64,000 nt of DNA from Actinomycetota bacterium (lineage in GTDB: Bacteria > Actinomycetota > CADDZG01 > WHSQ01), in the NCBI GenBank assembly GCA_030446465.1, contig JAUJNI010000003.1, forward strand, positions 379,334-443,333, written 5' to 3'. The position numbers and the translations under genes are program-made. Positions 1-64,000 of this stretch are shown here, one piece after another; position 1 is the stretch's first letter; each line of letters starts with the position of its first letter. The notes under the pieces are model-generated. The model was not told the DNA's origin. It saw only the letters and a list, made by a program, of their open reading frames with translations, and searched no databases.

Positions 1-1985
1 AGAGAACAGCAAGCGGTGAGGCTCCGGTTCGTCGAGCACCACGGAAAAGCCACGCCCCCCGGCCAGCGCGGACTCTGCGAGGGCTACGGCCAGTCCACCA
101 TCCGAGCAATCGTGGGCCGATAGCAAGAATCCTTGCTCCGAGCCTGCGATCAAGACCTCGTGCAGGGCCTGCTCCCGCGCCATGTCGAGCGACGGCGGAC
201 GACCGGCGGTGACGCCGTTAATGACCTTGGCGTACTCGCTGCCCCCAAAGTCGTCATCCCGAGTGCTGCCGAGCAGGACAATGACGGCCTCATCGGTTGT
301 GAACCCCAGACCCACTGCCCTGTCGGGGGGCCCGACGATGCCGAGCATCCCGATCACGGGTGTGGGGAAGATGGAGCGGCCGTTCGTCTCGTTGTAGAAG
401 GACACGTTGCCGCCGGTCACCGGGGTGCCGAGCGCTCGACAGGCATCGCCTATGCCCCGAACCGCCTCTGCGAACTGCCACATGACCTCCGGCTTCTCGG
501 GGTTCCCAAAGTTGAGACAGTTGGTGATCGCGGTGGGCCTGGCGCCAACGCAAGCGACGTTGCGGGCCGCCTCTGCGACCGCGAGCCTGGCCCCCTCGTA
601 GGGGTCGAGCTGGCAATAACGACCCGGCCCGTCGGTCGTGATCGCGACCGCGACGTCGCTGTCGGGAAGACGAATCACCGCCGCGTCGCCTCCGGGGCCG
701 ATGATCGTGCCGAGAAAGATCATGTGGTCGTACTGCTCCCAGATCCACCGTTTGGAAGCGATATTCGGCGAGCCCAGAAGCTGCAACAGGACCCCCACAA
801 GGTCGTCGGCCGCAGCGTCGCCTGGGGACGCGGCCTGGAGCTCGTCGAGCCACGGGGGCCGGACGAGCGGGCGATCGTAAGTTGGTCCCTCCTCGGCAAG
901 GGCAAGGGAGGGGACGTCAGCCACGACCTTGCCCTCGCTGATGACCTCGATCCGCTCGGATGGCGTGACTTCACCAATTGGGCGCGCGTCGATGCCCCAC
1001 CTCGAGCAGACCTCGAGCACATCGCCGACCCGGCCGGGTTCGACCACCGCGAGCATCCGCTCCTGAGACTCCGAGATCATGACCTCGAACGGCGCCATTC
1101 CGGGCTCCCGGCGCCGCACACGGTCCAGGTCCAGCGTCATTCCCGTCCCGACCTTCGCCGTCATCTCCGCCGTCGGACAGGAGATGCCCCCGGCCCCGAG
1201 GTCCTGGAGGCCCACCACTAGCTCGTCCCTGATCATCTCGAGCGAAGCCTCGATCAGCAGCTTCTCCGAGAAGGGGTCACCGACCTGGACCGAGGGGCGC
1301 TTGTCCAGTGAGGCGTCGTCGAACTCGGCCGAAGCGAGCACGCTTGCTCCGCCGATCCCGTCGCGTCCGGTCGAGGAGCCGAACAGGATGGCAACGTTGC
1401 CGGCTCCCTTCGCCTCTGCCGTCATGACCCTGGTGTCGATGACTCCGAGACAGGCCGCGTTGACGAGGGGGTTCTCCGAGTAACAGTCCTCGAAGACGGC
1501 CTCGCCCCCGACCGTCGGCACCCCGATCGAGTTGCCGTACGACGAGATGCCGTGCACCACCCCCTCCACCAGGTAGCGGGTCCTGGGGTTATCGAGGGGG
1601 CCGAACCGCAGCGAGTCCAGCAACGCGATCGGACGAGCCCCCATCGACAGGACGTCTCTGACGATGCCACCCACTCCGGTGGCGGCCCCGTTGAACGGCT
1701 CGACAAACGACGGGTGGTTGTGGGACTCGATCTTCCACGCGACCGCGAGCCCGGGGGCGACCTCCACGACGCCCGCCCCCTCGCCCGGTCCGACGAGCAC
1801 CCGGGGGCCCTTGCTCGGAAGCGTTTTCAGGTGCACGCGGCTCGACTTGTACGAACAGTGCTCGCTCCACATCACCGAGAACATCGCCAGCTCGGTGTAG
1901 GTGGGGTCGCGGCCGAGCCGTTGCCTTATGGCTTCGTACTCGTCGTCGGTGAGCCCAAGCGCTCTGTGGACTTCGGTCTCTTGGA

Positions 1986-1989
<4 letters not shown>
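1..1989 (-). CDS. purL: Phosphoribosylformylglycinamidine synthase subunit PurL (3' end beyond window)
   Basis: Large synthetase subunit of FGAM synthase, step 4 of de novo purine synthesis; uses ammonia delivered by PurQ and ATP to convert FGAR to FGAM. The reading frame is open from the ATG at 1989 to base 1, about 663 codons of a protein usually near 740 residues, so only the C-terminal tail is missing. The N-terminus carries the hallmark [16 protein letters not shown] (about residues 35-50), and a GGSEY motif lies in the C-terminal half. The start overlaps the purQ stop as ATGA, implying translational coupling. It is the last visible gene of the minus-strand purB-purC-yip1-purS-purQ-purL operon. 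Identity is very secure. Confidence 0.96.
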
Positions 1990-2674
<685 letters not shown>

Positions 2675-2678
<4 letters not shown>

Positions 2679-2920
2679 CGAACCGACACCTCGTAGGACT
2701 CGATCACCGGGTTCGCCAGAAGACGCTCGCACATCTGGTTGACCCTTCGAGTGGCATCTTCGGCGTCATCGGCGTCGAGTCGTAGCTCGATGTGCTTGCC
2801 CACCCGAACCTCGGTCACGCCCTCGTAACCGAGGGCCGGCAACGCTCGTTCGATCGTCTGACCCTGGGGATCCGCTATGCCGGGCTTCAACATCACCACG
2901 ACGTGCGCCGCGAAGCTCAC
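2675..2920 (-). CDS. purS: Phosphoribosylformylglycinamidine synthase subunit PurS
   Basis: Small (81 residue) PurS subunit that bridges PurQ and PurL and helps channel ammonia. It begins with the typical [20 protein letters not shown] stretch and ends with an alternating beta/alpha pattern. The GTG start at 2920 is chosen because it overlaps the TGA of the upstream membrane-protein gene as GTGA and gives the normal family length; a much longer in-frame extension exists but would run through the neighbouring gene. The stop overlaps the purQ start. All four-base overlaps in this operon suggest coupled translation. Confidence 0.95.
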
Positions 2921-3675
2921 TCGATCACTCTTGCCAGAGCGATCAGCGCAGCCGAGAAAGCGGCGACCACGACGGCGACACAGGCAATGGCTCCCAAGGT
3001 CACTGCGGCAAGTGTGGGCCTGTGGCCGCTCCCCGTCGCGGCTCGCAAGCCCGACACGAACAAGAAGAGGGACCAGGCGCCGAGCGCGACGGCAAGGGCT
3101 ATCGAGACTGCCGCCCACGTCAGGGCCAGTGAATCACCAAGCCGGGTGGTTGTGTAGCTTGCCGGGCCCGCAATCGATAGGTCCAAGGGCAAGAGCAGGA
3201 GCAAGCTGACCACCTGAGGAAAGCCGGCGACACCCCACACCAGCCTCAGGTCGCAAGCTGCAACTTCTTGCTCCGCACCGAGGAACCAGGAAGCAATCGA
3301 CGCCCACAGCAACTGTGCGACGATCATGACGATCGCTCCGGCAATGATTGCCGCAGCGAAGGCTGCCCAGCTGAACTGCCCCGGCGCGACCTGTCTAACC
3401 CCCGCAAGGCCACCGATCTTCAGCCACAGCAGCATCCCCGCCGCCCCTCCTACTGCACTCAGAACGTAGGGAGCGATGCCTTCCGGGAATCGACCGAGAC
3501 CGGTCCTGGCACGACGATCCGATGCTGCAAGCATCGCCTCGAAGCCCTCGGCCGGGCTGAGCAACACCTTTCTGAGTCGCAGCCCAAGATGCGCCGAAGC
3601 TCGTGGAGGGTGGGTGGGTCCCGGGGCTCGGTCCAGCGTGGCCCGCCGGCTCAAGCGCCCGCCTCTTTGAGCCAC
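2917..3675 (-). CDS. Yip1-family integral membrane protein
   Basis: A 252-residue protein with a basic, proline-rich N-terminus (1-40) followed by about five hydrophobic segments (roughly 68-86, 105-130, 148-166, 185-209 and 222-248). The arrangement, including a start region like RKVLLSPAEGF, resembles Yip1-domain proteins; no catalytic residues are visible. It sits inside the purine operon, overlapping the purC 3' end by 25 nt and the purS start by 4 nt, so it must be co-transcribed with them. Whether it has any role in purine metabolism, such as transport, is unknown. The GTG start at 3675 has no clear ribosome site and a start nearer residue 37 is possible. Confidence 0.7.
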   Translation of the reverse strand: MAQRGGRLSRRATLDRAPGPTHPPRASAHLGLRLRKVLLSPAEGFEAMLAASDRRARTGLGRFPEGIAPYVLSAVGGAAGMLLWLKIGGLAGVRQVAPGQFSWAAFAAAIIAGAIVMIVAQLLWASIASWFLGAEQEVAACDLRLVWGVAGFPQVVSLLLLLPLDLSIAGPASYTTTRLGDSLALTWAAVSIALAVALGAWSLFLFVSGLRAATGSGHRPTLAAVTLGAIACVAVVVAAFSAALIALARVIE

Positions 3676-4526
3676 GCATCGAACGGCTTCCCACTCACGC
3701 GCTCATAAGCCTCGACGTAGCGCTGTCTGGTGGCGTTCACCACCTCGTCCGGTAGCTGGGGCGGTGGAGGGGTGTGGTCCCATCCCGCCTCGTCGAGCCA
3801 GTCCCGCACGTACTGCTTGTCGAAACTCGGCTGCGGCCCTCCCGGACGGTACTGGTCAACGGGCCAGAAGCGGCTCGAGTCGGGGGTCAGGACCTCGTCG
3901 ATCAAGATGACCTCGCCGTCCAGCAGGCCAAACTCGAACTTCGTGTCGGCGATGATGATCCCCCGGCTCGCGGCCAGCTCCGCCGCACGCGTGTAGATGG
4001 TGAGCGCGTAGTCCCTGGCCGTCTTGTAGACGTCGAGGCCCGCGATCTCCTCGGCCCTCGTCTCCGTGATGTTCTCGTCGTGACCGGTCACCGCCTTGGT
4101 GGCGGGCGTGAGGATGGGGGCCGGCAGCTTGGCCGACTCGGTCAGGCCCTCGGGCAGGCGGTGACCGCAGACCTCACCGCTGCTGCGGTACTCCTTCCAC
4201 CCCGACCCCGAGAGGTAACCGCGCACCACGAACTCGAGGGGCAGGGGCTCGGCCTTCTTGCAGAGCATCGCTCGCCCGGCCAGGTCCTCCATGCCCACGT
4301 CGGGGAGGTCGTCGGCCCGAACGCTGATCGCATGGTTCGGGACGTCCCCCATGACCTCGAACCAGTAGGCAGAGAGGCCGGTCAGGACCTTGCCCTTATC
4401 TGGTATCGGTTGCGGCAGAACGACGTCGTAGGCGGAGATCCGATCGGTCGCTACCAGCAGCAGCCGATCGGAGCCGATCTCGAAGAGCTCACGGACCTTG
4501 CCTGAACCCGCATGTCTTGCTTCCAC
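3651..4526 (-). CDS. purC: Phosphoribosylaminoimidazole-succinocarboxamide synthase (SAICAR synthetase)
   Basis: Condenses CAIR with aspartate using ATP to give SAICAR, step 7 of IMP synthesis (counting PurE as one step). The protein is 291 residues, the long form. The N-terminus GSGKVRELFEIGSDRLLLVA and the motif TDRISAYDVVLPQPIPDKG are diagnostic, followed by VVRGYLSGSGWKEY and IADTKFEFG. The GTG start at 4526 lies two bases after the purB stop, with a GGAGG ribosome site in the purB tail. It is the second gene of the minus-strand purine operon and acts directly before PurB, whose gene precedes it. Confidence 0.97.
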   Translation of the reverse strand: MEARHAGSGKVRELFEIGSDRLLLVATDRISAYDVVLPQPIPDKGKVLTGLSAYWFEVMGDVPNHAISVRADDLPDVGMEDLAGRAMLCKKAEPLPLEFVVRGYLSGSGWKEYRSSGEVCGHRLPEGLTESAKLPAPILTPATKAVTGHDENITETRAEEIAGLDVYKTARDYALTIYTRAAELAASRGIIIADTKFEFGLLDGEVILIDEVLTPDSSRFWPVDQYRPGGPQPSFDKQYVRDWLDEAGWDHTPPPPQLPDEVVNATRQRYVEAYERVSGKPFDAWLKEAGA

Positions 4527-4528
4527 GA

Positions 4529-5827
4529 CTAAAGGGCCTCCAAACGCTCGAAGATGACACCGGTGCTCTCAACGTAGCGCGCCGGGTCGAAGCAAGCCTC
4601 GATTTCATCGGGATTAAGGTGGCTCGTGACCTCGGGATCGCTCTTGAGAAGCTCGATCAGGGGCCGGCCCTCGTCCCACGCCGCCATCGCGTTGCGCTGA
4701 ACCAGCGCATAGGCGTCCTCTCGCTGAAGCGTTCCGGAATTCAGCAGTGCCGTGAGGACACTTTGAGAATGCACGAGCCCGTGGGAGGCGTCGAGATTCT
4801 GGCGCATACGGTCTGGGTTGACGACCAGGCCCTCGATCACCCATCGCATCCTGTCCAGCATGTAGTCCAGAAGGATGCATGAGTCGGGAAAGGTGATCCT
4901 CTCGACCGACGAGTGCGAGATGTCGCGCTCGTGCCACAGCGCCACGTTCTCGAAGCCGGTCTGGGCGTAGCCTCGCAGGAGCCGTGCGAGCCCGCAGATG
5001 CGCTCACACACGATGGGATTGCGCTTGTGAGGCATGGCGGAGGACCCCTTTTGCCCTTTCCCGAATGGCTCCTGGGCCTCGCGGACCTCGGTTCTCTGCA
5101 GGTGCCTGATCTCCTGGGCGAAGCGCTCGAGGGATGCCCCCGTGACTGCAATGGCCCCCAGGAGCTCGGCGTGGCGATCCCTGGCGACTACCTGGGTGGC
5201 GGCGTCCTCGATCGCCAGGCCGAGACGGTCGCAGACGTAGGCCTCGACCTCGGGAGAGAGCTGGGTGTAGGTGCCGACGGCCCCCGAGAGCTTGCCGACG
5301 GCAACGGCATCGCGGGCCCGGCGGAAGCGGTCGCGGTCTCGGGCCAGCTCGAAGACCCAGCCGGCGAGCTTGACGCCGAAGGTCGTCGGCTCGGCGTGGA
5401 CCCCGTGAGTCCGACCCGCCATGACGGTGCCCCTGTGCTCTAGTGCCCGTGTCCTGATGACCTGAGTGAGGCGCCCGACGCCCTCGATGAGGAGGTCGGC
5501 GGCATCCCGCAAGGCCACCGCAGTGGCGGTGTCCACCACGTCCGAGGAGGTCATGCCGTAGTGGATGTGCCTGCCTGCTTCCCCGACGTTCTCCCGGACG
5601 TTCTCGACGAAGGCCACCACGTCGTGATGGCGAGTGGCCTCAATTGCGGCGATGCGCTCGAGGTCGAAGCCGGCCCCCTCCTTGATGGCGGTGAGGTCCT
5701 CGACTTCGACCTCGCCGAGCCGGACGCGGGCTTCCACGGCAAGCACCTCGACGTCGAGCCACCGAGAGAACTTCTGGTGCTCGGAGAAGATGCCGGCCAT
5801 CTCCGGCCTGCTGTAGCGAGGAATCAC
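4529..5827 (-). CDS. purB: Adenylosuccinate lyase
   Basis: Fumarase/aspartase-superfamily lyase acting twice in purine synthesis: SAICAR to AICAR, and adenylosuccinate to AMP. The 432-residue protein has the superfamily signature SSAMPHKRNP (about residues 260-270), an early HYGMTSSDVVDTA motif and a GRTHGVHAEPTTFG motif with the catalytic histidine. The start is GTG at 5827. It follows a TAGGAT box by exactly 6 nt with no ribosome-binding site, so the transcript is probably leaderless and this is the first gene of the purB-purC-yip1-purS-purQ-purL operon. The accessory island begins just upstream in the opposite direction. Confidence 0.97.
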   Translation of the reverse strand: MIPRYSRPEMAGIFSEHQKFSRWLDVEVLAVEARVRLGEVEVEDLTAIKEGAGFDLERIAAIEATRHHDVVAFVENVRENVGEAGRHIHYGMTSSDVVDTATAVALRDAADLLIEGVGRLTQVIRTRALEHRGTVMAGRTHGVHAEPTTFGVKLAGWVFELARDRDRFRRARDAVAVGKLSGAVGTYTQLSPEVEAYVCDRLGLAIEDAATQVVARDRHAELLGAIAVTGASLERFAQEIRHLQRTEVREAQEPFGKGQKGSSAMPHKRNPIVCERICGLARLLRGYAQTGFENVALWHERDISHSSVERITFPDSCILLDYMLDRMRWVIEGLVVNPDRMRQNLDASHGLVHSQSVLTALLNSGTLQREDAYALVQRNAMAAWDEGRPLIELLKSDPEVTSHLNPDEIEACFDPARYVESTGVIFERLEAL

Positions 5828-5833
5828 GCGGCG

Positions 5834-5839
5834 ATCCTA
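5834..5839 (-). promoter_or_regulatory. Probable -10 box (TAGGAT) of the purB operon, leaderless
   Basis: TAGGAT fits the actinobacterial -10 pattern TANNNT and ends 6 nt before the purB GTG, so transcription would begin at or next to the start codon. No Shine-Dalgarno sequence lies between. The remainder of the stretch up to 6007 holds a 9-nt odd palindrome at 5932-5940 (CGTATTACG), a possible operator for the divergent RHH gene, and no coding potential that I can support. Confidence 0.5.
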
Positions 5840-6007
5840 CCGGGGGCCTGATTGGCAGACGGGTGATCCGGTGGACGGCCAGAGAACCCAACGCCCCCGC
5901 ACCGGGGGGGAGCAATAGAGACGGACACTTTCGTATTACGATTGATTTTTCTCCCATCCCCGGGGAGGGCAATCGGCACGGAAGAGGCTAGTAGAACGAG
6001 GGGTACT

Positions 6008-6256
6008 TTGGCAGGGATTCCAGTCACCGATGAGGACATCGAGCGCCTCGGGACTGAGGCGGAACAAGGGTACGAGGCAGCTCGCCTGCGTCCACGGGGC
6101 GGCCGACCCCGGATGGGCTCCGAGCCGGCGGAGGTCGTGCCTGTTCGGCTTGACCCGGTGCTTCGCCGAGCCCTCGAAGACCGAGCCGAAGCCGATTCGA
6201 CCACACTGAGTGAGGTCATCCGTCGAGCGTTACGCCGTTATCTACACGTGGCCTGA
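6008..6256 (+). CDS. Ribbon-helix-helix (CopG/Arc-like) DNA-binding protein, probable antitoxin or regulator
   Basis: A small (82 residue) protein. The N-terminal part (TDEDIERLGTEAEQGYEAARL) and GGRPRMG linker precede a C-terminal ribbon-helix-helix: a beta strand in VPVRLDPVLRRAL and two helices ending in TTLSEVIRRALRRYL. This layout matches RHH proteins common in actinobacteria, often annotated as antitoxins. A TTG start at 6008 is preferred because GAGGGG lies 4 nt upstream; a longer form from an ATG at 5942 has no ribosome site and adds unconserved residues. No toxin gene is adjacent, so it may be an orphan antitoxin or a stand-alone repressor. It marks one edge of the accessory island. 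Confidence 0.75.
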   Translation: MAGIPVTDEDIERLGTEAEQGYEAARLRPRGGRPRMGSEPAEVVPVRLDPVLRRALEDRAEADSTTLSEVIRRALRRYLHVA

Positions 6257-6377
6257 GGAGTGGGGGATGTAGAAAGGCGAGCTTCGGGGTAAGAATGAGC
6301 CAGAGGAGCGAGACACCCAGAGGTAGAAGTACGGGACGGTTTGGCCCCAGAAGACGCTGAACCCTGGGATTGGGGAG

Positions 6378-6406
6378 TTGACAACCGGTCCGGGGGCGGT
6401 GATTCT
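6378..6406 (+). promoter_or_regulatory. Candidate sigma-70-type promoter for the 6454 gene
   Basis: A perfect TTGACA (6378-6383) is followed after 17 nt by GATTCT (6401-6406), a weak -10. The gene start at 6454 lies about 48 nt downstream. The rest of the non-coding stretch 6257-6453 shows nothing else that I can name. Confidence 0.35.
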
Positions 6407-6453
6407 CGTAGATATCAGATAGAGACTAGATGCAGCACGAGAAGGGAGATCGC

Positions 6454-6669
6454 GTGAGCAGCTTTTCCACTTACCTCTTCGCGACTCCGTCGTTCTGGGA
6501 GGGCGTCGGTCGTATGGTCGACTTTGGCGACACGCTCAGTGAATACAATTCATCCCCCACGCCCGAGGCGGCGGATGCAATTGCTATGTACTTGGATTGG
6601 TCGGCCATTGGTGATGACATTCGGACGGCCATAAACCAGCACGGCGTTGAGGACAGCGTCGCTTCCTAA
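6454..6669 (+). CDS. Small uncharacterised protein upstream of DUF2335 gene
   Basis: A 71-residue protein beginning SSFSTYLFATPSFWEGVGRM and rich in acidic residues; no membrane segment or catalytic motif is visible. The GTG start at 6454 has AAGGGAG five bases upstream; an ATG eight codons earlier lacks this. I recall similar short proteins with the same SSFSTYLFATPSF opening encoded next to DUF2335 genes in mobile or accessory regions, but cannot assign a function. Only 9 nt separate it from the DUF2335 gene, so the two are surely co-transcribed and may act together. Confidence 0.65.
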   Translation: MSSFSTYLFATPSFWEGVGRMVDFGDTLSEYNSSPTPEAADAIAMYLDWSAIGDDIRTAINQHGVEDSVAS

Positions 6670-6678
6670 GCCCGGGGC

Positions 6679-7248
6679 GTGGAAAGTAACGAATCGCGAG
6701 AACCAGTGGAACGACGTGCACCTGCGTCTGGGATTGAGCAGTCCACCGAACAGGCCCCTACGACACCCGCTGTGTCACCTCGGGCAGAACAGTCGCCTGA
6801 GGGTTATGAGGGGATGCTGGCAGCGGTTTACGAGTCTTTTAGAGGACCGCTTCCGCCTCCGCACATCCTCCGCCAGTACAACGAGATCGTGCCTGGCTCT
6901 GCGAAGAGGCTACTGGAAGAGGCTTGGACCCAGGGGAGCCATCGCCAGCACCTTGAGCGGACAGTCATTGAGGGCGGGGCGAAGAGAGCACACAGAGGCC
7001 TAACTCTCGGGTTTGTGTCGTTCGTATTGCTCCTGGTCGCAGCTTTCGTCTTGGTGCTGACCGGCCATGACACAGCGGGAATCGCGTTCATCGGGATCGA
7101 CGTGGCCGGCCTTGTTGGATCATTCATTTTTGGCAGTTTGAGGCAGATGCGCGAACGTAGTCAGAAGTTCCAAGACCTCCAAGAGCGTCTCCCGAACGGT
7201 GAGCCCGAAATGCAGCACGATAGGGCCGCGACGGGTCCGCTGTCCTAG
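6679..7248 (+). CDS. DUF2335-family membrane protein
   Basis: A 189-residue protein with a disordered, charged N-terminus (1-45), then the typical DUF2335 block FRGPLPPPHILRQYNEIVPG (about 54-73) and a helix rich in Glu/His (LEEAWTQGSHRQHLERTVIE), then two closely spaced transmembrane helices (about 107-125 and 131-151) and a polar tail. The GTG start at 6679 is used. DUF2335 proteins are predicted small membrane proteins, frequently encoded in accessory regions; no biochemical role is established to my knowledge. The gene lies between a 71-residue partner and a type I restriction-modification operon. Confidence 0.8.
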   Translation: MESNESREPVERRAPASGIEQSTEQAPTTPAVSPRAEQSPEGYEGMLAAVYESFRGPLPPPHILRQYNEIVPGSAKRLLEEAWTQGSHRQHLERTVIEGGAKRAHRGLTLGFVSFVLLLVAAFVLVLTGHDTAGIAFIGIDVAGLVGSFIFGSLRQMRERSQKFQDLQERLPNGEPEMQHDRAATGPLS

Positions 7249-7424
7249 AAGTTCAGGCTCGGACCTTAAAACCTACGGGGATTCGAACGGCGGAGATCCT
7301 AGTAGATGCCATTGGCGTGTGGAAAGAAGCCCGAAATCGCATAAGTAATTTCCATCTCACGAACTTGAGGGCGTGAATTTCAAGAGCGCCTCTCGTTTGG
7401 AAAGTGTCGTGGGTGGTGCTTACG

Positions 7425-9025
7425 ATGGCCGAGGACATGGAGGGGAAGGCGACAATTCAAGCGAAATCTGGGCTGGATGTTTCGACGCTGGAGCAGTGGC
7501 TCTGGGGTGCCGCCTGCCAGATTCGCGGCCCCCTCGATGCACCTAAGTTCAAGGATTACATCCTCCCGCTGGTCTTCCTGAAGCGCCTGTCGGACGTCTT
7601 TGAAGACGAGATTGGGGCACTCGGAGCCGACTTCGGTTCCCGGGACAAGGCCCTCGAACTGGTCGAGCGTGACCATGGTCTCGTCCGGTTCTACGTGCCT
7701 GGACTCGCCAGATGGGACGCGGTCGGCACGAAGACCACAGGGGTCGGAGAGCACCTCACGGACGCAGTTAGGGCCGTCGCGAGGGAGAACCCGCGGCTGT
7801 CTGGCGTGGTCGACATCGCGGATTTTAACGCGACGGCCGCCGGCCAGCGCATCGTGGACGATCAGCGACTGGCCGCGCTGGTCCAGATCCTGAGCCGCCA
7901 TCGCCTGGGACTGAACGACGTCGAGCCCGACATCCTCGGGCGGGCCTATGAGTACCTGCTTCGTAAGTTCGCCGAGGCCAGGGTCAGAGCGCGGGCGAGT
8001 TCTACACGCCTCGGGCGGTGGCGGTTCTCATGGCCCGAATGCTCGATCCGGGGCCCGGCATGGCGGTCTACGACCCTTGCTGCGGATCGGGTGGACTCCT
8101 CCTGAAGTGCCATCTGAGGCTCCTCGAGAAGTACGGGCAGCGCTCCAACGGTCATCTGCGCCTGCCGAAAGAGGTGGCGCCGCTCCGCACGTTCGGCCAG
8201 GAGATCAACCCGGCCACCTTCGCCATCGCACGCATGAACGCCTTCCTCCACGACATGGATGCCGAGATAGCACTCGGCGACACGATGCATCATCCGCAGT
8301 TTCTCGGCGCCGGTGGCCGCCTGCAAAGGTTCGACGTGGTGACCGCCAATCCAATGTGGAACCAGGACTTCCCCCTGTCGGCCTACGAGAACGACGGCTT
8401 CGAGCGTTTTGGCTTGGGCGTCCCACCATCTTCGACCGCTGACTGGGGTTGGGTGCAGCACATGTACCGGTCCCTGAACGAGAGGGGTCGGATGGCGATC
8501 GTTCTCGATACGGGAGCCGTTAGCCGCGGCAGCGGAGCCAAGGGCTCCAATAGAGAGCGTGACATCAGGAAGCGCTTTGTGGAGCAGGACCTCATCGAGG
8601 CTGTGGTCTTGCTTCCAGAGAACCTCTTCTACAACACGTCTGCTCCCGGCATTGTGTTGTTCATCAACCGGGCCAAGGAGCAACCTGGAGAAATCCTCTT
8701 GATCAACGCGTCGAAGCGGTACGCAAAGGGCAGGCCTAAGAACCACCTGCAGGCTGAGGATGTCACTGGCATAGCGGACATTTACTCGGCTTGGAAGCAA
8801 GACGAAGCCATCTCGTCCGTCATCTCGAACGAGGAGGCGATCAAGAACGACTACAACCTCTCTCCGAGCCGCTACGTCAGCAACGAAGGGCAGGAAGAAG
8901 TCTTGCAGCTTGAGGATGCTGTCGTACTTCTAAGGGAGGCGGAAGAAGAGCGGGCGACAGCCGACCAGGGCCTCAACCAAATCCTGATCGAACTGGGCTA
9001 TGGGGCCGGGCGCCCAAATGACTAA
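7425..9025 (+). pseudogene. hsdM: Type I restriction-modification DNA methyltransferase HsdM, interrupted by a one-base frameshift
   Basis: Adenine-N6 methyltransferase subunit of the type I system. The N-terminal part (LEQWLWGAACQIRGPLDAPKFKDYILPLVFLKRLSDVF region, HsdM N-terminal helical domain) is read in one frame to about 7977; the rest, with GEFYTPRAV, the SAM-binding motif DPCCGSGG and the catalytic motif NPMW (variant of NPPF), is read in another frame to the TAA at 9025. Restoring one G in GAGGCC near 7974-7979 (to GAGGGCC) would give the family sequence EGQGQSAGEFYTP and a 533-residue intact protein. The break is a single base beside a short G run, so an assembly error is plausible. 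If it is real, the system cannot methylate. Confidence 0.88.
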
Positions 9026-10241
9026 TGACCGCCGCCTGCTGGAGGGGGTAGCCGACATCATTCTCGGGCAATCGCCGCCAGGGGAAAGCTACAACTCGAG
9101 AGGGGACGGGCATCCATTTCTGCAGGGAAAGGCAGAGTTTGATGCATGGTCTCCTCGACACGTGAAATACACGAGTGATCCGATCAAAGTCGCCCCCCGC
9201 GAAGCCATCCTTATTTCAGTTCGTGCACCAGTAGGGGCGACCAACATTGCCGACCGAGAATACGCAATTGGCCGAGGTCTAGCGGCAATCGTTCCGCACT
9301 CTGAAACAATTGACCGTGACTACCTTCTGTACTGGCTGAAGCACAAAGAGGGAGCTTTAGCCTCGCTAGGCACGGGGAGTACGTTTCAAAGCATCAACAA
9401 GGCGACCCTTAAGTCATTCAGCGTGGACGTGCCAAGTTTGATAGAGCAGCGTGCGATTGCGAAAGCGCTTCGAGCCGTGCAGCGGGCGAAGGAGCAGACA
9501 GAGCAGGTTGTCGAAGCTGTTAACGAACTGAGGAAAAGCTTTCTTACGTATGAATGGCGTGGCGATTCCGCGTGGAGAGAGCACGCAACCCCCGATACAC
9601 CACCGGCTCGGTGGAAGAGGGTAACGTTGGGAGAGGTCCTGGCGAGCGGAGGTGGCTCGATCCAGACTGGTCCGTTCGGCAGCCTCCTGCATGCTGAAAG
9701 CTACGTCGACAGAGGACCATCATTTGTTATGCCAAAGGACATGATGCCTGATGGTCGCATCAACAGAACGGCTGCCGCCCGAGTCACGAAGGCAGACTAT
9801 GAACGACTGCACCGATATCGACTGGCGCCTGGAGACGTAGTTCTCGGAAGGCGGGGTGAGATAGGTCGGTATGCGGTGGTGACGCGAGACGATTGTCCCG
9901 CGCTATGCGGGAGTGGCTCCCTGCGCATAAGGACTGGGGAGGAACTGTTGCCGGAGTTCTTGGGCGGTTTGTTCCTTCGGCAGACGACCAGGGATTGGCT
10001 TTCAAGGAGTGCAGTCGGGTCCACGATGCTGAATCTGAATACGAAGATCTTGAAGCAACTTCCACTGTTACTGCCCCCGATAGAGGAGCAACGCCGAGTA
10101 TCGGAAATCGTAGTGGCCATTCAAAGGAAGTCCCGTGCCGAGAAGCAAAAGCAAAACGCGCTCGATCAACTGTTCAAAGCTCTTCTGCATGAGTTGATGA
10201 CGGGGCGTGTCCGGCTCGAGCACAGAGGTAAGGCGGCATGA
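9018..10241 (+). CDS. hsdS: Type I restriction-modification specificity subunit HsdS
   Basis: DNA-recognition subunit that directs HsdM and HsdR to a bipartite target. The 407-residue protein has two target-recognition domains (about 8-160 and 205-385), each ending in a coiled-coil spacer; the second domain begins RWKRVTLGEVLASGGG and both contain the typical PFGS/LISVRAPVG-like turns and PPIEEQRRVSEIV-type motif. The ATG at 9018 overlaps the hsdM stop by 8 nt; a start at 9000 is possible but less fitting. Its stop overlaps the MNT gene start as ATGA, so toxin-antitoxin and restriction genes are translationally coupled. Confidence 0.92.
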   Translation: MTNDRRLLEGVADIILGQSPPGESYNSRGDGHPFLQGKAEFDAWSPRHVKYTSDPIKVAPREAILISVRAPVGATNIADREYAIGRGLAAIVPHSETIDRDYLLYWLKHKEGALASLGTGSTFQSINKATLKSFSVDVPSLIEQRAIAKALRAVQRAKEQTEQVVEAVNELRKSFLTYEWRGDSAWREHATPDTPPARWKRVTLGEVLASGGGSIQTGPFGSLLHAESYVDRGPSFVMPKDMMPDGRINRTAAARVTKADYERLHRYRLAPGDVVLGRRGEIGRYAVVTRDDCPALCGSGSLRIRTGEELLPEFLGGLFLRQTTRDWLSRSAVGSTMLNLNTKILKQLPLLLPPIEEQRRVSEIVVAIQRKSRAEKQKQNALDQLFKALLHELMTGRVRLEHRGKAA

Positions 10242-10570
10242 GGAACTACGCAGAAACCTTCACCGACGAGACGCTGCTAGAAATCGTCAAGCGGATTGTC
10301 GAGGTTGCGGCTCCCCAGAGGGTGGTTCTCTTCGGGTCTGCAGCGCGTGGCGAGATGGGACCCAACAGCGACGCCGACTTCCTGGTTGTCGTGGAGGAAC
10401 CGGCAGACCGGCTTGGGATCGCTCAGACCATCTATAAGAACTTGCGTGGAGTACGCCAGGCGGTGGACATCGTGGTCGTCACGACGGATGACGTCGAGAG
10501 GTACAAGGACTCGCCGGCAGTGGTCATTCATCCCGCCCTCGAGGAGGGCCGTGTCGTCTATGCCAAATGA
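10238..10570 (+). CDS. MNT-domain nucleotidyltransferase (MntA-like antitoxin)
   Basis: A 110-residue minimal nucleotidyltransferase. The signature GS-x10-DxD is complete (FGSAARGEMGPNSDADF, about residues 33-49). In characterised HEPN/MNT systems the MNT protein neutralises the HEPN toxin by attaching AMP to it. The gene starts inside the hsdS stop (ATGA) and overlaps the following HEPN gene by 11 nt, the expected toxin-antitoxin arrangement. Its position between hsdS and hsdR is unusual. Family assignment is firm; that this pair works as an antitoxin-toxin couple is inferred from homologues. Confidence 0.9.
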   Translation: MRNYAETFTDETLLEIVKRIVEVAAPQRVVLFGSAARGEMGPNSDADFLVVVEEPADRLGIAQTIYKNLRGVRQAVDIVVVTTDDVERYKDSPAVVIHPALEEGRVVYAK

Positions 10571-10949
10571 ACGATTCTCGTCCGATGACCCCAGGGAGTG
10601 GATGAACCGAGCGCATAGCGACCTGGCACTGGGTTTACTCCAGAGACAGGATGTGTACCTGGAGGACTTCTGCTTTCATCTTCAGCAGGCGGCCGAGAAG
10701 GCTCTTAAGGCGCTGCTGCTGCGACGGGTTGGCACGTTCCCTTACGTCCATGATCTTGGGCAATTGGTCCGACTGATCGCCGAGTCAGGGATCGACGTTC
10801 CTGCAGAGATTGAAGAAGCCGACCAACTAACACCCTTCGCGGTGTTGGTGCGATACCCCTTTGCTCAATCCGTCAACAGCGAAGACTACGAGCGTGCCAA
10901 GAAGATCGCTCAGCGAGTGGTTACATGGGTCGAACAGCAGCTTGGGTGA
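10560..10949 (+). CDS. HEPN-domain protein (HepT-like toxin candidate)
   Basis: A 129-residue all-helical HEPN protein. The start ATG at 10560 lies within the MNT gene; upstream in-frame starts would only extend it through that gene. Recognisable parts are FHLQQAAEKALKALLLRRVG, VHDLGQLVRLIAESG and LTPFAVLVRYPF, followed by a C-terminal helix. Toxic HEPN proteins are RNases that use an R-x4-6-H motif. Here the candidate position reads RYPFAQ, with Gln where His would stand, so RNase activity is uncertain. It sits 3 nt upstream of hsdR and belongs to the same operon. Confidence 0.85.
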   Translation: MPNERFSSDDPREWMNRAHSDLALGLLQRQDVYLEDFCFHLQQAAEKALKALLLRRVGTFPYVHDLGQLVRLIAESGIDVPAEIEEADQLTPFAVLVRYPFAQSVNSEDYERAKKIAQRVVTWVEQQLG

Positions 10950-10952
10950 GCG

Positions 10953-13835
10953 ATGCCTGACGGGGTGATGGAGGCCGGGGGAGTACAGAACCCGCTCGTA
11001 CGGTATGCCGTCGAAGCTGGCTGGACGTACCTGGCTCGCGAAGATGCGCTCCGGCTCCGTCGCGGTGCGACCGGACGGTTTCTTCACGACGTGCTGGTCG
11101 AGCAGCTGCAGAAGCTCAACCCAGGGATCGTCGACTTCGATTCTGCTGAGGACGTCGTGGCCAGACTCATGCGCGTGCGGCCGACCATCGAGGGAAACCT
11201 CGATGCCTGGGAGTTCCTCAGAGGGCTAAAGACTGTCTTCGTGGAAGAAGAGAAGCGTGAGCGCAACGTCGCGCTCCTCGATCTCACCGGGACGGAAGCG
11301 AACGTATTCCAGGTCACCGATGAGTTCAGGTTCACCAGCGGAACGCACACCATTCGAGGCGATGTGGTGTTCTTGGTCAACGGAGTCCCGGTTCTCATCG
11401 TCGAGGCGAAAGCTGCCACCGCGGCAGGGGGAATAGCTGACGCGCTAGACCAGATGAGGCGCTACCACAAAGAGGCTCCCGAGCTGCTGTCGGTGATGCA
11501 GCTCCATGTCCTCACTCAGCTCGTCCGCTTCTTTTACGGCGCGACGTGGAATCTCTCGAGCAAGGCCCTCTTCGATTGGAAGAACGAGGCGGCCGGGGAT
11601 TTCGAGCAACTGGTGAAGAGCTTCATCTCGCCACAGCGAATCCTACGAATCGTTTCCGACTTCATACTGTTCACGCGCGTCGACGAGGAGCTCACTAAGG
11701 TTGTCCTCCGCCCCCACCAGATGCGGTCCGTCGATCGAGTGCTCGAGCGTGCCGCCGACCCCGACCGACGGCGGGGACTCGTCTGGCACACCCAGGGGTC
11801 GGGCAAGACCTACACCATGATCACCGCAGCTAAGCAGATCATCGAAAACCCCGGCTTCGAGAATCCCACTGTGCTGATGCTCGTGGATCGCAACGAGTTG
11901 GAGGCCCAGTTGTTCGCCAACCTCGAGGCAGTGGGGTTGGCGAATGCCGTGGTCGCTCAAAGCAAGAGGCACCTACGGGAGCTGTTGGCTTCGAATCAGC
12001 GCGGGCTCATCGTGTCGATGATCCACAAGTTCGACGACATCCAGGCCGGCATCAATGAGCGGGGAAACGTGTTCGTTCTGGTGGACGAGGCACACCGCAC
12101 GACCGGAGGCGACCTCGGCAACTATCTGATGGGCGCCTTGCCCAACGCCACTTACATCGGCTTCACCGGCACCCCGATCGACCGCAGTGCGCACGGCAAG
12201 GGCACCTTCAAGGTGTTCGGCGTCGACGACCCACAGCGCCGCTATCTGGACAAGTACTCGATCAAGGAGTCGATCCAGGACGGCACCACCGTCCGGCTCC
12301 ACTACGCGCTGGCTCCCAACGAGTTACGGGTGGACCGCGATGTCCTCGAAGCAGAGTTTCTGGATCTGGCCGACGCCGAGGGAGTAAGCGACGTCGAGGA
12401 GCTCAACCGGGTGCTAGATCGAGCAGTCAACCTCAAGAACATGCTGAAGAACGAGCAGCGAGTGGAGCGGATTGCTCGCTTCGTGGCTAAGCACTTCACC
12501 GAGACCGTTGCCCCGATGGGATACAAGGCCTTCCTCGTAGGGGTGGATCGTGAGGCGTGTGCTCGCTACAAGGAAGCCCTGGACCGCCATCTGCCGGCTG
12601 CCGCTTCCGCGGTCGTGATCAGCGGCGCCCACAACGATCCGGAGCAGCTGGTGAAGTACCACCTCGGCGATGAGGAAGAGAAAAGGACCCGTAAGGACTT
12701 CCGCCACCCGGAGAAGAACCCCAAGATCCTCATCGTCACCGAGAAACTGCTGACCGGCTTTGACGCACCGGTTCTCTATGCCATGTATCTCGACAAGCCG
12801 ATGCGGGACCACGTGCTGCTGCAGGCAATCGCCCGAGTGAACCGCCCCTACGAAGACGAACAAGGGCTGCCCAAGCCCGCCGGCTTCGTGCTCGACTTCG
12901 TCGGGGTGTTCGAGAAGCTGGAGAAGGCCCTGGCATTCGACTCTGAAGAGGTCGCCGGGGTCATCGATGACCTCGACGTGCTCAAGGAGCACTTTGTAGC
13001 CCTAATGGAAGAGAGCCGGGCCTTTCTCGACATCGGGCGCGGCCTGACGGGTGACAAGCACACGGAAGCGGTCCTCGCGGCGTTCACCGACCCGGCCGAG
13101 CGCGAGCGATTCAACGAATACTTCCAAGAGGTCGAGGAAACCTACGAGATTCTGTCGCCCGACCCCTTCCTGCGGCCCTTCATCAAGGACTTCTCGAGGC
13201 TCGCCTGGATACATCAGTTGCTGCGGTCGACCTTTCGGGGTACCCAGATCGACCGGTCGTTCGCCCGCAAGACGGCCAAACTGGTGCAGGAACAGACCAG
13301 GGCCGGGGTCATCACTCCGCCCGAAGAGGTCTACGAACTTGGCGAGGAGGCCCTCAAGAAGATTGCACAGTCCGACAAGCCGGATGTGGTCAAGGTCTTC
13401 AACCTCCTCAAGTTGATCGAGAAAGCGATCAGACGGAGAGCCGATCAGGCGCCTTACCTGATACCAATTGGCGAGCGGGCCGAAGCGATCATCAAGCGCT
13501 ACCAGGAACGCCAGGTCTCCACGCAGGAGGCACTGGAACAGCTCCGCTTCGCTCTCGAGGAGATCGACGACGTCGAGGCCAAAGGAAAGGAAAGCGGACT
13601 GTCCGCTGAGGGACTCACTGGACTTCTCCTCCTCCAGGAGAACGGCGTCGAGCAAACCGTCGAAATAGCCACAGACATGGCCGCCGCCTTCAACGAGTAT
13701 CCCCACTGGAAGCAGAGCGACGAGCAGGAGAGAGGCCTTCGACGGGAGCTCTACAAGGCAATGATCAAGACGGGCTCCGACCACACTGAGGTTGTGGACA
13801 AGCTGCTTCGCATTTTGAAGCGAGGCTCGGAGTGA
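10953..13835 (+). CDS. hsdR: Type I restriction endonuclease subunit HsdR
   Basis: Motor and nuclease subunit that translocates DNA using ATP and cuts unmodified DNA. The 960-residue protein has an N-terminal PD-(D/E)xK nuclease domain (Asp137 in RGDVVFLVNG, Glu151-x-Lys153 in EAK), then two RecA-like helicase domains with Walker A QGSGKT (about 281-286), DEAH box (378-381) and TGTP motif, a VTEKLLTGFDAP motif in the second helicase lobe and a long helical C-terminal region. The sequence is intact, unlike hsdM. The gene follows the HEPN gene by 3 nt and overlaps the next gene by 4 nt (GTGA). Confidence 0.95.
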   Translation: MPDGVMEAGGVQNPLVRYAVEAGWTYLAREDALRLRRGATGRFLHDVLVEQLQKLNPGIVDFDSAEDVVARLMRVRPTIEGNLDAWEFLRGLKTVFVEEEKRERNVALLDLTGTEANVFQVTDEFRFTSGTHTIRGDVVFLVNGVPVLIVEAKAATAAGGIADALDQMRRYHKEAPELLSVMQLHVLTQLVRFFYGATWNLSSKALFDWKNEAAGDFEQLVKSFISPQRILRIVSDFILFTRVDEELTKVVLRPHQMRSVDRVLERAADPDRRRGLVWHTQGSGKTYTMITAAKQIIENPGFENPTVLMLVDRNELEAQLFANLEAVGLANAVVAQSKRHLRELLASNQRGLIVSMIHKFDDIQAGINERGNVFVLVDEAHRTTGGDLGNYLMGALPNATYIGFTGTPIDRSAHGKGTFKVFGVDDPQRRYLDKYSIKESIQDGTTVRLHYALAPNELRVDRDVLEAEFLDLADAEGVSDVEELNRVLDRAVNLKNMLKNEQRVERIARFVAKHFTETVAPMGYKAFLVGVDREACARYKEALDRHLPAAASAVVISGAHNDPEQLVKYHLGDEEEKRTRKDFRHPEKNPKILIVTEKLLTGFDAPVLYAMYLDKPMRDHVLLQAIARVNRPYEDEQGLPKPAGFVLDFVGVFEKLEKALAFDSEEVAGVIDDLDVLKEHFVALMEESRAFLDIGRGLTGDKHTEAVLAAFTDPAERERFNEYFQEVEETYEILSPDPFLRPFIKDFSRLAWIHQLLRSTFRGTQIDRSFARKTAKLVQEQTRAGVITPPEEVYELGEEALKKIAQSDKPDVVKVFNLLKLIEKAIRRRADQAPYLIPIGERAEAIIKRYQERQVSTQEALEQLRFALEEIDDVEAKGKESGLSAEGLTGLLLLQENGVEQTVEIATDMAAAFNEYPHWKQSDEQERGLRRELYKAMIKTGSDHTEVVDKLLRILKRGSE

Positions 13836-14170
13836 CCGCAGAACCCGTTTCGACGGATGCGTTCAAAGTTGAAGTGCGTCGCTGGGCGGATCGAATGGGA
13901 GTGACACCAAAGCAAATCCATGTGCGAGAGATGAAACGCAAGTGGGGAAGCTGCTCCACCTCCGGGCGGGTGACGTTCAGCGACGACCTGCTCGAGCAGC
14001 CGGCGATCACCAGAGACGAGGTCATCGTTCACGAGCTCTTGCACCTGAAGGTCCCCGAGCACGGCAAGCTGTTCCGGAGCCTGGAGAAGGCCTACCTATC
14101 CAAGTACGTGGCCCATGTAGAGGCAAGCCTCGGAACAACAAGGGCTCCGGCAGACGTCAAAGGGCAATGA
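13832..14170 (+). CDS. YgjP/DUF45-type zinc metallopeptidase-like protein
   Basis: A 112-residue protein. It contains a SprT/YgjP-like motif KRKWGSCSTSGRVTFS (about 36-50) and the zinc motif HELLHLKVPEH (His67, Glu68, His71 and third ligand His77). Standard YgjP proteins are about 230 residues, so this is a compact form with little more than the catalytic core. Genes of this family are often found directly after type I restriction genes; why is not known. The GTG start overlaps the hsdR stop, so it is part of the same operon. Substrate is unknown; it might act on DNA-bound protein or on an RM subunit. Confidence 0.82.
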   Translation: MTAEPVSTDAFKVEVRRWADRMGVTPKQIHVREMKRKWGSCSTSGRVTFSDDLLEQPAITRDEVIVHELLHLKVPEHGKLFRSLEKAYLSKYVAHVEASLGTTRAPADVKGQ

Positions 14171-14199
14171 GGTTGGGCGCTCGAGGCAAGGAGTCCGTC

Positions 14200-14730
14200 A
14201 TGCGAATCGTCGCGCTGGCGCTGGTCGCCGGCGTGGTGCTCGCCGCCTGCGACGAGGGACCGGGTGCAGCCGGCGGCGGTGGCTCGGCTGAGAACTCCGT
14301 TGCTGCAGGCGGTGGCGGCGCGAGCCCGCGCCCGACGACGGGTCCAGCCGGCCCCCTCGAGTTGGTGCTGAACGCCGAATACGAAGAGGGGACGAAGGTG
14401 CCGGTCAGGCTACGAAACACTTCGGGGCGGTCGTTCACCTACAACCCCGACTACGAAGCCTGCGACATGCGCTACGAGGACGCCTCGGGCCGGGAGTTCA
14501 TCATTCCGCCGGGGACGCACTGCGACTTGATCTCCGAGGAGGCCATCGCCCCGGGAGAGACCGCCACGCTGTTCAAATGGCGGCTCGACGAGTGCACCAA
14601 GGACAGGTGGGGCTGCGTGAAGAGTGAGGCTCTGCCCCCGGGCAGCTATTCCATCCACGGTTCCTTCAAACCAGAGGGTGGTGGACCCGCCGTTCGGGTG
14701 GAGGCGAGCTTCCGTATCGTCGACTCCTGA
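14200..14730 (+). CDS. Putative lipoprotein
   Basis: A 176-residue secreted protein. The signal peptide MRIVALALVAGVVLAAC ends in a lipobox LAAC (lipidated Cys17), followed by a Gly/Ala/Pro-rich linker (20-60) and a beta-rich domain with four cysteines and phrases such as VPVRLRNTSGRSFTYNP and APGETATLFKWRLDEC, suggesting an immunoglobulin-like or BsuPI-like fold. The ATG at 14200 is chosen because AAGGAG lies just upstream and the signal peptide starts there. It follows the restriction operon by 29 nt and may be co-transcribed. Function unknown. Confidence 0.72.
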   Translation: MRIVALALVAGVVLAACDEGPGAAGGGGSAENSVAAGGGGASPRPTTGPAGPLELVLNAEYEEGTKVPVRLRNTSGRSFTYNPDYEACDMRYEDASGREFIIPPGTHCDLISEEAIAPGETATLFKWRLDECTKDRWGCVKSEALPPGSYSIHGSFKPEGGGPAVRVEASFRIVDS

Positions 14731-14812
14731 TCCCGATCGGCCAGTCGGGGCCGGCGCTGGTTCTCGGCGGCCGGAGTTTGCGCCTGGTGACGGCGTGACG
14801 TAGGAACAACGG

Positions 14813-15607
14813 GTGAAGCAGTCGGAATCGCTGGTGTTCGACCGAGCGGCAGAGTTCTACGACCGCACGAGGGCATTGTCCGAGAAGGCTCTGGCCCACG
14901 TGGTCCGGACGGTCTCCGCCGAATTGGCCGGCAGAGGGCCGTGCCTGGAGGTCGGTATCGGCACCGGCCGGATTGCCGTTCCCCTCGCTCACGCCGGGGC
15001 GGAGCTGATGGGAATCGACCTGTCCCGCCCCATGCTCGCCAAGCTAGTTGAAAAGGCCGGCTCGAAGATACGCATCCCCGTAGTGCAGGGCGATGCAACC
15101 GCCCTGCCGTTCGCGCCCAACTCCTTTGGCGCCGCGCTGGGTGTTCACATCCTTCATCTCATCCCGGACTGGGACCTTGCCGTCCGGGAGCTGTTGGAGG
15201 TCGTCCGCCCGGGTGGCGTCATTCTTGTGGATGTGGGTGCATCGGGAGAGGGTCCAGGAAGGGAGATCCAGGACTACTTCTCGGCCCAGGCAGGGGTTCC
15301 GGCCCGCCATCGAGGAGCAAACGAACCCGCGGAGGTGGACGACTTGATGACCTCCCTGGGCCTCGGAGTGCGTGAGCTGGAACCCATCACAGAGAGCCAC
15401 CACACCACCCACGAAGAAACGATCGCCCGCCTCGAAGCGGGCATCTTCTCGTTCACCTGGGCGGCCTCAGAGGAAGACAGGGCCCGGGCAGGTGCCGCAA
15501 CCAGGTCCTGGGCTGAGGATCGCTTCGGCCCCCTCGACCAGACCTACAGCTACGAAACGACGATCGCCTACCGCGCCTACGATCTCCCAATGACCCGTTC
15601 TTTCTGA
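14813..15607 (+). CDS. Class I SAM-dependent methyltransferase
   Basis: A 264-residue methyltransferase of the UbiE/methyltransferase type 11 group. SAM-binding motif I is CLEVGIGTGRIAVPLA (about 43-58), followed by GIDLSRPML, GDATALPFAPNSFGAAL and the post-II motif VVRPGGVILVDVG. The substrate cannot be told from sequence. The GTG start at 14813 is used. Its 3' end forms part of a long inverted repeat (15598-15644) and faces the convergent SnoaL-like gene. Confidence 0.82.
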   Translation: MKQSESLVFDRAAEFYDRTRALSEKALAHVVRTVSAELAGRGPCLEVGIGTGRIAVPLAHAGAELMGIDLSRPMLAKLVEKAGSKIRIPVVQGDATALPFAPNSFGAALGVHILHLIPDWDLAVRELLEVVRPGGVILVDVGASGEGPGREIQDYFSAQAGVPARHRGANEPAEVDDLMTSLGLGVRELEPITESHHTTHEETIARLEAGIFSFTWAASEEDRARAGAATRSWAEDRFGPLDQTYSYETTIAYRAYDLPMTRSF

Positions 15608-15644
15608 GCGCACCCCCTCCAGAGGTGGCCATTCTCAGAAAGAA
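15598..15644. terminator. Bidirectional terminator-like inverted repeat, copy 1
   Basis: Arms TTCTTTCTGAG (15598-15608) and CTCAGAAAGAA (15634-15644) form a perfect 11-bp stem around a 25-nt loop. It lies between convergent genes and each arm supplies the last codons and stop of one of them. There is no T tract, so termination in the classic intrinsic manner is uncertain. A close copy lies at 17108-17153. Confidence 0.55.
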
Positions 15645-16018
15645 GGGGCGGGAGGCTTCATGTACCACTCGGTGAAGTGGGAGCACCTCCCTGATGTATG
15701 GAAGCGCATGACGAAACAGTTGTCGTAGACCTGGTCGACCGATCCATCGGCGGCCAGATAGGTGCTTCTACCCGTGGCCACAGCGATGTCGCCGTCGATT
15801 GCGATCGGTTGGTAGCTGCCGTCGTAGGTGCCCGGCGGATCGGGGTTTTCGAGCCAGCTTGCAGCTATCGCTTCGTTGCCCCGAACCGGGTCTTCGTCAT
15901 ACGGGTGATACCGATATTCGGCGTCGTCGCTAAACAGCTCCGCAATCTGCTCTTGGTCATAGCTCTTCCACGCGCCAACGTAACGATCAAGCCAGCCTGC
16001 TACCTGCGCTCTGTCCAT
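15635..16018 (-). CDS. SnoaL-like / nuclear transport factor 2-like protein
   Basis: A 127-residue protein of the NTF2-like (SnoaL) fold, seen in WLDRYVGAWKSYDQEQIAELFSDDAEYRYHPYDEDPVRGNEAI-type sequence and the closing beta-strand FVMRFHTSGRCSHFTEWY. Such proteins are small enzymes or ligand-binding domains. The ATG at 16018 is preferred over a far longer in-frame form because AAAGGAG stands just upstream and the family starts here. Ligand and role unknown. Confidence 0.8.
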   Translation of the reverse strand: MDRAQVAGWLDRYVGAWKSYDQEQIAELFSDDAEYRYHPYDEDPVRGNEAIAASWLENPDPPGTYDGSYQPIAIDGDIAVATGRSTYLAADGSVDQVYDNCFVMRFHTSGRCSHFTEWYMKPPAPSF

Positions 16019-16062
16019 ATGCACCCTCTCCTTTATCCCAGCACTTCCGAGTAACCGCTGAA

Positions 16063-16221
16063 CTAGACGGCACCTTTGATTGCCCCTACCAGATGCGTGA
16101 CGGTGCGCAGCGCCCGCGACCTCTTGGGGGCCAGTTGGCGCGCTCTGCGCTCGCCTTGGGCCCTCGAGTAGAGGTCGGCAAGGCGCTGCTGTACGAGCTC
16201 TTGCGTCATGAGCGGATACAT
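16063..16221 (-). CDS. Small basic protein (52 residues)
   Basis: An open frame MYPLMTQELVQQRLADL... ending GAIKGAV, with many Arg/Lys residues in the middle (GERRARQLAPKRSR). An AGGAAAGGGA ribosome site precedes the ATG at 16221. The ATG at codon 5 is an alternative start. Codon use is like neighbouring genes. Short proteins with this MxPxMxxxLxxxR start recur in actinobacteria as I recall, but no function is known. It lies between the SnoaL-like gene and another tiny gene, all on the minus strand. Confidence 0.6.
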   Translation of the reverse strand: MYPLMTQELVQQRLADLYSRAQGERRARQLAPKRSRALRTVTHLVGAIKGAV

Positions 16222-16232
16222 CCCTTTCCTCC

Positions 16233-16352
16233 TTAGTTCCTCTGGTGGTCGATCCAGTCATTGCCGTCGCGGCTGTCGACTCCAAAGATCCCGACAAGGG
16301 CGCCGGCAACGGCGAGAACGGCCACTACTGCGGCGAATCCGAGAACCTCCAC
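16233..16352 (-). CDS. Single-pass small membrane protein (39 residues)
   Basis: GTG start at 16352 with GAAGGAGG directly upstream. The product has one hydrophobic helix (LGFAAVVAVLAVAGALVGIF, residues 4-23) and a polar tail ending DWIDHQRN. It is the first gene of the minus-strand group (this gene, the 52-residue gene, the SnoaL-like gene) that is divergent from the CGNR gene and faces the tandem operator at 16371-16450. Function unknown. Confidence 0.6.
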   Translation of the reverse strand: MEVLGFAAVVAVLAVAGALVGIFGVDSRDGNDWIDHQRN

Positions 16353-16370
16353 GATCCCTCCTTCACGCTT

Positions 16371-16450
16371 CTCTTACCAGCAAAAACCGTTTTGCTAGTA
16401 GCAACGTAGCATCAAGCCTCTTACCAGTCAAGAGCGTTTTGGTGGTACCA
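16371..16450. promoter_or_regulatory. Tandem operator-like repeats between CGNR gene and the divergent small genes
   Basis: Two 33-bp direct repeats (16371-16403 and 16418-16450), each starting CTCTTACCAG and containing CGTTTTG, lie 47 bp apart. Each repeat has internal dyad symmetry: TACCAG..CAAAA against TTTTG..TAGTA in copy 1, and TACCAG..CAA against TTTTGGTGGTA in copy 2. The second copy covers TACCAT (16446-16451), a -10 box 6 nt before the CGNR start codon. The layout suggests autorepression by the CGNR protein and joint control of the divergent genes. Confidence 0.6.
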
Positions 16451-16457
16451 TCCTCGG

Positions 16458-17117
16458 ATGGCAACGCAGGAGGAAATCGCCGTTATCCATGAGACGAGCC
16501 TGCACGGAGGCCACCTGGCCCTCGACTTCGTGAACACGGTCGATTGGCGTCTGGGCCCGGAGCGGCGGGATCTATTGCCCGACTACGAGGTCCTCGTTCA
16601 CTGGGGCCACCGGTTGGGCGTCATCACCGATCAGGAGCTCCCCCGGTTCCTTGGAGACGCCGAAAGCCACCCGCGCAAGTGCGGGCAGGCGCTCGAGGAG
16701 GCGCTCGACCTTAGGGAGGCGCTTTATCGCATCTTCGCGGCCGCGGCCGATGGTGGGATGCCCCGGCCCCGCGACCTGCGGGCCCTCAAGGCCGCCTTCG
16801 CGGACGCGGTCGCCCACGCTTCGCTCGTGGCCTCAGAAGACGGCTTCACGTGGAGCTGGAGCGGCAGCGAGCCCTGGCATCGCGTTCGGTGGGTCGTCGC
16901 CTCGGCCGCCGTGGACCTGCTGTCCACCGGCGAGCTCGTGCGCGTGAAGCAGTGCCGGGACGAAGGCTGTGGATGGGTATTCCTCGACATAAGCAAGAAC
17001 GTCAGCCGCCGCTGGTGCAGCATGCAGGGGTGTGGGGCCCGGGCAAAGATGCGCCGCCAGTACCGGCGCAAGAAGGCCCAGGGCGAGAGCTTGGCCCCTC
17101 GGGGACCTTCTTGCTGA
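16458..17117 (+). CDS. CGNR zinc-finger / ABATE-domain transcription regulator
   Basis: A 219-residue protein. The N-terminal ABATE domain opens with GGHLALDFVNTVDWR (about 17-31); the C-terminal CGNR-type zinc finger has CRDEGCGWVFLD, then RRWCSMQGCGARAKMRRQYRRKK. The usual CGNR signature reads CGAR here. The zinc finger and basic tail suggest DNA binding. The ATG at 16458 has no ribosome site but stands 6 nt after TACCAT, so the mRNA is probably leaderless. A tandem dyad repeat covers this promoter. Such proteins are usually described as stress-responsive regulators; targets unknown. Confidence 0.82.
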   Translation: MATQEEIAVIHETSLHGGHLALDFVNTVDWRLGPERRDLLPDYEVLVHWGHRLGVITDQELPRFLGDAESHPRKCGQALEEALDLREALYRIFAAAADGGMPRPRDLRALKAAFADAVAHASLVASEDGFTWSWSGSEPWHRVRWVVASAAVDLLSTGELVRVKQCRDEGCGWVFLDISKNVSRRWCSMQGCGARAKMRRQYRRKKAQGESLAPRGPSC

Positions 17118-17153
17118 GCCGAACCCTTCCGAGGTGGCGGTTCTCAGAAAGAA
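17108..17153. terminator. Bidirectional terminator-like inverted repeat, copy 2
   Basis: Arms TTCTTGCTGAG (17108-17118) and CTCAGAAAGAA (17143-17153) pair with one mismatch; an inner GAACC/GGTTC stem is also possible. The element is clearly related to the one at 15598-15644, sharing a GAGGTGGC core and the right arm followed by a GGCGGG-type run. It lies between convergent CGNR and purE genes. No T tract is present. Confidence 0.5.
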
Positions 17154-17162
17154 CGGCGGGGG

Positions 17163-17627
17163 TCAGAGCTTGAGGCCCTCGGACAGCTCTTTCTTGTAGT
17201 CGCGGAGCTTGGCGCGCAGGGCCTCGTCTCCGGTCGCCAGGATCTGCACCGCCAGCACGGCCGCGTTCTTGGCTCCCCCGACCGCCACCGTGGCGACCGG
17301 AACACCGGGAGGCATCTGCACGCACGAGTAGAGCGAGTCGGCCCCTCCGAGCGCGCCGTTGTAGAGCGGGACTCCTATAACAGGGAGGGTGGTGTGAGCA
17401 GCAACGACGCCGGGTAGATGCGCCGCCAGGCCGGCCCCCGCTATGACCACCCGAAGACCCCGGTCCTCGGCGCTTCCTGCGTAGTCGGTCACCTTCTCCG
17501 GGGCTCGGTGCGCCGACATGACTTCGATCTCCCACCCCACACCAAAGCGGTCGAGCACTCCGCCCGCTTTTTCCATCACGGCCATGTCGGAGTCGCTACC
17601 CATCAGGATTCCCACGAGCGTGTCCAT
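17163..17627 (-). CDS. purE: N5-carboxyaminoimidazole ribonucleotide mutase
   Basis: Class I PurE, converting N5-CAIR to CAIR in purine synthesis. The 154-residue protein starts MDTLVGILMGSDSDMAVMEKA with the family GSxSD motif; EVMSAHRAPEKV carries the catalytic histidine, and AGAGLAAHLPGVVAAHT and GVPLYNGALGGADSLYS follow. The start overlaps the purD stop by one base (TAATG). No purK is visible nearby. It is the last gene of the minus-strand purA-purD-purE group. Confidence 0.97.
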   Translation of the reverse strand: MDTLVGILMGSDSDMAVMEKAGGVLDRFGVGWEIEVMSAHRAPEKVTDYAGSAEDRGLRVVIAGAGLAAHLPGVVAAHTTLPVIGVPLYNGALGGADSLYSCVQMPPGVPVATVAVGGAKNAAVLAVQILATGDEALRAKLRDYKKELSEGLKL

Positions 17628-18903
17628 TAGTGATTCTCCTCACAGTCTTCGGCCCTAAGGGCGACGTCGGTACGTAGGTGCTTGCCTTCGAAGTTGATAA
17701 ATGACGCAGCCTCGTAGGCGCGCCGTCTCGCATCCTTGATGCCTTGTCCCAGGGCGCTAACGGTCAGGACCCTGCCCCCGCCAGTGACCAGCTCACCATC
17801 TTTAAGGGCCGTGCCCGCGGAAACCTCGACGCCCGCGAGGGCGGCAGCGCGCTCGACTCCTTGGATCGGAACACCGGTAGCGTGGGCGCCCGGATAGCCA
17901 CCCGAAGCAAGGACCACGGCGACACAGGCCTCAGACGCCCACTCGAGGCTCACTCCCGCAAGCTCACCGGTGGCACAAGCCATGCACACCTCGGCGAGGT
18001 CCGACCGGAGTCGAGGGATCAGAGCTTGCGTCTCCGGATCGCCGAAGCGGGCGTTGAACTCGACGACGCGGCCCCCGGCCCGTCAGCGCGAGCCCGGCAT
18101 AGAGGGCGCCCACGAACGGCGTTCCGGCCGCCGCGAGGGCGGCCACCGTTGGCTCTATCACTTCGGAAACGATGGCTTGGGCGAGCGGAGCGGGGCACGC
18201 GGGCACGGGACTGTAGGCGCCCATGCCCCCGGTGTTCGGGCCCCCATCATCGTCGAAGACGCGCTTGTAGTCCTGCGCCGCCTCGCATGCGAGGACGGTG
18301 CGCCCATCGGTGAACGCGATCAGGGAGACCTCCTGGCCCTCGAGGTACTCCTCCACGACCACGGTCGCACCCGATTGGCCGAAGCTTCGGCGCTCGATCC
18401 TGTCCTCTATCGCAGCCACGGCCGCCTCGCGATCGCCGGTTACCACGACTCCTTTTCCCGCGGCGAGGCCGTCCGCCTTGACGACGTAGGGGGGCCGAGC
18501 TCGTCCATGAACGCCACTGCCTTGTCGGTCGAGTCGAATGCGTCCCACCGCCCGGTCGGAATACCGGCCCGATCCATGAGCTGCTTCGAGTACGACTTGG
18601 AGGCTTCGATGCGTGCTGCCGCCGCGCTCGGGCCGAACACGGCTCGCCCATCCGCCCGCAAGGCATCCGCGACCCCGCGGCGAGCGGCGCTTCCGGCCCA
18701 ACGACGACGAGATCGGCACCACGCCGGCGGGCAAGGTCGACGACCGCAGCCGGTTTGCAAGGATCAATCGCAACCGTGTCGGCCAAGTGTTGGATCCCCG
18801 GGTTGCCGGGCGCAACGGTTAGCTCCTCAACCGAGGAACTACGGGCCAAGCCAGAGGTCAGCGCGCTCTCCCGGCCACCCGACCCAAGCAACAGAACACG
18901 CAT
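17627..18903 (-). pseudogene. purD: Phosphoribosylamine-glycine ligase (GARS), broken by three single-base frameshifts
   Basis: ATP-grasp enzyme for step 2 of purine synthesis. All family segments are present but in four pieces: MRVLLLGSGGRESAL...VVGPEAPLAAG; GVADALRADGRAVFGPSAAAA...; YVVKADGLAAGKGVVV...DDDGGPNTGGMGAYSP; and VVEFNARFGDPETQALIP to the TAA at 17627. The frame changes fall at the C4 run 18673-18676 (one base short), the G6 run 18489-18494 (one short) and the C5 run 18072-18076 (one too many). Correcting these would give one protein of about 425 residues. Since purA and purE beside it are intact and the gene is needed for purine synthesis, homopolymer assembly error is the likelier cause. 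Confidence 0.9.
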
Positions 18904-20193
18904 CTAAGCGCCGTCCGCTGCTCTGAAGCGAACGCTTTGCTCCCGGCTGGGGCCGACCGAAGCGAGCGTGATCGGGGCCGCCACCAGGTCTTCGATCATC
19001 TCGAGATAAGCACGCGCCTCTTTCGGCAAGTCCTCCAGCTCTCGAGCGCCTGCGAGATCGCCGGTCCACCCGGGCATCTCTTCGTAAATGGGACGGCACT
19101 TGTTGAAGATGGTCTGATGGGGCGGGAAGTCCTCGTAACGACTTCCCTCGTACTCGTATGCGACGCACACCTTGATGACGTCGAAGACAGAGAGGACGTC
19201 GAGCTTGGTAACAACTAACTCTGTAACGGTGTTGAGCCGCGCGGCATAACGAGCCGCAACTGCGTCGAACCAACCACAGCGGCGCGGACGACCTGTCGTG
19301 GTCCCATATTCCTTACCCGTCTCGAGCAGTATCTCGGCATCGGCGGGATCCGCCTCGGACGGGAACGGACCCGAACCAACGCGAGTGCAGTAGGCCTTGG
19401 TTACTCCGATGATCCGCTCGATGTCGCGAGGCCCTACGCCGGCGCCCGCACATGCTCCGCCTGCAAGGGGGTTCGAAGAAGTAACGAATGGATAGGTCCC
19501 GTGATCGAGATCGAGCATCGATGCTTGCGCTCCCTCGAAGAGCACCGTCTCCCCGTGATCGAGCGCGCGCTGGACGAGCAAGGCCGTGTCCGTGATATGC
19601 GGCTGCAGCCGTTCTCCGAACGAGAGGTATTCCTCTTGGAGAGCCGCCGGGTCGAACGGCAGCCGGCCGTAGACGCGTGTCAGCACGAGATTCTTTTCCT
19701 TGAGCACGACCTGTAGCTTGGTTGCGAAGATCTTTGGGTCAAGCAAGTCCTGAACCCTCAGGCCGATGCGCGCAGCCTTGTCTGCGTAAGCGGGTCCTAT
19801 GCCCCGCTTCGTCGTGCCGAGCCGGTTCTTTCCGAGCCACCTCTCGGTTACCCGGTCCAGCTCGAGGTGGTAGGGCATGATCAGGTGAGCGTTTCCGGAG
19901 AGCTTGAGTCTGGAGGTGTCGATTCCCCGGCCCTCCAGCGCGTCCATCTCTTCGATGAGGACCTGTGGGTTCACCACCACGCCGGGCCCCACAATGGGGG
20001 TGCAATGCGGGTAGAGGACGCCCGTGGGCACGAGGTGGAGCGCGTAACGCTCGCCGTCGACCACGATCGTGTGCCCCGCGTTGTTCCCACCCTGGTAGCG
20101 AACGACGACCTGTGTTTGCTCCGCGAGGAGGTCGGTGATCTTTCCCTTGCCCTCGTCCCCCCATTGAATCCCTATGAGAGCGACGCCGGGCAC
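18904..20193 (-). CDS. purA: Adenylosuccinate synthetase
   Basis: GTP-dependent ligase that joins IMP and aspartate, the first step toward AMP. The 429-residue protein has the P-loop-like GDEGKGK (residues 12-18), QGGNNAGHTIV, the LGTTKRGIGPAY motif, and GTTTGRPRRCGWFD in the C-terminal half, all typical. The GTG start at 20193 is 13 nt after the dodecin gene, and the stop directly abuts the purD start codon (TAG-ATG). Intact and full length. Confidence 0.97.
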   Translation of the reverse strand: MPGVALIGIQWGDEGKGKITDLLAEQTQVVVRYQGGNNAGHTIVVDGERYALHLVPTGVLYPHCTPIVGPGVVVNPQVLIEEMDALEGRGIDTSRLKLSGNAHLIMPYHLELDRVTERWLGKNRLGTTKRGIGPAYADKAARIGLRVQDLLDPKIFATKLQVVLKEKNLVLTRVYGRLPFDPAALQEEYLSFGERLQPHITDTALLVQRALDHGETVLFEGAQASMLDLDHGTYPFVTSSNPLAGGACAGAGVGPRDIERIIGVTKAYCTRVGSGPFPSEADPADAEILLETGKEYGTTTGRPRRCGWFDAVAARYAARLNTVTELVVTKLDVLSVFDVIKVCVAYEYEGSRYEDFPPHQTIFNKCRPIYEEMPGWTGDLAGARELEDLPKEARAYLEMIEDLVAAPITLASVGPSREQSVRFRAADGA

Positions 20194-20206
20194 TAGTGGC
20201 GGTTCA

Positions 20207-20410
20207 CTATCGCTCGATGCGGAACTTGATGCGGACGTGGGTCAAATACTCGGCGATCTTGCCGTCCGCCACGTTGCAGGAGGTGTCGAGCACGTCCATC
20301 CCGGTGATCCCTCGGATGGTTCTGGAGGCCTCGGCGAGAGCTTGCTCGGCCGCGTCCTTCCACGACTTGGCCGACACGCCCACGAGATCGATCGTTTTGA
20401 TCACCGCCAC
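20207..20410 (-). CDS. Dodecin (flavin-binding protein)
   Basis: A 67-residue dodecin, which assembles into a hollow dodecamer that stores flavin. Typical features are AVIKTIDLVGVSAKSWKDAA at the start, TIRGITGMDVL and the terminal strand YLTHVRIKFRIER. The GTG start at 20410 has an AGAAGGTGG ribosome site; the in-frame extension to 20443 is unlikely. It lies immediately upstream of purA and may share its transcript. Confidence 0.9.
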   Translation of the reverse strand: MAVIKTIDLVGVSAKSWKDAAEQALAEASRTIRGITGMDVLDTSCNVADGKIAEYLTHVRIKFRIER

Positions 20411-20483
20411 AAGCCACCTTCTTTCCGCAAAGCTTCGAGGCATTGCCGTTTCTTGCAGCCGTTCTAACTATCCCACCGGGAGC

Positions 20484-21146
20484 CTATCGAGGGGATGTTA
20501 AGACAACACTGTTTACCGCCTTGTCGTGCCAGGCCTGCTTCTGCGGATCCCATAAGGGCCACAAGTAGTTGACGGGCAGCAGATAGACGATAAGTAACAA
20601 GAGACTGCTGACCAGCGATCGCACGTAAGCCCGCCCAAAGCCGATCGTCGCTCCCGTGTCTTTGTCACACACTCGAATCCTCAAGAGCCTCTTTCCGAGG
20701 GTCGCTCCCGAGGTCGCATGGAACGTCACGAAGTAAGCCGGGATTACAAACAGATAAAGAACCACAACCACGGCCGCGACCGTCTCTGGTGAGCCTCCTG
20801 AGGTGGAGGTGATCACCTTGGTGATGCCCAGGACCACGCCACTCGCGATCCCGACCATCACCGCATCGACAAGCCACGCAAGCAGCCGCTGCCACCACCT
20901 CGCCAAGGGGGGCAACACCCGCCCCTCCGGCAATAGGTACGCCGAGCGCGGTGTGGGTTGGACGTACGGAGTCTGGGAGCCGGGCGGCGCGGCGTACCCC
21001 TGGGCCTCGACCTCCTGGGTCGGGGCGTCGGAAGGGGGTGGCGCCGGATTCACCTCCCAGCGACTGCGCTCGGGGCTCCACTTCCACCAGCCACCATCCG
21101 GACGCTGGTGCCACCACTGGCCAGCTTGATAAATCGGTCCGGTCAT
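20484..21146 (-). CDS. RDD-family membrane protein
   Basis: A 220-residue protein. The cytoplasmic N-terminus (1-75) is rich in Trp and Pro (QAGQWWHQRPDGGWWKWSPERSRWE), a DUF2510-like aromatic patch. The RDD domain follows: RLLAWLVDAVMVGIASGVV (first helix with the Arg/Asp), a second helix near 120-140, SGATLGKRLLRIRVCD, and a third helix near 180-200, ending with WHDKAVNSVVL. Function of RDD proteins varies; some are transporters. A GGAGGAAGGG ribosome site precedes the ATG. Confidence 0.85.
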   Translation of the reverse strand: MTGPIYQAGQWWHQRPDGGWWKWSPERSRWEVNPAPPPSDAPTQEVEAQGYAAPPGSQTPYVQPTPRSAYLLPEGRVLPPLARWWQRLLAWLVDAVMVGIASGVVLGITKVITSTSGGSPETVAAVVVVLYLFVIPAYFVTFHATSGATLGKRLLRIRVCDKDTGATIGFGRAYVRSLVSSLLLLIVYLLPVNYLWPLWDPQKQAWHDKAVNSVVLTSPR

Positions 21147-21478
21147 CGAACCCTTCCTCCAGAGCTTCTTGCTCAGGGGCCAGACTTGCTACGGACGACC
21201 GAGTGGCTTGGGAAAGGGACCCAAACCCCTGGCATCGTTGCCTTGCTTTCTCTATATTCCGCTAAGACCTCGCTTTGATGATCGCCGTAGTGCGACGGCG
21301 AGGGCGGCTGGAGGTGTCCGCGCATGGATCTGAGCCGGCTTTCCATGGGGGAGAAGCTGTCCACGCCGCCTCCCGCGTAATTTTTGAATGCTAAGGACCG
21401 CCGCCAACTCCGGCCGCGGTCCTTGGTTCAGCAGGGTGAGGGATGATGACGCGCGTCGCGGGTGGAACGAGGTGAGCA
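21147..21478. other. Non-coding stretch of about 330 nt between divergent genes
   Basis: No convincing gene was found on either strand. It must hold the promoters of the RDD gene (minus) and the zinc-ribbon gene (plus). The only clear structure is the hairpin at 21393-21424. A G-rich segment near 21340-21360 brought to mind riboswitch-like leaders, but I could not match it to any class. Confidence 0.5.
21393..21424. repeat. Strong hairpin: 9-bp perfect inverted repeat
   Basis: AAGGACCGC (21393-21401) pairs with GCGGTCCTT (21416-21424) around a 14-nt loop. No T tract follows on either strand. It is about 55 nt before the start of the gene at 21479, so it may sit in that gene's 5' leader. Confidence 0.55.
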
Positions 21479-22333
21479 ATGCCTGAGCTCGATACAGATC
21501 TCTTTCAGTGGGTGACCCTGGCCTTGCTGGGTCTAACCCTGCTCGTCCTTCTGCTTGCGCTTCTGACTCTGGGGCGGATCAGGAGAGCCGTTGAGCGCAG
21601 CGTCGCGGTAACGGAGTCGTGGGGGGACCGGGCCAACGCCAGCCCCCAACCCACGCGGCAAGAGCCGGCCCCCGAGGAGCCCTCCCACCAAGAAGACCGG
21701 CGAACCGAGTCGGAGGAGACGGCGACGAGCCCGGCCGTCCGAATCGAGCGGATCCAGGCATCGGAGGTGACACCGGGCCCCACGCGGCATGAAGCAGAGC
21801 GAGCCGCCTCGACGCGTCCCGCGGAAGGGGAACGCTCAGACTCCCCGGAAGGGGTCCTGGACACCGGCGCCTATCTGAGGGCACAGAGCTCGAGGCAGGC
21901 AGCCGCCGAGCAAGCCGCCCCCGCGACCGGTCAGGTGCCTCGAGCTCAAGAAGCTGCGGCTGAGACCCGTGAGCAAGCCGCCATCCCGCACCAGGAGGAG
22001 CCCGAGGAGCAGCCCTTCGAGCGAGAGGGCAGGTGGTGGTTCAGGCGCGATGGCGAGTTGCTGGTCTACGACGAGCGGACCGGCCAATGGGGGCCGGCCT
22101 CCGAGCACCATGCGGCCCCGACCGTCGTCTCCCCAGCCGGAACCCAAGGGCCCTCCGTCTCTCACCAGGAGGCCGACGTGACCACGGCGATCCCTGTTCA
22201 GAGGCCCGCGACCTCGAGCGAGGAGCAACCGGCCGGCGCAAGCACCTTCTGGAAGTGTCAGTCCTGCGGGGCGATCAACGCAGGCGAGGCGAGCTCCTGC
22301 CGCATGTGCTTTACGCCGAAGGGTCTCGGGTAG
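21479..22333 (+). CDS. Membrane-anchored protein with C-terminal RanBP2-type zinc finger
   Basis: A 284-residue protein. One N-terminal helix (about 10-31, FQWVTLALLGLTLLVLLLAL) anchors it. A long Glu/Pro/Ala-rich disordered region (45-175) follows, then an aromatic patch GRWWFRRDGELLVYDERTGQW (about 183-203), and finally a RanBP2-like zinc finger FWKCQSCGAINAGEASSCRM..C with the CxxC-x10-CxxC pattern. These modules suggest a scaffold that binds a partner protein or RNA. GAGGTGA precedes the ATG. No homologue with known function comes to mind. Confidence 0.65.
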   Translation: MPELDTDLFQWVTLALLGLTLLVLLLALLTLGRIRRAVERSVAVTESWGDRANASPQPTRQEPAPEEPSHQEDRRTESEETATSPAVRIERIQASEVTPGPTRHEAERAASTRPAEGERSDSPEGVLDTGAYLRAQSSRQAAAEQAAPATGQVPRAQEAAAETREQAAIPHQEEPEEQPFEREGRWWFRRDGELLVYDERTGQWGPASEHHAAPTVVSPAGTQGPSVSHQEADVTTAIPVQRPATSSEEQPAGASTFWKCQSCGAINAGEASSCRMCFTPKGLG

Positions 22334-22691
22334 CTTCGGGCGCCGATTGTTCTTCGGCAGGCTCGTCCCCGTGACCCGCTAGAGACCTGATCAGACGACT
22401 TCCCGGCAGACGGGGATCCCGCCCGATCGCGGCCACGAACAGCAGGCCCATCCACAGCAGCAGTCCCAGCGCAAAGGCGATCCGAGTGCCAAGCGGCCCG
22501 ATTGCCGAACCCAGATAGATGGCGGCCGGCCAGGCGGCGCCGAACAGCACCGATTGGAGCCCATGCCAGCGAAGCCGTGAAGTGGATGCCAGCCCATAGG
22601 CAATGAGCCCCGAGATAGGAGGGAAGAGGTAAGCGAGCGCGGCCACGATGGCGAGCCTATGCGGGGATCGATGAGCCGGCAGGCGCGTCAC
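22311..22691 (-). CDS. Small integral membrane protein
   Basis: About 126 residues with three or four hydrophobic segments (starting [22 protein letters not shown], then [19 protein letters not shown] and [20 protein letters not shown]). It resembles short DUF4870-type membrane proteins in pattern. A GTG start at 22691 is proposed; an ATG at 22733 would place this gene's start directly opposite that of the YyaL gene (22732), which is unlikely. The 3' end overlaps the neighbouring plus-strand gene by 23 nt. Function unknown. Confidence 0.55.
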
Positions 22692-22731
22692 AGTGGTCGG
22701 GCTGGTGCCGCAAACAAAGGAAGATGGGGTC

Positions 22732-24741
22732 ATGGCAAACCGTCTGGCGCAGGAAACGAGCCCCTACCTGCTGCAGCACAAAGACAATCCGGTCGACTGG
22801 CACCCGTGGGACGAGGAGGCTTTCGCGGAAGCCCGTCGGCGGGGCGTTCCCGTCCTGTTGTCCGTGGGCTACGCGGCGTGTCACTGGTGTCACGTGATGG
22901 AGCACGAGTCGTTCGAGGACCCGGTGGTCGCCCGGGTCATGAACGACCACTTCGTTTGCGTGAAGGTCGATCGTGAGGAACGCCCGGACATCGATTCCGT
23001 CTACATGGATGCGGTGCAGGCAATGACGGGACAGGGTGGGTGGCCGATGACCGTCTTTCTCACGCCGGAGGGAGTCCCCTTCTACGGCGGCACCTATTTC
23101 CCCAAGGAGGACCGCCACGGGCTTCCGTCGTTCACCCGCCTATTGGAGGCCATCACCGAGGCGTGGAACGAGCGCAGGCACGAGATCGAAGCGCAGGGCA
23201 AGCAGCTGGTGCAGCACATCGGCTCCACCAGTCGCCTGAAGCCATCGACCGAGCTGATTACGAAAGGCTTGCTGGCCGACGCGCTCCGGGGCCTGAAGGG
23301 GTCGTTCGATTCACACTACGGAGGCTTCGGCGGGGCGCCGAAGTTTCCGCAGCCGATGACTCTCGAGCTGCTCCTGCGACTGGGCAACAAGGGGCACGAC
23401 GAGGCCTACGCCATGGCGTTTAGAACGCTGGATGCGATGGCGGCCGGCGGGATATTCGATCAACTCAAGGGCGGTTTCGCGCGGTACTCCGTTGATCGCC
23501 ACTGGCTCGTGCCGCATTTCGAGAAGATGCTGTACGACAACGGGCAGCTGCTCCGCTTGTACGCCCGCGCCTACCTCGTCTCGAACAATCCTCGCTATAG
23601 GTCCGTGGCGGAGATGACTGCGGAATGGATGCTCGATGAGATGCGGGATCCCGGCGGGGGTTTTTGGTCCTCGCTCGACGCCGACTCGGAGGGCGAAGAG
23701 GGCAAGTTCTACGTTTGGTCGTTGGACGAGGTGGAGGAAGCAACGGGCCAAGACGCCTCGGCCGCCATCGCTCACTGGGGCTTCACCAGAACCGGCAACT
23801 TCGAGGGCAAGAACATCCCGGTTTACGCCCAGGAGCCCGACTCCGCGGAGGCGATAGAGCGCGCCCGCCGAGCCCTGCTCGACCGGCGCGCCGAGCGAGT
23901 TCGTCCCGGCACGGACACCAAGGTCCTCACGTCCTGGAACGGTCTCGCGGCGGCGGGGCTCGCCACGGCCGGCGCAGCATTGGGAAGACAGGAGTGGATC
24001 GACGCGGCCGCCGAGTCCATGACCTTCATCCTCGAGACACTCCGGGTAGACGGCCGCCTCATGCGCTCCTACCGCCTACGGGACTCGGGCGAAGGCTCGG
24101 TCAACCACCTCGGCTGCTCCGACGATTACGCCTTCGTCCTGGAAGCGTGCCTAAGTCTCTACGAGGCGACCTTCGATGTCGGGTGGCTCGACGAAGGGCG
24201 GTGGGCTGCGGACGAGGCGATCCGGTTGTTCCTCGACCCCGTTGCGGGGGGGTTCTACACGACGGGCAGCGACGCAGAAGCTCTCGTCGTCCGGCCCAAA
24301 GACCTGTTCGACAACGCAATCCCTTCGGCCAACTCGGTGATGGCACTCGAGTTGCAGAGGCTGGCGCTGTTCACCGGAGATAGCAACTACGAAAGCCACG
24401 CAGTGAAGGCCATGCGACTCGTGGCAGATCCGGCGGGACGATCTCCCACCGGGTTTGGTCATCTTCTATCCGCAATCGACTTCTACACCTCTGAGCCTCT
24501 CGAAGTAGTCCTGGTCGGAGAAACCATCGCTCCCCTTGCGGACGCGGTCCGCAGGGCGTTCATCCCCAACAAGATCCTGATCGGCTCCAGGGACGCCGGC
24601 CCGGAGGACATCCGACGCATCCCCCTACTCGAGGGGCGGGCACCGGCGAACGGAGCGAGTACTGCTTACGTTTGCAGATTCGGGAGCTGCAAGCTTCCGG
24701 TAACGACCCCGGAGGCTCTGCTCGACCAACTGACCGGCTAG
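22732..24741 (+). CDS. Thioredoxin-domain protein, YyaL/DUF255 family
   Basis: A 669-residue protein of the YyaL (spermatogenesis-associated protein 20-like) family. The N-terminus [21 protein letters not shown] is almost invariant in this family. The thioredoxin-fold motif is CHWC (residues 50-53), and the remainder forms an (alpha/alpha)6 barrel like N-acylglucosamine 2-epimerases, with [15 protein letters not shown]. The biochemical role is not established. AAGGAAG lies upstream of the ATG at 22732. The next gene follows after 2 nt. Confidence 0.92.
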
Positions 24742-24743
24742 TC

Positions 24744-25172
24744 ATGGATGACTTGCGCGTCGACCGCTCGGTGACCATCCCGGCGAACGAGCTGGAGCTC
24801 AAGTTCACGACGTCGTCCGGCCCGGGGGGGCAGCACGCGAACCGGTCGTCCACGCGCGTGGAGGTCAGCTGGAACGTCTTGGCTTCTAGCGCGTTGTCAC
24901 CCCGCCAGAAGGAGCGCGTCGCAGGTGTGCTGCGACATCGCCTCACCGGTGCCGGCGTCTTGAAGCTGGCAAGCGACACCCACAGGTCGCAGATGCTCAA
25001 TCGGAAAGAAGTCCTCGACCGGCTCGCGCGGCTGGTGGCCGAAGCGCTTCGGCCGAAGAGGCGACGGGTTCACACGGTGCCGTCCGAAGGAGCGAGGGCC
25101 GAGCGTGTGCGGGTCAAGCGACACAGAAGCCAGCTGAAGAGGCTTCGGCAGGCGCCACGAGGAGAGGAGTAG
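24744..25172 (+). CDS. arfB: Alternative ribosome-rescue factor ArfB (YaeJ), peptidyl-tRNA hydrolase
   Basis: A 142-residue release-factor-like protein. The catalytic GGQ (residues 28-30) sits in FTTSSGPGGQHANRSSTRVEV, which hydrolyses peptidyl-tRNA on stalled ribosomes. A basic C-terminal tail (RVRVKRHRSQLKRLRQ) that enters the empty mRNA channel is present. It lacks the codon-recognition domains of RF1/RF2. The ATG at 24744 lies 2 nt after the YyaL stop. Confidence 0.92.
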   Translation: MDDLRVDRSVTIPANELELKFTTSSGPGGQHANRSSTRVEVSWNVLASSALSPRQKERVAGVLRHRLTGAGVLKLASDTHRSQMLNRKEVLDRLARLVAEALRPKRRRVHTVPSEGARAERVRVKRHRSQLKRLRQAPRGEE

Positions 25173-25206
25173 AGCCAAAGCGCGCTCACTGCCGGGCAGC
25201 TGCCCC

Positions 25207-26097
25207 TCAACAACGTGCTACCAGACGGGCCGCGTGAATGTGGTCCTCATAGAAACGACCCTCGGCATCGAAGCTCCACGCCAGCGCATGCCCGAGCCCC
25301 CATCCCCGAGCCCGCTCTCGGTCGATCCCCAGGCGAGCACAGAGATAGTCCAACCGTCCACGAACGATCTCCTGGGAGTCGGGGCCCTTCTGTAGCAGAT
25401 CGCGTCGATCCCGCAGAAAGGAAGCCAGGTCAAAGGCACGCTCACCAACGAGGGGCTTCGGATCAATGGCGACCCACTCGGCGCCACGCCTGAGGACGTT
25501 GCCCCCGTGAAGATCTTGATGCAACACGACACTGTCCCCGGGCGGTGCACCAACCGTCTGCATAAACGCTACGGCCTCCTCGAGAAGCTCGAGCTCGAAG
25601 GGAGCGCCGGCTTTGGTCCATGCCGCTGTCAGGTGGTCGCACCACACCGCAGCCGCCCGGTGCAGCGGTTGGAATGGCGCATCCGGGGAGGCATCTGCCG
25701 TCCACAGCCGCTCGAACACACCGGCGATCTCCCTGGTGGCCTCCTGCTCCGGCACACTCCACAGCAGCCTTCCGGGCCTGCAGCGCTCGAGAAGCAAAGC
25801 CTGCTTATCCACGTCCTCGTCGAGAAGCCTCACGGCGCCGCGACCGTCCCACTGTCTCAGAGCAGCCGGTTCGTGTTCCGATTCCGTCGAAGGGAAGCTC
25901 ACCTTGAGAACAACTTCCAGACCGGAACTCGTGACTGCGGCGGCGACGTAGGAGACCTCTCCTCGAAACGGCGGCTCCAGATTCAGTTCCCAAGCTAGGG
26001 CACATTCCTCTACAAGCCCCGGCAGTCGCGCGAGCCACTCGGCTCCTCCGGGCTCGTCCCGCAGCCATTGGAGCCATTCGGGAACGTGGGGTCTCAA
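25207..26097 (-). CDS. Aminoglycoside phosphotransferase-family kinase (streptomycin 6-kinase-like)
   Basis: A 296-residue APH-fold kinase. The catalytic loop is LHQDLHGGNVLRRG with the Brenner-type HxDxxxxN, followed by the metal-binding IDPKP; LKVSFPSTESEHEPAAL holds the nucleotide-binding Lys and Glu. The pattern VGERAFDLASFLRDRRD is typical of the APH(6)/hydroxyurea phosphotransferase group. The true substrate is unknown and resistance should not be assumed. A TTG start at 26097 is suggested, overlapping the glycosyltransferase stop as TTGA; an upstream start at 26154 is possible. Confidence 0.78.
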   Translation of the reverse strand: MRPHVPEWLQWLRDEPGGAEWLARLPGLVEECALAWELNLEPPFRGEVSYVAAAVTSSGLEVVLKVSFPSTESEHEPAALRQWDGRGAVRLLDEDVDKQALLLERCRPGRLLWSVPEQEATREIAGVFERLWTADASPDAPFQPLHRAAAVWCDHLTAAWTKAGAPFELELLEEAVAFMQTVGAPPGDSVVLHQDLHGGNVLRRGAEWVAIDPKPLVGERAFDLASFLRDRRDLLQKGPDSQEIVRGRLDYLCARLGIDRERARGWGLGHALAWSFDAEGRFYEDHIHAARLVARC

Positions 26098-27482
26098 GGT
26101 CGGCGTTGCACCGCGACTTCGAGGAGCCGTTGGGCGACGTGCTCCCACGACCACCGCTCACGAGCCAGGGCAGCGGCTTTCTTGCCCAGCTCCTGCCTCG
26201 TTTCGTGCGGCAAGGAGAGCACTGCATCGATGCAACGGGCGATCCCCTCTACTGCATCTTCAGGATCGAACGTCAGGAGCCCCGGCACTGCCAGAGCTTG
26301 CTCGACGGCTGTACCCACCTCTCCGATCCCGGAGTGGCGGGGCACTATCGGCAGCACCCCGGAGGCCGCTGCTTCGGCCGCCACCATTCCGAAAGCCTCC
26401 GGCACTACGGATGGGACCACCAGGACGTCGAAGCTGGGAAGGAGCTGCGACAAGGGACCATGTTCGAGACGCCCCCTCCAGTCCAACTGGACGTCTGCAA
26501 CTCTGCGGAAGTACGCATCGTCCATTCGTCCTGAATCCACGAAGGCAAGCAGCTGTTCCAGCGGATCTCCATCCCCCCGGTCTGCTATCGATTTCACGAG
26601 TCCGAGGTCTTTGGTCCGCAGCGTGCTCCACAACTCGTGCAAGCCCCGCTCGAAGCCTCCGTAACCGACGATGACCGTCTCGAGTTGGGAAATGCCGGTA
26701 AGGCCGAGCGCCGCCAGGAGGTGATGAACTCCCTTGGATGCGATGAGCTTTCCGACGTATCCAACCGTTGGCGGCACCGAGCGGTCTTTGCGTCGGGGAC
26801 TGAAGATATCGACGTCACAACCCGGGTTGACGACTACGGCGCGCTGCTCCCACCCGGGGACGACTGAGCTCGCTTCTCTGATCATGTACTCGCTGCCGCC
26901 TGTGACGACGCGGGCGCCGTTGAGACCCTCGCTCGCAAAGTGTTTGTAGCGATCCTGCTTCTTCACCGCGTACTCGAGCGCGCTGCCGTGAAGCTTGGCA
27001 ACGTAGGAGGTCTCCGTCCTGCGGCAGGCCAAGAGAGCGATGTAAGGACCCATGACCTCATGGCCGGTGATGATGACGTCGGGACGATGCTCCTCTATAG
27101 CAGTCACCAGAGCCCTGATGTTGGATGAGGTGTAATGCTCGAGCTCTTGGTCGCTCAGATCCACGAACAGCTTGGCCGTGAAGCCCTCGTAATGGTCGTA
27201 GACGTAAACGGGCAACACATCACCGATGTGAGGTCTAAGCAGCCGAACCCGTCCCTTATCGCTTGGAGCGGTCGTGGTGGCGGTCTCGAATCGATTGTTG
27301 TCTGGGGAGAAATCACCGTGCTCGTCGACGAAGGCCAGGCCCTGCCCGTTGCGGTCCTGGCACATGAGCAAGACGTCGTGTCCCGAGCGTCTCCATATCC
27401 GAACGATGTTGGCGGTGTAGAGATTCGAGCCGGACCCCGACAAGAGATAGCCGTGCCACAAAAGAATCCTCACCTGCGGCAT
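26094..27482 (-). CDS. Glycosyltransferase family 4 (GT-B fold)
   Basis: A 462-residue glycosyltransferase. The N-terminal lobe has a glycine-rich start (LLSGSGSNLYTANIVRIWRRSG); the C-terminal lobe shows VGYVGKLIASKGVHHLLAAL and VVPSVVPEAFGMVAAEAAASG, the EX7E-type region of GT4 enzymes. Probably a cytoplasmic retaining transferase for a glycolipid or polysaccharide; donor and acceptor cannot be read. GGAGG lies directly before the ATG. Downstream the APH-family kinase overlaps by 4 nt. Confidence 0.85.
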   Translation of the reverse strand: MPQVRILLWHGYLLSGSGSNLYTANIVRIWRRSGHDVLLMCQDRNGQGLAFVDEHGDFSPDNNRFETATTTAPSDKGRVRLLRPHIGDVLPVYVYDHYEGFTAKLFVDLSDQELEHYTSSNIRALVTAIEEHRPDVIITGHEVMGPYIALLACRRTETSYVAKLHGSALEYAVKKQDRYKHFASEGLNGARVVTGGSEYMIREASSVVPGWEQRAVVVNPGCDVDIFSPRRKDRSVPPTVGYVGKLIASKGVHHLLAALGLTGISQLETVIVGYGGFERGLHELWSTLRTKDLGLVKSIADRGDGDPLEQLLAFVDSGRMDDAYFRRVADVQLDWRGRLEHGPLSQLLPSFDVLVVPSVVPEAFGMVAAEAAASGVLPIVPRHSGIGEVGTAVEQALAVPGLLTFDPEDAVEGIARCIDAVLSLPHETRQELGKKAAALARERWSWEHVAQRLLEVAVQRRP

Positions 27483-27517
27483 CCTCCAACTAAAGCCCGC
27501 CGTTTAAAAGCGGGGCC

Positions 27518-27523
27518 TAAAAT
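27518..27523 (+). promoter_or_regulatory. -10 box (TAAAAT), probable leaderless promoter
   Basis: TAAAAT ends 6 nt before the GTG at 27530, and no Shine-Dalgarno is present. A GC-rich hairpin-like sequence lies just upstream (27493-27516) between the divergent genes. Confidence 0.5.
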
Positions 27524-27529
27524 CCATCG

Positions 27530-28117
27530 GTGCTGCTGGACAGAGCTTTCTCGACCACGCTCAAGAGTTACTCGACGCTCTTCTTGGTAGTCGCGTTCGT
27601 CACCGTCCCCCTGCAACTTGCATATTCCTTTTACTTTCGCGACATCCTCGCCCTCATCGAGATCCACCCCGCCATCGAACAGCTGCCCCCAGCGCAACCG
27701 GTTGGCGCCGTGACAGCCAAGGGCCTGGAGCGAGCCCGCGTCGCCTACCTGGCTCTCTGTGGGGTCGAGCTGTTGTTCTTGCCGCTGCTGTGGAGAGCGA
27801 CAAGACGCGTGGTGGCGCTCGAAGAAGCCGGCCGCCTTCCATCGGTTGTGGAGGCATGGCGCTTGCGGCGGATCCCGCGCACTGCCCAGGAACCCCCACG
27901 GGGAAGCCGGTTGGTCATGGTGGTAGGGGCCCTCTTGTTCTCCGTCGCTGTGTGGTTCCTGGCAGAGCGGATCGGCATGCTGGTCGTAGAGGTCGTGCCC
28001 GACCGGTTGCTGTTCCTCGGTCTCGCGCTGGTAAGAGGGGTGAGCCTGGCCCTTGCGGCACCCTTCGGCTTAGTTGCCGCGGTGCTCGTTTCGCGCCGAA
28101 GGACCCCCAAGCGCTGA
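27530..28117 (+). CDS. Integral membrane protein of unknown function
   Basis: A 195-residue protein. Hydrophobic segments lie near 14-33, 70-87, 125-147 and 158-183. The starting pattern LLDRAFSTTLKSYSTLFLVVAFVTVPLQLAY and a charged loop resemble glycerophosphoryl diester phosphodiesterase membrane-domain or DUF-type six-helix proteins, but it is shorter and I do not assign a family. It precedes the FtsH-like gene on the same strand by 66 nt. Confidence 0.6.
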   Translation: MLLDRAFSTTLKSYSTLFLVVAFVTVPLQLAYSFYFRDILALIEIHPAIEQLPPAQPVGAVTAKGLERARVAYLALCGVELLFLPLLWRATRRVVALEEAGRLPSVVEAWRLRRIPRTAQEPPRGSRLVMVVGALLFSVAVWFLAERIGMLVVEVVPDRLLFLGLALVRGVSLALAAPFGLVAAVLVSRRRTPKR

Positions 28118-28183
28118 CACCGCGCGGGCTCCCTGGCATTAAGTGGAAGAATATGAGGCCCACCACCCACTCCAGGAGCCATT

Positions 28184-30022
28184 GTGGACCGAGAGCCAGC
28201 GACCGAGGCAGAGAAGTTTACAGGGGGCATCGACGCCTTCAGGTTGTTGACCGAGAGCCGGCGCGCCGACGTTAGGCGAATTCGGGAGCGCAACCGAAGG
28301 ACGCGACTTCGTTACCTGCTCTATCTGGGACTCGTGTTGCTCGGCTATCTCATCAAGAGACTCGTCGAAAACCGGCCTCTCCAGTTCGGCCTTCCGGACC
28401 TCGGACCCGACGCCTTGATCTATCTCTTCCCACTGATCCTCATCGTGATGCTCGGACTCGTCATGCTCTTGCCGCTGGCGAACGGTCGCTCACCCCATGT
28501 GAGGTTCAGCGCCGAAGAGATCGGCATCGGCTTCAGTGACGTCCGTGGGATCGACATCGTCCTGGAGGAGGTCACACGCACGCTGCAGATCTTTCTCACC
28601 TACAAGACCTTCAGAGAAGAGCTGGGCGGAAACCCCCGGCGGGGCATCCTGTTCGAGGGGCGCCCCGGAACCGGCAAGACGCACATGGCAAAGGCAATGG
28701 CAGCCGAGGCCGGTGTGCCGTTCTTCTTCGTTTCCGCTCCTGCCTTTCACTCCATGTGGTTCGGCATGACCGCGTGGAAGATCCGCGCCTTCTTCAAGAC
28801 CCTCAAGAAAGCGGCGCGCAAGGAAGGCGGCGCCATCGGCTTCATCGAGGAGATGGACGCCGTGGGCTCATCTCGTGGCCCCGAGGCGATGGTGGAGCAT
28901 CGGGGGCCACGCGGCCTGTCGGTCAGCCCCATGGTCAGCCCCGGAACGGGCGGGATGGTCAACGAGCTGTTGATCCAGCTCCAGTCCTTCGACACCCCCC
29001 CGCTGTCGGGACGCATCAAGAACTTGCTGATCACCAACGCGAACAAGTTCCTGGCCGCGCACAAACAGATAAGAAGAACTCCGCCTCCCTACAGCAACGT
29101 CTTGATCATCGGCGCTACCAACCGGGCCGACACACTGGACCCTGCCCTGATGCGTCCCGGGCGTTTTGATCGCACCCTCTATTTCGACCTTCCTTCCAAG
29201 AACGGCCGGCGCGACTTGATCGATTACTTCCTGGCGCGTCGAGCGCATGCCACCGAGATGGACCGGGAAGACCTGCGAGAGGAGCTCGCCGCCATGTCGC
29301 TTGGCTATTCCCCGGCGATGCTCGAGCACATCCTGGACGAGGCACTGGTGTGGGCCATCCGCGAGGGCCGGCGTGAGCTCACGTGGAAGGACGTACAGCG
29401 CGCCCGGCTGTCCGAGGAGATCGGGCTGGGCCAGCCGGTCGCCTACACCGACAGGGAACGCGACCTCATCGCTACCCACGAGGCGGGCCACGCGGTGGCG
29501 GCCTATCTGTGCGCCAAGGACTGGCGCAAGCTAGAGGTGCTGTCGATCATCAAGCGGCGGCAGGCGTTGGGGCTGCTGGCACACTCCGAGCTCGAGGAGC
29601 GCTTCACCAAGACCCGCTCGGAGCTGGAAGGCACTTTGAGGATCGCGCTCGCGGGAATGGCCTCAGAGGAGCTCTTCTTCGGCGAGTCGGGAACCGGCCC
29701 ATCGAACGATCTAGCGGCAGCAACCGAGATCGTCGCCCAGATGGTCGGCTCCTTCGGGATGGGATCGTCCCTGGTGTCCTATGAAGCGGTCGACAACGGA
29801 GCCCACTCGTCACCAAACATCGTTGCGAAGGTGCTGAGCAACGAGGACACCAAAAAGGAGGTCGACACCATCCTCGGGCGCCACAAGGATCAGGTCCGTT
29901 ACTTGCTGGAGACCAACCGGGACCTCGTGGAAGCCCTGAGGGATGCGCTTCTCGACCAAGAGGAGTTGCTGGGCGACGACATCCGAGTGGTCATAGAGAA
30001 GGCGCTGGCCAAGCGCAACTGA
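28184..30022 (+). CDS. Divergent membrane-bound FtsH-like AAA+ ATPase / zinc metalloprotease
   Basis: A 612-residue FtsH relative. Two membrane helices (about 44-60 and 78-98) are separated by only a short loop, so the large extracytoplasmic domain of FtsH is absent. The AAA+ domain has Walker A GRPGTGKT (159-166) and SRH region ATNRADTLDPALMRPGRFDR (311-330). Walker B reads GFIEEMD, with Glu where the usual Asp of DE stands. About 75 extra residues lie between Walker B and the SRH. The protease domain has HEAGH (432-436) and SNDLAAATEI, giving the third zinc ligand. AGGAG precedes the GTG. Likely a second FtsH-type protease with specialised substrates. Confidence 0.85.
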   Translation: MDREPATEAEKFTGGIDAFRLLTESRRADVRRIRERNRRTRLRYLLYLGLVLLGYLIKRLVENRPLQFGLPDLGPDALIYLFPLILIVMLGLVMLLPLANGRSPHVRFSAEEIGIGFSDVRGIDIVLEEVTRTLQIFLTYKTFREELGGNPRRGILFEGRPGTGKTHMAKAMAAEAGVPFFFVSAPAFHSMWFGMTAWKIRAFFKTLKKAARKEGGAIGFIEEMDAVGSSRGPEAMVEHRGPRGLSVSPMVSPGTGGMVNELLIQLQSFDTPPLSGRIKNLLITNANKFLAAHKQIRRTPPPYSNVLIIGATNRADTLDPALMRPGRFDRTLYFDLPSKNGRRDLIDYFLARRAHATEMDREDLREELAAMSLGYSPAMLEHILDEALVWAIREGRRELTWKDVQRARLSEEIGLGQPVAYTDRERDLIATHEAGHAVAAYLCAKDWRKLEVLSIIKRRQALGLLAHSELEERFTKTRSELEGTLRIALAGMASEELFFGESGTGPSNDLAAATEIVAQMVGSFGMGSSLVSYEAVDNGAHSSPNIVAKVLSNEDTKKEVDTILGRHKDQVRYLLETNRDLVEALRDALLDQEELLGDDIRVVIEKALAKRN

Positions 30023-30075
30023 CCTGCGCCGCTCTGGGGCGGGCGGGAAGCAGGCCGAACGGATGGATCAGGTCG

Positions 30076-30936
30076 TCAGACCCCGGCGAAGAGATCGGTC
30101 TCGGGGGTCTTGGTCTCGACGGCCGACGAGACCAACGTGTAGTCCTCCCACGGATAGACGGCCTTTTGGATCTCGTCTGGGACGGCAAACCAGAAGCTGT
30201 CGGGGTCTATCTGCGTGGCATGTGCGAGAAGGGCCTTGGTGCGAAGGTCGATGTACTCGGCGACGTTGACCTGCGTTGTCACTTCCGGCTCAGAGAACCC
30301 CATCTCGTCCCACTTCTCGAGCCACCCCACGTAAGGACTCTCCATGCCGGCCGCAATCGCCGCGTCGTTCAGCAGCGTGAACCGCCGCTTGGTGAAGGTC
30401 GCGAAGTAGTAGAGCTTTCCTGGCTGCCACGGCTCGCCCGCGTCGGGGAACCTCTGCGGGTCCCCGGCGGCGTTGAACGCTTCGGTGCCCCACTCGTGTA
30501 CGCGGACGTGGTCGGGATGGTCATAGCCCCGGGATTCGTCGTAGCAAAGGACCACTTCGGGACGCTCGGCGCGGATGATCCTCACCAGACCTCCCACGGC
30601 CTCCTGGGGGTCTGCATTGCAAAAGGCGTCCGGACGTTTGTTGGACTCGGTTCCAGGCATGCCCGAGTCCCTATAACCGAGCTCGTAGACCTCGTCTACT
30701 CCGAGGATGTCGCAGGCGGTGCGGAGCTCGGCCATTCGAATCTCCGCCATGCGCTCGAGGATCCCCGGCTGCTCCATGCGGGGGTTGAGGATCTCCCCTT
30801 CTTCGCCGCCCGTCGCGCACACGAGCACAACGCGGACTCCTTCGTCAGCGTAGCGGGCCATCGTCCCGGCCCCCTTGGACGACTCATCGTCTGGGTGGGC
30901 GTGGATGGCAAGCAGCGAACGGGTTTTTGTGACCAT
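30076..30936 (-). CDS. mca: Mycothiol S-conjugate amidase
   Basis: Zinc amidase that cleaves mycothiol conjugates of toxins to release glucosaminyl-inositol and a mercapturic acid for export. The 286-residue protein shows the PIG-L/LmbE zinc motif AHPDDE (13-18), ATGGEEGEI, and YDHPDHVRVH with the third ligand. Length and the C-terminal WFAVPDEIQKAVYPWEDYTLV match Mca better than the shorter deacetylase MshB. The ATG is 6 nt after TAGCCT (leaderless). This gene strongly suggests the organism makes mycothiol. Confidence 0.9.
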   Translation of the reverse strand: MVTKTRSLLAIHAHPDDESSKGAGTMARYADEGVRVVLVCATGGEEGEILNPRMEQPGILERMAEIRMAELRTACDILGVDEVYELGYRDSGMPGTESNKRPDAFCNADPQEAVGGLVRIIRAERPEVVLCYDESRGYDHPDHVRVHEWGTEAFNAAGDPQRFPDAGEPWQPGKLYYFATFTKRRFTLLNDAAIAAGMESPYVGWLEKWDEMGFSEPEVTTQVNVAEYIDLRTKALLAHATQIDPDSFWFAVPDEIQKAVYPWEDYTLVSSAVETKTPETDLFAGV

Positions 30937-30941
30937 CGGCG

Positions 30942-30948
30942 TAGGCTA
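30942..30948. promoter_or_regulatory. Overlapping divergent -10 boxes between mca and a membrane-protein gene
   Basis: The heptamer TAGGCTA reads TAGGCT on the plus strand (7 nt before the GTG at 30955) and TAGCCT on the minus strand (6 nt before the mca ATG at 30936). The two start codons are only 18 nt apart, so both transcripts must be leaderless and compete for the same bases. Confidence 0.55.
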
Positions 30949-30954
30949 ACCCCC

Positions 30955-31476
30955 GTGTCAGACGCAGAGGAACCGGCGAACTTCTTCAACAAGGCCAGAA
31001 GGGTCGCCGTAGTGGTCCTTCTCGTCGCCGGAGCCCTCTCGATCATCGGGTCGCTTCTGAATTGGGTGACGATCAGCCGGCCGCCGCTGATCGAAGGCTC
31101 CGACTTCGGCGCGAATAACGACAAGGTTGTGGAGGAGGCGTCCGAACCATTCACGGGCCTCGAGGCCGCCTACGGCTATTACTCCCTCGCCGGAGGGATC
31201 ATCGTGGCCCTTGGTGCGGTGCTTCTTCTCGGCCGGGCCCGGGGGAAGTATGCAGTGGTGTCTTTCGTTGCGTCGATGTTCGTTGGTGCTTTAGCGCTCG
31301 TTGCTTACCGGCAGATCTCAGACCGCACCTCCGCGTTGTACCTGAAGATGGACATCGAGGGAGTGGCCCGGCCCGCCCTGGGCCTCACACTGGTCACCGT
31401 GGGCGCGATCGTGGGCCTGCTCGCGTCGGTTGCCGGAGTCGCAGCCAGCCCCCGGAGTCGCGAGCCGGCCCCCTAG
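30955..31476 (+). CDS. Four-helix membrane protein of unknown function
   Basis: A 173-residue protein with four hydrophobic stretches (about 16-37, 72-91, 98-116, 142-162) and a polar first loop. GTG at 30955 follows a TAGGCT box by 7 nt and is divergent from mca. It resembles small actinobacterial membrane proteins with a TM-loop-TM3 plan. A much longer in-frame reading upstream runs antisense through mca and is rejected. The stop overlaps that of the convergent LysM gene by 4 nt. Confidence 0.65.
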   Translation: MSDAEEPANFFNKARRVAVVVLLVAGALSIIGSLLNWVTISRPPLIEGSDFGANNDKVVEEASEPFTGLEAAYGYYSLAGGIIVALGAVLLLGRARGKYAVVSFVASMFVGALALVAYRQISDRTSALYLKMDIEGVARPALGLTLVTVGAIVGLLASVAGVAASPRSREPAP

Positions 31477-32324
31477 AAACGGGCCTTGAGGGACTCCACG
31501 ACGCTTGCGTAATGGGCCTGGCCTTCGGTCAGCTTCGGGCCGACGTTGCCGGGGCCCGCAAAATACGCTGCCAGGGCTCTTTTCTCGTTGGGCATCATGT
31601 TCAGAAGATGGTGCAGGTACATCACCCCGAGGTGGACGTTGTCGTCGGCGACGTTGACGTCGAGCGCCCCTCCACCAAGCACGTCGTTAACGAACTTGGC
31701 GGTGCCCGGCATCACCTGCATCACGCCGATCGCGCCGACGCTCGAGGTCACGTCCTGACGCCACCCGCTCTCGTTGTAGGCGACCGCCTTGACCAGGGAC
31801 ACATCGAGGCCGTGGGTCGCGGCGTGACGCTCGAGGGACTCCTCTATCACCGCAACCGGGGCAGCTGCGGGAGACAAGGCAGGGGCCGCCGGGGCCGCCG
31901 CCGAAAGGGACGCAGAGGGAACCTTCAAAGTGGTGCCTGAAACGATCACATCACGGTCGCTGAGGTGATTGACCCGAGCCAGGACGCCGATCGACGTCCC
32001 GTACCGTTGGGCGATGCTGGACAGTGTCTCTCCCGCCGCCACCTGGTGAGTCGAGCTCATCGTCAGCCTCGCCGGTATCCGAAGTGCCTGTCCCGCAACG
32101 ACGAGGTTGGGGTTTGCCAGGCGATTGACGGACGCGATCGCGGCCGGCGAAGAACCGAAGCGCGCCGCGATGCCCGACAAGGTGTCTCCCTCCCGGACAA
32201 CGTAGCTGCCTGCGTGCGCCGCGGGGCCCGTGAGCCAGACCGCTGCAGCGGTTCCCACGACCGCGGGCCCACGTCTGCGAGGCCGTGGCCTCAGATGTCG
32301 TCCTCTGTAGCGCAGTGTCTTCAA
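31473..32324 (-). CDS. Secreted LysM-domain lytic transglycosylase
   Basis: A 283-residue peptidoglycan-remodelling enzyme. An N-terminal basic stretch and signal peptide (cleavage likely after GPAAHA) precede two LysM repeats (SYVVREGDTLSGIAARFGS and HQVAAGETLSSIAQRYGTS) that bind glycan. A Pro/Ala linker leads to an SLT domain (EESLERHAATHGLDVSLVKAVAYNESG, catalytic Glu in NESGW; GVMQVMPGTAKF). A TTG start at 32324 is preferred since GAGGGGGA lies just upstream and the signal peptide begins there. A promoter with a perfect TTGACA lies upstream. Confidence 0.88.
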   Translation of the reverse strand: MKTLRYRGRHLRPRPRRRGPAVVGTAAAVWLTGPAAHAGSYVVREGDTLSGIAARFGSSPAAIASVNRLANPNLVVAGQALRIPARLTMSSTHQVAAGETLSSIAQRYGTSIGVLARVNHLSDRDVIVSGTTLKVPSASLSAAAPAAPALSPAAAPVAVIEESLERHAATHGLDVSLVKAVAYNESGWRQDVTSSVGAIGVMQVMPGTAKFVNDVLGGGALDVNVADDNVHLGVMYLHHLLNMMPNEKRALAAYFAGPGNVGPKLTEGQAHYASVVESLKARF

Positions 32325-32358
32325 TGGTTCCCCCTCAATAGTTAACAGAAGACCCAAT

Positions 32359-32400
32359 ACCATACAGAAGTAACAGGCTACCCTGTCAAGTTGAGCAAGG
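32359..32400 (-). promoter_or_regulatory. Promoter of the LysM transglycosylase gene, with element shared with dnaK
   Basis: TTGACA (32389-32384, minus strand) is followed by TATGGT (32364-32359) at 19 nt or TGTATG at 17 nt. Upstream of and including the -35, the 17-nt sequence at 32384-32400 differs by one base from that at 41095-41111 before dnaK (core TGCTCAACTTGACA on the minus strand), suggesting a shared regulator or sigma factor. Confidence 0.45.
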
Positions 32401-32449
32401 GGTGGGGTGGTGAGTGCCTGGATGACCCCGCCCGTCGTAGGGTCGGGCA

Positions 32450-32878
32450 ATGACGCCCAGCTCAACCCCCCAACGCCCGGTTATCAGGTGGGGAGCCGTC
32501 TGCATTGACTGCGCCGACGCGGAGGAGCTGGCTGCGTTCTACAGCCGTTTACTCGGCTGGGAGATCACGTCCCGCGACACACCCGACTCTCGCCAGGGGG
32601 GTGCCGGCTGGATCCTCATGCGGGATCCCGCAGGTGGGGTCGGGCTGAGCTTCCAGGCGGAGGAGTGGTACCAGCCCCCGGTGTGGCCCGAGGAGCCTGG
32701 AGCGCAGACGAAGATGTCCCACTTCGAGATCGGCGTCGATGACCTGGAGGCTGCCGTCGCCCATGCCATCGCGGCGGGAGCACGCGAGGCGCCCCTCCAA
32801 CCCCAGGACCGCGGCCGCGATGAACTGCGGGTCATGCTCGACCCCGCCGGGCATCCCTTTTGCCTCTTCGTCGGCTAG
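32450..32878 (+). CDS. VOC-family (glyoxalase-fold) protein
   Basis: A 142-residue vicinal-oxygen-chelate fold protein with two beta-alpha-beta-beta-beta units: VCIDCADAEELAAFYSRLLGWE and MSHFEIGVDDLEAAVAHAIAAG, closing with VMLDPAGHPFCLFVG. Members include glyoxalase-like enzymes and resistance proteins; substrate unknown. The ATG lies 6 nt after TAGGGT, so probably leaderless. It overlaps the convergent threonine ammonia-lyase gene by 4 nt. Confidence 0.85.
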   Translation: MTPSSTPQRPVIRWGAVCIDCADAEELAAFYSRLLGWEITSRDTPDSRQGGAGWILMRDPAGGVGLSFQAEEWYQPPVWPEEPGAQTKMSHFEIGVDDLEAAVAHAIAAGAREAPLQPQDRGRDELRVMLDPAGHPFCLFVG

Positions 32879-34092
32879 AGCCGCTCGATGATGTAGCCGG
32901 AGGTCGCGAGGCCACGAACCAGGGCCTCGATGTGATCGGGGCCCTTGGTCTCGACCTGAAGAGCCACATCGACCTCACCGACGTGAAGGCCGAGGCCCTC
33001 CCTGTGGTGCTCCACCCCCACCACATTGGCGCCGGCTTGGGCGATCAGGCCCAGAAGACGGTGGAGCTCGCCCGGTCTGTCGGACAACCTGGTCCTGAGG
33101 GCCAAGTAGCGCCCGGAGGCGCCGAGTCCGAACCGAATGACCCGCAGAAGCAACAAGGGATCGATGTTCCCGCCGGACAGCAAAACGACCACGGGAGGCT
33201 CAAGGCCTCCAAGATTCTGCAACACGGCGGCGACCCCGGCCGCTCCGGCCGGCTCCAGCACTAGCTTCATTCGCTCCGCGCTGAAGAGGAGGGCCTCGGC
33301 AAGCGCCTCGTCCGTGACGGTAACGACCTCGTCCACATAGGCCTGAACATGAGCAAAGGTCAGCTGCCCCGGAGCGTTGGCGGCAATCCCGTCCGCGATG
33401 GTCGAAACCTGCCTGAGCTCGACGGGGGCGCCCCGTTCGAGTGACGGCGGAAAGGAGGCCGCCCCCGCCGCCTGGACGCCGACCATGCGAACGCCGGTCC
33501 GCAGCGATCGAAGGGCCGCGGCGACTCCGGATATCAGGCCCCCGCCACCCATGGGCACGACCACGGTCCCTATGTCGTCCATCTGCTCGGAGATCTCGCA
33601 TCCAACCGTGCCCTGGCCCGCTATGACGTCGGCGTGATCGAAGGGATGCACGAACACGGCGTCGCAGGTAGCGGCGAACTCGCTTGAGGCGGCGTAGGCC
33701 TCGCCGAAGTCCTTTCCGACGAGCTGCACCTCGGCGCCATAGCGCTTGGTCGCTTCGATCTTCGGAAGTGAGGCCCCCGCCGGCATGAACACGGTCGACG
33801 AGATGCCCGACAAGGTTGCCGCCAGCGCGACGCCCTGCGCGTGATTACCGGCCGAAGCGGCGACCACTCCACCCCGACCCCCTTCTGGTGAGATACGGCT
33901 GATCCGGTTGTATGCGCCGCGAATCTTGAAAGAGCCCGTCCGCTGGAGGTTCTCGCACTTGATGAAAACGTCCCCGCCGACGACATCAGACAACGCCCGC
34001 GACCGATCAAGCGGAGTTCTGACCGCGACACCGGCTAACCGCTGCCGAGCCTCCTCTATGTCGGCCAGCCCTACCAGCTCAACCGTTCTCAT
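32875..34092 (-). CDS. ilvA: Threonine ammonia-lyase (threonine dehydratase) with ACT domain
   Basis: PLP enzyme that deaminates threonine to 2-oxobutanoate, entry to isoleucine synthesis. The 405-residue protein has the PLP lysine in GSFKIRGA (Lys56), ASAGNHAQGVA, and the glycine loop MGGGGLISGVAA. A single C-terminal ACT-like domain (about 330-405, TRLSDRPGELHRLLGLIAQAG) suggests allosteric control. Length and single ACT domain are those of the shorter class, so a catabolic (TdcB-like) role is also possible. GAGG precedes the ATG. The selenoprotein-like gene lies 42 nt upstream on the same strand. Confidence 0.88.
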   Translation of the reverse strand: MRTVELVGLADIEEARQRLAGVAVRTPLDRSRALSDVVGGDVFIKCENLQRTGSFKIRGAYNRISRISPEGGRGGVVAASAGNHAQGVALAATLSGISSTVFMPAGASLPKIEATKRYGAEVQLVGKDFGEAYAASSEFAATCDAVFVHPFDHADVIAGQGTVGCEISEQMDDIGTVVVPMGGGGLISGVAAALRSLRTGVRMVGVQAAGAASFPPSLERGAPVELRQVSTIADGIAANAPGQLTFAHVQAYVDEVVTVTDEALAEALLFSAERMKLVLEPAGAAGVAAVLQNLGGLEPPVVVLLSGGNIDPLLLLRVIRFGLGASGRYLALRTRLSDRPGELHRLLGLIAQAGANVVGVEHHREGLGLHVGEVDVALQVETKGPDHIEALVRGLATSGYIIERL

Positions 34093-34098
34093 GACCTC

Positions 34099-34111
34099 AT
34101 CGTGCCACGAT
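34099..34111. promoter_or_regulatory. Odd palindrome between the SelW-like gene and ilvA
   Basis: ATCGTGCCACGAT is a perfect 13-nt odd palindrome 7 nt upstream of the ilvA start codon. It may be an operator for ilvA. Evidence is only its symmetry and position. Confidence 0.3.
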
Positions 34112-34134
34112 AGCTGTGCGTGATTCGTTCAATG

Positions 34135-34377
34135 CTAAGAGGCGGCCACTAGCTCCCGCACCGATTGGAGCACCTCATCGTATTCGGCGTGACGCCCGGT
34201 CGACTTCTTGGAGTAGACAAGCGTGCCGTCTACCTCCACTTCGAACACGCCTCCGCTCGAGGGAACTATCACCAGCTCGGTGATCCTCTTGTCGAACTCC
34301 TCGAGCAACAACTCCGTCAGACCGACGGCTTTAGGTGCGTATCCTCACTTAGAGCAGTACTCGATCGAAATCCTCAT
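34135..34377 (-). CDS. SelW-like (Rdx/SelT-W-H family) selenoprotein with in-frame UGA (selenocysteine)
   Basis: An 80-residue thioredoxin-like protein if the TGA at 34345-34347 (codon 11) is read as selenocysteine: the N-terminus is MRISIEYCSK-U-GYAPKAVG, then VGLTELLLEEFDKRITELV, VPSSGGVFEVEVDGTLVYSK and STGRHAEYDEVLQSVREL. Rdx/SelW proteins carry a CxxC or CxxU redox motif exactly here, in an EYC..C/U-x-Y/F-x-P/A context, so UGA replaces the second Cys. The sequence after UGA matches the family to its end, and a hairpin of bacterial SECIS geometry follows the UGA. No ribosome site is visible; TAGACT 8 nt upstream suggests a leaderless start. Gene callers would miss it. Sec machinery (selA, selB, selC, selD) is not in this window. 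Confidence 0.82.
34314..34347 (-). promoter_or_regulatory. Candidate bacterial SECIS element and Sec UGA codon
   Basis: The UGA is 34347-34345. After 16 nt comes a perfect 5-bp stem, CCGUC (34328-34324) with GACGG (34318-34314), closing the loop GGUCU. A possible lower helix adds three pairs (two A-U and one U-G) after a 2x2 purine internal loop. The loop starts with GG and lies 21 nt after UGA, inside the 16-37 nt range described for bacterial SECIS, and GGUCU is the same loop as in E. coli fdhF as I recall it. Confidence 0.75.
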
Positions 34378-34522
34378 ATGACGCAAGTCTAGTTGGTGGC
34401 ACCGGGCTCTTGCGTCGCGTGTCAACAACCATTGTGATCGTCTCACGGCTCCCTCAAGAAGCGACAAGCGGAACTAAAGCCGGACCTAAGAGTGTGGTTG
34501 CACTAAGGGATACTGGTTCCAG

Positions 34523-34930
34523 ATGGTGGATGCCCAGGAGTATCAGAGGTGGCGAGTCGAGGCAAGTCGCGCGCTTCGCAGTGCTGAATTGCAGACGGCA
34601 GACAGTCTTTTCAATTGGGCTTGCTTTTCAGCGGAGCAGGGTGCCCAACTGGCGTTGAAGGCTCTCCTTCACGGTGTGGGTGCCGGTCCTTGGGGTCACG
34701 ATCTCGAACAGCTCGCGGCCAAAGCCAGGGCGCAAGGATTCAGCTTGCCCGAGCAGATCGCCGACGCCCTTCGCCGGCTTGGTCGGCTCTACATCGCCTC
34801 ACGTTATCCCGATGCACACGCAGCCGGTGACGCCGCCTCGCATTTCGGGAGGTCCGATGCCGATGCTGCTCAGCGCGACGCACAAGATGTGCTCGAGTGG
34901 GTGGATGCTCAATGGCGAGAGCTGCAATGA
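34523..34930 (+). CDS. HEPN-domain protein (second HEPN/MNT pair)
   Basis: A 135-residue helical protein: WRVEASRALRSAELQTADSLFNWACFSAEQGAQLALKALL is the HEPN N-terminal helix pair, GHDLEQLAAKARAQG the mid region, and YIASRYPDAH gives an R-x4-H motif like that of RNase HEPN toxins. The C-terminal helix AQRDAQDVLEWVDAQWREL completes the fold. It precedes the MNT gene with an ATGA overlap, the reverse gene order of the pair at 10238-10949. Toxicity is inferred from the family only. Confidence 0.85.
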   Translation: MVDAQEYQRWRVEASRALRSAELQTADSLFNWACFSAEQGAQLALKALLHGVGAGPWGHDLEQLAAKARAQGFSLPEQIADALRRLGRLYIASRYPDAHAAGDAASHFGRSDADAAQRDAQDVLEWVDAQWRELQ

Positions 34931-35292
34931 CGCATCCCATCATCGAGCGGCGCAGAGCGGAGCGGAGGGAGAAGATCGGTCTTGCCGACGATTACATCAG
35001 AGCGGTAACCCTGCGGCTCGGCATCCACCGTGCTTGGGTCGTCGGCTCTGTCGCACGGGGTGACTTCAACGTGTGGAGCGACATAGACGTTGTAGTTGTC
35101 GCGGACGACCTCCCCCCAACACCGTTGCAAAGGGCCGACCTGTTCCTCGACAAGCCACCAAACGTTCAAATCGTCGCGTACACCCCCGAGGAGTTCCAGG
35201 AGGAGCTCCGCAGGGAGAATCCCCTTGTGGTCGAGGCGACCACTCTCGGAGTGCCGATTGGAGATGCAGGCGACTCATCCAGGGGTGGGTGA
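34927..35292 (+). CDS. MNT-domain nucleotidyltransferase (second HEPN/MNT pair)
   Basis: A 121-residue nucleotidyltransferase with GS-x10-DxD (VVGSVARGDFNVWSDIDVV), the active-site signature of MntA-like antitoxins. Start at the ATG (34927) that overlaps the HEPN stop; a start at 34897 would overlap more. Its last 18 nt overlap the convergent GH15 gene. Presumed antitoxin that adenylylates the HEPN partner. Confidence 0.88.
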   Translation: MTHPIIERRRAERREKIGLADDYIRAVTLRLGIHRAWVVGSVARGDFNVWSDIDVVVVADDLPPTPLQRADLFLDKPPNVQIVAYTPEEFQEELRRENPLVVEATTLGVPIGDAGDSSRGG

Positions 35293-37134
35293 ACGCTTCA
35301 GGGGGGCGGAATGCCCTCGCCTGAGCGCCGGGGACTCCCCTGCCCTCTCTAGCCCAGTCACTGCAGTGACGAGAGCCACGTGAGAGAAGGCCTGGGGGAA
35401 GTTCCCCACCAACCGCTTGCGCCGGACGTCGTATTGCTCCGACAGCAGCCCGAGGTCGTTTCTGACTGAGAGAACCCGCTTGAGAACAGTCTCCGCCTCG
35501 GAGTGTCTGCGGAGCAGAACAAGACAGTCGACCAGCCACAGAGTGCACATCAGAAAGGAACCCTCTGCGCCGGGCAAGCCATCGGAGGCACCATCGGTCT
35601 TGTAACGGTGCACGAAGCCGTCGACAACAAGGTGCTTCTCGATGGCCTCAATCGTGTTTTTCATCCGTTCATCGGTGGCGTCGATGAAGCCCACCAGCGG
35701 AAGAATGAGCAGTGCCGCATCTACCGAGTCGTCGTCGTAAGCCCGCTTGAATCTGCCCAGGCCCCCGTCGTAGCCCTTGGCCAGAACCTCGTCTCTGATC
35801 TCTGAGCGCACCGCCTTCCAGTGGTCGACCGGACCCTCGCGGCCGTAGCGCTCGACCATCGCTACGGCCCGGTCGAGCGCCACCCAGGCCATGACCTTCG
35901 AGTGCACGAAGTGCTGCCTGCCGGAGCGGACCTCCCAGATCCCCTCATCGGGTTGCTTCCACAGCTTGCAGACGGTATCCACGATGCTGCGCTGCAGGTC
36001 CCACGCTTCGAGAGTCGCGGGACTACCGGCGCGCTCGGCGGAGTGAAGGGTGTCCATCACCTCGCCGTAGACGTCGAGTTGCAGCTGCTTCACCGCGGCG
36101 TTCCCGATACGCACTGGACGTGATCCCTCGTAACCGGCGAGCCAATCGAGCTGAAGCTCGGTCAGGCGACGTTCGCCCCTGACCCCGTACATGATCTGAA
36201 GGTCTTCCGGATCACCCGCGACCGCCCGCAACAACCAGTCGCGCCACTCGGCGGCCTCCCCCGTGTAACCGTGATCGAGTAGCTCCTCGAGCTCGAAGGT
36301 TGCATCCCGAAGCCAGCAGTATCGGTAGTCCCAGTTGCGGACTCCTCCAATGTCTTCTGGCAAAGAGGTAGTCGGAGCCGCAACGATTCCACCGGTAGGC
36401 GAATAGGTGAGGGCCTTCAGGACGAGCAGGCTACGGATGACTTCGTCCCGCCACCGACCCTTGTAGGTACAGCGCGCCGCCCATCGTCGCCAGAAGTCAT
36501 CGGTGCGCTGGATGAACCTCTCGCAGTCCCTCACCACTTGGAGTGGAGGACTCGCCAGGTGCGAGCGGCGATAGCGGGCGGCGAAGTAAGCGGCGTCACC
36601 CTCTTTGACCTCGAAGGTCGAGCGCGCCACAGGACCATCGAGCTCGAGCGGCACACTTGCCTGCAGATCGAGGGCGTCGGGCCCCCCGATCGCCTCTATG
36701 CCGTCATCGGTCACTCTCATCCACGGGACGATCTCCCCATAATCGAATCGAGGCGCATACTCCATCGTCATCGGAATGGAACCCGAACGCCCTCGTATGA
36801 CTCGGACGACGACATCCCGAGGCGCGACCGTACGCGGATCGGCTGCGTCGTGCCCCTCTTCGAGCGGAAGACAGTCGATCAAGGTCGCCGATCCGGTCGA
36901 GGTTTGGAAGGTCGTCTCTAGCACCATCGATTCATGGCGGTAAGAGCGGTCGACCGTGAACTCACCCGACTGTGGACCGATCTTCCAGTGACCCCCGACG
37001 TCGGGATCCAGGATTGCCGCGAAGCAGGCAGGGGAGTCGAACCTGGGCAGACACAACCAGTCGATCGAACCTTCTCTCGAAACGAGCGCCGCGGAATGTG
37101 TGTCGCCGATGAACCCGTAGTCCTCGATCAGCAT
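35275..37134 (-). CDS. Glycoside hydrolase family 15 protein (glucoamylase/trehalase-like)
   Basis: A 619-residue GH15 enzyme. The N-terminal super-beta-sandwich starts IEDYGFIGDTHSAALVSREGSIDWLCLPRFDSPACFA, the standard family opening. The (alpha/alpha)6 catalytic domain shows LPEDIGGVRNWDYRYCWLRDATF and DEGIWEVRSGRQHFVHSKVMAW, with the catalytic acid in the DEGIWE motif and the base in a later GAEGSFLMCTLWLVD motif. Such proteins in actinobacteria hydrolyse trehalose or alpha-glucans. The ATG lies 6 nt after TAGTCT (leaderless). Confidence 0.9.
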   Translation of the reverse strand: MLIEDYGFIGDTHSAALVSREGSIDWLCLPRFDSPACFAAILDPDVGGHWKIGPQSGEFTVDRSYRHESMVLETTFQTSTGSATLIDCLPLEEGHDAADPRTVAPRDVVVRVIRGRSGSIPMTMEYAPRFDYGEIVPWMRVTDDGIEAIGGPDALDLQASVPLELDGPVARSTFEVKEGDAAYFAARYRRSHLASPPLQVVRDCERFIQRTDDFWRRWAARCTYKGRWRDEVIRSLLVLKALTYSPTGGIVAAPTTSLPEDIGGVRNWDYRYCWLRDATFELEELLDHGYTGEAAEWRDWLLRAVAGDPEDLQIMYGVRGERRLTELQLDWLAGYEGSRPVRIGNAAVKQLQLDVYGEVMDTLHSAERAGSPATLEAWDLQRSIVDTVCKLWKQPDEGIWEVRSGRQHFVHSKVMAWVALDRAVAMVERYGREGPVDHWKAVRSEIRDEVLAKGYDGGLGRFKRAYDDDSVDAALLILPLVGFIDATDERMKNTIEAIEKHLVVDGFVHRYKTDGASDGLPGAEGSFLMCTLWLVDCLVLLRRHSEAETVLKRVLSVRNDLGLLSEQYDVRRKRLVGNFPQAFSHVALVTAVTGLERAGESPALRRGHSAPLKRSPTPG

Positions 37135-37165
37135 GGCGAGAGACTAGGAACTCGGGTGGTGAAGC

Positions 37166-37621
37166 TCAACCCGCGGGAGGTGCGGGAAAAACCCGCTTTC
37201 GCCCTGCTTCATCCAGAGCGTCAGACTTCAGCACTCGTCGGATCCGGCGAACATCCCTGAGAGGGACGAGAGCCATTCTCTCCCGGGCATCGGCCATCTC
37301 CTTCAGCTCGCGGCTGGATTCCTCGAGCTCCCGCATCGATTCTTCGTGACTCTCCCGCAGGCGCTCGATGGAGTCCTCCAACTCCAGAATCTTTAGTACG
37401 CCTGCCAGATTCACACCCTCGTTGGTGAGCTCTTGGATCTTGCGCAGAAGCACAATGTCGCGCTCCGAATAGCGCCTGGTGTTGCCTGCGGTTCGAGTCG
37501 GAGTCACAAGGCCCTTGCGCTCGTAGACGCGCAATGTTTGAGGATGCACCCCGGCAAGCTCCGCAGCCACCGAGATGACGTAGATCGCCGCCTGACTCGG
37601 TTTGGATGAGGTCTGCGCCAT
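37166..37621 (-). CDS. hspR: MerR-family heat-shock repressor HspR
   Basis: A 151-residue MerR-type regulator: helix-turn-helix in YVISVAAELAGVHPQTLRVYERKGLV and wing TRTAGNTRRYSERDIVLLRKIQEL, then a coiled-coil region (90-120, rich in Glu/Arg/Ser). In actinobacteria HspR binds the inverted repeat HAIR upstream of dnaK with DnaK as co-repressor. It is the last gene of the dnaK-grpE-dnaJ-hspR operon, 15 nt after dnaJ. AGGAGG precedes the ATG. Confidence 0.93.
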   Translation of the reverse strand: MAQTSSKPSQAAIYVISVAAELAGVHPQTLRVYERKGLVTPTRTAGNTRRYSERDIVLLRKIQELTNEGVNLAGVLKILELEDSIERLRESHEESMRELEESSRELKEMADARERMALVPLRDVRRIRRVLKSDALDEAGRKRVFPAPPAG

Positions 37622-37636
37622 GTTCCTGTCAACCTC

Positions 37637-38581
37637 CTATGACGCCTGGGCCTGGGCGCTCTTCCGCAGGTACTGCTCGAGGTGGTCGCGCGGCGAGTCC
37701 TTGTGGACCTGGTGGAACTCCTCCAGCAACTGACGTTCCTTCTTGGAGAGCTTCTTGGGTACTTCGACCTCAATCTTGACGAGAAGATCACCCTGACCCT
37801 GCTGCTTGGGGACGCCTCTTCCACGCAGGCGCAGGGTCTTGCCGGAATTGGTGCCCGGGGGAATCTTCACCGTCACCGGTCCATCGAGAGTAGGCACCTG
37901 CACCTTGGCCCCCAGCGCGGCCTCCGCCACGGTGATCGGAAGCGTCACGACGAGGTCCCCATCCTTGGTGAGCTCGAAGATGTCATGGGGCCTGACGTGC
38001 ACTCTGACGTAGAGATCGCCGGCAATCCCGGCCCCCGATGGCCGTTCCCCTTTGCCGGCGACCTTGATCATGGCGCCGTCCCCGACCCCTGGTGGAATCC
38101 GCACCTTGGCCCCCTGATCGAGCGTCACGGTCGTGCCGGAAACGGCCTCCTCGAATGACAGCGTGATGGCCGTCTCGCGATCCCGGCCACGCCGCTGTCT
38201 GCGACCCCCGAAACCAAAGAGGTCGTCGAACAATCCCCCGCCGCCTCCGCCGCCCGAGAAAAGATCGCCGATGTCGTCGACGTTTACTCGCACGCTGCCC
38301 TGGTCGCCACCGGGCCTGAACCCGTAGAACCTCTGCCCCCCCGCTTCGACCAGGCGACGCATCTGGTCGTACTCCTTGCGCTTCTCTTCATTGGAGAGGA
38401 TCGAATGAGCTTCGGAGATCTCTTTGAAGCGCTGCTCGGCGTTCTTGTCGCCCTTGTTGGCATCGGGGTGGTTCTTCTGTGCAAGCTTGCGGTAGGCGCG
38501 CTTGATGTCGTCCTTCGACGCATCCTTCGCAACGCCGAGGACTTTGTAGAAGTCCTTGTCGATCCAGTCCCGCTGAGACAT
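37637..38581 (-). CDS. dnaJ: Chaperone DnaJ, type without zinc-finger domain
   Basis: DnaK co-chaperone of 314 residues. J-domain with the HPD motif (KLAQKNHPDANKG), a Gly/Phe-rich linker (FSGGGGGGGLFDDLFGFGG), and two C-terminal beta-sandwich substrate domains (starting near VTLDQGAKVRIPPGVGDG). The four CxxCxGxG zinc repeats of classical DnaJ are absent, so it is CbpA/DnaJ2-like. It is 4 nt from grpE and 15 nt from hspR. Confidence 0.94.
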   Translation of the reverse strand: MSQRDWIDKDFYKVLGVAKDASKDDIKRAYRKLAQKNHPDANKGDKNAEQRFKEISEAHSILSNEEKRKEYDQMRRLVEAGGQRFYGFRPGGDQGSVRVNVDDIGDLFSGGGGGGGLFDDLFGFGGRRQRRGRDRETAITLSFEEAVSGTTVTLDQGAKVRIPPGVGDGAMIKVAGKGERPSGAGIAGDLYVRVHVRPHDIFELTKDGDLVVTLPITVAEAALGAKVQVPTLDGPVTVKIPPGTNSGKTLRLRGRGVPKQQGQGDLLVKIEVEVPKKLSKKERQLLEEFHQVHKDSPRDHLEQYLRKSAQAQAS

Positions 38582-38585
38582 GTGC

Positions 38586-39155
38586 CTATCCCTGTGCAGC
38601 GCTCGGTTGAGAGGGCAGCGAATCTTCTTCTGCCGGCCGCGCGACCACTACCATCGCGGGCCGAAGCACCTTGTCGCCCAGCCGGTAGCCCTTGCGGTAG
38701 ACCCTCTTCACCACCGTCTCGTTCACGCCGGGATCCTCGAGCGACTCAACTGCTTCGTGCACTTGAGGATCGAACGGTTGTCCTTCGGCCGCTATCTCTT
38801 TAAGACCTTCATCCTCGAGGATCCTCTTGAGGTCCTTGAGGATGAGCTCGACGCCGGCGTCGCCCGCTCCATGCTCGATGGCCCGCTCGAAATTATCCAG
38901 CACCGGCAGCAGCTTCTCGAGCAAACGAGAGGTGGCGCGGGTCCCTGCGAGCGACTGCTCCCTCAGCACCCGCTTGCGGTAGTTGTCGAACTCGGCCTGC
39001 AGACGGCGAAGGTCATCGAGGTAGTCGCGGACCTCGGCAACCACCTCCGCGGCCGTCTCCTCGACGACCTCCGCCTGCTGCTCGACGGCTTCTGCCGGCT
39101 CGACCGGCTGAACCGCAGGAGTCTCCTCTGCTGCTACGCGTCTTTTGTCCTGCAC
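38586..39155 (-). CDS. grpE: Nucleotide exchange factor GrpE
   Basis: DnaK nucleotide exchange factor, 189 residues. Acidic N-terminus (VEPAEAVEQQAEVVEETAAE), a long coiled coil (RDYLDDLRRLQAEFDNYRKRVLRE) and the beta domain with FDPQVHEAVE and VYRKGYRLGDKVLRPAMVVVA. A GTG start at 39155 is proposed, 43 nt after dnaK; an in-frame ATG at 39260 would overlap dnaK. Second gene in the operon. Confidence 0.94.
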   Translation of the reverse strand: MQDKRRVAAEETPAVQPVEPAEAVEQQAEVVEETAAEVVAEVRDYLDDLRRLQAEFDNYRKRVLREQSLAGTRATSRLLEKLLPVLDNFERAIEHGAGDAGVELILKDLKRILEDEGLKEIAAEGQPFDPQVHEAVESLEDPGVNETVVKRVYRKGYRLGDKVLRPAMVVVARPAEEDSLPSQPSAAQG

Positions 39156-39198
39156 TGTGATCTTGATCTCTTTCTGCTGTCTATCGGGCTTCAACTGA

Positions 39199-41034
39199 CT
39201 AGGCGCTCTTCTGCTCGCCGTCTTCGTCAACAACCTCGGCGTCGACCACGTCGTCGTCACCCGCCTGAGGCGCGCCCTGCTGTGTCTGCTGGCTCTGGGC
39301 GTTTCGATACAGGACCTCGGCGAACTTCTGCGACGCGGTCACGAGCTCTTGGGTCGACTGCTTGATGCGCTCGACGTCGCTGCCGCCAAGAGCCTCTCGG
39401 GCCGCCTTCAGCGCGTCCTCGATGTGCTGCTTGTCGGACTCCTCGAGCTTGGAGCCATGCTCGTTCAACTGCTTCTCGGTCTGGTAGATCATGCCGTCGG
39501 CCTGGTTGCGGGCCTCGGCCTCCTCGCGGCGCTGGCGGTCCTCGTCGGCGTGCGCCTCGGCCTCCTTGACCATCCTCTGGATCTCGTCATCCGCTAGCTT
39601 GGTGCCGCCGGTGATGGTCATGGACTGCTGCTGACCGGTCCCGAGATCCTTGGCGGAAACGTTCACGATGCCGTTCGCGTCGATGTCGAAAGTGACTTCG
39701 ATCTGAGGAAGGCCTCTCGGCGCCGGTGGGATCCCGACGAGCTGGAACTTGCCCAGGGACTTGTTTCGATAGGCCATGTCGGCCTCGCCCTGCAGCACGT
39801 GGATCTCGACCGAAGGCTGGTTGTCGTCGGCCGTGGTGAACACCTCGGAGCGCTTGGTGGGGATGGTGGTGTTCCGCTCGATCAGCCTGGTAAAGATGCT
39901 GCCCTTGGTCTCGACGCCCAGCGATAGTGGGGTGACGTCGAGGAGCAAGACATCTTTAACTTCCCCTCTGAGCACTCCTGCCTGAATGGCTGCACCCACC
40001 GCGACGACCTCGTCGGGGTTGACGCCCTGGTGTGGCTCCTTGCCGCCGGTGAGGTCGGTGACCAACCGGCGCACCATCGGCATACGAGTCGATCCTCCGA
40101 CCAGGATGACGTGGTTGATGTCGGACATCTTGATGCCCGCGTCGGCAATCGCCTGCTCGAACGGGGTCCTGCAGCGATCGAGAAGGTCCTCGGTCATGCG
40201 CTCGAACTCCGAGCGCGACAGGTTCTGCTCGAGGTGAAGGGGACCCTGCTCCGTAGCAGTAATGAAGGGTAGGTTGACCGTCGTGCTCTGGGTCGCGGAG
40301 AGCTCGATCTTGGCCTTTTCGGCCGCCTCCTTGAGGCGCTGCAGGGCCATCTTGTCTCTCGACAGGTCGACTCCGTGGGCGTCCTTGAAAGACTTCACCA
40401 GGAAGTCGATGACCCGCTGGTCCCAGTCGTCTCCACCGAGGTTGGTGTCACCGTGGGTCGACTTCACCTCGAAGACGCCGTCCCCGAGCTCCAGCACGGA
40501 GACGTCGAAGGTCCCGCCGCCGAGGTCGAACACCAGGATTGTCTGGTCGGTCTCGTCTTTGTCGAGGCCGTAAGCAAGCGCAGCAGCGGTCGGCTCGTTG
40601 ATGATCCTCAAGACGTTGAGGCCGGCGATCTGGCCCGCCTCTTTGGTTGCCTGCCGCTGCGCGTCGTCGAAGTAGGCGGGGACGGTTACGACCGCATCCG
40701 TGACCTTGTCGCCGAGGTACGCCTCGGCATCCGCCTTTAGCTTCATGAGGATGCGGGCCGAGATCTCCTGAGGGTTGTAGTTCTTCCCGTCGATGTCGAC
40801 CTTGGAGTCACTCCCCATCTTGCGCTTGATCGAGCGGATGGTTCGGTCGGGGTTGGTGATCGCCTGACGCTTGGCGACCTCCCCAACCAGGATCTCGCCG
40901 CTCTTCGAGAAGGCGACCACCGAAGGGGTCGTCCTGCCGCCCTCCGCGTTGGGCATCACGGTTGGTTCACCGCCCTCGAGAACTGCCACTACCGAGTTGG
41001 TGGTTCCGAGGTCAATTCCTACTGCTTTAGCCAT
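39199..41034 (-). CDS. dnaK: Molecular chaperone DnaK (Hsp70)
   Basis: Hsp70 of 611 residues. Phosphate-loop 1 [13 protein letters not shown], the [13 protein letters not shown] linker-side motif, [17 protein letters not shown]-type phosphate 2 segment and [11 protein letters not shown] are all present; the substrate domain ends with a Gln/Glu-rich lid and [18 protein letters not shown] tail. A strong AGGAGG ribosome site precedes the ATG. First gene of the HspR-controlled operon. Confidence 0.97.
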
Positions 41035-41054
41035 GTCGGTTCCTCCTGAGGGAT

Positions 41055-41111
41055 AAGTTGAGTGCCCTCAATGATGCAACCCTAAGTGCCCTATTGTCAA
41101 GTTGAGCACGG
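41055..41111 (-). promoter_or_regulatory. dnaK promoter region with HAIR-like HspR operator
   Basis: On the minus strand TTGACA (41100-41095) is a perfect -35. It overlaps 41081-41101, which fits the HAIR layout of two 7-mers around N7 at 10 of 14 positions (consensus CTTGAGT-N7-ACTCAAG). A further dyad, TTGAG-N4-CTCAA, lies at 41058-41071, and AAGTTGAG recurs at 41055 and 41099 on the plus strand. The match to HAIR is imperfect. Confidence 0.5.
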
Positions 41112-41265
41112 AGGAACCCAGGTAGGCACGCTGCCGGCCGAATCGCTACGGTGCAGCCCAGGAGACGGCAGTCACCGGCCGTCGGGGGCGTTAGGTTCAC
41201 TGACGCGACGGCCCCGTCTGCCGCCGCCGTCAAGTTACCGGTCAGCCACGAAGGAGCCAGAGCTG

Positions 41266-43410
41266 GTGCTCGAGAAGATCGCAATGACGGTGGTCGTTCT
41301 GATCACTCTGGCTCTGTTTGCCAGGCGGGTCAGAGACCTGGTTGGCCTGCTCCGCATGGGGGCGGAAGACGCCCGCAAGCCCACCAACCTTGGCCGCAAG
41401 CTCAAGGAGCAGCTAGTAGTCGTCCTCGGCCAGCGAAAGCTCCTGCAGTGGACCGTCCCCGGCGTCATGCACTTCTTCATCTTCTGGGGGTTCGTGGTCC
41501 TGTTCACGACCATCATCGAGGCGTTCGGCGCCGTGTATCAGGAGGGATTCCATATCCCGCTGATCGGCAGGTGGGGGCCGCTCGGAGCGTTGCAGGACTT
41601 CTTCGTGGTGGCCGTGCTCGGGGGAATCATTACCGCGCTGGCCATCCGGCGGATTCAGCAACCCGGACGCTTCAAGGGATCCCACACACGAGACGCCGAA
41701 TACATCCTCTACGCGATCGGCGGCATCATGGCGACGATTCTGCTGGTCCGGGCCGTCGAGATCTCGCTGGGGATCTTCCCGTACGACGTGCGCTGGACGC
41801 CCGTCTCGAATGCAGTCGCCCAGCTGTTCGGGGGCTTCTCCGTTGCGGTTCGGGAGGCCCTTGACACGGTCTTTCTGTGGTGGCACTCGCTGATCATCCT
41901 GGGCTTTCTGGTCTACATCACCTTCTCGAAGCACCTGCACATCGTGACTTCTGGGTTCAACGTGCTGTTCACCTCGGAACGCCCCAAGGGCGCCCTCAAG
42001 CCAATGCATCTCGACCTTGAGGAGATGAGCGAAGACGACGTCTTCGGCGCCGCCAAGGTGACCGACCTGTCCTGGAAGCAGCTACTCGACGGGATGACCT
42101 GCACGGAGTGCGGTCGCTGCCAGAGCCAGTGTCCGGCGTGGAACACGGGCAAGCCGTTGTCGCCGAAGCTCCTGATCATGGACATCAGAGATGAGCTGTT
42201 CGCCCACGGGCGGCAGCTCCTCGATGCCAAGAACCGGGGCGAGGAGGCCTTCAAGGAGGCGGTGGCCGAGTTGGCGCCGCTCAATCCGAAGGTTGTGGAG
42301 GATGAGGTCATCTGGGACTGCACGACCTGTGGCGCGTGCGTCCAGGCGTGCCCCGTGAACATCGAGCACATCGACGCGATCGTCGACATGCGCCGGAACC
42401 TCGTGATGGGGGAATCACGCTTTCCACGGGAGATGCAAAGCGCTCTTCAGAACCTCGAGACAACCGGCAACCCGTGGGGGCAACCACCGCAAACCCGTCT
42501 GGACTGGATGAGAGGAACATCCAAGCAAGAGACCCTCGACATACCGCACATATCGGAGGCACCCGACGCAGAGGTGCTCTTCTGGGTCGGCTGCGCGGGC
42601 GCCTTCGACGATCGCAACAAGAAGGTGACCTACGACACCGCGAGGCTGTTGCAAAAGGCGGGGGTCAGCTTTGCGGTCCTTGGCGCCGACGAGTCGTGCA
42701 CCGGTGATCCCGCTCGTCGCATGGGGGCCGAGTACATCTACCAGATGCTGGCGGACCAGAACATCGAGGTGCTAAAAGAGCACAAGGTCAAGCAGATCCT
42801 GACTGCCTGCCCCCACTGCTTCAACACCATCTTCAACGAGTACCCGCAATTCGGCGGCTTCTTCGAAGTTATCCACCACACCGAGTACTTGGCGCGTCTC
42901 GTGAAGGACGGCCGGCTAAAACCCGCCAAGGACTTCAACGGGACGATCACCTACCACGACCCTTGCTACAACGCCCGGCACAACGACGTCTGGAAGGGAG
43001 CGCGCGAGGTCATCGAATCGATACCGATGGCTTCATACAAGGAGCTACATCGCCACGGCCACGCCACCTTCTGTTGCGGCGCCGGCGGGGGCCGGATGTG
43101 GATGGAAGAACGGATGGGCAAGAAGATGAACATCGAAAGAACGGACGAGGCACTGGCTTCGGCATCGGACACGCTCGCGGTCGGTTGCCCCTTCTGCAAC
43201 ATCATGCTGGCGGACGGCATCGACGAACGACACGCATCCGAGGACATGACCGTGCGCGACATCTCGCAGATCCTGTGGGAGTCGGTCGAGTTCGAGCCGG
43301 ACGGGGATGCGTCCACCGGCAACGGGGATGCCTCCGGCTATCCTTTGACCAAGGACACCAAAGACATGACCGGGACCGCAGCCGGACCGGAGGACACCGC
43401 CACCACCTGA
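41266..43410 (+). CDS. Membrane-anchored HdrD-like iron-sulfur oxidoreductase (CCG-domain protein)
   Basis: A 714-residue fusion: about five N-terminal membrane helices (nitrate-reductase-gamma/cytochrome b-like, with several His), two 4Fe-4S motifs (CTECGRCQSQCP and CTTCGACVQACP) and two cysteine-rich CCG domains (CPHCFNT and FCCGAGGG) typical of heterodisulfide reductase subunit D. This type is common in actinobacteria and probably passes electrons from ETF or other donors to quinone. GTG at 41266 with AAGGAG upstream is preferred. The gene is divergent from dnaK. Confidence 0.85.
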   Translation: MLEKIAMTVVVLITLALFARRVRDLVGLLRMGAEDARKPTNLGRKLKEQLVVVLGQRKLLQWTVPGVMHFFIFWGFVVLFTTIIEAFGAVYQEGFHIPLIGRWGPLGALQDFFVVAVLGGIITALAIRRIQQPGRFKGSHTRDAEYILYAIGGIMATILLVRAVEISLGIFPYDVRWTPVSNAVAQLFGGFSVAVREALDTVFLWWHSLIILGFLVYITFSKHLHIVTSGFNVLFTSERPKGALKPMHLDLEEMSEDDVFGAAKVTDLSWKQLLDGMTCTECGRCQSQCPAWNTGKPLSPKLLIMDIRDELFAHGRQLLDAKNRGEEAFKEAVAELAPLNPKVVEDEVIWDCTTCGACVQACPVNIEHIDAIVDMRRNLVMGESRFPREMQSALQNLETTGNPWGQPPQTRLDWMRGTSKQETLDIPHISEAPDAEVLFWVGCAGAFDDRNKKVTYDTARLLQKAGVSFAVLGADESCTGDPARRMGAEYIYQMLADQNIEVLKEHKVKQILTACPHCFNTIFNEYPQFGGFFEVIHHTEYLARLVKDGRLKPAKDFNGTITYHDPCYNARHNDVWKGAREVIESIPMASYKELHRHGHATFCCGAGGGRMWMEERMGKKMNIERTDEALASASDTLAVGCPFCNIMLADGIDERHASEDMTVRDISQILWESVEFEPDGDASTGNGDASGYPLTKDTKDMTGTAAGPEDTATT

Positions 43411-43430
43411 CGAGTTCGGCGGCTACCGCA

Positions 43431-43865
43431 TCACTGAAGGCAGAACTCGTTGCCCTCGGTGTCCTGCATGACGACCCAGTACTCGCCATGCTCTGCATCC
43501 GCGCGGATCCGAGTGGCTCCTTCTTCTATCAAGCGTTCCGCCTCCGCATCGACGCGCGCCTTGCGCTCCTCCATCGGCGTCTCTTTGCCCCCACCGACGT
43601 TGACGTCGAGGTGCACGCGGTTCTTCACCGTCTTTTCCTCGGGCACCCGCTGGAAGTAGAGCCGGGGGCCGACCCCGTCCGGATCGACAACCGCGTAAGC
43701 AGAGTTCCACTGGTCTTCCGGGATGCCTTGCGCGGCGAGAAACTCTTGCCACGACTGAAATCCCTCCGGTGGGTCCTGCACCTTGTAACCGAGCGCGGTT
43801 GCCCAGAACTCGCCAACGCGGGCGGGATCAGCGCAATCGAACGTCACCTGAAACCCAGTTGCCAC
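43431..43865 (-). CDS. VOC-family (glyoxalase-like) protein
   Basis: A 144-residue protein with one VOC module pair: VTFDCADPARVGEFWATALGY and VHLDVNVGG...EERKARVDAEAERLIEEGATRI, closing with WVVMQDTEGNEFCLQ. Resembles the glyoxalase-like domain (PF18029-type) of actinobacteria. GTG at 43865 with AGGAGG upstream; a longer in-frame form to 44045 is unlikely. Substrate unknown. Confidence 0.82.
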   Translation of the reverse strand: MATGFQVTFDCADPARVGEFWATALGYKVQDPPEGFQSWQEFLAAQGIPEDQWNSAYAVVDPDGVGPRLYFQRVPEEKTVKNRVHLDVNVGGGKETPMEERKARVDAEAERLIEEGATRIRADAEHGEYWVVMQDTEGNEFCLQ

Positions 43866-43913
43866 CCGACACCTCCTTGATCTCTGGGCGCTTGGTGCAA
43901 AGGTGGCCACTTT

Positions 43914-45221
43914 ATGCTCAACCCGATTGTGGATGAGCGTGAGCAAGTCGAGAACTTGGCGAGAACCTACCTGACCGATTCCGACGCCGCGCCTCACACG
44001 ACCATCACATCTGGCGTACTCCGAAACTACGAAGAGATCATCCATTCACTCCCGACGCCGCTGTGGCTGCGAAGCTCCGTGGACTTCATTCGAGTTAGCG
44101 CTACGCGCATCGACAAAGACTCGGCAGAGGTGCAGCTAGACGGCACCAAAACCATCCAATGGGAGCACCCGCTGGAAGGTATCGCCCACCGCTTGGAACG
44201 CCGCTACAGAGGCCCCATGACCCTGCGCAAGAAGGAAGGCTCCTGGACGGTGGAGGACTACGTCGTGGACGGGCGATCCCGAGTGTCACAGATCTTCCTG
44301 GAGCTGCAGGGGGGCCAAGAGGTCAGCCGAATAACCATCACGCCCGTCGCCCTTGAATTGGCCACCCGAGGGACCCTGCTGTACATCAAAGTAGCCAACC
44401 ATTGCGGGGAGGATCTCGATCTCCTCGATGCCATCCTCGTCTCCAAAGTGAGGGGCCGTGTGGTGGGCTCCATCAGCGAGGGCTTCGACGTCGCCCCGGA
44501 TCGCAGCGAAACCCTGGCAATGGCCAGCTGGGTCCACGCCCTTCCCTTGGGGACAAAGAAGATCCGAGTAGCTATTTACGCGCTCGGCCGGCGCACCCGC
44601 AATCTAGTCAGGTTCGATTTCGAAGTCGGGGTGCATACCGAGAAGTTGAAGCGGCATAAAGCTCGAATTTTGAGCTCAGAAGAAGTGGCGATCGGCGAAC
44701 GATCCAGGGCCAAGATAGCCCGACTGGCTCAGTTCGCCTTAGTCGGCGTTGTTCTCTTCTCTCTTCAGGCAGATTGGCGACAGCAACCACCGCCCCTTCG
44801 AGAGTCACCCGAGGCGCGGGAAGTGGCCACGGCATTCGTTACCACGCTTTTGTCCGACGACTGGACTAAGAGTGGAAGATATCTGGCTTCGGACTCGGCC
44901 ATTCAAGGCGAGTACCTCGGTAACGCGCACTACCTTTATGAGCGGCGTGGCCTGCAGGTCATTGCCCAGCCCACCATCGAGTCGGGTCTATTCCTGTTGC
45001 ACGGCGACCCCGGGGAGCACTTTAGCTACGAAGTCGAGGGCCGGCTCGGATGTCCGGGGAAACGGGGGCTCAAGTACACCAAAGTGACCGGCTCCCTCGA
45101 TGTCTTCATGGTGATGGAAGGAAGCGAGTGGCGGGTCAACGAATTCAGTGCCTTTGCCGGCGCAGTGTTCTGCTCCGACGGCACCCAAGCGGTGCCGTCG
45201 CCGGTGCCCACGACTCCGTAG
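43914..45221 (+). CDS. Unrecognised protein with one central membrane segment
   Basis: A 435-residue protein that I do not recognise. The N-terminal part (1-115) looks like an NTF2/Cin1-type fold (ARTYLTDSDAAPHTTITSGVL, RRYRGPMTLRKKEGSWTVEDYVVDG), the middle (130-240) a beta-rich domain (ITPVALELATRGTLLYIKVANH), then one transmembrane helix (about 269-286), and a C-terminal domain that again resembles an NTF2-like fold ending in SGLFLLHGDPGEHFSYEVEGRLGCPG. AAGGTGG precedes the ATG. It is alone between minus-strand genes. Confidence 0.55.
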   Translation: MLNPIVDEREQVENLARTYLTDSDAAPHTTITSGVLRNYEEIIHSLPTPLWLRSSVDFIRVSATRIDKDSAEVQLDGTKTIQWEHPLEGIAHRLERRYRGPMTLRKKEGSWTVEDYVVDGRSRVSQIFLELQGGQEVSRITITPVALELATRGTLLYIKVANHCGEDLDLLDAILVSKVRGRVVGSISEGFDVAPDRSETLAMASWVHALPLGTKKIRVAIYALGRRTRNLVRFDFEVGVHTEKLKRHKARILSSEEVAIGERSRAKIARLAQFALVGVVLFSLQADWRQQPPPLRESPEAREVATAFVTTLLSDDWTKSGRYLASDSAIQGEYLGNAHYLYERRGLQVIAQPTIESGLFLLHGDPGEHFSYEVEGRLGCPGKRGLKYTKVTGSLDVFMVMEGSEWRVNEFSAFAGAVFCSDGTQAVPSPVPTTP

Positions 45222-45229
45222 CGAACCTG

Positions 45230-45802
45230 CTACTGACGTGGCCCGAAGTTCTCGAAGTAGCGGGAGGGAGTCGGCCCGCGCTGGCCCTGGTACTTCGAGC
45301 CGAGCTTCTTGGAGCCATAGGGGTTCTCTGCCTCCGAGGTGAGCCGAAAGAAACTGATCTGGCCGATCTTCATCTCGGGATAGATCGTGATGGGGAGGTT
45401 GGCGACGTTGGAGAGCTCCAGCGTTAGGTGACCCTCGAATCCGGGATCGACGTACCCGGCGGTCGAGTGAATGAGCAGCCCCAGGCGCCCAAGCGAGCTC
45501 TTTCCCTCGAGCCGGGCCACGAGATCGTGTGGGAGCTTCACGTACTCCATGGTGGAACCCAACACGAACTCGCCGGGGTGCAGGATGAAGGGCTCTTCCG
45601 GCTTCACCTCCACCATCTCGGTAAGGCCCTCCATCTCCTTTTTCACATCGATGAACGGATAGCGGTGGTTGTGGAAGGTGCGAAACAAGCTGTCGACGTG
45701 AAGGTCGATAGAGGATGGCTGCACGTTGGCGTCATCGAACGGATCGATGCCGATCTCACCAGCCGCAACCGCAGACCGGATATCTCGGTCCGAAAGGATC
45801 AT
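45230..45802 (-). CDS. dcd: dCTP deaminase
   Basis: Deaminates dCTP on the path to dTTP; in actinobacteria the enzyme is often bifunctional, releasing dUMP directly. The 190-residue protein has [29 protein letters not shown], the active-site segment [27 protein letters not shown] and [19 protein letters not shown] at the end, all diagnostic. GAGGGCAGG lies before the ATG. Confidence 0.96.
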
Positions 45803-45897
45803 CCTGCCCTCACCGGCGGCCTCATGGCGCGGAGTCTAGCGGGGCGTGCCTGGTGGCCTCATCCTCAAAGGCCGACCGGGTACGATCCTCGTGTTTT

Positions 45898-45968
45898 GCG
45901 GGTGTAGCTCAATGGCAGAGCTCTAGCTTCCCAAGCTAGTGACGAGGGTTCGATTCCCTTCACCCGCT
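45898..45968 (+). tRNA. tRNA-Gly (anticodon CCC)
   Basis: A 71-nt cloverleaf: acceptor GCGGGTG/CACCCGC, D stem GCTC/GAGC, anticodon stem CTAGC/GCTAG with loop TTCCCAA (anticodon CCC), and T stem GAGGG/CCCTT with TTCGATT loop. The discriminator base is T and no CCA is encoded, so the CCA-adding enzyme (gene at 61739-63148) must complete it. Confidence 0.95.
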
Positions 45969-45969
45969 C

Positions 45970-46464
45970 TTACCGTTGCGAAGGACTCTCATGACCCCCG
46001 TGAAGGTCAGGACTCCCAGCGTCCTCAGCCTGGGCATCGACCAGCCTCGACAACGCGTCCCTCACGGCCTCGAGCACGCTCGGGTTGAGGGCCAGCAGCT
46101 CTTCGGGAGGCTCGTAAAGACGTTCCTCCAGGTCCTCTTTCGTCTGGACCCCCAGGGGGGTAAGGGCGACGGTCTTGACCCGTCGATCGGAGGGGAGCCC
46201 GCGCCGCTCGACCAGCCCGCGTTCTTCGAGGCGATCGACGACCCATGTCATCGTGGAAGCGTCGCAGGAGAACTGGTTGGCAAGCAAGCCCATCGGGAGC
46301 GCCTTGCCGGGTTCGAGCAGCAGAAGGGCCTTCATGTGCCCGGGCGTTAGCCCCATCTGCTGGAGGACGCCCGAGGGCCGCCCGAATCGGCTCATGGTGC
46401 ACTGGAGCAACAGACGCCAGACTGCAGCTGCGGTCGGCGGCTCGGTCCCGGCTGTGGTCTTCAT
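45970..46464 (-). CDS. MarR-family transcriptional regulator
   Basis: A 164-residue winged-helix regulator. The DNA-binding core is LTPGHMKALLLLEPGKALPMGLLANQFSCDASTMTWVVDRLEERGLVERR, with wing RRGLPSDRRVKTVALTPLG. It is divergent from a DrrAB-type exporter and very likely its repressor. The ATG at 46464 is preferred: TATTAT stands 7 nt upstream without a ribosome site (leaderless); an ATG at 46473 overlaps that box. The gene lies right after the tRNA. Confidence 0.88.
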   Translation of the reverse strand: MKTTAGTEPPTAAAVWRLLLQCTMSRFGRPSGVLQQMGLTPGHMKALLLLEPGKALPMGLLANQFSCDASTMTWVVDRLEERGLVERRGLPSDRRVKTVALTPLGVQTKEDLEERLYEPPEELLALNPSVLEAVRDALSRLVDAQAEDAGSPDLHGGHESPSQR

Positions 46465-46507
46465 CCCGACCATAATATCCCGCGAGCCACCCGACTTTCG
46501 GCTCCTC

Positions 46508-46533
46508 AGACTATTTGACAGCTCAAACTATCT
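46508..46533. promoter_or_regulatory. MarR operator-like palindrome before the ABC exporter
   Basis: A 26-bp imperfect palindrome of the form AGA-N3-TTTGA-N4-TCAAA-N3-TCT. It contains a perfect TTGACA (46515-46520), so a bound dimer would block the -35 of the exporter promoter. Located 18 nt before the ABC ATPase start. Confidence 0.55.
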
Positions 46534-46550
46534 GTGGAATCGTGCGCCCG

Positions 46551-47525
46551 ATGACCAAGGCAGTGGCGGTCGAGGGCCTCTCTCGCAAGTTCGGCGACGT
46601 TGTGGCCCTCGACAACATCAACTTTGAGGTCCCGGCGGGCACGGTCATGGGCCTTCTGGGCCCGAACGGCGCGGGCAAGACGACGACCGTGCGCGTCCTG
46701 GGAACGATCTTGAGCCCCGACCGCGGGAGGGCCGAGGTCCTGGGACATGACGTGGTCCGAGAGGCGCGAGAGGTTCGCTCTCTTATCGGGCTCGCCGGCC
46801 AGTACGCAGCGGTCGATCCAAACCTCACAGGAGCGGAGAACCTGCGGCTGATCGGGCGCCTCGTCCACCTGCAGCGAAGAGATGTCGAGCCCAGAGCCAG
46901 AGAGCTTCTCGACCGCTTCGGTCTGGAAGATGCGGCGGACCGGCCGGTGCGGACCTATTCCGGCGGGATGCGCCGCCGCCTGGACCTCGCCGCTGCGCTG
47001 GTCCACCGGCCCCCGGTGCTGTTTCTCGACGAGCCGACCACGGGGCTCGACCTACAGGGTCGCTCTGACCTGTGGGACATGATCCGCGAGCTCGTTACGG
47101 ATGGGACCACCGTCTTGCTCACGACGCAGTACCTAGAGGAGGCCGACCGGCTTGCCGATCGAGTGGCGGTGGTGGACGGAGGCCGCCTGATCGTCAACGA
47201 CACCCCCGCCGCCTTGAAGGGCAAGCTCGGGAACACCGTGATCGAGATGGGCTTCGCCAACGAAGCCGTCGCCATTCAGGCGCACACGCGACTGACCGGA
47301 TCGTTCGGGGACGGCGTCGAGCGTGAGGGAACGATGATCCGACAGAAGTCGGACGACGGCGCGCGCCTTCTCATGAACGTTCTCAGATCCCTCGACGAGG
47401 AAGGCTTCGAGCCCGCATCCCTAGCAGTTCGGGAGCCGAGCCTCGACGACGTCTTTCTCTCGCTTACCGGACGCCATGCCGAGGATGCTTCAAAGCAGCA
47501 ACTGACGGGGGCAAGCTCCGGATGA
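46551..47525 (+). CDS. ABC exporter ATP-binding protein, DrrA family
   Basis: ATPase of a daunorubicin-type exporter, 324 residues. Walker A GPNGAGKTTT, signature YSGGMRRRLDLAAALVHRP, Walker B VLFLDEPTTGLD and H-loop-region LTTQYLEEADRLADR are complete, followed by the DrrA C-terminal domain (PSLDDVFLSLTGR). Start at ATG 46551. The permease follows with a 4-nt overlap, and the divergent MarR regulator suggests drug- or lipid-responsive control. Confidence 0.92.
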   Translation: MTKAVAVEGLSRKFGDVVALDNINFEVPAGTVMGLLGPNGAGKTTTVRVLGTILSPDRGRAEVLGHDVVREAREVRSLIGLAGQYAAVDPNLTGAENLRLIGRLVHLQRRDVEPRARELLDRFGLEDAADRPVRTYSGGMRRRLDLAAALVHRPPVLFLDEPTTGLDLQGRSDLWDMIRELVTDGTTVLLTTQYLEEADRLADRVAVVDGGRLIVNDTPAALKGKLGNTVIEMGFANEAVAIQAHTRLTGSFGDGVEREGTMIRQKSDDGARLLMNVLRSLDEEGFEPASLAVREPSLDDVFLSLTGRHAEDASKQQLTGASSG

Positions 47526-48331
47526 CGACCACGACGCAAGACCTCGCCGGCGGCGGACGATCGACTTTCTCCCCACTGTGGGTCCTTCAAGACGCCATCG
47601 CAGTGGCAGGGCGCAATCTGATCGCTTACCGGCGCATCCCACAGCTTCTCGTCTTCTCGACGATTCAGCCGGTGATCTTCGTGTTGATGTTCCGTTACGT
47701 GTTCGGCGGCGCGATCAAAGTGCCGGGGACTAGCTATGTCGACTACTTGATGCCCGGCATCTTCGTGCAGACGGTGGTCTTCGGGGCGATGGCTGCTGCA
47801 ATTGGCCTGGCGACCGACTTGAAGAGCGGCTTGCTCGAACGGTTCCGCTCTCTTCCAATGGCTCGCTCGGCTGTTCTGGCCGGCAGGACCTTGGCCGACC
47901 TCGTCCGCAATGTGTTCGTCGCAGTACTGATGTCGGCAGTCGGCTTCGCCGTCGGGTTCCGGGTGCATACCAACGTGCTGGCCTTCATCGCCGGTCTGGC
48001 CCTCGTGCTGCTGTTCGGATACGTGCTCTCCTGGATCTTTGCCACGCTCGGCCTTGCAGTCGGGGATCCAGAGACCGCCCAGGCTGCGTCTTTTCCCTTG
48101 ATGGCGCCGTTGGTCTTTGCCTCCTCGGCGTTCGTGCCGGTCGAGTCGATGCCGGGCTGGCTCCAGGTGTTCGCGGAGCACCAACCGGTATCGGTGACCG
48201 CCTCGGCGGTGCGCGCTCTGGTGCTGGGGGGGCCGACCACCTCATACGTTCTGCAATCGCTGGCATGGTCGGCGTTGATCCTGGCGGTGTTCGTGCCGCT
48301 GGCAGTGGGTCGCTACCGCCGCGCCGTATAG
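47522..48331 (+). CDS. ABC exporter permease, DrrB/ABC-2 family
   Basis: A 269-residue ABC-2 type permease with six hydrophobic segments (beginning near IPQLLVFSTIQPVIFVLMFRYVF) and the family segment SGLLERFRSLPMARSAVLAGRTLADL, and PLVFASSAFVPVESMPGWLQVFAEHQPV. It starts within the ATPase stop (ATGA). Together they form a minimal efflux system for a drug or lipid. Confidence 0.92.
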   Translation: MTTTTQDLAGGGRSTFSPLWVLQDAIAVAGRNLIAYRRIPQLLVFSTIQPVIFVLMFRYVFGGAIKVPGTSYVDYLMPGIFVQTVVFGAMAAAIGLATDLKSGLLERFRSLPMARSAVLAGRTLADLVRNVFVAVLMSAVGFAVGFRVHTNVLAFIAGLALVLLFGYVLSWIFATLGLAVGDPETAQAASFPLMAPLVFASSAFVPVESMPGWLQVFAEHQPVSVTASAVRALVLGGPTTSYVLQSLAWSALILAVFVPLAVGRYRRAV

Positions 48332-48364
48332 CCAAAGTCTCAAGACGGCTCGCCAAGGCTGCGG

Positions 48365-49018
48365 TCAGCGGGCGCGACCCTGGGCCAGCAGCCCTGGCCC
48401 TGCCTTGCATAGATCGAACAGCACACACGATGAGCAGATAGGCACCTGCGCCCTGCAGATGGTTCTTCCATGTCGAATCAAGTGAACGTGGAACTCGTAG
48501 CGCAGGTTTGGTGGGATCAAGGAAGTAAGCAGTCGCTGCGCGCGCTCGGCGCTTGTCTTTGGCACAAGTCCTAGCCGAGAGGACACCCGGTGCACATGTG
48601 TGTCGACGGGAAAGGCGTCTCGGTTCATCGCAAAGCACATGACGCATGCCGTCGACTTGGAACCAACCCCGGGGAGTGACTGCAGGTAATCGTCCACCTC
48701 CTCGTCGGGCAGCTCGTCCAGCCGGGTCAGATCGAGGGATCCCTCGCGCCGTTCGATCTCCTCGAGGATCTGCTTGATGCGAGGAGCTTTGATCTCGGCG
48801 AGGCCCCCCGGCCGTATCGTCGCCGCGATCTCATCGGTGGGCGCGTCGAGCACTGCGTCCCACGAGGGCCAGCGGTCCTTGAGCGCTGCAAACGCTCGCG
48901 AGCTGTTGACGTCGGAGGTGTGCTGAGACAGCAGCGTCCCGACAATCGAGTCGACGATGGGGCTCGAGTTGCGCGGCTCGACCGGTCCCTGTTGTTGGAG
49001 CAGCCGCCGATAAAGCAC
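48365..49018 (-). CDS. nth: Endonuclease III (HhH-GPD DNA glycosylase/AP lyase)
   Basis: Base-excision repair glycosylase of 217 residues. Helix-hairpin-helix LPGVGSKSTACVMCFA, catalytic Asp in PVDTHVHRVSSRLGLVP and the 4Fe-4S motif C-x6-C-x2-C-x5-C (CRAQVPICSSCVLFDLC). The usual catalytic Lys of the HhH (LPGVGRKTA) appears as GVGSKST, so the Lys is present with a Ser before it. Transcribed in the same direction as dnaB. Confidence 0.86.
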   Translation of the reverse strand: MLYRRLLQQQGPVEPRNSSPIVDSIVGTLLSQHTSDVNSSRAFAALKDRWPSWDAVLDAPTDEIAATIRPGGLAEIKAPRIKQILEEIERREGSLDLTRLDELPDEEVDDYLQSLPGVGSKSTACVMCFAMNRDAFPVDTHVHRVSSRLGLVPKTSAERAQRLLTSLIPPNLRYEFHVHLIRHGRTICRAQVPICSSCVLFDLCKAGPGLLAQGRAR

Positions 49019-49047
49019 CCTGATCCGGCGGGTCGAAGAAGGCTGGG

Positions 49048-51675
49048 TCAGCGAACGCCGCCCCTGGTCATCGACGCGAACTTGGTGTACTGGTTCATGA
49101 ACGCAAGGCGCACCGTGCCGGTGGGGCCGTTCCGGTGCTTAGCAACGATGAGCTCGGCCTCCCCCCTGGCCTCGGTGTCGTGGTTGTAGACCTCATCACG
49201 GTAAAGGAACATCACCACGTCACTATCTTGCTCGATGCTGTTATGGGCGACGATGCCATTCGCAATGAAATTGTGAGTCCCGGGGACGGTCATGTCGTAG
49301 ACATCTTCCACACCCGCCGGTTCGATGGATCTAATCGTGTCCCAAAAAAGGTCTGAGCTCGCCACTTCCTTGAGTCCCGGATCCTGGAGCACAGTCGCAT
49401 AGGTGTCCAGTTGCGTGCGGCTTGGGGCAAACCTAAAGTGCGATGTCCCCCCATAGGCCGTACCCCTAAGCTGCGCCATTCTCCGTTGGGAGACACCTTG
49501 CTCGACCATCCGAGCCCTCACTAGTTCCCACACGTCCATGGGAACCGTGTCGATATTCGTGTTCGACTGAACAGAGGACAAGGCGGCCTTGAGCTCGGCA
49601 AGATTCTTAGCTCGTTCCCCAAACGCTCCAACCACCTCCGCGAAAAGGAGTTGATTCGTACGTCCGCTTACGTGGATGTGAAAATTTGGCTCGTAAGAAC
49701 CCTTGAACGTTGTCTTTATTGAAGCCGCTATTCCGAGGCGACCCAAGAGATGCTGGACCTGATCGGCCAGTGCTCGACTGCTCGTTGAATAGTAAATCCG
49801 TCCGCTCATTCCGTTTCTCGAACGCCCCAGCCAGACACAACCATCGGTTGCCCACAGATGCCGAAGAAACAAACAAATATCACTGGAGGGCTGCCGGAAC
49901 ACCTCCTGTGGAATGAGTTTGTCTTTCGAACGCTGCCCGTCGACCCCCAGATCTCTCAGCCACTGTCTAATCGGATTTGGATGCCACTTGTTCGCCCCTG
50001 CGGAGAGGTACAAGTGCCACCATCCCTGTTGCTGAACTCGATGACCCCTTACACCAAAGGCAGAAAAAGCCGCCTCCTCCACTGCAACAAGATTGTCCTC
50101 GGACTTACTCGTGTAGTGAAGAGGTTGACGAGACGCATAACAGCCGTCGCCGATCAAGTGCGCAAGAAGAACGAGCCGATCCGGGCTCCATGTGCGTTCA
50201 CATACCGGTTCCGGATAGCACCGAGGGATCGCGATTCGGTCGCCTACCGCTAGGTCTTCGAGGGCCCGCCAGTCCTGAAAGGTGCGGAAGGGATGGTTTG
50301 CAGTGGCAGTCACGCTTCGCCCAGATGCCGTAGTGAGCACGTATGTCATCCTGCGACCGGTGTGCCAGACCTTGCTGGCTTGGCGAACCGCCGTCTTCCA
50401 ACCGTCAAGTGTCACGACCTCGGGCGTCTTCCCAACCAGCGAGCGGATGGGGACGGCTTCACCAGAACCGAGTGCCACAAGCGTGTCGCCGACGACACAC
50501 CCGCTCTCTCGAAGGTCTCCAAGTAGCGGGCGCTTGTCTGATCTGTACTCCACCCCTCGATTGAGCTGCGACGCGCAAACCACAGGGATCTCTAGCTCTC
50601 GGGCAAGGATCTTGAGGGACCGAGAGATCTCCGAGACCTCCTGCTGGCGATTCTCGGACTTTCGCGGTGATTGCATTAGTTGGAGGTAGTCGATGATCAC
50701 AAGCCCGACCCCGTGCTTGGCCTTGAGACGGCGACACTTGGCTCGGATCTCCATCAATGTGATGTTTGCAGCGTCGTCGATGAAAATGGGGGCCTCTGCA
50801 AGTCTTCCGAGTGCAGCAGACAGACGGCTCCAGTCTTGCTCTTGCAACGACCCTTTGTTGATGCGCTGGGAATCAACCTTCGCCACAGAAGAAAGAAAGC
50901 GTTTAACCACCTCGTGCCGGCTCATCTCGAGGCTGAAAATGACCACAGGCGTCGGTTGCTTGCGGTCAAGAGCGGCCTGGAGGGCGAAGTCACCCATAAT
51001 GGCAGTTTTTCCCATACTAGGGCGGGCAGCGACGATTACTAGGTTGCTCGGCTGGAAGCCAGAGGTGATCTCGTCGAGGTCCGCGAAGCCCGTCGGCACG
51101 CCGGTGACGTGCTCGCCTCGTTCGTAGAGGGCTTCGATCGCCTCGAGGTTTTCGGTCAGCAGGTCCTTGATCGGCTGGATGTCGTCGCGCAGGCGCCGGT
51201 TGCCGACCTCGTAGACGATCTCCTCGGCGGAGTCGACCGCGTCGGCGACGTCCTCGGGCAGCGAGAAGCCGAGTTCTTGGACCTTGTTGCCTGCGTCGAT
51301 GAGCCGCCTCAGCAGCGCGTGCTCCTCGACGATGCGCGCGTAGTGACGAGCGGAAGAAGCGGTCGGATACGCCTCTAACAGCCCGTGGATGTAGGGCTTG
51401 CCCCCGATCTGCTCGAGCATCCCCCGTCGGCCGAGCTCATCGGCCACGGTGATGGCGTCACACGGCTCGCCGCGTGCGTAGAGCGCCAGGATCGACTCGT
51501 AGATCTCGGTGTGAGCCGGCTTGTAGAAATCACCCGCCTGAACGACCTCGATGACGTTCGCGATCGCCTCTTTGGATTCGAGCATCGCGCCGAGGACCGA
51601 CTGCTCGGCGTCCAGGTTGTGTGGAGGTATGCGGTTGTGTCTGACCGGCTGCAACGCCTGCGCACGCTGGGCCAC
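49048..51675 (-). CDS. dnaB: Replicative DNA helicase DnaB containing an intein
   Basis: Hexameric replication-fork helicase. The 875-residue precursor is a 455-residue helicase with a 420-residue intein. Host parts: N-terminal domain starting IPPHNLDAEQSVLGAML, Walker A ARPSMGKT (217-224), Walker B VGLVIIDYLQLM, then DLRESG immediately before the intein and SIEQDSDVVMFLYR after it, ending with the arginine-finger region. GTG at 51675 is preferred since AAGGGAG lies 4 nt upstream; an ATG at 51708 has no ribosome site. The gene follows rplI, as in mycobacteria. Confidence 0.95.
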   Translation of the reverse strand: MAQRAQALQPVRHNRIPPHNLDAEQSVLGAMLESKEAIANVIEVVQAGDFYKPAHTEIYESILALYARGEPCDAITVADELGRRGMLEQIGGKPYIHGLLEAYPTASSARHYARIVEEHALLRRLIDAGNKVQELGFSLPEDVADAVDSAEEIVYEVGNRRLRDDIQPIKDLLTENLEAIEALYERGEHVTGVPTGFADLDEITSGFQPSNLVIVAARPSMGKTAIMGDFALQAALDRKQPTPVVIFSLEMSRHEVVKRFLSSVAKVDSQRINKGSLQEQDWSRLSAALGRLAEAPIFIDDAANITLMEIRAKCRRLKAKHGVGLVIIDYLQLMQSPRKSENRQQEVSEISRSLKILARELEIPVVCASQLNRGVEYRSDKRPLLGDLRESGCVVGDTLVALGSGEAVPIRSLVGKTPEVVTLDGWKTAVRQASKVWHTGRRMTYVLTTASGRSVTATANHPFRTFQDWRALEDLAVGDRIAIPRCYPEPVCERTWSPDRLVLLAHLIGDGCYASRQPLHYTSKSEDNLVAVEEAAFSAFGVRGHRVQQQGWWHLYLSAGANKWHPNPIRQWLRDLGVDGQRSKDKLIPQEVFRQPSSDICLFLRHLWATDGCVWLGRSRNGMSGRIYYSTSSRALADQVQHLLGRLGIAASIKTTFKGSYEPNFHIHVSGRTNQLLFAEVVGAFGERAKNLAELKAALSSVQSNTNIDTVPMDVWELVRARMVEQGVSQRRMAQLRGTAYGGTSHFRFAPSRTQLDTYATVLQDPGLKEVASSDLFWDTIRSIEPAGVEDVYDMTVPGTHNFIANGIVAHNSIEQDSDVVMFLYRDEVYNHDTEARGEAELIVAKHRNGPTGTVRLAFMNQYTKFASMTRGGVR
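49240..50499 (-). mobile_element. DnaB intein with LAGLIDADG homing endonuclease
   Basis: A 420-residue intein from Cys (start CVVGDTLVALGSGEAVPI) to Asn (IVAHN), with Ser as the +1 extein residue. Splicing blocks: A (CVVGDT), B (TATANHPF), F (VYDMTVPGTHNFIA) and G (VAHN-S). Two dodecapeptide motifs, LLAHLIGDGCY and LRHLWATDGCVW, keep acidic residues, so the homing endonuclease may be active. The insertion site RESG/SIEQ is the same as that of the Synechocystis DnaB intein as I recall, and the M. tuberculosis DnaB intein has a similar size. Confidence 0.92.
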
Positions 51676-51913
51676 TCCACTCCCTTCTCCGAACGTGTGT
51701 TCGTACATGGTAGGGGTGGCCTACGACGAGGAACCGGCTTTGCTATGCCACCCGGGGAAGGGGTTGCCGGCCGACCGGCCGACTAGGAGACGCTAGGGCC
51801 CCTCGGCTGTGGACTACAAGTGGGGTGTGGACACGGTGGATAAACCAGAAACCGCAGCTAGGTGGAGAGCAACATCAACGGGACCTGTGAATTCGGCAAG
51901 AAAGTGGACGACC

Positions 51914-52372
51914 CTACTCGTCTTCCTCGTGTGCGACCACCTCGACCGTGACCAGGGCGTTTACGTCCTCATGCAGGTGCACCTCGACCGCGTGAGTTCC
52001 CAGGCTCCGGATCGGGTCGTCGAGTCGAACGCTGTGGCGATCGATCGACTCCTCGAGCTGATCGGTCACCGCTCGAGCGATATCCGACTTGGTCACCGAT
52101 CCGTAGAGGCGCCCGCCTTCGCCGGCGCGTGCAGAGATGTAGACCGGCGAGGATCCGAGGATCGCCACCTTGGCCGCGGCCTCGTCACGGGCCTTTCGCT
52201 CGGCCTCCTCACGGGCGCGCCGCATGTGCTCGGCTTGACGAAGGGAGCCTCTGCTGGCGGCCAAAGCCAGACCCTTGGGCACGAGGTAGTTGCGGGCGTA
52301 GCCGTCCGCCACCGTCACCACATCGCCCTTGAGCCCGAGGTTATCGACGTTGTCGGCAAGTATGACTTTCAC
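51914..52372 (-). CDS. rplI: 50S ribosomal protein L9
   Basis: L9, 152 residues: N-terminal domain MKVILADNVDNLGLKGDVVTVADGYARNYLVPKGLA is nearly the family consensus; then a connecting helix rich in Arg/Glu/Ala and a C-terminal RNA-binding domain with GGRLYGSVTKSDIA. Last gene of the rpsF-ssb-rpsR-rplI group. The 205 nt between it and dnaB contain no gene I can see. Confidence 0.97.
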   Translation of the reverse strand: MKVILADNVDNLGLKGDVVTVADGYARNYLVPKGLALAASRGSLRQAEHMRRAREEAERKARDEAAAKVAILGSSPVYISARAGEGGRLYGSVTKSDIARAVTDQLEESIDRHSVRLDDPIRSLGTHAVEVHLHEDVNALVTVEVVAHEEDE

Positions 52373-52384
52373 CGTCGCGCCTCC

Positions 52385-52660
52385 TTATCGGGCCGTATAG
52401 GGCAGCAGCGCCATCTCGCGCGCGTTCTTTACCGCGGTCGCCACCATCCTCTGGTGCCTGGTGCAGTTGCCGGTGACCCGCCGGGCCCGGATCTTGCTGC
52501 GGTCGGACAGGAACCTGCGGAGCAAGTTGACGTCCTTGTAGTCGACGTAGCTGGTCTTGTCGACGCAGAACTGGCAATGCTTCTTCTTTCTGGGCCTGCC
52601 CGGCTTGGCGGAAGGGCTCTTGGTGCCCCTGCGGTTGCTGTCTCGTCTGTCGCGCGCCAC
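52385..52660 (-). CDS. rpsR: 30S ribosomal protein S18
   Basis: S18, 91 residues. It has [32 protein letters not shown]-type core; the CxxC pair with a further Cys ([10 protein letters not shown]) may bind zinc (the C+ paralogue). GTG at 52660 overlaps the ssb stop by one base (TAGTG), with AGGAGG upstream. Confidence 0.95.
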
Positions 52661-53133
52661 TACCAACCTCCTTCGTCAGATTGCTGAGGGGCACCCACGG
52701 GGGCGGGGCTGTTGTTGCTTCCCCAGTCGGATGACCCCGACTGCCCACCTGTCGCCTGGCCCCCGCCGCTGCGCTGCGACTTTTCGATCTTTGCCGTAGA
52801 CCACCGCAGTGACGGTCCGACCTCATCGACCTGGACCTCGAACGCCGACCTCTTGTTCCCGTCCTGGTCCTCCCACGAGCGTTGCTGAAGGCGGCCGACC
52901 ACCACGACCCGGTTACCCTTTTGCAGCGACTCGGCCACGTTCTCGGCCATGTCTCGCCAGCAGTTGCAGCGAAAGAACCCATCGAGCTTGTCGTTCCAGG
53001 TGCCGTCCTGATTGCGTGACCGACGGTTCACGGCGACTGTGAAGTTCGCGACCGGCGCTCCCGATGGAGTGAAGCGAAGCTCGGGGTCATCGGTGATGTT
53101 TCCAACCAGGGTAACGACGTTGTCTGATGCCAT
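52660..53133 (-). CDS. ssb: Single-stranded DNA-binding protein
   Basis: SSB of 157 residues: OB fold starting [21 protein letters not shown], with [24 protein letters not shown], then a Gly/Ser/Gln-rich tail ending DEGGW. The extreme C-terminus usually reads DDxPF; here it ends EGGW, so the tip that binds partner proteins is unlike most bacteria. Located between rpsF and rpsR as is normal in this operon. Confidence 0.95.
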
Positions 53134-53165
53134 GTCTGCTCCTTTAGTCCGAAGATCGCCCGCGC

Positions 53166-53450
53166 CTACTCAGGCCGCACGATCTTTCCGCGAATGAACT
53201 CGTCGGAGATCTGCAGCGTTCTGGTCAAGCTAGCAACCGCCGAGTCGGGGGCTGTGAACTGCGTCACGAAGTAGTAGCCGTCTTTTTGGTGATTGATCTC
53301 GTAGGTGAACCTGCGCACCCCCCAGCGATCCACCTTGGCGACCTCGCCGCCTGCTCCGCCGATTGCGTCGACGAAGCGATCGACGGCCTTTTGGATGTCG
53401 CCCTCTTCCAGGCGAGCATCGACTATCACCATGGCTTCATATCTGCGCAT
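53166..53450 (-). CDS. rpsF: 30S ribosomal protein S6
   Basis: S6, 94 residues, MRRYEAMVIVDARLEEGDIQ at the start, VDRWGVRRFTYEINHQKDGYYFVTQF in the middle. First gene of rpsF-ssb-rpsR-rplI. AGGAGG stands upstream of the ATG. Confidence 0.96.
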   Translation of the reverse strand: MRRYEAMVIVDARLEEGDIQKAVDRFVDAIGGAGGEVAKVDRWGVRRFTYEINHQKDGYYFVTQFTAPDSAVASLTRTLQISDEFIRGKIVRPE

Positions 53451-53618
53451 AATGCCTCCTCTGGACTCGAGCCGGTCCGGCTTCGAGGCCCCTCGCGGCT
53501 GCGCCGGCGGTGGGGCAGGGGACGTAGCAGCTGAGCTGCTCTTTCGCGGTCATGCTAGCACCTCCCTCCAGTCGCCCCTTAGCTGCGTGCAGCGTGCGGA
53601 TCCCCTCTAGTGGAGACG

Positions 53619-54851
53619 CTAGCGTCGGCCTGGGACGAGATTCGGCTGCGGATGCCGGACCGCGCCTCTTCGGCCCGCCCGCGCGGTGAGGAAGACCCCG
53701 ATGAGCAGCAGCAACAACCCGGCCCTGCCCCACACGCCCGCAACCATCACTTGCTTCGCGAGGGTGTCCTGTTGGCCCTGGTAGCCGAGATCGAAGTACC
53801 AGCGGAAGACTCCGACGTAGACCAGCAGATCCACGACCGAATAGGCGACCCACCACAGACTGCTTACGTTCAAGAGAGCGAAGAACGGGAGCAGCCACAA
53901 AGTGTACTGCGGCGAGTGCACCTTGTTAAAGAGCAGAAACGCGGCTAGAAGCGCTCCGCAGGTCTGCAGGAAGGGATAGGCCCGGCCGTGCTGGGATCGG
54001 ACCCAGCCGAACAAAAGGATCAGCACGAACGAGGCTGCGAGCAACCCGGCGGTGATGAAGTTAGCCCGGTCGGGCGACAGCGACGGCGACCCCAGGTACC
54101 AGATGCTGTCGTAATTCGGCCCCCGCTCCCGATGGAACTGATAGGTGGCAAACCAGCCCTGTGAATTGATGAGGGCAAAGGGCAGGTTTATGAGCCCGAA
54201 GGTGGCCACTCCTACGGCAGCCGCGGTGAGACCGTCGCGCAGACCGCGTCTCCTCAGGCGGTCCAGCAGCAGTGGAGCGAGAAAAAACAGCGGATAGAGC
54301 TTGAGAGCCCCTCCGATTCCCAACAAGACCGCGGCCCACACCGGCTTGCCCTTGCTCCACGAGTAGAAGGCTCCGACACATGCGGCGGCGGCCAGGAGGT
54401 CCCAATTGTGAAACGCGTAGAGGGCGAGGGCGGGGGCCGCGGCCCATAGAAGAGCCCGCCTCTTGGTCATCACGCTCAAGTGGTAGGCGGCAAGAAGGCC
54501 AAAGGGAGCAAGCAAGGCGGCCGACACGACTAGATAGGTGTTGGCGTCACCGGACAACAGTCCGGCGAACCACGCGAACACCCCTGTAAGCACGGGATAC
54601 TCGATCGCTCCCCCGATGAGCTCGCCCGACTCGAGCCCCCCGTGGACGTAAGGAAAGATGTCGTCCTGAATACCCCGCACGCCGTACAACGGCTGCAGGT
54701 CGTTGTAGCAGAGGCGCTCGTACTGGCGCCCGTCGAACCCCGCGAGGCATTGGGCCTTGAGGGCAAAGCCGGCGAGCAGTGTCACGAAACAAACCCCGAG
54801 CGCGACAGGAGCCGGGCGGTTTAGCGCCGCTCGAGCTCCCGCAGAGGTCAC
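53619..54851 (-). CDS. GT87-type (GT-C) membrane glycosyltransferase
   Basis: A 410-residue integral membrane protein with about ten hydrophobic segments. The first external loop holds CYNDLQPLYGVRGIQDDIFPYVHG and EYPVLTGVFAWFAGL, a GT-C style acidic loop; other marks are YAFHNWDLLAAAACVGAFYSWSKGKP and FNKVHSPQYTLWLLPFFALL. In mycobacteria the gene at this position (Rv0051) is a GT87 / alpha-mannosyltransferase-like protein. GTG start 2 nt after the PBP stop. Confidence 0.82.
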   Translation of the reverse strand: MTSAGARAALNRPAPVALGVCFVTLLAGFALKAQCLAGFDGRQYERLCYNDLQPLYGVRGIQDDIFPYVHGGLESGELIGGAIEYPVLTGVFAWFAGLLSGDANTYLVVSAALLAPFGLLAAYHLSVMTKRRALLWAAAPALALYAFHNWDLLAAAACVGAFYSWSKGKPVWAAVLLGIGGALKLYPLFFLAPLLLDRLRRRGLRDGLTAAAVGVATFGLINLPFALINSQGWFATYQFHRERGPNYDSIWYLGSPSLSPDRANFITAGLLAASFVLILLFGWVRSQHGRAYPFLQTCGALLAAFLLFNKVHSPQYTLWLLPFFALLNVSSLWWVAYSVVDLLVYVGVFRWYFDLGYQGQQDTLAKQVMVAGVWGRAGLLLLLIGVFLTARAGRRGAVRHPQPNLVPGRR

Positions 54852-54853
54852 TC

Positions 54854-55120
54854 CTACGGGCCGCCCCCTCCGTTGCCGTTCCCGTTCCCGTTCCCATTGC
54901 CGTTGCCGTTGCCGTTGCCGTCGGGCCCTGGCGTCTTGGTCGGCTCCGGCTTCGGTGTCTGCGTTGGCTCGGGCTTGGGTGTCTGGGTTGGCTCGGGCTT
55001 AGGGGTCTGCGTCGGCTTCGGCTTAGGGGTCTGGGTCGGCTCGGGCTCCGGGGTAGGCGTCGGGGTCGGCTCGGGCTCCGGGGTAGGCGTCGGGGTCGGC
55101 TCGGGCTCCGGTTGGGGCGT
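54854..55120 (-). repeat. Tandem repeat region encoding the Pro-rich and Gly-Asn tail of PonA
   Basis: Consecutive 30-bp repeat units (two near-identical at about 55047-55106) encode the PTPTPEPEP type repeats, preceded in reading direction by none and followed by related PTQTPKPEP units and by a run of 6-bp units coding Gly-Asn. Low-complexity tails like this are prone to length change. Confidence 0.6.
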
Positions 55121-57199
55121 AGGAGGTGGTGGAGGGGGATTGATCACCTCGTCCGGCTGGTCGAGCGGTATCGGGAAGGGCACGATCGGGTAGTCGTCCA
55201 GGGTCATGGCGACCTCCATGAAGGCCGCCCATATTGGCGCAGGGCTGACGGGAGTACCGCCGCCGGTCACGTCGTAGCCGTGCACCGGTCTGCACAGCTT
55301 CGGATCCTCACAGGCACGCATTTGGGGAACCAGGTTGCCGTTGTTCTCGGCCGGATAACCCATCCAAACCACTGTCGCGAGCTGCGGCGTGTAACCGGCA
55401 AACCAGGCGTCGACATTGTCCTGTGTGGTTCCCGTCTTCCCCGCAACCGGCCGACCAATGCCTGCGGCAGTCGCCGTGCCGCCCTCCACGACGTTCGTCA
55501 GCACCTGGCTCAGGACATCTACTGAATTCTGCTCGACGACTTGCTCCGACGGGGTGATGTCTTCGTCGTTCTTGCCGCAGTCACCGTCCTGGGTGGGTCG
55601 GTAGACCTTGACGCAGGTTCCATCCGTCCGCTCGATGTAAACGAGGGGCTCGACGTGGGGGAGTCGGCCCCTGGCCGCGAAGCCGGCGTAGGCGCGCGCC
55701 ATTTCGACCGGGCTGACGTCCGGTGTCCCCAGGGCAAGCGAGCAGACCGGACGCATGGGCTCGACCTTGGGGGTCCTTGGCTCTCCGTCAAACCCGAAGT
55801 CGCCGACCATCTCCGCCACCGGCTGCGGCCCGATCTCGGCGATGAGGCGCGCGTAAACCGTGTTCACCGAGTTGGTCGTGGCCTCCTGGAGAGTGATCGT
55901 CCCGTACGAGACGCCCTCGAAGTTCTCAGGCTGCCACAGGCCCTCTTCTGGATCTGCACACTCGGGGTTCGTTATCGTCGCGGGGCTCCCGCCGGGGAAG
56001 CGCGACTTCGGCGAGATCCCCTGGTCGATCGCGGTCAGCAGCGTGAAGGGCTTGAAGGCGGAGCCCGGCTGGCGATAGTTATCCGAAGCGAAGTTAAAGC
56101 CGCGGGCCTTGCGTGTGCTTTCGAACGACCGGCCCCCAACAAACGCTCGCACCGCACCCGTCGGAGTGACCGACACCAGGGCAGCCTCCGGATCCTTGCG
56201 CTGGGTCAGGATCGAGGACACCGCGTCCTCGGCCGCGTCCTGATACCGAAGATCGAGCGTGGTGTGGATCTTGTAACCCTTGGTGTAGAGGTTGGGCCCG
56301 TATTCCTTCTCCAGCTCTCGTCTCAGCCATTCCATGAAGTAGGCGGCCCTCTGCTGGGCGGCACCGTCCTCGGGTGGGACAGCCCTCACCTTTCCGTGGC
56401 TGAACTTGGCCTCCTGAGCGGCGCCGATGTAGCCCTGTTCCTGCATCAGGCCCAGCACCCGATCACGCCGTTCCCTTGCCAGCCGGGGATCTACCTCGGG
56501 CTGGTAGGACTCGGGCGACGGAATGATGCCCGCGAGGTAGGCGGCCTCTTCGAGGGTCAACTGGGGAGCGTGCTTGTCGAAATAGGCGCGAGCGGCTGCC
56601 TCGATCCCGTAAGCCCCCCGGCCGAAGTAGACGGTGTTGAGGTAGAACCCGAGGATCTGCTTCTTTGAATAGCGGCGCTCGAGCTTGATCGCCAGGACTG
56701 CTTCCTTGAGCTTTCTGGTCAGGGTGCGCCCAGTATCTTGAAGCACTGCGTTCTTGATGTACTGCTGGCTGATCGTGGACCCTCCCTGTTGGATCTCACC
56801 ACTGGTGAGGTCGGCCCACGCGGCGCGGGCCATACCTCTGAGCGACAGCCCGTTGTGCTCGTAGAAGTCCTTGTCCTCGGTGGCGACGATCGCCTGGCCG
56901 ATGTAGGAACGACTCTCCAGCAGCTTCTCGGTGTCGATCAGGAAGCGACGTTCTTCGGAGGAGAAGACCCCGATCAGATTGCCCTGCCGGTCGTAGACCT
57001 CGGTGGCCGAGGGAAGCCTCACGTCCTTCGGCAGGGGAATAGAGGCGTACGCATAAGTAAGCAAGAGAACACCAAGCCCAACGCCGATGAAGGCCAGAGG
57101 GAGCAGCCACCCGAACCTGAGAAGCATTCGCTGTCCAAAAGAACGGGGCCGAGGTTTCCTCTTCCGTGGCGCTCTGGTAGCGCTCTCAGCAGTTCCCAT
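54854..57199 (-). CDS. ponA: Class A penicillin-binding protein 1A/1B (PonA-like)
   Basis: Bifunctional peptidoglycan synthase, 781 residues. A cytoplasmic tail with Arg/Lys/Pro, one membrane helix (about 28-52), GT51 transglycosylase domain (ATEDKDFYEHNG with catalytic Glu108; QGGSTISQQ near 138-146) and transpeptidase domain (GSAFKPFTLL nucleophile serine, a later SVN, and KTGTT). The tail from about residue 700 is a Pro/Glu/Thr then (Gly-Asn) repeat. The ATG lies 6 nt after TAGACT, so leaderless. Matches mycobacterial ponA1 in position. Confidence 0.94.
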   Translation of the reverse strand: MGTAESATRAPRKRKPRPRSFGQRMLLRFGWLLPLAFIGVGLGVLLLTYAYASIPLPKDVRLPSATEVYDRQGNLIGVFSSEERRFLIDTEKLLESRSYIGQAIVATEDKDFYEHNGLSLRGMARAAWADLTSGEIQQGGSTISQQYIKNAVLQDTGRTLTRKLKEAVLAIKLERRYSKKQILGFYLNTVYFGRGAYGIEAAARAYFDKHAPQLTLEEAAYLAGIIPSPESYQPEVDPRLARERRDRVLGLMQEQGYIGAAQEAKFSHGKVRAVPPEDGAAQQRAAYFMEWLRRELEKEYGPNLYTKGYKIHTTLDLRYQDAAEDAVSSILTQRKDPEAALVSVTPTGAVRAFVGGRSFESTRKARGFNFASDNYRQPGSAFKPFTLLTAIDQGISPKSRFPGGSPATITNPECADPEEGLWQPENFEGVSYGTITLQEATTNSVNTVYARLIAEIGPQPVAEMVGDFGFDGEPRTPKVEPMRPVCSLALGTPDVSPVEMARAYAGFAARGRLPHVEPLVYIERTDGTCVKVYRPTQDGDCGKNDEDITPSEQVVEQNSVDVLSQVLTNVVEGGTATAAGIGRPVAGKTGTTQDNVDAWFAGYTPQLATVVWMGYPAENNGNLVPQMRACEDPKLCRPVHGYDVTGGGTPVSPAPIWAAFMEVAMTLDDYPIVPFPIPLDQPDEVINPPPPPPTPQPEPEPTPTPTPEPEPTPTPTPEPEPTQTPKPKPTQTPKPEPTQTPKPEPTQTPKPEPTKTPGPDGNGNGNGNGNGNGNGNGGGGP

Positions 57200-57302
57200 G
57201 GTTGGAGTCTAGGCGTGCCTAGTGGCAACGGAGCGCTCTCGCAACCTCACTGAAACGACATGTCATGGTCTCCCCAGGGCGCGCCCGCGGGAATCCGGCT
57301 CC

Positions 57303-57752
57303 CTAGACCCGCTTCTGAGTCCTTCGAGGCGTCGCCTCGGCTTCCCACCTTCTGCCGGTGACGTAGGACCGCACGAGGTGATTCCAGGAGCAGTCGACAC
57401 AGACCTCAACCACGTAGCAGGTGAAGTTGTCGTGGCGTTGGGCGAGCTCCGTGAGCCACCCGGCCGGATAGACCACCCGGCCGTTGTCGTGCTTGAGCTC
57501 GTCTCCGTAGACGTAGCGAACCCACCGCAAGGTGTCGTGGGAGCAGACGGGACAGGGCCCTGAAGCCGACTCCCCGATGTTCTTGCCCGCCCGCAGCAAC
57601 TCGGGGTGGGCGTCACATACCGCGGTGGTGGCCAGCACGCCTCGACGGAGCAAGGCAATGGTGGAGCGACGCGCAAGCCCGTAGTCGACCACTGGGCCCA
57701 GGGGGTGGGCCGGGGGCCGGCCGGGATCGAAGGACCGTCCCAACATCGCCAT
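57303..57752 (-). CDS. DUF5318-family protein
   Basis: A 149-residue protein of a family found in actinobacteria next to ponA1 (as Rv0049 in mycobacteria). It has VVDYGLARRSTIALLRRG, a CPVCSHDTLRWVRYVYGDEL cysteine pair, and FTCYVVEVCVDCSWNHLV, giving a second CxxC, probably a zinc ribbon. The ATG at 57752 is 6 nt after TACCAT, so leaderless; a longer form through the PadR operator is rejected. Function unknown. Confidence 0.8.
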   Translation of the reverse strand: MAMLGRSFDPGRPPAHPLGPVVDYGLARRSTIALLRRGVLATTAVCDAHPELLRAGKNIGESASGPCPVCSHDTLRWVRYVYGDELKHDNGRVVYPAGWLTELAQRHDNFTCYVVEVCVDCSWNHLVRSYVTGRRWEAEATPRRTQKRV

Positions 57753-57827
57753 AACGGGATGGTAAACGCGACTGCGGCCGCTGTTCATCAGAGGGCCGGC
57801 CACTTGCAAATGCCCACCTATCGTGGT

Positions 57828-57848
57828 GATATATCGACTTGATATATC
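57828..57848. promoter_or_regulatory. Twin GATATATC palindromes, probable PadR operator
   Basis: Two GATATATC palindromes (57828-57835 and 57841-57848) lie 13 bp apart, between the divergent DUF5318 and padR genes. Related GGTGATA sequences flank them at 57825 and 57851. The AT-rich symmetrical layout is typical for PadR-type binding and promoter overlap. Confidence 0.55.
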
Positions 57849-57873
57849 AGGGTGATACGAGGAGCCGCTGAGT

Positions 57874-58479
57874 ATGAAGCCGTCGGGGAGTCTGGAGCTG
57901 TCTGTACTGGGACTGCTGAAGGAACGGGCCATGCACGGCTACGAGCTGAGAAAGCAGCTCGGCGCCATGCTGGGACCGTTCTACCAAGTGTCGTGGGGCT
58001 CTCTTTATCCAACGCTTAGACGGCTGGCCCGGGCCGGTGCCGTCGCCACGCTCGAGGTGCCGCCGCCTCGCAAGCCCTCTCGATCTCTGAAGCAACCCAA
58101 GAACACGTCGTTGGGTACCGGCAGGCGCAAGACGGTCTATCAGATCACTCCCGCCGGCGAAGAGCTGTTTCTTCGAATGCTCGAGGAAACCGCTGCCGCA
58201 GTCGACGCCGAGCACTTCACCCTCAAGCTCGCCTTCTTCAGGTACCTCCAGCCCGAGGCGAGGGTTGCCCTGCTCGAACGCAGAAGGGCCTACCTGCAGG
58301 AGAAGCTCGCGCAATTCAGGGCGAACCTGCGCACTTATAGGGAGCGAATGGACTCCTATGCACTGTCGCTGCAAGACCACGACATGCGCAGCACGGAGAG
58401 CGACATCGCCTGGATCGACGAGCTGATCACCAAAGAACGGGGTCCCCAAGAGCCCCGTCCGAACACATCGAACATCTGA
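57874..58479 (+). CDS. PadR-family transcriptional regulator
   Basis: A 201-residue winged-helix regulator: [27 protein letters not shown] (DNA-binding core), [18 protein letters not shown], and wing with [19 protein letters not shown]; the C-terminal half is a coiled coil for dimerisation. A 20-residue insert rich in Lys/Pro/Ser lies in the wing. GAGGAG precedes the ATG. It is 19 nt upstream of ino1 and probably controls it, as in mycobacteria, where a PadR gene is also next to ino1. Confidence 0.9.
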
Positions 58480-58498
58480 GCGCGGGAGGGGACTCACC

Positions 58499-59683
58499 AT
58501 GCCACCAGTAAGAGTCGGAATAGTTGGGGTTGGGAACTGCTCGTCTTCGTTGGTCCAGGGCGTCGAGTACTACGCGAAGGCTCGCGACGACGAACGGGTT
58601 CCCGGGCTCATGAATGTAGACGTCGGCGGTTATCACGTCTCTGACGTCGAGTTCGTGTGCGCCTTCGACGTCGACTCGAACAAGGTCGGCAGGGATCTGA
58701 GCGAGGCGATCTGGGTCGAGCCGAACAACACGATCAAGTTCTCCGACGTCCCAAAGACGGGCGTCGAGGTCATGCGGGGCCACACCTACGACGGGCTTGG
58801 CAGCTACTACCGCGACGCCATCACCGAATCGGAGCTTCCTCCCGTCGACATCGCTTCGGTGCTGCGAGACACCAGGTGCGACGTGCTAGTCAGCTATCTC
58901 CCGGTCGGCTCCGAGCAAGCCGCTCGCTTCTATGCCGAGCAGGCCCTCGAAGCGGGGGTGGCATTGATCAACTGCATGCCGGTGTTCATCGCGACGAACG
59001 AGGACTGGGCGCAGCGCTTCACCAAGAAGAAGGTCCCGATAATCGGAGACGACATCAAGAGCCAGGTGGGGGCCACCATCAGCCACCGCGTCCTCTCCAA
59101 GCTATTCGAGGATCGCGGCGTCGTCATCGACCACACCTACCAGCTGAACTTCGGCGGGAACATGGACTTCAAGAACATGCTGGAGCGGCAGCGTCTGCAG
59201 TCCAAGAAGATCTCGAAGACCCAGAGCGTGACGTCCCAGATCGAAAACGGGATAGATGCCGACGACATCCACATCGGACCCTCGGACCACGTGCCCTGGC
59301 TCAAGGACCGTAAGTGGGCCTACATCCGCATCGAGGGCCGCGAGTTCGGCGACATCCCGATCAGCATGGAGCTAAAGCTCGAGGTATGGGACTCGCCCAA
59401 CTCGGCCGGCGTGGTGATCGACGCCATCCGCTGCGCAAAGCTCGCGCTGGATCGTGGCGAGGGAGGTCCGCTGATCGGCCCCAGCGCCTACTTCATGAAG
59501 TCGCCTCCGGTCCAGTTCACCGACACCGAGGCCAAGGAGCTGGTCGACGCGTTCATCCGCAGGGATGCCGGTGTTCAGTCGTCCGAGACCAACGGCAAGC
59601 CGGCGGTGTCCGGCAACGGCCACGCCGCCTCCTACAGGGAGATCCATCTAAACGGCGAATCTGTTCTTCGCCACGGTCACTAG
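58499..59683 (+). CDS. ino1: Inositol-3-phosphate synthase
   Basis: NAD-dependent cyclase making L-myo-inositol 1-phosphate from glucose 6-phosphate, the source of inositol for phosphatidylinositol and mycothiol. The 394-residue protein has the Rossmann motif [52 protein letters not shown] and [13 protein letters not shown], all diagnostic of the actinobacterial form. GGGAGGGGA precedes the ATG. Confidence 0.96.
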
Positions 59684-59720
59684 TCGCCGCACGCTCCGCC
59701 ACCGCGATTTCACGCGGCTC

Positions 59721-60968
59721 TTGGGAGCCCAGCTTCTCGCGCAGGCGGCCGATGGTGTCGCTCAGGCAGGTTTTGCCGACGAGCTGATCCTCGAGCCGCT
59801 TCAGCAGTCCACGCCTACACGCGTCCTGCTGGTGTTCGCCGTGACGCTGCTGCCTTACTCGCTGATTGGCCCCTTTACCGGTGTCTTCGTCGATCGTTGG
59901 TCGCGGCGAGGCTTGCTGATCTGGACGAATGTCTGCCGGGCCGGCACTCTGGTGAGCCTCCCCCTGTGGTCGGGGGCACTGCCCGGAGATGCCGCCCCCT
60001 ACGTCGGCGTCCTGCTGTTGACGGGTCTCGGCCGGCTGTTCCTCACGACGAAGGGCGCGGCGCTGCCCGTGCTCGTCCATGAGGAAGCCCTCCTTCGAGC
60101 GAACTCCATCTCTTCTGGAGGCGGCATGGTGGCCGCGCTGGTGGGCGGAGCAGCCGGGATCGGGGTTGTCGCACTGTGGGCGCCCCCCGCGGCCTATGTC
60201 ATCTCAGGACTGCTCTACGGCGTGGCGTCGCTCGTCGCCGCTTCGATTCGAGAACCTATGGTCCACGCGCGGTTGCACGCAGGCCACCTTGCGGCACGGC
60301 TTCGACGGGTAGGGCTCGAGCTGAGGAGTGGGATGGTCGAAGTGTGGAAGCGAGACAGCGCTCGGCTCCCGTTGCTCGGCATCTTCATACTTCGGGTCAC
60401 TGCGATGTTCGTCGCCATTGCCGCAATCTTGGTGATCAAAAGAGATTTTCCCGAGGCCGGCGACCGCTTCGGACGTCTTTCCGCAAGCGGAATCGCGCTG
60501 GGAGCGGCCGGAACCGGCGCTTTCATCGGTGCGGTCACGGCTCCCTTCTTGGGGCGCCGGATCAGCAAGCCGGGCCTGCTCCTGCTCGGCTTCGTGACGT
60601 CGGGGGGCGCCATGGCCGTTGCCGGGGCAGCGCTGAGCCTCCCGATGATCATCGGGTTGACGCTGGTTGGAGGCTTCGGCGCGTTTGTCGCAAAGGTGTC
60701 GGTTGACGCCCAGGTGCAAGAAGCGCTTCCAGACGGCTATAGGGGCCGCGCGTTTGCCCTCTACGACATCCTCTACAACCTCGCCAGCATCGGGGCCGCG
60801 ATCATCGTCGTCCTGTTGGCAGGCTTCTCCCTGGAGTCACTCTTGATGAGCATGGCGCTGGTCACACTGGCTCTCGCAGTCTTCTTGGCAGCTGCCATGG
60901 GACGGGCAGGCATCGTCCTTGGGAGACCGCCGGGGTACGTACTCGCGCAGCGAGCGGATGACGAGTGA
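59721..60968 (+). CDS. Major facilitator superfamily transporter
   Basis: An approximately 415-residue MFS protein with about eleven or twelve membrane helices; the loop between TM2 and TM3 reads GVFVDRWSRRGLLI, the typical MFS A-motif (GxxxDRxxRR). Likely a drug or solute exporter. The start is doubtful: conserved sequence (RHRDFTRLLGAQLL) extends upstream of the TTG at 59721 in the same open frame, back to 59652, but only weak starts (CTG at 59661) are available there. The gene follows ino1 directly. Confidence 0.78.
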   Translation: MGAQLLAQAADGVAQAGFADELILEPLQQSTPTRVLLVFAVTLLPYSLIGPFTGVFVDRWSRRGLLIWTNVCRAGTLVSLPLWSGALPGDAAPYVGVLLLTGLGRLFLTTKGAALPVLVHEEALLRANSISSGGGMVAALVGGAAGIGVVALWAPPAAYVISGLLYGVASLVAASIREPMVHARLHAGHLAARLRRVGLELRSGMVEVWKRDSARLPLLGIFILRVTAMFVAIAAILVIKRDFPEAGDRFGRLSASGIALGAAGTGAFIGAVTAPFLGRRISKPGLLLLGFVTSGGAMAVAGAALSLPMIIGLTLVGGFGAFVAKVSVDAQVQEALPDGYRGRAFALYDILYNLASIGAAIIVVLLAGFSLESLLMSMALVTLALAVFLAAAMGRAGIVLGRPPGYVLAQRADDE

Positions 60969-60988
60969 TTGACTACCCGCGAGACCGG

Positions 60989-61726
60989 TTAGCGCTCCGG
61001 CTTGCGACAGAAGAGCAGCAGCTCGGGGAGGTCTGAGTCAGGTGGGCGGCGCGCATAGCTTCCCGGCTCAACCGACCAGATAGCTTCGGGAATCAAACCC
61101 ACACCGATCGCAAGCAGTCTCAGCTCGCGTGGCGTGAAGACGCTGGTCCAGAGGTCGAAGGTCTTCTCGGCCCCCGCCTCGTCCTTAACCGTCGAGACCT
61201 CGTGCACGACACCCGCGTCGGCGTCGAGGTCTGCATCGTGCTGCTGGCGCACCGAGAAGTAGGCGTTGAATGCGGTGACCACCACCGGCGCGCCGGGCTT
61301 GGCCGCCTCAGCGATGCGTCTCAAGATCAGTGAGTCGTCGTCGCCCATGAGGCCGAACCCTCCCTGACACAACGAGATGACCGCGTCGAACTCTTGGTCG
61401 AAGGGCATGCGGCGAGCGTCGCACTGAAAGAAGGCTGCGGAAACTCCGGCGGCGCGTGCGGTCTCTGCCGCAATCTCCAAGAAGCGCTCCGAGATGTCGA
61501 CACCGGTCACCGCCAGCCCGGCTTGGGCCAGCGCCACCGCATGGCGGCCCGGTCCACAGCCGACGTCAAGGACGCGCGCTCCTCGGGGGAGCCTCAGCAG
61601 CCCCAGCAGGAAGTCGGCTTCCTGGGCAGTGCCTTTGGTAAAGCTGTAGCGAAGGTAAGCCTCGCCGAGGTGCTCCGCCACGTCGGTGAAGAAAGGCTCG
61701 CCTGGATGCTTCTTCGAGGTGACCAC
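60989..61726 (-). CDS. Class I SAM-dependent methyltransferase
   Basis: A 245-residue methyltransferase. Motif I is VLDVGCGPGRHAVALA, motif II VTGVDIS, then CDARRMPFDQEFDAVISL. Substrate unknown. It ends beyond ino1/MFS (convergent) and starts 12 nt after the cca stop, so the two minus-strand genes are co-transcribed. Confidence 0.82.
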   Translation of the reverse strand: MVTSKKHPGEPFFTDVAEHLGEAYLRYSFTKGTAQEADFLLGLLRLPRGARVLDVGCGPGRHAVALAQAGLAVTGVDISERFLEIAAETARAAGVSAAFFQCDARRMPFDQEFDAVISLCQGGFGLMGDDDSLILRRIAEAAKPGAPVVVTAFNAYFSVRQQHDADLDADAGVVHEVSTVKDEAGAEKTFDLWTSVFTPRELRLLAIGVGLIPEAIWSVEPGSYARRPPDSDLPELLLFCRKPER

Positions 61727-61738
61727 CTCTACGATGCT

Positions 61739-63148
61739 TTAGACCCGCGCCTTGGTGCCGGCCGGGACGATGCCTTCGGCACGCGCCCAGGCATCGAGCC
61801 TCTGGTAAGCGGCGTCCGGTCCGATCACGCCCTCCTCGAGCCGGATCTCGAGCAAGTGCGCGAGCGCTCGCCCCACAATCGGGCCGGGTGGCACGCCGAG
61901 ATAGGCCATCACTTGGTTGCCGTCGAGCTCCGGTCGGATCCGCTCCAGCTCCTCTTTCTGTTCGAGCTCCTCGATCCGCGCCTCGAGCTCCTGCATCCGT
62001 GCCACCAGCTGTCTTGCCTTGACGGGGTTTCGCGTGGTGCAGTCGGCCCCCACCAGGTGGTTGAGGCTGTGAAGAAGCGGTCCTGCATCACGGACGTAGC
62101 GCCGCACCGCGGAGTCGGTCCACCCCAGGGCAAAGGTGTGGAAGCGATGGTGCAGGCGGATCAGCTCGCTTACCGCATCCACTGTCTCGTTCGGATACCG
62201 GAGGGCACGCAGGCGGCTCTTAGCCATCTGACTGCCGACCACCTCGTGATGATGAAAGGACACTCCTTGTGGCGTGATGCTTCGGGTCTTGGGCTTCCCG
62301 ATGTCGTGGAGCAGCGCGGCGAGACGAAGCTCTGGCTGTGGGTCTGTCCGCTCGACCACCGCCAGTGTGTGCTTGAACACATCCTTGTGGCGGTGGATCG
62401 GATCCTGCTCCAACCTCAGGGCACCAAGCTCGGGAAGGAAGATGTCGGTCAACCCGGTGCTCTCCGCCAGCTCTAACGCTCTGCCCGGCGCGACGCCGAG
62501 CAACAGCTTGGTCAGCTCATCGCGAATCCGTTCGGCAGAGACGGTCCTGAGCTGGTCCTTGCCCGCTTCGATCGCGGTCACGACCGTCGGGTCGATCGTG
62601 AAATCCAGCTGCGACGCAAAGCGAAAGGCGCGCAGCATCCGCAACGGGTCATCCGAGAACGAGTCCCGAGGATCTATCGGTGTCCTCAGAAGACGGGCGC
62701 GAAGGTCGGCAAGACCGCCAAAGGGGTCGACGGGCGTGGGATCGGGAAGCTTGATCGCAAGCGCGTTGATGGTGAAGTCACGACGCGATAGATCGACATA
62801 GACATCGTCCGCATAGGTCACATGGGGATGGCGCGATTCCGGCGGGTAGCGCTCCGTCCTGAAAGTGGTGATCTCCATCCGAACACCGTTGATCTCGGCC
62901 CCCACGGTGCCGAACTCGATTCCTTGGAGCCACACCGCCGAGGTAAGCGGATCGATGACCTTGCGCGTCTCGTCCGGGCGAGCGTCGGTTGCGAAATCGA
63001 GATCGCCGCCCGAGCGCCCCAGAAAGGCATCGCGCACGGTGCCTCCGACCAAATAGAGTTGCTTGCCCGCGTTCGAGAACGCACGAGCAACCGCCGACAC
63101 CGGGGACCCGGCTTCCAGCAACCCCGTTAGAGGGGACCCATGAGGCAT
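61739..63148 (-). CDS. cca: CCA-adding tRNA nucleotidyltransferase with HD domain
   Basis: Adds CCA to tRNA 3' ends, required here because the tRNA gene seen lacks an encoded CCA. The 469-residue class II enzyme has LVGGTVRDAFLGRSGGDLDFATDARP with the DxD catalytic pair, RRDFTINALAI, and an HD domain with LLHDIGKPKTR. The mycobacterial homologue is pcnA. The ATG is 6 nt after TAGTCT, so leaderless. Confidence 0.94.
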   Translation of the reverse strand: MPHGSPLTGLLEAGSPVSAVARAFSNAGKQLYLVGGTVRDAFLGRSGGDLDFATDARPDETRKVIDPLTSAVWLQGIEFGTVGAEINGVRMEITTFRTERYPPESRHPHVTYADDVYVDLSRRDFTINALAIKLPDPTPVDPFGGLADLRARLLRTPIDPRDSFSDDPLRMLRAFRFASQLDFTIDPTVVTAIEAGKDQLRTVSAERIRDELTKLLLGVAPGRALELAESTGLTDIFLPELGALRLEQDPIHRHKDVFKHTLAVVERTDPQPELRLAALLHDIGKPKTRSITPQGVSFHHHEVVGSQMAKSRLRALRYPNETVDAVSELIRLHHRFHTFALGWTDSAVRRYVRDAGPLLHSLNHLVGADCTTRNPVKARQLVARMQELEARIEELEQKEELERIRPELDGNQVMAYLGVPPGPIVGRALAHLLEIRLEEGVIGPDAAYQRLDAWARAEGIVPAGTKARV

Positions 63149-63157
63149 GAACCCAGA

Positions 63158-64000
63158 CTATGAGACGGGCTGCAGTCCTTCCTGCCGCAGGGCCACCTTG
63201 AAGTCGTGTGGGCTCGTCGCCGCCACCATGGCGTGCTCCAGTGTGACGAGCCCCGAACGGAACAGCTCCATCAGCGCCTGGTCGAAGGTCTGCATCCCAT
63301 AGAACCCTGACTCCGCCACGATGTCGTGGATCAAATGGGTGTGCTCCGGATTCAAGATCAGGTCTCTCACCCTGCCGTTCATCACCAGGATCTCGACCGC
63401 TGCTACCAGGCCTTCTCCGTCGGCGCGGGGCACCAGACGCTGCGACACGACCCCCTTGAGGGATCCGCCCAATGCGACCCGCACCTGCTTTTGCTGGTAC
63501 GGGGGGAAGAAGTCGATGATGCGGTTGACCGTCTCGGATACGTCCGTCGTGTGGAGCGTCGAAATCACGAGATGCCCCGTCTCTGCCGCCTGCAGTGCCG
63601 CCTTCACCGTCTCTGAGTCCCTGATCTCACCGACGAAGATGACGTCTGGGTCTTGCCGCATCGCCGCCCTGAGCGCGGTGGCGAAGTCCTCGGTGTCCTG
63701 GCCGATCTCGCGCTGGCTCACGATCGCCATCTGGTCGCTGTGAAGGATCTCGATGGGATCCTCGATGGTCAGAACGTGACAGGCCCTGGTGGCGTTGATG
63801 TGGTTGATGATGGCAGCGGTAGTTGTGGTCTTTCCCGATGACGTCGGGCCGGTGACGAGGATCATCCCGCGCTGCTCATCGGCGAGGGTTCGTACTACGG
63901 GAGGCATTCCGAGCTGGTCGAAGGGAGGGCTGCCCGGCAGGACTCGACGGCATGCGATCGCGACGCTGCCCCGCTGGTGGAAGACGTTGACTCTGAAGCG
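63158..64000 (-). CDS. pilT: Type IV pilus retraction ATPase PilT (5' end beyond window)
   Basis: Secretion ATPase driving pilus retraction. Visible part, 280 residues: Walker A GPTSSGKTT, the Asp box in LTIEDPIEILH, Walker B region VIFVGEIRDSET with the AIRNLIRE-like C-terminal replaced by a QALMELFRSGLVTLEHAMVAA tail, and the His box STLHTTDV. The frame is open at the window edge, so the N-terminal domain is incomplete. The stop TAG forms part of the TAGTCT box of cca. Confidence 0.93.
   Translation of the reverse strand, partial: RFRVNVFHQRGSVAIACRRVLPGSPPFDQLGMPPVVRTLADEQRGMILVTGPTSSGKTTTTAAIINHINATRACHVLTIEDPIEILHSDQMAIVSQREIGQDTEDFATALRAAMRQDPDVIFVGEIRDSETVKAALQAAETGHLVISTLHTTDVSETVNRIIDFFPPYQQKQVRVALGGSLKGVVSQRLVPRADGEGLVAAVEILVMNGRVRDLILNPEHTHLIHDIVAESGFYGMQTFDQALMELFRSGLVTLEHAMVAATSPHDFKVALRQEGLQPVS

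Follow-up and report, generated by a model that had tools for sequence, protein, structure and literature searches.

The window analyzed here, a 64-kb stretch of an actinomycetotal genome of 2.76 Mb, contains the only CGNR gene of that genome. It lies divergently to two short ORFs and a gene for a SnoaL-like protein, and two predicted operators, O1 and O2, are located in the intergenic region (Table 1).

Table 1. Genes and predicted regulatory elements at the CGNR locus (positions in the window).
Feature	Position	Strand	Description
Third divergent gene, SnoaL_2-like protein	15635..16018	-	127 aa; Pfam match
ORF52, second divergent ORF	16063..16221	-	52 aa; no Pfam match
ORF39, first divergent ORF	16233..16352	-	39 aa; GTG start; AAGGAGGG upstream; one hydrophobic segment; ends FGVDSRDGNDWIDHQRN
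Operator O1 (predicted)	16375..16400		TACCAGCAAAAACCGTTTTGCTAGTA = TACCAGCAAAA-ACCG-TTTTGCTAGTA; arms match 10/11
Predicted -10 of divergent promoter, TACGTT	16403..16408	-	17 bp from -35; 2 bp from O1
Operator O2 (predicted)	16422..16447		TACCAGTCAAGAGCGTTTTGGTGGTA = TACCAGTCAAG-AGCG-TTTTGGTGGTA; arms match 7/11
Predicted -35 of divergent promoter, TTGACT	16426..16431	-	Within left half of O2
Predicted extended -10 of leaderless CGNR gene, TGGTACCAT	16443..16451	+	6 nt to ATG
ABATE-CGNR zinc-finger regulator	16458..17117	+	219 aa; literal motif CGAR (A194)

The encoded protein consists of an ABATE domain (PF07336, E 2e-25, residues 18-157) and a zf-CGNR domain (PF11706, E 2e-17, 63.1 bits against a curated cut-off of 24). 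Its signature reads CGAR in place of CGNR. The second-last position of this motif also varies in other members of the family, where S, T, V or A is found, and the Pfam model does not require the literal motif that gave the family its name. Since Jann_2411, the protein of the type structure, itself reads CQNR, membership cannot hinge on the literal motif. The zinc-binding cysteines of the treble clef (C166, C171, C187 and C192) were invariant across 40 sequences. A PDB sequence search with the window protein gave no match, and a fold search was needed. The AlphaFold2 model (pLDDT 93) was compared with the PDB by Foldseek, which returned 3H0N (Jann_2411) as the sole significant match (E 1.1e-5, probability 1.00, TM 0.58/0.67). 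In the model, M189, A194 and K197 fall on a predicted helix formed by residues 189-207.

In the protein tree, the nearest relatives of the window protein come from Chloroflexota (L048 and L057), and its own family gave weak matches only. Phylogenetic footprinting inside that family was ruled out, because orthologues in the same family and class are only ~31-44% identical and mostly partial matches. Transfer may have brought the SnoaL-ORF52-ORF39-CGNR cassette into this genome. The whole cassette is flanked by near-identical elements of ~55 bp (15597-15652 and 17107-17161; TTCTTTCTGAG...GAGGTGGC..TTCTCAGAAAGAA), each of which forms a hairpin. In the genome, their core is restricted to these two places and one copy with two mismatches (C4:286962), which likewise directly follows a stop codon. 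The elements represent either boundaries of the cassette or a small family of terminator-like elements.

The two operators are contained in a direct repeat, the copies of which (16371-16412 and 16418-16459) are 42 nt long, 74% identical and 47 bp apart, start to start. The symmetric core of each copy is a 26-bp dyad, and the O1 and O2 cores share 20 of 26 positions; as a dyad, O2 is poor. The paired repeats with internal dyads 47 bp apart, described earlier in a sequence-only reading of this DNA, were thus confirmed. No second pair of similar dyads, 26-79 bp apart, was found across the 64-kb window. A motif trained on Bacillota sites alone and then applied blind ranked O1 and O2 as the first and second sites of the window. 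With a general motif, from the building of which the window was left out, they scored 26.7 and 23.7 bits, while the next best site in the window reached 9.7 bits. In the complete 2.76-Mb genome, a strict pattern matched only O1 and O2 without mismatches, and a relaxed pattern added one weak site (C1:84184). By sequence, such a small number of sites would fit a local regulon.

The position of the dyads relative to promoter-like boxes was then determined. The sequence TACCAT (16446-16451) is placed six bases 5′ of the ATG at 16458, before which neither a Shine-Dalgarno sequence nor another in-frame start codon was found. The CGNR gene is therefore predicted to be leaderless, with the transcript starting at the start codon. 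The right end of O2, TGGTA, is at the same time the beginning of the extended -10, and the same overlap was found in locus L003 and in the Micromonospora loci L113-L126. On the opposite strand, the left half of O2 holds the -35 of the predicted divergent promoter, and the divergent transcript is predicted to start in the region that O1 covers. By sequence, O2 thus lies over both promoters and O1 next to the divergent -10. This layout rules out an assignment of O1 to the divergent gene only and of O2 to the CGNR gene only. The second repeat was said earlier to cover TACCAT; the 26-bp core of O2 reaches only the first two bases of this box. One correction concerns the first repeat, which was said to face the divergent gene; the divergent ORF is present, but the -35 of its predicted promoter is located in O2, not in O1.

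In relatives that are 40-44% identical, the same dyad was recognized by eye. For a systematic analysis, genome contigs were scanned with an alignment of six proteins, which gave a set of 80 named loci. The motif trained on Bacillota sites alone (AACCATCTAAAnnnnTTTAGATGGTT) was applied blind to the other loci. In 56 of 71, the highest-scoring site of the entire locus (3.7-6.6 kb) was located upstream of the CGNR gene at a distance of no more than 260 bp, as against 3.1 expected by length. Column-permuted motifs, which keep the composition, landed upstream in 15 of these loci on average and in 38 at most. After dereplication at 60% protein identity, the respective numbers were 47 of 59 loci, with 3.1 expected, and a mean of 19 and a maximum of 35 for permuted motifs. 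The real motif surpassed all 300 column permutations. Among the 12 dereplicated loci with a best match elsewhere, some have a shifted or 25-bp spacing. In all of three plasmid loci that had not entered motif building, the best match again stood upstream of the gene; the one on a Deinococcus plasmid (L146), next to a divergently oriented MFS gene, reads TACCTTCAAACTGAAATTTGAAGGTA. A general consensus of WACCnnynAAA-N4-TTTnrnnGGTW emerged, and the motif accompanies CGNR genes in at least nine phyla and in varied neighbourhoods. The expectation that related CGNR genes carry similar repeats upstream thus held for most of them, in many phyla.

Two variants of the operator were observed. In another CGNR branch (L006, L009, L014 and L015), a 25-bp dyad, ACCA-N15-TGGT, is one bp shorter than that of the window and often occurs in tandem. 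Rhizobial CGNR genes (L079, L090, L091, L094, L095, L098, L101, L111, L112, L147 and L148) have an AACG..TAAA..TTTA..CGTT operator, usually as a single site and often beside an EamA transporter gene.

The occurrence of the motif outside CGNR loci was assayed in 20 whole genomes (~120 Mb), picked for carrying such loci. Each of the six exact matches was found beside a CGNR gene, as were 13 of the 17 sites with no more than one mismatch; similar repeats are thus scarce elsewhere in these genomes. A reversed control pattern gave 12 matches as compared with the 17 near-exact real ones, so the location and not the number of near-exact matches is informative. The exact pattern WACCNNCNAAANNNNTTTNGNNGGTW had no match in 397 Actinomycetota genomes, nor had its control. 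This pattern is too strict, as O1 itself ends in TAGTA.

The promoter geometry is conserved as well. Fifteen dereplicated loci, the window counted, have sites 43-50 bp apart, and in 11 of them a divergent promoter of the form TTGAC(A/T)-N17-TAnnnT is embedded in the pair; its -35 lies at O2+3/4, and 0-3 bp separate its -10 from O1. By chance, such an arrangement would arise at a rate of 2/3050 per locus. These fixed offsets indicate that the tandem spacing of 47-49 bp is locked to a promoter. The 11 loci belong to seven phyla, namely Actinomycetota (the window), Chloroflexota, Bacillota, Atribacterota, Thermomicrobiota, Pseudomonadota and Gemmatimonadota, the last two represented by metagenome genomes. 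The divergent boxes are near consensus, and TTGACA-N17-TATAAT was found in several loci.

By mechanical calling, 81 candidate divergent ORFs were obtained at CGNR loci. Among them, 16 matched MFS_1 and 15 EamA, and further matches were to MFS_3, AzlC, ABC, MacB/FtsX, DinB_2 and acetyltransferases; the unmatched remainder includes some non-genes. As the divergent partners are often MFS or EamA transporters, many CGNR proteins look, from these neighbourhoods, like local regulators of transporters. The window differs in its partner, which is an operon of two small ORFs and the SnoaL-like protein. A 48-aa divergent ORF with YGYDSRDG at the Chloroflexota locus L057 resembles ORF39, with which it shares DSRDG. 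ORFs weakly similar to ORF52 are present beside CGNR genes in L057, L065 and L078, and no convincing counterpart of ORF52 was found in close relatives. These ORFs are short, and their likeness is suggestive. In each of two phyla, a CGNR gene has as its divergent neighbour a tiny membrane-type ORF with (F/Y)G(V/Y)DSRDG, which belongs to no Pfam family.

Residues of the zinc finger were compared with operator bases in 49 representatives. The strongest links were those of W+11 (K/R) and W+3 (M/other) with half-site position 4 (C/G); W+12 and W+8 were linked to position 1. The rhizobial and mycobacterial groups, which have R, have AACG or AATG operators. Mapped on an ABATE-domain tree, K and R replace each other about four times; only one pair is well supported, and the direction is consistent with co-variation. 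This co-variation is suggestive, a lead rather than a proof. W+11 appears to be equivalent to Lys177 of Jann_2411, a conserved residue that was proposed to bind nucleic acid (PMC2954205). A possible reading is that the helix after the second cysteine pair contacts the outer triplet of the 26-bp dyad. Met at W+3 and Lys at W+11 would go with ACC, other residues and Arg with ACG or ATG, and W+8, the N of CGNR, would pair with the first operator base. We consider it an even chance that ABATE-CGNR proteins share such a sequence-readable recognition code together with an ancestral double operator that encloses a divergent promoter, has the divergent -35 inside one operator and is kept in at least seven phyla.

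Taken together, these data make it quite probable that a dimer of the ABATE-CGNR protein binds O1 and O2 and acts as a repressor at its own promoter and on the divergent operon. Each dyad comprises two WACCnnynAAA half-sites and would be occupied by one dimer of the protein encoded at this locus. The ACC triplets are ~21 bp, or two helical turns, apart, a distance that would suit a dimer placing one zinc finger on each half-site. When both operators are occupied, O2 would block the divergent -35 together with the extended -10 in front of the CGNR gene, and O1 would block the start region of the divergent transcript; in this state the protein would repress its own gene as well as the divergent operon. 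Release would come from a signal that the ABATE domain presumably senses. Autoregulation by the CGNR protein, suggested earlier from the window sequence, is supported as the best reading by the comparison across loci.

The same dyads could serve a CGNR protein that activates the divergent operon, or that represses itself and activates its neighbour, and tandem sites at a fixed spacing around a divergent promoter would also suit this arrangement. We regard it as unlikely, because in 11 of 15 loci O2 lies over the divergent -35 and O1 over the start region, and because boxes so near consensus need no activator. Much less probable still is that the dyads are bound by a different regulator of CGNR genes, such as a TetR or MarR protein whose gene lies elsewhere. 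The dyad form alone would suit many dimeric regulators, but the motif follows CGNR genes through at least nine phyla and varied surroundings and hardly occurs at other places in the genomes examined, and changes in its bases go with changes in zinc-finger residues. The least probable explanation, which we consider close to negligible, is that the repeats are A+T-rich promoter DNA that arose by chance or composition and has no regulator. Upstream regions are indeed richer in A+T than genes, and intergenic A+T-richness alone suffices to bring shuffled motifs there in about one-third of the loci. Against this stand the excess of the real motif over every permutation, the single occurrence of such a pair in the window, and the constant distance to promoter boxes in seven phyla.

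CGNR zinc-finger proteins are widespread in bacteria, and the paired sites are a concrete candidate for what this uncharacterised family recognises. A search of the open literature revealed no operator, target or ligand for the family; queries with family names and operator strings returned only the 2009 structure paper as relevant, the rest being unrelated. The predicted operator suggests that many CGNR proteins act locally on transporter genes, MFS and EamA among them. Together with the promoter geometry and the candidate specificity residues, it would allow targets of the family to be listed genome by genome and tested.

The PDB search gave one structure, 3H0N, solved without DNA. Its authors proposed that Jann_2411 is a stress-related DNA-binding regulator and reported that it is likely a dimer, and the paper names neither an operator nor a target gene and describes no binding test (PMC2954205). 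The dyad symmetry of O1 and O2 fits a dimer. The window protein resembles Jann_2411 in having both domains, the four zinc cysteines and the matching fold; its signature reads CGAR instead of CGNR, and it differs in the second cysteine pair, which is C-x4-C in the window protein and C-x3-C in Jann_2411. The locus as a whole is similar to those of local autorepressors of the TetR/MarR type, in which the gene of a small regulator stands opposite a transporter gene or another small operon, with paired dyads in the short stretch between them and few sites in the genome. In contrast to these, the CGNR regulator has another fold, that of a treble-clef zinc finger, and the 47-bp tandem encloses the divergent promoter, the -35 of which is inside one operator. 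In the case of leaderless extended -10 promoters, where TANNNT lies a few bases before ATG, the likeness consists in the position of TGGTACCAT before the start codon with no Shine-Dalgarno sequence, whereas here, as in L003 and the Micromonospora loci, TGGTA doubles as the outer part of an operator half-site.
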